Positions 1 to 22,391 of a stretch of 22,391 nucleotides of DNA are shown piece by piece. Position numbers and translations under genes: made by a program. Source of the DNA: a virus; IMG/VR virus record IMGVR_UViG_3300035698_008901, positions 1 through 22,391 of that record; one strand, 5' to 3'. Each line of letters begins with the position of its first letter. The first letter of the stretch is position 1. The notes under the pieces were generated by a model. The model did not search any database. It saw only the letters and a program-made list of their open reading frames with translations, and was not told where the DNA came from.

Positions 1-100
1 ATCGTGCATCTATTATTTTGTCATTAGTTCAATCATCATCATAATATTTTCAATTATATCGTATAGTAATCACACCTTTTATAAATTTTATATCACTCAT
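1..100 (-). CDS. Hypothetical protein, 5' part only (runs off the left edge)
   Basis: With UGA read as Gly, an ATG at 100 opens a frame that stays open to the window edge, giving 33 codons. It begins MSDIKFIKGVITIRYNGKYYDDDG and two of its glycines are TGA. It starts 29 nt after the stop of the metallophosphoesterase gene and continues the same leftward gene string. Too little is present to assign a family. The start is the first ATG after the preceding stop. The alternating hydrophobic and polar residues suggest beta strands, which is inference only. Confidence 0.5.
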
Positions 101-129
101 ACTGTTATAGGTTTTATTTGGTTAAAAGG

Positions 130-618
130 TTACAATACAAATTCTTGTAATTTTACTGGTTTGTAGTCTGTATATTCTAGTGCCAATAATTTATTATATC
201 ATGATAGCCTTTCTAAATCTTCAGGATGCCTATTCTGTGTGTCGTGGAAGTGTCAATGTATATTCAAATCAAAATATCAATCTCGTACTATTGGTATGTG
301 TGTAAATGCCAACCTCTTCCCAAAAATATCTATATCAAATCTCTCACAAGCTAAATCCCACCCATTATCCATATACCAATTATTACTTTTTCTGTCGTGG
401 TTTCATTTAACCAATACCCTTTTACAGTCTAGGTTCTTAAACCAATTATTATTTATCTTATCTTGTCATATACACACATCTCATAGATGAATCAACAAAT
501 CTATTTTTTTTATATCCAATAACCCTTTTTTTATTTTGTCTTCAAAGTCTTCTGGTCTTCCATATTCTATTAGTTGTTTATGTGAGAAGTGAGTATCTGT
601 TGTTACATATATCTTCAT
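130..618 (-). CDS. Calcineurin-like metallophosphoesterase, 162 aa
   Basis: This is a full set of calcineurin-like metallophosphoesterase motifs. The first metal site is D8-T-H10, followed by G46-D47, then G72-N73-H74-D75, H107 and H121-G-H123-F-H125. These residues bind two metal ions and hydrolyse phosphomono- or diesters. The glycines of GD, GNHD and GHFH are all encoded by TGA, which is among the best evidence for code 25 in the window. At 162 aa it is the size of small stand-alone phage and bacterial members such as YfcE-like enzymes. The substrate cannot be told from sequence; in phages such enzymes may act on nucleotides, RNA ends or second messengers. It lies at the distal end of the leftward string, after small membrane and coiled-coil proteins. 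Confidence 0.85.
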
Positions 619-646
619 CCTCTATATATTCTTATGTATGTAAAAA

Positions 647-838
647 TTATAATCCTAACTGTATAAAGCATATTACAACTCATAATAAGACTCAAAACAT
701 TACTCAAAACATAAATCATACAGTGCTAAATATTGCCTGTTTTAGAAATCAACCACTATATTTAGTTTTTGCTTCTTTGTATCATTCGCTATAAATCTCA
801 TCGTGAATTTGGTCTTCTATATCTATTTCATATTTCAT
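647..838 (-). CDS. Small membrane protein, 63 aa, C-terminal transmembrane helix
   Basis: Starts MKYEIDIEDQIHDEIYSEGY, a charged N-terminal region. A glycine-rich hydrophobic segment from about residue 38 to the end forms one transmembrane helix (motif FMFGVMFGVLLGVV). The helix glycines are mostly TGA and are spaced in a GxxxG-like way that could favour helix packing. The standard code breaks it into fragments. No family recognised. Its place among small proteins downstream of a lysozyme-like gene would fit a holin or spanin helper, but that is only context. Confidence 0.6.
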
Positions 839-874
839 CAGTAATATCTTATATAATAAAAGTCTTTAATTGCT

Positions 875-1078
875 CTATTCTTTGTTCTCTAAATCTTCCT
901 CTTTCTCTGCATTCAATATATTAGATAAAATCCTCCTCCATCTAATCTCTTGGTTTCTTTTCTTTAGTTGGAATTCATCCATATCTATTAATCAATCCAT
1001 TAATTGTTTCATCTGGTGTTCCTGTACTTTTTGGTCTACCTCTGTTAATCTGTTTGACTGTTCTTCAAATTTATTCAT
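875..1078 (-). CDS. Small coiled-coil protein, 67 aa
   Basis: Starts MNKFEEQSNRLTEVDQKVQEH and is almost entirely charged and helical: Lys, Glu, Gln and Arg with regularly spaced Leu, Ile and Met. One Gly (LMDGLIDM) is TGA. It probably forms a coiled coil. No family recognised. It is followed after 36 nt by the 63-aa membrane protein gene and is in the same leftward string. The start is the only ATG giving a full frame. Confidence 0.55.
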
Positions 1079-1118
1079 TTGTTAGTTATTTATATTTCTA
1101 AAAAGTAAATTCGTCATC

Positions 1119-1454
1119 TTATGTATCAGCGGCTAAATGTTCATCCATTGCTTGTTGCAGTATTTCTAGTCTATCTCTTGCTGCGCTATTGTCTGCGAGT
1201 GTCTGTCCTAGTCACCTTCAATATGGTTCAGAAGGACGATTTATACTATCTCATAGTGCAGCATCGAATGTTGCTCATCAAATAGTTGCTGTATCTCATA
1301 TCTCTTGTACTGGTATACTATCACCTGGAGTGTGTATATTATAATTTTGTGGTGAATAAGTATAACCACCAGCTATTTTACCTGTATTATTATCTTCTCT
1401 CTTTCAATTCTCTAATATATCTAGTTCTGATTGTTTTTCTGCTGTTCGCATCAT
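1119..1454 (-). CDS. Hypothetical protein, 111 aa
   Basis: Starts MMRTAEKQSELDILENGKRE. It has a central Gly/Tyr/Pro-rich part (GGYTYSPQNYNIHTPGDSIPV), a Gly/Ala-rich part, and a helical C-terminus with DRLEILQQAMDEHL. Seven or more glycines are TGA. The C-terminal helix may mediate oligomerisation. No family recognised. It starts 6 nt after the stop of the 52-aa membrane protein, so the two are probably cotranslated. A second ATG directly follows the first (1451). Confidence 0.55.
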
Positions 1455-1460
1455 TAAATA

Positions 1461-1619
1461 TTATTTGCTAAAATCTATACATTGTACTCATGTACTCCAA
1501 CTAAATACTAAAGTCTCAGTACAGTCAGGTATGTCTTTTGGAGTAATATACAATCGTATAGAACCCAAGAAAAATATGAAAGCTAACATTAAAACTATGA
1601 TTCTTTGTTCTCTATTCAT
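1461..1619 (-). CDS. Small membrane protein, 52 aa
   Basis: Starts MNREQRIIVLMLAFIFFLGSI: a short positively charged N-terminus followed by one hydrophobic helix (about residues 7-22), then a short tail with two cysteines (PDCTETL and VQCIDF). It could be a signal-anchored membrane or periplasmic protein. The start overlaps the end of the upstream gene by 8 nt, which suggests translational coupling. It lies two genes after a lysozyme-like protein, so a lysis role (holin or spanin) is possible but not shown. It reads through one TGA. Confidence 0.55.
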
Positions 1620-1947
1620 ATTTTTCTTTAAAGATAAATTCGTGTCTGTCTGCCAATTTTTGTATCATCTCAAACTGGTCTTTGTTTATCTTGGTATGAA
1701 AGACCTTAGTTCCTAATCCCATACTATGTATCCTTATCCATCAATTCCTTACAACATTCTCTGATGATGAATCTGGGTCAAACTTAGATTTCCAATATTT
1801 ATTCTCTACTCATACATAGCATCTATTTATGGTAGATAATAGTTCAGCATCATCATGTCTGATTACTGGTATCCATAACCCCCTTGGAGTAATCCATCAG
1901 ACTATCCCAACATCTTTATCTATCTCAGTCATTATTATTTCTTTCAT
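1612..1947 (-). CDS. Hypothetical protein, 111 aa
   Basis: Starts MKEIIMTEIDKDVGIVGWITP; a second Met at position 6 (1932) is an alternative start. It is soluble with a mixed alpha/beta look, five Trp and several TGA glycines. The last third (TKINKDQFEMIQKLADRHEF) is helical. Its start overlaps the lysozyme-like gene by 13 nt and its end overlaps the 52-aa membrane protein gene by 8 nt, so all three are likely translated from one message. I do not recognise the family. Confidence 0.55.
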
Positions 1948-2462
1948 TGGTTTCTAAATAGATAAAACGGCGTAACCTTAAATCAATAAATTCATTCTAA
2001 ACATCTTGTAACATTAGCTTCCCAATGCTTTCAGTCTTTAGCATAATATGTATCACAATCTGTAGTACACATACTTCATCAAAATCACATATCTCATATT
2101 GTTTGTTTCTTTCTTAAAGACCTTCAGTTTACACATCGGTCTACTATTCCTGCTATTCCTTCTTCTCGAGAATAGTATGGATTTGGTTTCTTACAGTTTC
2201 ATATATTATAGTCCCTCCACATATCTTTTCATAACCCAGTCTCTGCTGTAGCTATACATGGTAGAACTCAATACTTCAGTCCTCATCTAACTTCTTGTCT
2301 TTGCCAGTAGTCGCAATTATCCCAACCACGATAGGATAGGTAATTACATTCCCTTTGTTTTATGCTAACGATATTATAGTTGTATTGGTAGTCCATATAT
2401 TTCTGTGATATCTCTATCATAGAATTGTAATACATCATAAATCATGTCATAAATCCTAACAT
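1935..2462 (-). CDS. Lysozyme / lytic-transglycosylase-like protein, putative endolysin, 175 aa
   Basis: The central region reads LPCIATAETGLGKD followed by DYNIGNC. This resembles the catalytic-Glu segment of goose-lysozyme and SLT-like muramidases (A-x-x-E-T/S-G-x-G, then an N-I/W-G-N element), with helices and Trp/Tyr-rich parts after it. Such enzymes cleave the glycan strand of peptidoglycan. About 14 of some 20 glycines are TGA, so the gene is invisible under the standard code. Seven Cys are present, which suggests disulfides and an exported enzyme. The N-terminus (MLGFMTGFMMYY) is mildly hydrophobic but is not a clear signal peptide. Small membrane proteins follow, so this may be the lysis region. 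The family call is from motif resemblance only. Confidence 0.5.
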
Positions 2463-2463
2463 A

Positions 2464-2661
2464 CTAATCTTTATTATCTAAAAGAATTTCCTCACCAAAG
2501 AACTTTACTAGTTTTCCAGCTACTATAGCTGAGCAACCACCTCTTGGTTTAAGTTTTAGATAAGTTGATGGATGTATCTCTATCATCAAACATAACTTCT
2601 CTATACTAAGGAATTTCTTTATTCTTAGTTTCTCTAATTTCTCTACATTTAAATTATACAT
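2464..2661 (-). CDS. Small helix-turn-helix-like protein, 65 aa
   Basis: Reads MYNLNVEKLEKLRIKKFLSIEKLCLMI, then a segment with HPSTYLKLKPRGG and IVAGKLVKFFGEEIL. The order of helices (KFLSIEKLCLMIEIHPSTYLKLK) resembles a Cro/XRE-type HTH: 'start early, recognise, turn, helix'. It is likely a DNA-binding regulator, as is common next to phage recombination genes. I chose the ATG at 2661 because it overlaps the previous stop by only 8 nt; a longer frame starting at 2709 would lie inside the NinB-like gene. It contains no TGA. Confidence 0.5.
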   Translation of the reverse strand: MYNLNVEKLEKLRIKKFLSIEKLCLMIEIHPSTYLKLKPRGGCSAIVAGKLVKFFGEEILLDNKD

Positions 2662-3028
2662 TTGTTTCGTTATTAAATAAATCACTAGAAGGAATAATAA
2701 TTGGAGCAACCATATCTTTTATATTATCGATGAATTCCATCCACTCGTCCCTATTCATTCCTTTAGTGCTTTTTCAGTTCAACAACTCTCTCCTAAAATC
2801 ATTGTGTAATAATACTCTCGCTTCTCTAGTAGAGTAACCATTAGTTTCTTTACAGATGGTTTCTAATACTACGCCCCAGTAATATTTTCTTAATGCTGTA
2901 GTTTCGTTGTTGCTTGTTTTGAAACTGATTTCATAATATCAGTCAGGTAAAGATTGGATAAAAGCTTTAATCTCACCTCACCCATTTATCTCTCAACCTT
3001 TTATGTTCTTTATGAATAACTGTTCCAT
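2654..3028 (-). CDS. NinB-like phage recombination protein, 124 aa (tentative)
   Basis: The pattern is LPDGYYEISFKT, then ALRKYYWGVVLETICKETNGYS, a charged helical part (FRRELLNGKSTKGM), and an end with WMEFIDNIKDMVAPIIIPS. It resembles NinB/Orf-type recombination mediators: an LP-G-Y-V beta element, an N/K-YYWG helix, an EFS/EW helix, and an exit ending in I-x-I-P. NinB-type proteins bind single-stranded DNA during phage recombination. Position supports this, as it starts at the very stop of the SSB gene (TAA then ATG). Glycines at IKGGEINGG and DGYY use TGA. Family placement is moderate. Confidence 0.5.
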
Positions 3029-3607
3029 TTAGAAGGGTAAGTCCCCTTCAGGACCTGCGTTACTCTTCATTTCCTCTCTAGCTTCTTTTAGAACGTAAGC
3101 TCATTTTAGATGATTTCCAACGCTAACAAATGGAGAAAGCTTATCTCGTTCTGCTTTAATATCTTTGCTAACTGGTTTATTATCTTTAACTCTAAGCGCA
3201 TAAGTTGTATCAACTCATGAACCAGCTTTAGTTACTATCATATCATATTTTCTTGGGTCACATTTATCTTCATCAGATAGATAATTCTCTATATCGAACA
3301 ATACTCCTTTTTTATCAATTTGTAAGAATTGTAAGCATTCTGAATCATAACTCCAAACGATGAACGCCCAGAAATATTTATTGAATTGTGGTCCATACTT
3401 ACCGATAACAATATTATCAGGCTCTTTAGCTAATGGTTTAGCAGTCCTTGATGGTCTCTTTTTACCATCATCTTCTATCCAAGTCTCATATCAAACTATT
3501 GGGTCTGACATCACTCTGAAGTGATTGTCTCAATCCTCCAATTTCATAAAGTCGTTGTTAGAGTTTTGTGGAATTTTTTCTGCTTTCTCATCCATCCATT
3601 TATTCAT
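3029..3607 (-). CDS. Phage single-stranded DNA-binding protein, 192 aa
   Basis: The layout matches phage SSBs of the gp2.5/gp32-like OB-fold type. An N-terminal part with KLEDGDNHFRVMSDPIVGYE is followed by an aromatic core (FWAFIVWSYDSECLQFLQIDKK) and a lysine-containing strand region (YDMIVTKAGSG). The extreme C-terminus reads GPEGDLPF, an acidic, Phe-terminated tip like the protein-interaction tail of bacterial and phage SSBs. It coats single-stranded DNA and recruits replication and recombination partners through the tail. The gene sits between the ParB-like and NinB-like genes and its stop abuts the NinB-like start. Four glycines are TGA. Confidence 0.75.
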
Positions 3608-3634
3608 AGTTTATATATTTAATCTAATAAAAGT

Positions 3635-4357
3635 TTATTCGTAATAATAAAAGTTTTTCTCTCTATTTCTTCGGTTATATATTCTCTCTATCATACCAAT
3701 ATAATCATGTGCTGTTGTAGCTGGTAATAGCCAAGCAGAATTATGAGTAAATTTATCCTCAAACTTATCTATATTCATATCTTTTGCCATACATCTTTGT
3801 AAAGCGTTGATAAACTTAGCACTAGTAGCAAGTTCGTTCATTTCACCCATTCTTAAACAAGTACCACACAATTTAGAGGCCTCATCATAATGTGTTATCA
3901 TATACCTTCACTCTTTGAATGCTTTCACTGGTTTTCTATCTTCAGATACAGAGTCACCAGTATATCAAGCTAATATAGAAATAGCTACAGATACTGTTAT
4001 CTTGTACTTGGCCATAAAATCTCTCATTCTTTCATACGGCGGAAACCCTAACTCACAAAAAGCGTTTAAGTAATCTCCCATATTCCAATTCTTTGATGTA
4101 CTGTTCAACATCTGAACATCGTTTAGTTTTAGTCAATCCTTAATCATATAAGGAATATCCATCTCTAGGTTTCTTAGTGCGTGAAATCTGTGTTGCCCAT
4201 CAATAATCTGCATATCTTCATTTACTAAGATAGGCACAAAATCTGTAAGGTCTTTTCTTTTAAATGATTCCTCAAGTCTTTTAACGTGTGGCTCATTTAT
4301 TAATCTGTTTCAGTCTAAAAATTTGAATAGTCAGTAGGCTTTTGTCTTTTGTATCAT
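3635..4357 (-). CDS. ParB/DGQHR-type protein, 240 aa
   Basis: Residues 40-61 read FVPILVNEDMQIIDGQHRFHAL, the D-G-Q-H-R signature (D53 to R57) of the ParB/Srx-like nuclease-fold superfamily. The remainder is helical, with four Cys and His near SKLCGTCLRMGEMNE. In phages this family includes DNA-binding and nuclease-like proteins and DNA-modification regulators; some members bind or hydrolyse CTP. It begins 31 nt downstream of the structured RNA, which could therefore act as its leader. TGA encodes several glycines (YGLF, LDGN, KDGL, LAGY). Exact activity is unknown. It is followed by the SSB gene, so a role in DNA metabolism is likely. Confidence 0.7.
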
Positions 4358-4388
4358 GTATATAATTAGTTATAAAAAATTGTTTACT

Positions 4389-4600
4389 AAGCATTTAAAG
4401 TGTGAGCCGCCTAGGTCTCCAGTTATTCCCCCACTCGGGAGACTCCACGCTACACATCCGTTTGACATTCATAACTACATTAAGGTAATTACTCCTATCA
4501 TAGGATATGTTTCATCGCTAGTCAGGCGAATCATCAGACGTGTAGTGGGGCTAGATGCTCCTGTGTCAACGGCTCTGAGGAGCCCACGCTTTAAATGCTT
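4389..4600 (-). ncRNA. Candidate structured RNA, about 212 nt, closed by a perfect 12-bp terminal stem
   Basis: The ends AAGCATTTAAAG (4389-4400) and CTTTAAATGCTT (4589-4600) are perfect inverted repeats. The interior is visibly GC-richer than the AT-rich surroundings and holds no convincing gene. Internal pairings: 4564-4572 with 4458-4467 (nine pairs, one bulge); 4540-4548 with 4445-4455 (nine pairs, 2-nt bulge); and a hairpin 4415-4420 with 4438-4443. The first two pairings interleave and would form a pseudoknot. The strand is chosen from the neighbouring genes and could be the opposite. I tested tRNA, hammerhead and group I intron patterns by eye and none fits. Confidence 0.6.
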
Positions 4601-4609
4601 AATATATAT

Positions 4610-4855
4610 TTACTTAACTGGTTTTTTAATTCATGTTTCCTCTGTGTAGCTTTCTTCTACATATTCTCCTCGTCCATCATCAACCTCATCTAGGTCACAA
4701 TGATATCTTCAACAATCTCTTAGCATCTCGTGGTATCCATCTTTGATTGCATCATAGTTTTTTTCAAGATATTCGTTTACCGCATCTTGAAAAGCATATA
4801 AGTTGTCTTCGTAAGACCCTAAGTCTTGTACCTCTATTGCTTGCTCGCTATCCAT
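4610..4855 (-). CDS. Small acidic protein, 81 aa
   Basis: Starts MDSEQAIEVQDLGSYEDNLYAF and continues with a helical part (DAVNEYLEKNYDAIKDGY) and a tail rich in Glu and Asp (DLDEVDDGRGEYVEESYTEE). It is highly acidic, has two Cys and is probably soluble. No family recognised. It could be a DNA-mimic-like or regulatory small phage protein, which is only a guess from charge. Its stop lies 10 nt from the structured RNA. A weak promoter-like pair (TTGCAT, 16 nt, TATAAC) precedes it between 4880 and 4915. Confidence 0.5.
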
Positions 4856-4937
4856 TTATTAAATAAGAATATAAATTTGTTACACCTAGGTTATATAGAA
4901 ATTCTATGTAAATGCAAGGGGAAATATGGTTAACATT

Positions 4938-5060
4938 TTATACCCGGTATGAAGCGTAGAACCAATCGTTTTTATCTATCCAATTTGTAGCGTCTATAAA
5001 ATTATCAAACATTATTTCTACCATACCAGTCTTTTCTTTATAAACTATTTTGATTCTCAT
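4938..5060 (-). CDS. Very small protein, 40 aa
   Basis: Begins MRIKIVYKEKTGMVEIMFDN, then a Trp/Asp-rich helix and ends YASYRV. It overlaps the end of the preceding 60-aa gene by 16 nt, a common arrangement of coupled small phage genes. It has no TGA codon, so its reading does not depend on the code. Family unknown. Confidence 0.4.
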   Translation of the reverse strand: MRIKIVYKEKTGMVEIMFDNFIDATNWIDKNDWFYASYRV

Positions 5061-5227
5061 TTTACATATCAAGCGGATAAAAGTTTATCTTTATCTCTTT
5101 CTTTTGAATATGATGGCACTTTATATTCAACCATTCTAGTCCTATGTTGTATTTTAGCTTCACCTAGCCAAGGTTTCTTAGGTTTTACTACTCTTTGGTA
5201 ATATTTCTTTTGATAGTTCTCATCCAT
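5045..5227 (-). CDS. Small basic protein, 60 aa
   Basis: Begins MDENYQKKYYQRVVKPKKPWLGEAK and is Lys/Arg/Tyr-rich; it ends with GYVKGESK, where both glycines are TGA. The start is one base past the rusA stop (TAA, T, ATG), so it is probably translated with rusA. The basic character suggests nucleic-acid or protein binding. No family recognised. Confidence 0.5.
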
Positions 5228-5228
5228 A

Positions 5229-5615
5229 TTATTTATTTAATGAATAAATCTCAATTTCTACTCTACCTGCGTTTTTATCATATCATCAGTATTGGTAGTG
5301 TACTTCTTTTATAAAGTCATAGTTATCGTCTTCTAGCACACCTAATTCAACTAAAGCATCACAAACAAACTTATCGTGTATGCTACAAAAATTACTTAGG
5401 TCTGATTTTCTTTTTGTTGGATTAAAATATACTATCTTAATTCAAACTGGTGGCACTAACTTTCATTTTATTTGTTCTGATAACATCTGTTTATATATCT
5501 TTTTAACATTATTAGATACCTGAAAATGTAGGTTCCTGTATACATTTAAACTTATACTTATGTTTTTTTTCTTTTTTACTCCAACCTGAATTGTAAGTGG
5601 CATCTTTAGTTTCAT
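5229..5615 (-). CDS. rusA: RusA-like Holliday junction resolvase, 128 aa
   Basis: Matches the RusA layout: a beta strand with basic linker (LTIQVGVKKKKNIS), then SLNVYRNLHFQVSNNVKKIYK, a strand (GIKIVYFNP), and the acidic catalytic segment KRKSDLSNFCSIHDKFVCDALVELGVLEDDN. In E. coli RusA the acidic residues are in a DLDN motif and a downstream DD. Here the first is D72 and the downstream pair is D96-D97, but the second position of DLDN is Ser (S74). RusA proteins resolve branched DNA in phage replication. I chose the ATG at 5615 (an ATG at 5603 is an alternative) because the N-terminal strand and SLN motif are needed; an internal ATG at 5486 would lose them. The start region lies inside the HNH gene. 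Confidence 0.75.
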
Positions 5616-5973
5616 TTTTCTTGTTATATTTTAAATTTTTCTCATAATAAACCGAACCTGTCTTTGTTATTTTGCTATAATCTCATCTGTTTTTGTGTTG
5701 TTCTTGTCTTGTAGCCCGTCTACAGTTTTCTTTACAATAGTCTCCATTATTATTTATCCTTTCTATCGTTGTATTCTTTTCTCAATGTTCAATTAAATGT
5801 AGTGTATATGATTTATACATATCATCAACAAAGCCCCAGTAATCTAATCGACTGTTGCAGACATATATATCTCTACCTCAATAGTATTGATAATGGGTAT
5901 TTTTAATATTATAACATCTGTCGATTATTCATCATCGTATGTTTTTATATCTTTTATCAAAATCTTCTTTCAT
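5512..5973 (-). CDS. HNH endonuclease, homing type, 153 aa; overlaps rusA
   Basis: Residues read GGIIDRCYNIKNTHYQYYGGRDI, then IERINNNGDYCKENCRRATRQEQHKNR. This is the pattern of AP2-associated HNH homing endonucleases (R-C-Y-N, Y-x-x-Y-G-G-R-x-I, DRIDNNGNY, EN-C-R-W-A-T). These are selfish nicking/cleaving enzymes common in phages. The second Gly of YGGR, and the first, use GGT and TGA. Its last ~34 codons (from about 5615) fall in the rusA reading region in another frame and show no family pattern, so they are probably read-through into rusA. The HNH gene thus looks like an insertion placed directly upstream of rusA. Upstream lies about 120 nt without a gene. Confidence 0.75.
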
Positions 5974-6095
5974 TTTATGGTGTTTTTAATTAAATTTTCC
6001 CAGTTCTCTTTTAAATGATTATTTCAACCTCAGAAGTTTTAGTGTTGAGTCAAGTATTTGTACCAATGTACTATTTGTTGTCAGTGGTGTAATTT

Positions 6096-6383
6096 CTAGT
6101 CCAGTCACAACAGCTTTCTTTTACGAGTTAAAATTTTATCAACTCTGTACAAAAGTCTTGCCCTGTTCTCATCTGTGTTGTTGTGGTGTATCCAGTCGTG
6201 GTGATTACGGCATAGCCCTATCAAATCTCATCAATCTGATTGGTTAGTACGCCTAGCTCTACATGATGATTTTATATGATGGATGTCAGCAAAAAGCTTC
6301 CAGCAGCCCATAATCTCACATTGTATTTTATCACCCTCTTTTATTTTTCTGCTTTTACAGAAATCTCTTTTGTGCTTTTGCAT
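6096..6383 (-). CDS. HNH endonuclease-like protein, 95 aa
   Basis: Contains ADIHHIKSSCRARRTNQSDGGDLIGLCRNHHDWIHHN, which fits an HNH fold: a H-H pair, an N-x-S-D core, and a final N-H-H-x-x-x-H. Cys residues near FCKSRK, QCEIMGCW and LCRNHH would bind a structural zinc. The central GG is TGA-TGA. Small phage HNH proteins act as free-standing endonucleases, or as packaging nickases when next to terminase; here it lies next to the primase-helicase instead, 16 nt after its stop. The start is the first ATG after that stop. Confidence 0.7.
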
Positions 6384-6399
6384 TTTATTTATTTAGTAA

Positions 6400-8352
6400 C
6401 TAAACATTTCTTTGTATCTCAGCAAACTCACTCATTCCATAGTATTGTCATTTGTGAAAGTAGACACTGACCTCGTCTATGTGTGCTTTACCTAGCCTTT
6501 GTTTAGATTTTCTTACTACCAGTTCTGCTTTTTCATCTGCTCATATACCAACCTGGTCGTCTTCAGGAATTGATAGTGATGGTCTTTTTATGTAGAATAT
6601 ATTGTCAGGCTTAATCTGTATGTCACCAGTTCATCTAAAGGATAACGTGTTTTTTAGGGCACCTGCTTTATCTGTGTGGTGTAGTAATACTATCGCTATT
6701 CACTCCTGGTGAGCCACTTGATACAGGTACTCTATCACCTCTGTGTTGTCTGCAAACTCGTTGCCAGTCCATCTTATTTTAACTAAATTATCTATAAATA
6801 CTACATTGGCACCGAACTTTTTCATCTTCTGTATATCTCATCTGACATCGTTTATTCACGCCTTTAGGTTCTCACAATGGAAGAAATTATGGTCTGTAAC
6901 TAAATCTTTTTTGTATTTCCTGGTCTGTATCTCATCATCTGCTGTAATCTGGGCGTCCATAAATCTATTCATAGCCCCTATTTTCCAGAAATAGTATTGC
7001 TCTATTATATCTGAGAATTGCATTTCATAGCTTAGAAACCCCACCTTTAGCCCAAGGTCGATATTGTGCTTCATCATCAGATAAGCAAATGTTGTTTTAC
7101 CCGCATTAGGCGAACCAACAATAATATTCATAGTCCCTAAGTGGATTGGTTTTAGTTTTTCGTTTATATCGTCCACCATAAATTTAACCATTACCCCGTT
7201 TTTGTAGATTGATTTTACGTCTTTCATCTTTTCATAGTTTGCTTGCTTCTCTTTCTCAATATCCCCAATAGTCACATCTTTTTGTGGTTCCTTTTTTTCC
7301 GTAGGCTCATTTTGGCTTGCTTTCCACGCTTCTAATTCCTTATCGGCTATTTCTTTTATGCTATCGTAGTGCTCCTCAAATCGTTTGTATGTATCTGCAT
7401 CGCTTAATCTCTCCCTAGCTTTTATGTATGTAAACGTGTTATATGTCTCATCTTCTGCTCCTCGAGCCCACTTACTACATCATTTATGTGTCACAAGGTT
7501 ATTGTCGCTGTGATATAACAACCCCTGTGGTTCCTTTTTGTCTGCTCCATAGAATAATCATTTGTTCCCTTTTAGTCCAAATCAAAATTCAGCACAAACA
7601 ATGTTGTCTAGTGGTATTGAGTTAATAGCTTCTGTTTTAGTTCAATCACTAACAGAAACTGTTTTGTTTTTATACTCCTCTTTTTTTAGGTGTTCCTTTT
7701 TAGATTTTTCAGTCAATACATTCTTCCCTGCTCACTCGACCATAGCAAATCGTATTGAGTGTTGTGGTTGTGATTTAATTATCACACACTCCATAGCCCC
7801 CAAATCAAAGTCTTTCTTTTTTCTTAGATTGATTGTTCCTGGCAGTCTTGATAGTCTACCAATATTTTTCATAACCGCATCGCAACTGTATGGCGTATCT
7901 TTTAATATTAAATCTACGGCATCAAACATAGCACCAACTCCGGCACTGTATGTATCAACATCAAAAGCTTGTTCGTCTCAAACATAATATATATGCAACC
8001 CATTTCATGTCATAACAACATAAGAATAATCCTCGTATGAGTGCTTATCCAGTAGGTCCAAAATCATATCTACCTCAATCATCATTTTATCGTGTGTTAG
8101 TACCACCCCATGTTTTTTAAGGTAGTCTAGCCTTATATCTAAATCAACTACAAAGTACTTTTTAGATACTATATCCTCATTGCTACATCTTTTGGTTAGC
8201 TTCTCTCATAATCAACAACAGAAAAACCCTTTTTCTTTTCAAAATATATCTTTTAGCCCTACAACGTGGTTGTAGTTCTGGTTAATTTCAACTATTGACT
8301 CGCCTTTTAAGTCTTTTATAAATTCGATAAGGTCTTCGATTTTTGTTATCAT
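6400..8352 (-). CDS. Bifunctional AEP primase - RecA-like helicase, 650 aa
   Basis: Two modules are visible. The N-terminal part is an archaeo-eukaryotic-primase (AEP) type domain: metal site VVDLDI (D70, D72), the motif TGNGLH (T115 to H120; the first Gly is TGA) and SRLPGTINLRKK. The C-terminal part is a RecA/DnaB-type ATPase: Walker A GSPNAGKTT (G413 to T421), Walker B VVFIDN (D521), and a downstream LLHHTDKAG element. It would make RNA or DNA primers and unwind the fork in phage replication. Only the C-terminal half has long frames without TGA readthrough, so the standard code hides the fusion. It begins at the base following the stop of the DUF6291-like gene, as coupled translation would predict. 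Confidence 0.85.
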
Positions 8353-9135
8353 CTATTTTTGCTGTATAAATAAATCTCTAATATCTCTAGCTTTTGTCTT
8401 TTCAAATCAACACTCAATCATCAAGTAGTTATAATATAACGGATTTGTGTATAGCTTGTCTCAATCTAGGTCTTTATATATTTCTTTTCATACTACATTT
8501 TGTTTGTATCGCTTATAGTGTTCCTTTGTTCCGGGCTCTACTGCTTCTATCTCATCATTCCGCCTTTCATTGTTTAAATATGTTTGTGGGTGTGGCAAAA
8601 ATTGTTTATCTGATACGCTCGCCTTAAATCCTGGCAGCGTTTCCATTATCTTTTTCCTTATTCACAAACTAAGTGAATTCCATTTATTATTAGTTTTTGA
8701 TTTACTACCAACTTTTTTTCAATAACACTCCCAGAATTCTTCGAAGGAGAATTCGACATTATTAACATTAACATTAACATTATCATTAACATTAACATTA
8801 ACATTAGGGGGGTTTTTGTCTACCCCCACCGGGGGGTTTTTATCTGTATCACTAGATTTAAACTCCTTTTTAGGCCTTCCTCACTTAATTCAATGCTCTT
8901 TTCACTTAACTCAATGGTGTCATTGTTTACTACCTATTTCAAATCTCTCATTATTTTTATCTAGTTGCGGTTTTATTAATGTAAAAAGCATCTCAATATT
9001 ATCTCATTTTCTTTTGTCTACTCACAAAATTCAATAGTTTAAAATCCTATCATAATAATCTAGTCTATCACTGTCAGACAAAAACTTGCCCGCATCATAA
9101 AAACCATCGTAGAACACAAAAGATTTTCTTCTCAT
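8353..9135 (-). CDS. DUF6291-like phage replication protein, 260 aa
   Basis: The N-terminal ~85 residues read SFVFYDGFYDAGKFLSDSDR, then YDRILNYGILG, LIKPQLDKNNERFEIGSKQG and GGRPKK. This is the pattern of DUF6291-type domains in phage replication proteins (a helical N-terminal domain ending in GGRPKK). A proline/asparagine linker follows, with an Asn-Val run, then a C-terminal helical part starting FSFEEFWECYGKKVGSKSK, with FLPHPQTYLNNERR, as seen in DnaD-like and O-protein-like replisome organisers. It would recognise the origin and load the helicase. It directly precedes the primase-helicase. About ten glycines are TGA. The family call rests on motif memory, not a search. Confidence 0.65.
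8758..8806. repeat. Hexanucleotide repeat ATTAAC/AATGTT inside a replication gene
   Basis: About eight copies of a 6-mer (minus strand AATGTT, with one AATGAT and one AATAAT) encode an alternating Asn-Val linker between the two domains of the DUF6291-like protein. The repeat could slip and change linker length. Such NV linkers are common in this protein family. Confidence 0.85.
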
Positions 9136-9160
9136 TTTGTTTTTTAGTTATGTAAATAAT

Positions 9161-9239
9161 CCAAGTACGAAAAAAGGGGGTACCCAACTCCGACCTCCCA
9201 GTCTTTGTATACCCCCCTTTTTCTTGATTGTGTACTTGG
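9161..9239. repeat. Long imperfect inverted repeat upstream of the replication gene
   Basis: CCAAGTAC (9161-9168) pairs with GTACTTGG (9232-9239), and the adjoining GAAAAAAGGGGGTA (9169-9182) pairs with TACCCCCCTTTTTC (9210-9223) with one offset. A 27-nt pyrimidine-rich loop lies between. The structure is 26 nt upstream of the leftward replication gene start. A second hairpin is possible nearby at 9247-9262 (AAGAC and GTCTT). It may be an RNA leader or a replication-related DNA element. No gene was found here. Confidence 0.6.
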
Positions 9240-9328
9240 TAGTTTTAAGACATTACGGTCTTGGGAGAGAGGGAATTAGGTTATTATCCCCAATATATCA
9301 ATCCAATTTCCTTTGTCAATAGCAAAAT

Positions 9329-9347
9329 GCCCAGTCGGTGACTGGGC
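9329..9347 (-). terminator. Probable rho-independent terminator of the leftward string
   Basis: GCCCAGTC, loop GGT, GACTGGGC forms an 8-bp GC-rich stem with one more T-A pair. On the minus strand it is followed by ATTTTG, a weak T tract. It lies directly after the 21-residue membrane peptide and would end the transcript from the M20 peptidase region before the replication genes. Confidence 0.6.
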
Positions 9348-9351
9348 ACTA

Positions 9352-9417
9352 TTAGTCAAAAATTATTCACAATAACAATATTGGCAGTAACAAAATAAAA
9401 CATATTAATTCAATCAT
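9352..9417 (-). CDS. 21-residue single-helix membrane peptide
   Basis: MIELICFILLLPILLLG followed by IIFD: almost all hydrophobic, so a single transmembrane helix. One Gly is TGA. It is between the M20 peptidase stop (27 nt upstream) and a terminator hairpin (5 nt downstream), a position that favours a real last gene. A longer alternative ORF (39 aa, 9284-9403) would run through the hairpin and is less likely. Function unknown; holin-like or toxin-like activity is possible but not shown. Confidence 0.4.
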
Positions 9418-9443
9418 TTTTATTTATTTATTTGTTAAAAATA

Positions 9444-10490
9444 TTATCTCATAAATCCTACATCATTAAATCAAGCATCAAATAAATATTGTCATTTCTT
9501 AATAGTAGTCACCTTTCAATCAATAGAATATAATACCAAATCATCTTTGACTTGTATTGTATCCTGGTCTGATTGATAAATCACCTCATCATAGTATCAG
9601 TCAATCTCACTTTCGTATAGATTGTCATATACTCAACCATATCAACCATAACTCCCATAATCATATTTTTTTTCTGGCTTTGGTAGCTTCTCATTAAATT
9701 GCTCTACTATGCTTTTGATAGCAAGGTAGGCGTTTTCAAACTCATCAACATTTACATACTCGTTGCTTGTGTGGTGCCCGTAGTATCAAACTGACATATT
9801 CACGCTATTTACATAATCACTTAACTTATCCGCATCACTCCATACTCACCTCGCAGGCTTAAATCAAAATCATTTAGTTATTTCCTCCAGTATATCCTCA
9901 AATTTATCAGTACCATAGTCATTGTGGGCACAAATTATGTCGCCCGCATTTGTCCTATCTGGTACTATGGAGTATGTTATTTTATCCAGTAAATCCTCAT
10001 TATTATTTATAAAATAGTTTATCCCTATTCACCCGCTTTCCTCTCATACAGTAAATAAAAGACTAACTTTGTCTCCTAATTCCTCATATAGTTGCATTGC
10101 TATTGCTATTCCGCATTTATCATCTGCCCCTATATTGTCCTCTCATATTATAATCGAAGACCCCTCTTTTGAATTATCAAATTTTAACTTTAGTTTTTGT
10201 GCATCAGTAAAATCTTTAGGTTTTACAATTTTAACCTCATTGACTTTTGTCTGTGCTAGGTGGCTCCCTACTGTATCCATATGGGCACAAATTAGGGGCG
10301 TGTTATCATTTATCAAGTATAAATTCCCTACTCAATCCTCTATTAGGTCGGGTAGTCGTGACTTTAGATAATCAATCACTTTTTGCTCTCTTTTCTTTAT
10401 TTGCATATCATGTATGCTACCAAAACCCTCAATAATTTGCGGGGTTCTGATTAGGTGTAATAGTTTTTTAGTTAATCACATTTTGTTCAT
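9444..10490 (-). CDS. M20-family (PepT-like) peptidase, 348 aa
   Basis: Motifs of a di-zinc M20-type aminopeptidase are in order: CAHMDTVG (H70, D72), GADDKCG (D123/D124), VGEESGGIG (E150/E151), PDR, and a C-terminal GYYGHHTSNEY with His. This fits PepT-like tripeptidases or deacylases; the 'ADDK' and 'GEE' signatures argue for the M20 group. The GEE and GG glycines are partly TGA. An insertion-like part (KVNEVKIVKPKDFTDAQKL) lies between the first two motifs. Phage-encoded M20 peptidases are unusual. It follows the zinc-ribbon protein gene by 9 nt. The C-terminal ~80 residues are Tyr/Gly/Asp-rich and look unlike the family. Confidence 0.7.
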
Positions 10491-10499
10491 ATAATTAAA

Positions 10500-11930
10500 T
10501 TATAAAATTTGTTCAATCACTTGATAATTTCCTTTATTTATTTTGTCATATATTCAATTATCATTTCAAAGCGTTTTGGTTCTGCTGTCATGATAATATG
10601 CCCTATTCAATTTGACATTGTTGTGTCTGTGTGGCTGTCTAAGGCTTACCTCTCAATTTGTGCTATTTAGTTTACCTCCCCCACGACAATATATGTCCCA
10701 ACTACTCCTATCATGTTCGCTTATTATAGGCATTGCTAGTGTATAAATCTTTGCCAATTTATCAACAATTCAAGCAAACAACGCTCCTCTTTCGTTTGAG
10801 TATTTAGTATTTAAATAAAACCTATCAATAAATAAATATTCTTTTTTACCCTCATCATACATTAATCTACATAGTATCCTCCCAACTATTTCTTTTCAGT
10901 CATAAACTGCTATTGGAACACTACATCAATTATTGAACCAATCCCGCATACCTCTAGCGTATCAATGCCTATGGTTCGCTGTTTGACATGAGGTGAAAGC
11001 TTTATCATTTGCTTTAGCTAGGTCTATTTTGTGGTCTAGGTCGTTACTAAAAACACATCTAAAAGTTTTACTTGATAGCTCTTTTATATCAATTTCTTTA
11101 GCAAAATTATCTCCTAAAATCCTTTTATAATATTTGTATACATTAAAAATATTCTCAATCTTTTCTCTAGGTTTTCAAAGATTACCAATCACTGTATAAG
11201 TCACCTTTGTACCTAGCGAACTTATATTTTTAGCACCGCTATATTTCAAGGTGTCAGTTATATCCAGTGACACTCACACGTGCTTGTATGCCCAATCTTT
11301 AAAAAGCTTTCAAGCGTGTCAAGTAGACATTTCTATATCAAACTCGCTTTCAATATCTTTTCGTTTGCTTATTTTATTGTCGCTATATGAATTATAAAAA
11401 TAATCCAAATAGTCGCCAACATTTTTTGGCATTTCGACTATCTCTTGCTTTTCCATTTCAAAACTTAAATCGCTTACAATCTCAATGCTTCACTCCCTAG
11501 GCCCTGACTCTCAATCATCATCATTGTCGCTGTGGTGCTCATCATAACATTCCTGACAATAATTGTTGTTTTCAGAGCTCATATTGTCATCACTGTATGA
11601 ATTATCACACTCATCACAATAAGAGTAATTTCTACCATAACAACTATCACATACATTTGTATCCTGTCATGTTATGTAATTCATTTCGTTGTCGCTTTGG
11701 TACTCCTCACAATCATCACAAAAAAAGTAGTTATTGTCTAAACAACTTTGACAAACATAGCTATCGTTAACATAATGACACTCATCATTTAATGCTAATT
11801 CGTTACAGTCATTACAAACGCTGTGGGTCTCCTCATACTCTTTTTTTACCCAATGGTTCCCTATCTGTACCGCTTCGCTTTGTGGTATAATCTCCTCTGA
11901 TATTTCACAAGTTATATTAGTCATTATCAT
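10500..11930 (-). CDS. CxxC zinc-ribbon protein, 476 aa
   Basis: The N-terminal ~130 residues hold about six CxxC pairs (VCNDCNE, VCQSCLD, FCDDCEE, VCDSCYG, YCDECDN, YCQECYD), each followed by an acidic stretch. They should bind two or three zinc ions. The rest is soluble, with a basic patch (HRHGYARGMRDWFNNG) and a C-terminal part (RILCRLMYDEG, FIDRFYLN, HDRSSWDIYCRGGG) that may be an enzyme-like domain. I do not recognise that part with confidence; it has a GNAT-like feel only. An ATG at 11924 is an alternative start. It overlaps the 255-aa gene by 7 nt. TGA glycines are common in the second half. Confidence 0.55.
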
Positions 11931-12691
11931 TTAGTTATGAATTTAAAATCCCTGTTTATAGTGTGGTTTATCCTGTTTTCTATTGTTTTCCTATCCCTAA
12001 CTTTTCAATCTACTAATTTATCATTATACATATTTTTTGTTATATATTCTTTAGATAATATTAGCGTGTCTTCGGTGTCTGTATCTCAAACATATTGCAA
12101 CCTCTCCTCTCTAATAACTATAGAGTATTTTCTTTTCTTTTGTAAGACTTTATACGCTGTTCCCCTACCATTTCGCAGGGTGTCATTTATGCTTAAATCA
12201 TCATATTTGACTATACAATCGCTGTCATTTACTCAACCAATCACGGCTAGTTTTGCAAGTGCCTTTTCAAGCTTCTTTATATCAACCTTTTGCAGTCCTC
12301 AATTTAGTTTTCGCTCTCCTTTGGCGTATAACTCATTAAATATTTTCTTTGTGTATATAATCAACTCATTTGATTTTTTCTCATTTCGTTTTGTCATATA
12401 TAGTTTATCATCTATAACCATATCAACAAAGCTTTTGAGGTTCCCCTCCGCATTTGTCACATAATCGCCTGCTTTTATGTCTCCAGTACCTGGACCCTCT
12501 AAAAAACAATGTTTAATCTGCTTACCTATCACTAAGGTATCACCTCAACTAATAATATCGGTGACATACCTTGACTCGCCCTCATTATCTTTGTCTATTT
12601 TAAAATTTTCGTTAGCTGTAGCGTATCACTCAGCACTATCTGTTTTGTATTTTATAATATCCCCGTAGGTGTAAAATGTCTCTTTAGTCAT
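11924..12691 (-). CDS. Hypothetical protein, 255 aa
   Basis: Begins MTKETFYTYGDIIKYKTDSAEG. It is soluble and Lys-, Asp- and Gly-rich, with a beta-strand-like N-terminal half (CFLEGPGTGDIKAGDYV) and a helical middle (NELIIYTKKIFNELYAKGERK). The C-terminus (KEYITKNMYNDKLVDGKVRDRK) is basic. The N-terminal fragment 'GDIIKYK' and 'IKAGDYV' resemble small beta-barrel starts, but I can assign no family. Its stop overlaps the zinc-ribbon start by a few bases, so they are coupled. Several glycines are TGA. It is conserved in position between two early genes, which suggests a real gene. Confidence 0.6.
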
Positions 12692-12719
12692 ATTTCAATC
12701 AAGTTTAAAATTGTAAAAA

Positions 12720-12785
12720 TTACGCTATTAATTTAAATCCTATCCATGCTACTATTCAAACCATTAATAAAATTATATAAAACAT
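12720..12785 (-). CDS. 21-residue single-helix membrane peptide
   Basis: MFYIILLMVGIVAWIG followed by FKLIA: hydrophobic from end to end, with one TGA glycine and one GGA glycine. It lies between a terminator and the 255-aa gene (29 nt downstream) and is short enough to be missed by gene finders. It has the same length and type as the peptide at 9352-9417. Function unknown. Without conservation data the coding call is tentative. Confidence 0.35.
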
Positions 12786-12803
12786 AATCACATATTAATA
12801 GAT

Positions 12804-12834
12804 AAAAACGGGCTTTTGTGGTCAGTCAAAAGCC
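12804..12834 (-). terminator. Rho-independent terminator after the 51-aa gene
   Basis: On the minus strand, GGCTTTTG, an 8-nt loop, then CAAAAGCC, followed by CGTTTTTATC. The stem is 8 bp with a 5-T run after it. It ends the two-gene promoter-proximal unit, with possible read-through to the longer string. Confidence 0.75.
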
Positions 12835-12853
12835 TTATAAATATCTGTATATC

Positions 12854-13009
12854 TTATCTGTTCCATGATGCAACAATCATTGCATTGGTCTGTTTATTCA
12901 CTTTGGCTAGTATCTCATTGTATCTAATAGCCTGTAAAATTTGCATTTCGTACTTGTTCGGTTCTCTAATTTCTAACGGCTTGTTAGCCGTAGTGTTTAA
13001 ATTTTCCAT
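12854..13009 (-). CDS. Small protein, 51 aa
   Basis: Begins MENLNTTANKPLEIREPNK, then a helix (YEMQILQAIRYNEILAKVNKQ) and ends MIVASWNR. No TGA and no family. It starts 24 nt after the upstream small gene, and both have the same start context (TTCTATATACTA followed by two bases and the ATG region). Probably an early regulator or host-takeover protein, which is only inference from position. Confidence 0.5.
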   Translation of the reverse strand: MENLNTTANKPLEIREPNKYEMQILQAIRYNEILAKVNKQTNAMIVASWNR

Positions 13010-13033
13010 AGTAGTATATAGAATATATAAAAA

Positions 13034-13255
13034 TTACGCTGTCTTGTCTTCTAGCTCATCTAAAATGTCTTGACGTGCTTCGCTTTGCATATCAGACATA
13101 GAAACCAATGCTTGTCATATTGCTTCTAGCTCCTTCGCCCCTGCTACAAATAGAATAGTAGCTAATCAATTATAAATTTCGTGTACTTGTTGTCGTGTGT
13201 AGTCATCAACATTTAGTCAATTTGCTTTCAATAGTTTAGCAATCATTTGTTCCAT
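13034..13255 (-). CDS. Small protein, 73 aa, first gene of the leftward module
   Basis: Begins MEQMIAKLLKANGLNVDDYTR. The whole protein is helical, with an acidic C-terminus (DILDELEDKTA). Three glycines (KANGLN, IYNGLA, EAIGQA) are TGA. It has no recognised family. It is the first gene downstream of a promoter-like sequence and a structured leader. The start context resembles that of the next gene. Confidence 0.6.
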
Positions 13256-13284
13256 ATTAGTATATAGAATATAAAAAGGCATTT

Positions 13285-13334
13285 GATACAGACATGATTA
13301 TTTGCAGTCCAGGACTGTTGCTCATCTGTGTATC
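13285..13334 (-). promoter_or_regulatory. Structured leader of the leftward transcript
   Basis: GATACAGA (13285-13292) pairs with TCTGTGTATC (13325-13334, 2-nt bulge). Inside, CAGTCC and GGACTG form a tight palindrome around 13311. It is 30-80 nt upstream of the first leftward start and downstream of the predicted promoter, so it would be in the RNA. Confidence 0.45.
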
Positions 13335-13352
13335 TCCTGCTGTGTTAATATA

Positions 13353-13380
13353 AATATAACAATCCCAACACATAAATCAA
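13353..13380 (-). promoter_or_regulatory. Putative sigma-70-like promoter, leftward
   Basis: On the minus strand TTGATT (13375-13380), a 16-nt spacer and TATATT (13353-13358). It lies upstream of the first leftward gene with a leader of about 90 nt. AT-rich DNA gives many such matches. Confidence 0.35.
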
Positions 13381-13526
13381 GGGGAATTACACATAATTAT
13401 ACATATATTACACATCACACACACAAAACACAGTTAATAACTAACTAAAACAAAACAAAGAAAGTCAAGCAGAGTTTAACAATCCGCTGTATATATTATA
13501 TAATAGTATAATCACAAGTTGCTGTC

Positions 13527-13565
13527 ACAACGCATAGCGTTGTAGTGTTATGTTTATGATAACAA
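13527..13565. repeat. Two adjacent hairpins in the control region
   Basis: ACAACGC-ATA-GCGTTGT (13527-13543) is a perfect 7-bp stem with a 3-nt loop, and TGTTAT/ATAACA (13547-13565) is a 6-bp stem. They may be operator or origin elements. TAGTGT (13543-13548) and ACACTA (13572-13577) could pair around the second one. Confidence 0.45.
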
Positions 13566-14006
13566 CAAACACTATAACAGTATATGTATAAATAGCTTAA
13601 ACATAAAAACCGGAGTGCTATTTGTATGTAGTAGAACACTATCACTATATACATAACTTATACATAGATATATGTATATGAGTATATAAATTAGATATAT
13701 ATACTATATTTATTAGTATTTGAGTGCTTATATACACACAATCACACCCCCCAGACCAAGTCTATGCCTGTTATTCTGTTATAACCCCCACCCTAGCTGT
13801 ATTTAGAGCTGTTTTATTAGTTATTATGTATGTATGTTGCTAGGTTCGACCTATATTGTAAAGGGGTAGGGGGGAACACCCAATGATATATCGGCAATAT
13901 CTATATGTGCTACTCCCGCACGATTCTCTCTTAAAACCATATATCATGAGTATTGGTAGGTCCCCATATCCCATATTCAATAAAAAGCATAAATCCTAAT
14001 TATCTC

Positions 14007-14034
14007 TTGCAATATATGGGTTTGTCCTTATATA
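14007..14034 (+). promoter_or_regulatory. Putative sigma-70-like promoter, rightward
   Basis: TTGCAA (14007-14012), a 16-nt spacer, and TATATA (14029-14034), 51 nt before the first rightward ATG. AT-rich background makes this a weak call. Confidence 0.35.
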
Positions 14035-14085
14035 TGAACTATAAGAACTCTAAGTGCAGTTTTATTAAACTTTTCCCCGGCTAGC

Positions 14086-14409
14086 ATGAAGTTATATAGG
14101 AACATAAAAGAAGTAATGGAATGGAAAAATATAAGCAGGCAAATAGCGAATGGCTTGTTGTGAACTAAGATATTTGAGGTACCTAGACCAGTAGGTGTAT
14201 GAGTTTGTTATATATGTATTGATGATGCTGTGGAGTTTGTCCTATGAAATATAGGTGCTAATTTTGTAATAAACAGATGAAAGAAGAATAAAAAGTGAAC
14301 TGTGAGTGCTCTAAGTTGAATAAAGGTAAATAATTCCTCGGCTAGTGTTAACTCTGATACAAAGAAGAATGTAGATATATGACAGGCTATTTTAGATAAA
14401 TATAAATAA
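14086..14409 (+). CDS. Putative winged/HTH DNA-binding protein, 107 aa
   Basis: Begins MKLYRNIKEVMEWKNISRQ, then a loop and strand region (GLLGTKIFEVPRPVGVGV), with CIDDAVEFVL. This order (helix, S-R-Q recognition-like helix, basic wing, then a strand and D-D-A-V-E-F helix) resembles excisionase/MerR-like small HTH proteins. The C-terminal part is basic and Ser-rich (GKKNKKGTVSALSGIKV). Seven glycines are TGA and only two use GGN codons, so it is unreadable in the standard code. It is the first rightward gene, so it may regulate the late module. Family is uncertain. Confidence 0.5.
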
Positions 14410-14411
14410 AG

Positions 14412-14759
14412 ATGAAAACAGCTAAGATAAACGACCCCATATTTAATATATATCTTGAGGTTATAGTTGGTAAACCAAAGAAGAATAAGGAATACTTAGA
14501 CACTATGGTATTAAATAAGGAGTCTTATGTAGATTTGGAGGATTGTGAATGAAGATATATACATTATGACGGGTCAGATTTGATTATTATTAATAATAAC
14601 TCAAGAGCAACTCTGGTACATGAGTTATTCCATTTAATAATATTCCAATTATGAGATAAATGACTAACTATAGAATGATGAGAAGAAGCATACGCATACC
14701 TAATTGAATACTTCTATAGTGAAATACAGAAAACTGATTTATATAAGTCTATGAAATAA
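14412..14759 (+). CDS. HExxH metallopeptidase-like protein, 115 aa
   Basis: Residues 70-74 read HELFH, with upstream NSRATLV. A downstream Glu (GEE at 90-92, in a GGEEAYAYL stretch) is placed like the third zinc ligand of gluzincins such as ImmA/IrrE-like or small phage metallopeptidases. At 115 aa it is compact, with an N-terminal strand region and a C-terminal helix (YLIEYFYSEIQKTDLYKSM). TGA encodes the glycines in CEGRY, QLGDKG and GG. It starts 2 nt after the HTH-like gene, so the pair is probably cotranslated. ImmA-type proteins cleave repressors, which would fit next to an HTH gene, but the substrate is not known. Confidence 0.6.
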
Positions 14760-14802
14760 TACAAGACCGTGATGTCTTTAAACTAGCTGTCATATATAAT
14801 AT

Positions 14803-14886
14803 ATGGCAGAAGATAAAGCTGATTGACTTGGCGTTCTTACGCGTCCGTCTGGTCCACGATACGGACCTATATACACATACAGATAG
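14803..14886 (+). CDS. Very small ORF, 27 aa (tentative)
   Basis: Reads MAEDKADGLGVLTRPSGPRY, then GPIYTYR; one Gly is TGA. It starts after TATATAATAT, a context like that of nearby late genes. Part of it lies in a GTCCGT/ACGGAC stem (14843-14848 and 14861-14866), so it could be RNA structure rather than a gene. The stretch 14760-15015 holds nothing else coding. Confidence 0.25.
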
Positions 14887-14982
14887 TAGAACAAGAATAC
14901 CCACCTCATTGGGGATTAGGACAGAGCGTGGGTCGTGATTTAGTTCATGTAAAGAGATAGACCTAATTGACTTCTATCTGTA
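14878..14982. repeat. Nested inverted repeats, candidate RNA element
   Basis: TACAGATAG (14878-14886) and CTATCTGTA (14974-14982) are perfect 9-bp inverted repeats. Inside, ACCCAC (14899-14904) pairs with GTGGGT (14928-14933). The two are nested. With the 6-bp stem just upstream this makes a structured intergenic region ahead of the terminase operon. Confidence 0.4.
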
Positions 14983-15004
14983 GCTGTATATACGATTTAT
15001 CATT

Positions 15005-15018
15005 TACCTATATATATG
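15005..15018 (+). promoter_or_regulatory. Start-site motif TACCTATATATATG
   Basis: This 14-mer ends in the start codon of the 104-aa gene. The identical 14-mer precedes the portal start (18751-18764), and TACCTATATGTATG precedes the 105-aa gene (20711-20724). No AGGAGG-like sequence is seen at these starts. It may be a late-gene initiation or promoter signal. Confidence 0.6.
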
Positions 15019-15330
15019 AACGAATTAAGAAAAACGATAAGAGAGCTTAAAGACGAATTATCTAGAACCTCTGTGGTGGATTCTATGTTGATGATTCAGA
15101 GTTTATGTGAATTGGAACAGATAATCGAGGAAAACGATTTCGAGGAGAAGATGGAGAACGCTCAACAGAAAACTGACCTAAGGATGGAGTATATGACAAA
15201 GTTCAACAAAAGGCCGTTTGCTTGATGGGATGAGGAACAGTTAAGAGAGAAGATTGATGCGAAGAAGGAGGAATTGGTGATAAAACCTAAATCTTTACCT
15301 TCTAAGAAATCATGATGGAAGAAAAAATAA
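15016..15330 (+). CDS. Coiled-coil protein before TerS, 104 aa
   Basis: Begins MNELRKTIRELKDELSRTS and is helical and strongly charged with heptad-like spacing (LCELEQIIEENDFEEKMEN). The C-terminus is basic (KPKSLPSKKSGWKKK), where one Gly is TGA. It precedes TerS and overlaps it by 19 nt. It may be a packaging accessory or regulator; no family recognised. The start has the TACCTATATATATG motif, which supports it. Confidence 0.6.
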
Positions 15331-15776
15331 CACCAGAGGTAGTTAGTGGCACCAACGATAAATGAAACGTCTCTCAGAAACGTGGACCTAGAGAAATGTA
15401 TGAATGAGATGATAAAGAGGCTAAAAAGTATGGGCTTACACAATTACAGTACAATTTTGTGCAAGAATATTTATCTAATTGATGAAATGCGACCCAAGCT
15501 GTTCGTGATGCGAGAGGGTGAGAGATTAAGAATTCGGATTGAGTACATGGCCATCATCTGAAGAACAATACTAGGGTTATGAAATATATTTCAGATACAG
15601 CGGAAGAATGTGCCACAATCCAGATGGAACAAATTATTAGGAACAAGAAAGCTCCAATGGCAGTAAGAAATGATGCTATTAAGGATAGACTGAATAGAGC
15701 AGGGGTTTGAAATCAAGATGATGTAGAGAAACCAAATATGTATGTAGGTAACATGACCATCACGATTGATAAGTAA
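15312..15776 (+). CDS. terS: Terminase small subunit, 154 aa
   Basis: Residues 41-67 read GLTQLQYNFVQEYLSNGGNATQAVRDA, the typical helix-turn-helix of Terminase_2-type small subunits (L-T-x-K-Q-x-x-F-V-x-E-Y, N-A-T-x-A). TerS binds the phage packaging site and regulates TerL. The two glycines in SNGGN are TGA-TGA. A Lys/Arg-rich part (KDRLNRAG) and a C-terminal tail (NMYVGNMTITIDK) follow and would oligomerise and contact TerL. It overlaps the upstream gene by 19 nt. TerL is a little downstream, after two small ORFs. ATG at 15315 is an equal alternative start. Confidence 0.85.
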
Positions 15777-15797
15777 TTTTATTCTTTATATATAGGT

Positions 15798-16031
15798 ATG
15801 TTTGCAATTAAATGAAAATGAGAGTATCTGATAGTTAGGAAAGATATACTGACAGCGAAACAAAGAGAGAAATTATTTAGAGAGAAAACGGGAGCTTTTG
15901 TAGAAATAGAAATCACAGATAACAGCTTCTATATATTTGAACGTCAAGATGGTAATATTAGTAAATTAGATATGTGAGAATCTGGTGACGTTATAGATTT
16001 AGCTTTATTAAATGATAAGATAGATGATTAA
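15798..16031 (+). CDS. Small protein, 77 aa
   Basis: Begins MFAIKGKGEYLIVRKDILT, with helix and strand mix, then GAFVEIEITDNSFYIFERQDG and ends DVIDLALLNDKIDD. TGA encodes three glycines (KGKGE, DMGE). The start follows TATATAGGT, related to the shared late start motif in inverse order. No family recognised. It lies between TerS and TerL and may be a packaging regulator, by position only. Confidence 0.5.
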
Positions 16032-16206
16032 AGTTTGAGACATATTACGTAGACCAAAAGTAGACCTAAGTAAAGTAGTCACAGATGAGCGTATTACAAT
16101 AACAGATGAACTACTTATAGAGTTTGCCGAGAATAATATATCAAAGTTTCATGAATTTTTAGAAGTTAAACGAGATGAGAAACATGGCTGAGGGGTTTGA
16201 GTTTAA
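16024..16206 (+). CDS. Small protein, 60 aa, overlapping both neighbours
   Basis: Begins MIKVGDILRRPKVDLSK and is charged and helical (DELLIEFAENNISKFHEFLEV); the last residues HGGGVGV come from TGA codons within the overlap with TerL. It overlaps the 77-aa gene by 8 nt and TerL by 23 nt. These overlaps suggest coupled translation. No family recognised. Confidence 0.45.
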
Positions 16207-18655
16207 GTTCAATGCATCTGAGAAACAAGCCTTAGCACTGGAGTATCTTACAGACGATATTACCAGAGAGCTTGGGTATGGTGGTTGAGCTGGATGAGGT
16301 AAATCTTATATAGGGGTCACACGGCTCTGGATGATGGCACACAAATATCCTGGGACCAGATGGTTCATCGGACGTAAAGAGTTATCCAATCTTGTAAAAA
16401 CGACACTAAATACATATTACAAGTTTGGGCAAGATTACAAGATACCAATGCACCTTATGGGTAAGCTCGATAAAAAGTATAACATTATAAAGTTTTTAAA
16501 CGGGAGCGAGATACTGTTATTGGATTGTGCGACACAGCCAGCTGACCCATTATTTACAAGATTTGGTTCTCTTGAGTTGACTGGATGATTTATAGATGAG
16601 TCGAATGAAATCGACGAACAAGCTATTACTATCCTCAAGACAAGAATATCAAGACAGAAGAATAAGGAGTATTGATTGATACCTAAGCTATTAGAAACCT
16701 TTAATCCTGACCAAGGACACGTTAAAAGGAGGTTCTGGACCCCATACAAGAAGGGGGTGCTACCTAAGACTAGGCAGTTTATACCAGCCCTGGCTACCGA
16801 TAATAAATATATTGACCCTGAATATATAGTGCAGCTACAGAATAGTGATGAGATTACTAGACAGAGACTTTTGTTTGGAAACTTCGAATGGAGTACCAAT
16901 GAAGGTAAATTGTTCAGATATGACGAGATTAACGATTTGTTCACAACTAATGTGGATGAGAAACTTAATGTTATGTTCCTTACTTGTGATGTTGCCAGAT
17001 TAGGTAACGATAAGACAGTAATCTGAGTACGAAGATGATATGAATGTATCAAGATTATAACTTATGCACAGAATACTATAGACGAAGTAGCTACAAGGAT
17101 TAAAGACCTAGAAGAAGAATATTCTATCAGCCGTAGTAATATATGTATAGATTCTGATGGGGTATGATGTATGGTTGAATGAACACAAGTGTTTACACTA
17201 GATTGACGAAAAAATATCGAAGATTTAACACTATGACAGCATATTTATTCAAAAACTATGGATGGTAAGGTTTCTACTGAAGTAGTTATGGATATTGAGA
17301 TACACGAAAACACTAGGACAATAAAGTCTTCTAATTGATATGAGTTTAGTCAATGACATTTTTTGCCAATACAGTCAAGAAAAGAACATCCAGTAAAGTT
17401 ACATAGTCGAGATTGGGTAATGAAACCATGAAAAACTAAGAGAGGTAAACAATATTTTTTACAAAATGATTTTAATTGGGAGGGTTTTGATTATATTTAT
17501 AGGTCTGATAATACATTGCGTGCTATGCCTAATTGATGAATAAATAAGTTTAAAAATTGAAGGACTATAGAATGATATAAATTAGCTAGATTATTGTGAC
17601 GGTTTGTATCCGAATGATATTTTGATTGAAGATACTTTTGTCTTTGCCAGTCAAAGAAAAGTCCCCATATAGCCGATATAGAAAAATCAATTAGTGATTG
17701 CTGATTGTCTATTGTTAGGTCTGAAAGCAAAGCTGGCGAGTGTTTTTGGAAGATAGGGAATAAGCCCATATTAGAGTTTCTAAAAAAAGAATGTTATATC
17801 GCTGGATGAGACTGAGAGCATAGAAGTTATAATAAAAAAGTTCCAAACTTTATTAAGAAGTGAAACAAAAAAATTATCAATAATTTCTTAGAGACATATA
17901 ATTATTGAGACTGATATATCCATAAATGAACTGGTAAGATGTATTACTCAACAGCTAGTAAAATATTAGCAGAAGATATATTAGAGCTTATATACAAGAA
18001 AGGTTGATATTGAAATATAATACTTCACGCAAAGAAATGAAGTAAAAGTGAAATATTTGGTAGAAAAATCACTAGGGGACATGATGTACGATGTATATAT
18101 GAATATAAAAACCCCTCTATATGTATTACACCTAATGTTGTTGAAGATAAACTAAGTACAGTATATGACCTTAGGATTTCTTGAGAATCTAAGTTATTTA
18201 TGTGTAGATTTAGTGATTGAAGATGATTCTGGTCACATAATGGTTGAGTCGCTGATTTGTTAAGAGGATGTGTAAACTTTGTTAATAACCAATCACCATT
18301 CAAATTCGAGATAGAGAAAAAATGATTCGTAGTTAGGAATTTTGCGAACCTGAAAGCTCAGTGCTATTTTCAGCTAAAGGAGATGATGGAGCGTAGGAAA
18401 TTGAGAGTGTATGCTGATTGAGAAATCAGAGACCATCTTAGTGCCGAGCTAGAGAATATATATCTGAAAGATTATGACACCGACGGGAAGATTAGGATAG
18501 AATGAAAAGATGACCTAAGGAAAAGGTTGAACAGGTCTTCTGATTTCGCTGATATGCTTATGTTTAGGATGATTTGGGTTATCAAGAAAACCGAATCAGA
18601 GAATAGTTGAGATGAATGAGTATACGAAACAGAATGGGATGAGTTATTATACTAG
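16184..18655 (+). CDS. terL: Terminase large subunit carrying an intein, 823 aa precursor
   Basis: The ATPase part has Walker A YGGGAGGGKS (TGA on two of the Gly) and a Walker B-like LTGGFIDESNEIDEQA segment. The nuclease part has the first Asp at CDVARLGND, the second at CIDSDGVG, and the last at SSDFADM. It pumps DNA into the capsid and cuts concatemers. Residues 329-686 are an intein placed right after DSDGVG; removing them gives GGVADLLRGC and a 465-aa protein of normal TerL size. About 13 of 36 extein glycines are TGA. The following hairpin ends the packaging operon. Splicing is not shown. Confidence 0.9.
17168..18241 (+). mobile_element. LAGLIDADG intein in TerL, 358 aa, Gly at +1
   Basis: Starts C329 with CMVEGTQVFTLDGRKNIEDL (intein block A). 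A block B-like part has GHFLPI (H392) with Ser rather than Thr before it. Two LAGLIDADG elements follow: LLGRFVSEGYFDG (470-482, acidic E477) and FLETYNYGDGY (568-578, acidic D576). Block F is VYDLRI (660-665), but the usual block F His is not seen. The C-terminal dipeptide H685-N686 is present. The next residue is Gly, not Cys/Ser/Thr. About 26 of 36 glycines are TGA, versus about 13 of 36 in the extein, which suggests a different origin. Homing endonuclease function and splicing are inferred from family. Confidence 0.8.
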
Positions 18656-18681
18656 TAATATATAGAACATATATATTTGAT

Positions 18682-18711
18682 AAGTAGGTTTAGAACAACC
18701 TACTTTTTTTT
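18682..18711 (+). terminator. Rho-independent terminator after terL
   Basis: AAGTAGGTT, loop TAGAAC, AACCTACTT form a 9-bp stem, followed by a run of T. It lies 27 nt after the TerL stop and before the portal gene, so portal and later genes need read-through or their own promoter. Confidence 0.8.
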
Positions 18712-18715
18712 ATTG

Positions 18716-18762
18716 TATATATAGGTATAGTGCAGTTAGAATTTATCTCGTACCTATATATA
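18716..18762 (+). promoter_or_regulatory. 12-bp inverted repeat ending at the portal start codon
   Basis: TATATATAGGTA (18716-18727) and TACCTATATATA (18751-18762) are perfect inverted repeats with a 23-nt loop. The right arm includes the A of the ATG, and the 14-mer TACCTATATATATG is shared with another gene start. The structure could hide or expose the start, or be an operator. Confidence 0.5.
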
Positions 18763-20699
18763 TGGAAAATACTGCGAACGTGATGTCACAAGAAGATAAA
18801 AATTTGTTATTATCCCAGGTAGATAGGGAGTATAACCAAGGTTTTGATTATGTTAGACAAAAACGTGAACAGTACAGAGATAGGATAAAAAGATGGAACA
18901 GACAACAGAAAGATACATCTAAAATCAATATCAATATGGTAGCGAACGCTATCGACACAATGATAGCAACTTCATATACTGATGGGTTGACTGTTAATTT
19001 TGCACCAGCTGATGGTTGGATAGGGCAAGAGAAGGCAGATAACCTGAATTTCATGGCAGAATTTGATAACAACGAGGACGACTACCAACAATTATACTAT
19101 CAAAAGGAACAAGATAGATATTTTTTCGGTGTTGGAATTAGATACAAATATGGTTGGGATGATATTAGAAAGATACCATTATTTATGACTATCAACCCGT
19201 TATGTTGGATACCTGACCCAATCCCTAGCCAAACAGGGAAATACGATGGTAGTAACTACAGATACCATGGTGTAGAGTTCACAACAACTATGATGGACCT
19301 TATGGCAGACGAAAGCTACGATAGAGAGGTTCTTGACTGAGTAGTTAGAAGTTATTTCTCAGACGAGACTACACAGAACTGGCTAGCTTATGCTGAGGCA
19401 TATAACTATATAATGCCTACAACTTGTGATGGGCTGAAAACTAATTTTAGTTTAGATGTATACCATCATTTCACAAACTTCCAAAATAAGAAATACTTAG
19501 TTACTACATGAGCGGACAGAAAAGATGTGCTAAGAATCAAAGAAATAAAACCAGTACTAGCAGAAGAAAAGAAAGACCCTACAAAGGTTGATTTTCCTAT
19601 TATCTTGAATTACTGGAAACCTAGAAGAAACGACCCGTTTGGGGAATCGGTACCAGATAAACTGGACGACAAACAGATAGCTAAAACGATATTGTTCAAC
19701 CTGAATATCATCAAAGCTAAAAAAGAGGCGTTAGGTGGTGACTTTATCTGGAACAGTAGATTGATAAAGAATAAGAACGATATACTTAAACCGACAACGA
19801 ACTGAAGAAATATATTCGTAGATACGATGGAGCCATTAGGTAATGTAGGTATGGAAATCCCTAGAAGCCAAATAAAGATGGATACGTTCACAATGATGAA
19901 CGCTATAGACAACGAAGGGAAGTTTGATGTGAATATGGATGCACAGCAGCAATGAGTTATTAGTTCTGGTAGAACTACGGCAACAGAAAGCCAAATTGCA
20001 CAAGCCAATTCTAATATTATAGGGTTACTCAATAACAAAATAAACTCACGAGGAGACAAGAGGTTCCGATTCGAACGATGGAGGGGTTACCAGGAGAATT
20101 TCAGCTCAGCTGATAAAAAAAACCTGGTTATAAACTCGAACTTTGAGTATAAGTCTCTGTCTATATGAAAGGACGATTTCTTTACTAGACAGATTCCATT
20201 TATTATAATCGGTACCAAGTGAGACGTACAATGAGCGAACGAGAAACAGCAAATGTTTTGGGATAAATATTTGGCGATGTGGTTGCAAGACCCTACAACT
20301 CCAGATGTTAGTAAAAACATAGCGAAGAGGATGTTGATGAGATGTAACGGGAAAACCCCGAACGAAATCAATGTACTAGTTCCACTTACACAATTTGAAA
20401 GGAAAGCTTATGACTATCTTGGGATGGTCAACCTAGATATAGTACCAGAGAGTCTATTCAACAATCCACCAGAATCATTGTGGACGTTTTGGGTATATCT
20501 ACAGAAAGCTGACGATACTAAAGCAAAAACAGTAGTGATGCAAGCGATTCAAAAAGCTTTGAATAACGCACCACCACCAGCACAGATGGGATGAGCTTTT
20601 GACGAGATGGCGAACTCTCAAAATAATGTGGTTATGAGCCAAGCTGTTCAACAGCCGACCGCTCCACCAAATAGAGGGGATTTGAATCCCTCACAGTAG
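18762..20699 (+). CDS. Portal protein, 645 aa
   Basis: The position (directly after TerL and before scaffold and capsid) and size fit a portal. The sequence has the start ENTANVMSQEDKNLL, a helical first part with WNRQQKD, then NINMVANAIDTMIATSYTDGL and a core with PLFMTINPLCWIPDP and YWKPRRNDPFG, typical of P22/SPP1-type portal proteins; there is a Gln-rich C-terminus with a Pro-rich end (QQPTAPPNRGD). The portal forms the dodecameric DNA channel and docks TerL. About eight of some 36 glycines are TGA, lower than in the early genes. A hairpin-like GGGATT/AATCCC lies at the 3' end, but in the coding sequence. The family call is based on position plus general pattern. Confidence 0.8.
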
Positions 20700-20721
20700 T
20701 TTTATTTAGTTACCTATATGT

Positions 20722-21039
20722 ATGAGCAATTTAGCTGAAGCACTGGAAGCATTAAAGACTACCGATGCACGAAAAGCCATATTAGATGACCTTGATGCTT
20801 CATCGAAGTATAGAAAGGACAATCTATTATGATTCAATGCTGATATGTTGGGATTAGACTTCGACCAGAAGTTCTCACAACATGATGTATGGAGAAGTGA
20901 ACTTAGATGGATAGAATTCCTTAGGAATATGCCAGACAAGATTATCGCTATGGAGGAAGTGAAGGAAAACAAAGAGACCGCAACAAAGGACTCAGAAATT
21001 CAAGAAAATATTGACGCTCTTGAAGGAATGAATATTTAG
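20722..21039 (+). CDS. Small head-region protein, 105 aa
   Basis: Begins MSNLAEALEALKTTDARKA; helical, with a central aromatic part (VWRSELRWIEFLRNMPDK) and a strongly acidic C-terminus. One Gly (LLGF) is TGA. It follows the portal by 22 nt and has the motif TACCTATATGTATG at its start. It is between portal and scaffold-like genes, so a head assembly role is likely, but the family is unknown. Confidence 0.6.
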
Positions 21040-21162
21040 TCAAAGCGACGAAGCAGCTTAGATATTATATCTAGTATATAGCTTCAGTTATGTACGAAGA
21101 TATAATCACGCATCTTCTCGCCCTTGTATAAGGCATATTTTATACTCTTAATTATCAAAAAG
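21040..21162. other. Intergenic spacer with hairpins
   Basis: No gene of credible length. It contains GAAGAT/ATCTTC (21096-21101 and 21111-21116) and a GATAT/ATATC palindrome near 21061-21071. A 13-codon ORF (21090) is not supported. Confidence 0.35.
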
Positions 21163-21837
21163 ATGACTGATTGAACTAACCAAGCTATGGTTGAGGCAGA
21201 AATCAACTGAAATGTCAACATCGACTGAACTGTTAAAGAAGGTACTGAAACTACAGAAGTTGTAGAGGAGGTAGTGGAAGAAGTAGTAGAGGAAGAAGTT
21301 GAAGAAGTAAAAGAGGAAGAGAAAGTAGTTGAAGAAAAACCTGAGACTAAAAAATCTGACTCGGTAGCCAAGATTCTTAAACAAAGAAACGAAGCTAGAG
21401 CGAAAGTTAAAGAACTAGAATCGAAAGACGCTACAACTGAAGACTTAGCTAAAAAAGTAGCAGAGATGGAAGAAACTATGGCATCTAATGCCCTAGAAGC
21501 TGAGGAGAAAATCGAATCAGCAACATTCTTCGAAAAGAACCCTATTGCAAAGGAATTTGAAGCAAACATCAAAGAGATTAAGGACTGAAAAGACCTATCT
21601 TATGAAGACGCTTTCCAATTATATGCAGCACAGAACAAACCTGAATTACTTATGGATGAGCAATACAGGAACAAGTCTACATCCACTACTAACCTAAACT
21701 GAGTAACGAAAGTAGAAACCACAAACAAAACAAACCCAACAGCTGATGACTTAGCAAAGATGTCAGATGATGAGTTGATAGATTGGGGTAATGCTCAAGG
21801 GAAAAGGGATAGAGCTAGTAAAGGATATAGCAACTAA
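21163..21837 (+). CDS. Scaffolding-like protein, 224 aa
   Basis: Begins MTDGTNQAMVEAEINGNVN with three TGA glycines. A highly acidic repeat of Val-Glu pairs follows (VEEVVEEVVEEEVEEVKEEE), then a long coiled-coil part (AKILKQRNEARAKVKELES) and a C-terminal part with SYEDAFQLYAAQNK and MSDDELIDWG. This acidic, coiled-coil layout immediately before the capsid gene is typical of phage scaffolding proteins, which guide capsid assembly and are then removed. Five of nine glycines are TGA. The start is the first ATG after the spacer; Met9 is an internal alternative. Confidence 0.65.
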
Positions 21838-21865
21838 ACTTTTAAATTATTAATTTTAAATCAAA

Positions 21866-22391
21866 ATGGCAAACGCAATTACAGCTTTTAGTCCTGAATA
21901 TCGAAGTGCTAGAGCTCAAAGACTATTGAAAAAAACACTTGTATGTAGAGAAATCTCTAACATGGAAGAGAGAAGTACTCTAAGAAACTGATTAAAAGTA
22001 CACAGACCTTACTATTCTGATATCGTAGTTAATGACTACACTAAAGGAACAGCGGTTACAGCACAAGACATTACAGCTACAGACGAATATCTTACAGTTG
22101 ACCAAACAAAAGAAGCTACTGTATATATCGACGAAATTGATGTAATGCAAAATAAGTATGACACAGCTAACTTATACATCGACAGAATCTCATACGCTTT
22201 GAAAAAAGATATTGATGGTGCTTTCTTGTCTGAAGTAGCAAACATGACATACACAGTAGATGATGGAACATTCGGTGGAACAGCTGGAAACGGATATGCA
22301 GCAACTGTTGCTAACGTATTCAAACTATTCACAACTGTTGAAGCAGAAATGAATACTTACAACATCGAAGATACTAAATCTTGGTTCGCAG
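21866..22391 (+). CDS. Major capsid protein, 5' part (truncated by the window)
   Basis: 175 complete codons, open to the window end. Begins MANAITAFSPEYRSARAQ, then LKVHRPYYSDIVVNDYTKG and EYLTVDQTKEATVYIDEIDVMQNKYD. The last block (L-T-V-D-Q-x-K, V-x-I-D-E-I-D) is typical of P22-like/HK97-fold coat proteins. The coat protein forms the capsid shell. Only one of eight visible glycines is TGA. It follows the scaffold gene by 28 nt. The remaining part is outside the window. Confidence 0.75.

Follow-up and report, generated by a model that had tools for sequence, protein, structure and literature searches.

What is encoded at positions 4389 to 4600 of the window, by which is meant the entire 22,391-base virus record analyzed here (IMG/VR record IMGVR_UViG_3300035698_008901)? 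The region forms the gap separating a gene for an 81-residue protein from a ParB-like gene (a match to PHROG 12305 with an E value of 1.7e-31), and all of the surrounding genes lie on the minus strand. An earlier note, made from the letters alone, had described a geneless, GC-rich interval bounded by perfect 12-bp inverted repeats, and had proposed that it specifies a pseudoknotted RNA, possibly a leader of the ParB-like gene. The description of the interval is accurate. Its GC content is 0.472, whereas the 300 nt on either side have values of 0.300 and 0.327, and the repeats are perfect. The record is read with genetic code 25, in which TGA specifies glycine, and only under this code do the DnaB-like helicase and the terminase appear as long frames. 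This code usage points to a probable host among Gracilibacteria- or Absconditabacteria-like bacteria. No known coding sequence is present in the region under code 25, and the sole frame running across it is a 97-residue open reading frame on the plus strand, antisense to the RNA described below. Neither a tRNA nor a tmRNA was found in the 22,391-base record with ARAGORN, and neither a promoter nor a terminator for the element itself was significant. A LAGLIDADG domain occupies residues 569-639 of the terminase large subunit frame (16175-18655, plus strand, 826 residues), and intein-containing models align at about residues 468-636; from these sequence matches the frame probably carries an intein.

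A sensitive blastn search with positions 4389-4600 served as the starting point. It returned short matches in Microcystis, Enterobacter, Arthrobacter, Pectobacterium, and Dickeya phages, all in non-coding or hypothetical stretches, and a side-by-side reading of these revealed one common RNA that corresponds to the minus strand of the window, from 4600 to 4389. The family was then collected with a pattern of 19 letters taken from the 3' part of the RNA, which occurs in at least 119 viral contigs. A narrower pattern occurs in 22 viral contigs, nine of which were already in the larger set, and from this overlap roughly 300 exact-match contigs are estimated to exist among 2.9 million. The named carriers are Microcystis, Arthrobacter, Mycobacterium, Enterobacter, and Pectobacterium phages; in Mycobacterium phages Gaia and phiGD24-3 the RNA immediately follows a tRNA-Ser gene. 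Thirteen contigs from bacterial or archaeal genomes also contain the 19-letter pattern, including those of Pseudomonas, Burkholderia, and Asticcacaulis, along with MAGs labelled Clostridia, Patescibacteria, Gemmatimonadales, and archaeon, which may be misplaced phage. The RNA is present in 15 of 5,426 E. coli genomes, and in the one that was opened, strain A35, it is positioned between the genes for an antitermination protein and a holin in a lambdoid prophage. The plasmids searched gave no match to the pattern, and each locus gave a single match with no tandem copies seen. In Arthrobacter phage Constance (L004), the RNA is overlapped by annotated gene 68, for a hypothetical protein, which is probably not a true gene.

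A covariance model was built from 46 members with the window element left out, and it aligns to that element at 4401-4588 of the minus strand with a score of 97.5 bits and an E value of 2.3e-26. Judged by sequence comparison, the element belongs to a family of phage noncoding RNAs common to very different bacterial viruses. No Rfam 15 family reached its gathering score for the window or, tRNAs aside, for 20 homolog loci, and no description of this RNA was found in an open-access library of papers. By these two measures the phage RNA class is apparently undescribed, its hammerhead part being of a known kind.

The features of the element are listed in Table 1. The core is best described, from the covariation presented below, as two hairpins, Pa and Pb, the loops of which form the long-range helices Pc and Px, with P1 often closing the ends. 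When members are parsed by landmarks, the 5' half runs in the order CGUGG, Pa 5' strand, a loop with the Pc 5' strand, Pa 3' strand, AUCUnG, Px 5' strand, and a hinge. There follow CGY, GGA, the Pb 5' strand, a loop with the Px 3' strand, GAAUAACU, the Pb 3' strand, a C, a short linker, and the Pc 3' strand. Note that CGUGG was outside the search pattern, yet served as a parsing landmark.

Table 1 Features of the RNA element in the window. Positions are those of the 22,391-base record.
Feature	Positions	Strand	Basis
Entire element of 212 nt, with P1 as the closing stem	4389-4600	-	match of a covariance model that excluded the window
P1 5' strand, pairs with 4389-4400	4589-4600	-	perfect 12 bp
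P1 3' strand	4389-4400	-	perfect 12 bp
CGUGG, conserved, 5' end of core	4584-4588	-	CGTGG in 94 of 95 distinct homologs, CGCGG in 1
Pa 5' strand GCUCCU	4578-4583	-	covariation
Pa 3' strand AGGAGC	4557-4562	-	covariation
Pc 5' strand GAGCCG, in Pa loop	4570-4575	-	at least 5 bp with 3' tail, 101/101
Pc 3' strand CGGCUC	4404-4409	-	at least 5 bp, 101/101 homologs
Linker AUCUAG, conserved	4551-4556	-	last base changes together with that at 4437; not significant alone
Px pseudoknot 5' strand CCCCACU	4544-4550	-	covariation
Px pseudoknot 3' strand AGUGGGG	4429-4435	-	covariation; compensatory changes in L158, L160
Pb 5' strand GUCUCC	4438-4443	-	covariation
Pb 3' strand GGAGAC	4415-4420	-	covariation
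GAAUAACU, conserved, Pb loop	4421-4428	-	identical in all members, mostly pattern-fixed
Type-I hammerhead, predicted cut between 4451 and 4450	4447-4541	-	83/106 homologs
Hammerhead stem I	4538-4541/4447-4450	-	sequence
Hammerhead core CUGAUGA	4531-4537	-	sequence
Hammerhead stem-loop II, U10.1-U11.1 mismatch, loop CUGACUA	4514-4530	-	sequence
Hammerhead GAAA ending in A15.1	4510-4513	-	sequence
Hammerhead stem III, lengthened by one more helix and an AGUA/GAA loop-E-like motif	4452-4510	-	sequence, relatives

Covariation was measured with the G statistic and average-product correction for 2,080 column pairs in 95 distinct members. For the null, 60 alignments were simulated along a FastTree tree using the substitutions observed, in an implementation of our own modelled on R-scape. 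The 12 top-ranked of the 2,080 pairs are exactly the 12 variable pairs of Pa, Pb, and Px, each with an expected chance count of 0.00 to 0.12; the Pa result leans somewhat on its own complementarity, which helped the parser to place segment A, whereas the positions of Pb and Px came from fixed offsets alone. The homologs thereby bear out the earlier proposal of a structured, pseudoknotted RNA, and Pb is the 6-bp hairpin that had been recognized in the single sequence. Ranks 13 and 14 connect the linker with the start of the Pb loop, where G-C is replaced by U-A in six members (the last base of the linker changes from G to U together with C to A at 4437); these are not significant alone. The pairing of Pc in every member compares with about 51 when the tails are shuffled among members.

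The invariance of GGAG, GGGGAAUAACU, and CC is in part a product of selection by the search, since the pattern fixes those columns. In L158 and L160, which were found by a hammerhead pattern without GGGG, the GGGG varies and the changes in Px are compensatory, and GAAUAACU is retained despite the different search pattern. GGGGAAUAACU and CCUAGGC may resemble segments of 16S rRNA. Among 90 standard-form homologs, 54 have a P1 of 6 bp or more, versus 28% for shuffled partners. The 12-bp repeat alone is unexceptional; six within 250 nt occur in the AT-rich window, as compared with 1.5 expected from mononucleotide shuffles.

The minus strand folds with an energy of -75.2 kcal/mol (z of -4.4 versus shuffles), and the plus strand folds nearly equally well (z of -3.9). 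Folding of both strands, which the earlier note had recommended, supports structure in this way but does not give the strand, because both strands surpass their shuffles; the strand is provided by the homologs. The unconstrained minimum-energy fold contains hammerhead stems II and III, Pb, and P1. Imposing the nested conserved helices costs 7 kcal/mol, with the two pseudoknots not yet counted.

The hinge between Px and Pb is where a second domain is located. The earlier note had reported that the region did not match the hammerhead pattern, but a type-I hammerhead with an intact core is present there on the minus strand. The motif was masked by its U10.1-U11.1 mismatch and by the extension of stem III. 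Its three stems contain 4, 4, and 8 bp, and the cut is predicted to fall between A4451 and G4450. A hammerhead occupies the same hinge in 83 of the 106 members, namely 68 of 91 in the standard form and all 15 in the permuted form described below, whereas the same filter passes 1 of 21,200 shuffled hinges; these counts come from a parser able to handle CUGANGAA. All 83 contain GAAA, A15.1-U16.1, and C, A, or U as H17. The CUGANGA core is seen in 81, the other two being a U3-A8 variant and one with an insertion after A6, both of which are known among natural hammerheads (PMC3088659). UUGANAA in place of CUGANGA (U3-A8 for C3-G8) was observed in L143, L073 (Mycobacterium phage Gaia), and L022; this covariation has been reported as rare in natural hammerheads (PMC3088659).

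The pair at 10.1-11.1 is G-C in 44 of the 83 members, and the window, with U-U, departs from the usual G-C criterion. Other combinations are found in 39 (A-A in 22, U-U in 13, C-A in three, and G-U in one), and these may slow the hammerheads that contain them. The U10.1-U11.1 mismatch occurs in natural hammerheads, where it allows more activity than other mismatches (PMC3088659). The Rfam Hammerhead_1 model gives L003 and L016 28.7 bits versus a gathering cut-off of 34 (E value of 0.0048), and there is no Rfam hammerhead match for the window. The U-U mismatch and the extended stem III probably keep the window hammerhead below the Rfam models.

In the remaining 23 members no hammerhead satisfies the filter, and the hinge is mostly 18-40 nt in length. 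Among these 23, the motifs of L022, L037, and L129 look like hammerheads that have diverged or partly decayed. That the motif is mostly either intact or wholly absent suggests that cutting is selected where the hammerhead is present, as an accessory to the core. Cutting cannot be essential to the core, given the members without a filter-passing hammerhead and their mostly short hinges. Several stem II loops recur, namely GAAA (14 members), UGAAAU (10), CUGACUA (six), and UGAGAU (five). The AGUA/GAA extension of stem III and the CUGACUA loop occur together in L110, L116, L127, L129, L139, and L160, and a related stem III extension is seen in L132, L138, and L158.

These assignments alter the view of the two long-range helices that the earlier note had drawn, 4564-4572 with 4458-4467 and 4540-4548 with 4445-4455. 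The complementarity exists as letters, but the pairing is not conserved. Upon inspection of relatives, 4458-4467 is seen to pair locally within stem III, with compensatory changes, and the helix of 4540-4548 with 4445-4455 would form at the expense of hammerhead stems I and III. In the subfamily with the AGUA/GAA extension, the 5' side of stem I can pair with the GUGUA that precedes the cut (4540-4550 with 4445-4456). This alternative pairing would exclude the hammerhead fold, and it is possible that it forms an on-off switch.

Fifteen of the 106 members are circularly permuted, including the E. coli, Enterobacter, and Pectobacterium type. In these the Pb half precedes the Pa half, a hairpin joins the two where the standard form ends, and the hammerhead is positioned at the 5' end. 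The predicted cut occurs at the same place of the fold in both the standard and the permuted genes.

With respect to genomic neighborhood, 31 of the 106 members have a tRNA gene no farther than 300 nt away, on the same strand in every case, as compared with 9.6% at random places, and a 27-tRNA array has L013 at its end. A terminator-like hairpin is found within 110 nt downstream of 12 of 104 members versus 1.6%. A weak signal is provided by -10-like boxes, which lie upstream of 17 of 90 standard members versus 9%; five of the 17 are at an identical distance. The RNA is variously next to tRNAs or to genes for terminase, holin, or capsid proteins, and no family of neighboring proteins recurs in more than 10 of 100 locus groups. 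The broadest, in 10 of the 100, is terminase-like and lies at a median distance of 2.3 kb. The largest cluster of neighboring proteins proved to be an artefact, the antisense frame of the RNA itself.

Taken as a whole, the sequence comparisons make it likely that the element is an autonomous phage noncoding RNA that would nick itself via the hammerhead and act in trans. A trans-acting RNA is favored over a leader because of the conserved core, the varied neighbors, the standalone terminators, and the tRNA islands; we infer the trans role from the absence of a common neighbor. In the window, the hammerhead would cut the RNA once, after 4451, yielding pieces of 150 and 62 nt that would stay joined via P1, Pc, and Px. 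This single nick would mature or switch the RNA, and the nicked form would then act in trans inside the infected cell. Our guess is that its target would be a universal component of translation or tRNA metabolism rather than the adjacent gene, given the tRNA islands, the lack of a common protein partner, and the same core across phyla. The link to translation is weak, since most members are not beside a tRNA. A bolder and somewhat unlikely reading is that phages of many phyla use the core as a catalytic or ligand-sensing domain of an undescribed kind, which controls or cooperates with the hinge hammerhead in a natural two-domain ribozyme.

The position of the element, 10 nt past the 81-residue gene and 31 nt ahead of the ParB-like gene on their strand, invites another explanation, namely that the hammerhead cuts the operon transcript between these genes and sets mRNA ends or stability. 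Hammerheads flanking genes of bacteria and prophages are known (PMC3088659). Such a role is nonetheless unlikely. The neighbors vary among phages, and many copies are found by themselves, followed by a terminator of their own, or within groups of tRNAs. A ribozyme that only had to cut would not need the conserved core, and 23 members have no recognizable hammerhead. From the leader proposal of the earlier note, the location upstream of the ParB-like gene stands, but a gene-specific leader or riboswitch is unlikely because the downstream gene is not conserved and the homologs have other neighbors.

A natural allosteric hammerhead, with the core as the sensor and the hammerhead as the output, would fit the fusion of stem I to the core, and the recurrent stem II loops suggest docking onto it. 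The whole core is kept in members without a hammerhead, however, and there is no shared downstream gene to control, so we consider this arrangement quite unlikely. Very unlikely is a core that functions as a ribozyme or ribozyme-like domain for the trimming of tRNA ends, as in phage theta ribozymes, with the hammerhead as a second cutter. The CGUGG does begin a few nucleotides from the 3' end of a tRNA in L103, L115, L120, and L144, and the topology of Pa and Pc is crossed like that of P1 and P2 in HDV-like ribozymes. An HDV-like fold, which is a nested double pseudoknot with a P3 hairpin and a catalytic C in J4/2, was rejected, however, as inspection revealed no P3 hairpin between Pc and Pa and there was no Rfam HDV match even at an E value of 0.5; moreover, the P1 stems of many members extend upstream of CGUGG, which speaks against a cut at that point, and most members lack a tRNA. 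Finally, it is extremely improbable that the hammerhead ends, a 2',3'-cyclic phosphate and a 5'-OH, are rejoined in a small circular RNA of which the permuted genes are a reflection, for although hammerheads can ligate, the single hammerhead in each RNA cannot free a monomer circle from a linear gene, and each locus holds one copy.

This densely conserved RNA class spans phages of cyanobacteria, actinobacteria, and proteobacteria, with firmicutes and Patescibacteria-like hosts judged from metagenome-derived contigs, and the E. coli prophages among its carriers make laboratory study feasible. It provides a definite and testable setting for the old question of the purpose of hammerheads in bacteria and phages. 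It also offers natural cases of a ribozyme that is present at, or missing from, one site of another RNA and of the circular permutation of a conserved RNA.

Several known systems resemble parts of this RNA. Like the type I hammerhead of Rfam (RF00163), the hinge domain has CUGANGA, GAAA, A15.1-U16.1, H17, and three stems with stem I open; unlike it, the domain sits inside a larger conserved pseudoknotted RNA, scores below the cut-off, and is often mispaired at 10.1-11.1. Natural hammerheads in intergenic regions of phages PaP3 and Bcep176 (PMC3088659) share the location, and the core is absent from PaP3 and from Bcep176 up to its last 856 bases. ROOL and GOLLD are likewise phage noncoding RNAs of complex structure that are often near tRNA islands (PMC12286853), but they are far larger and differ in sequence and structure, and their Rfam models gave no gathering-score match to the window or to the 20 loci. 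The theta ribozymes are HDV-like, self-cleaving RNAs at the 3' ends of phage tRNAs (PMC10879173). The present RNA is similarly found in phages, can be adjacent to tRNAs, and is predicted from its sequence to cleave itself, but it contains a hammerhead and a different core without the P3 hairpin rather than an HDV fold. Closest to the permutation observed here are the non-circularly permuted hammerheads HRIMA-1 and type SGC (PMC10085705), in that both involve permutation within a hammerhead RNA; in those systems, however, it is the hammerhead that is rearranged, whereas here the core is permuted and the hammerhead retains the classic type-I order.
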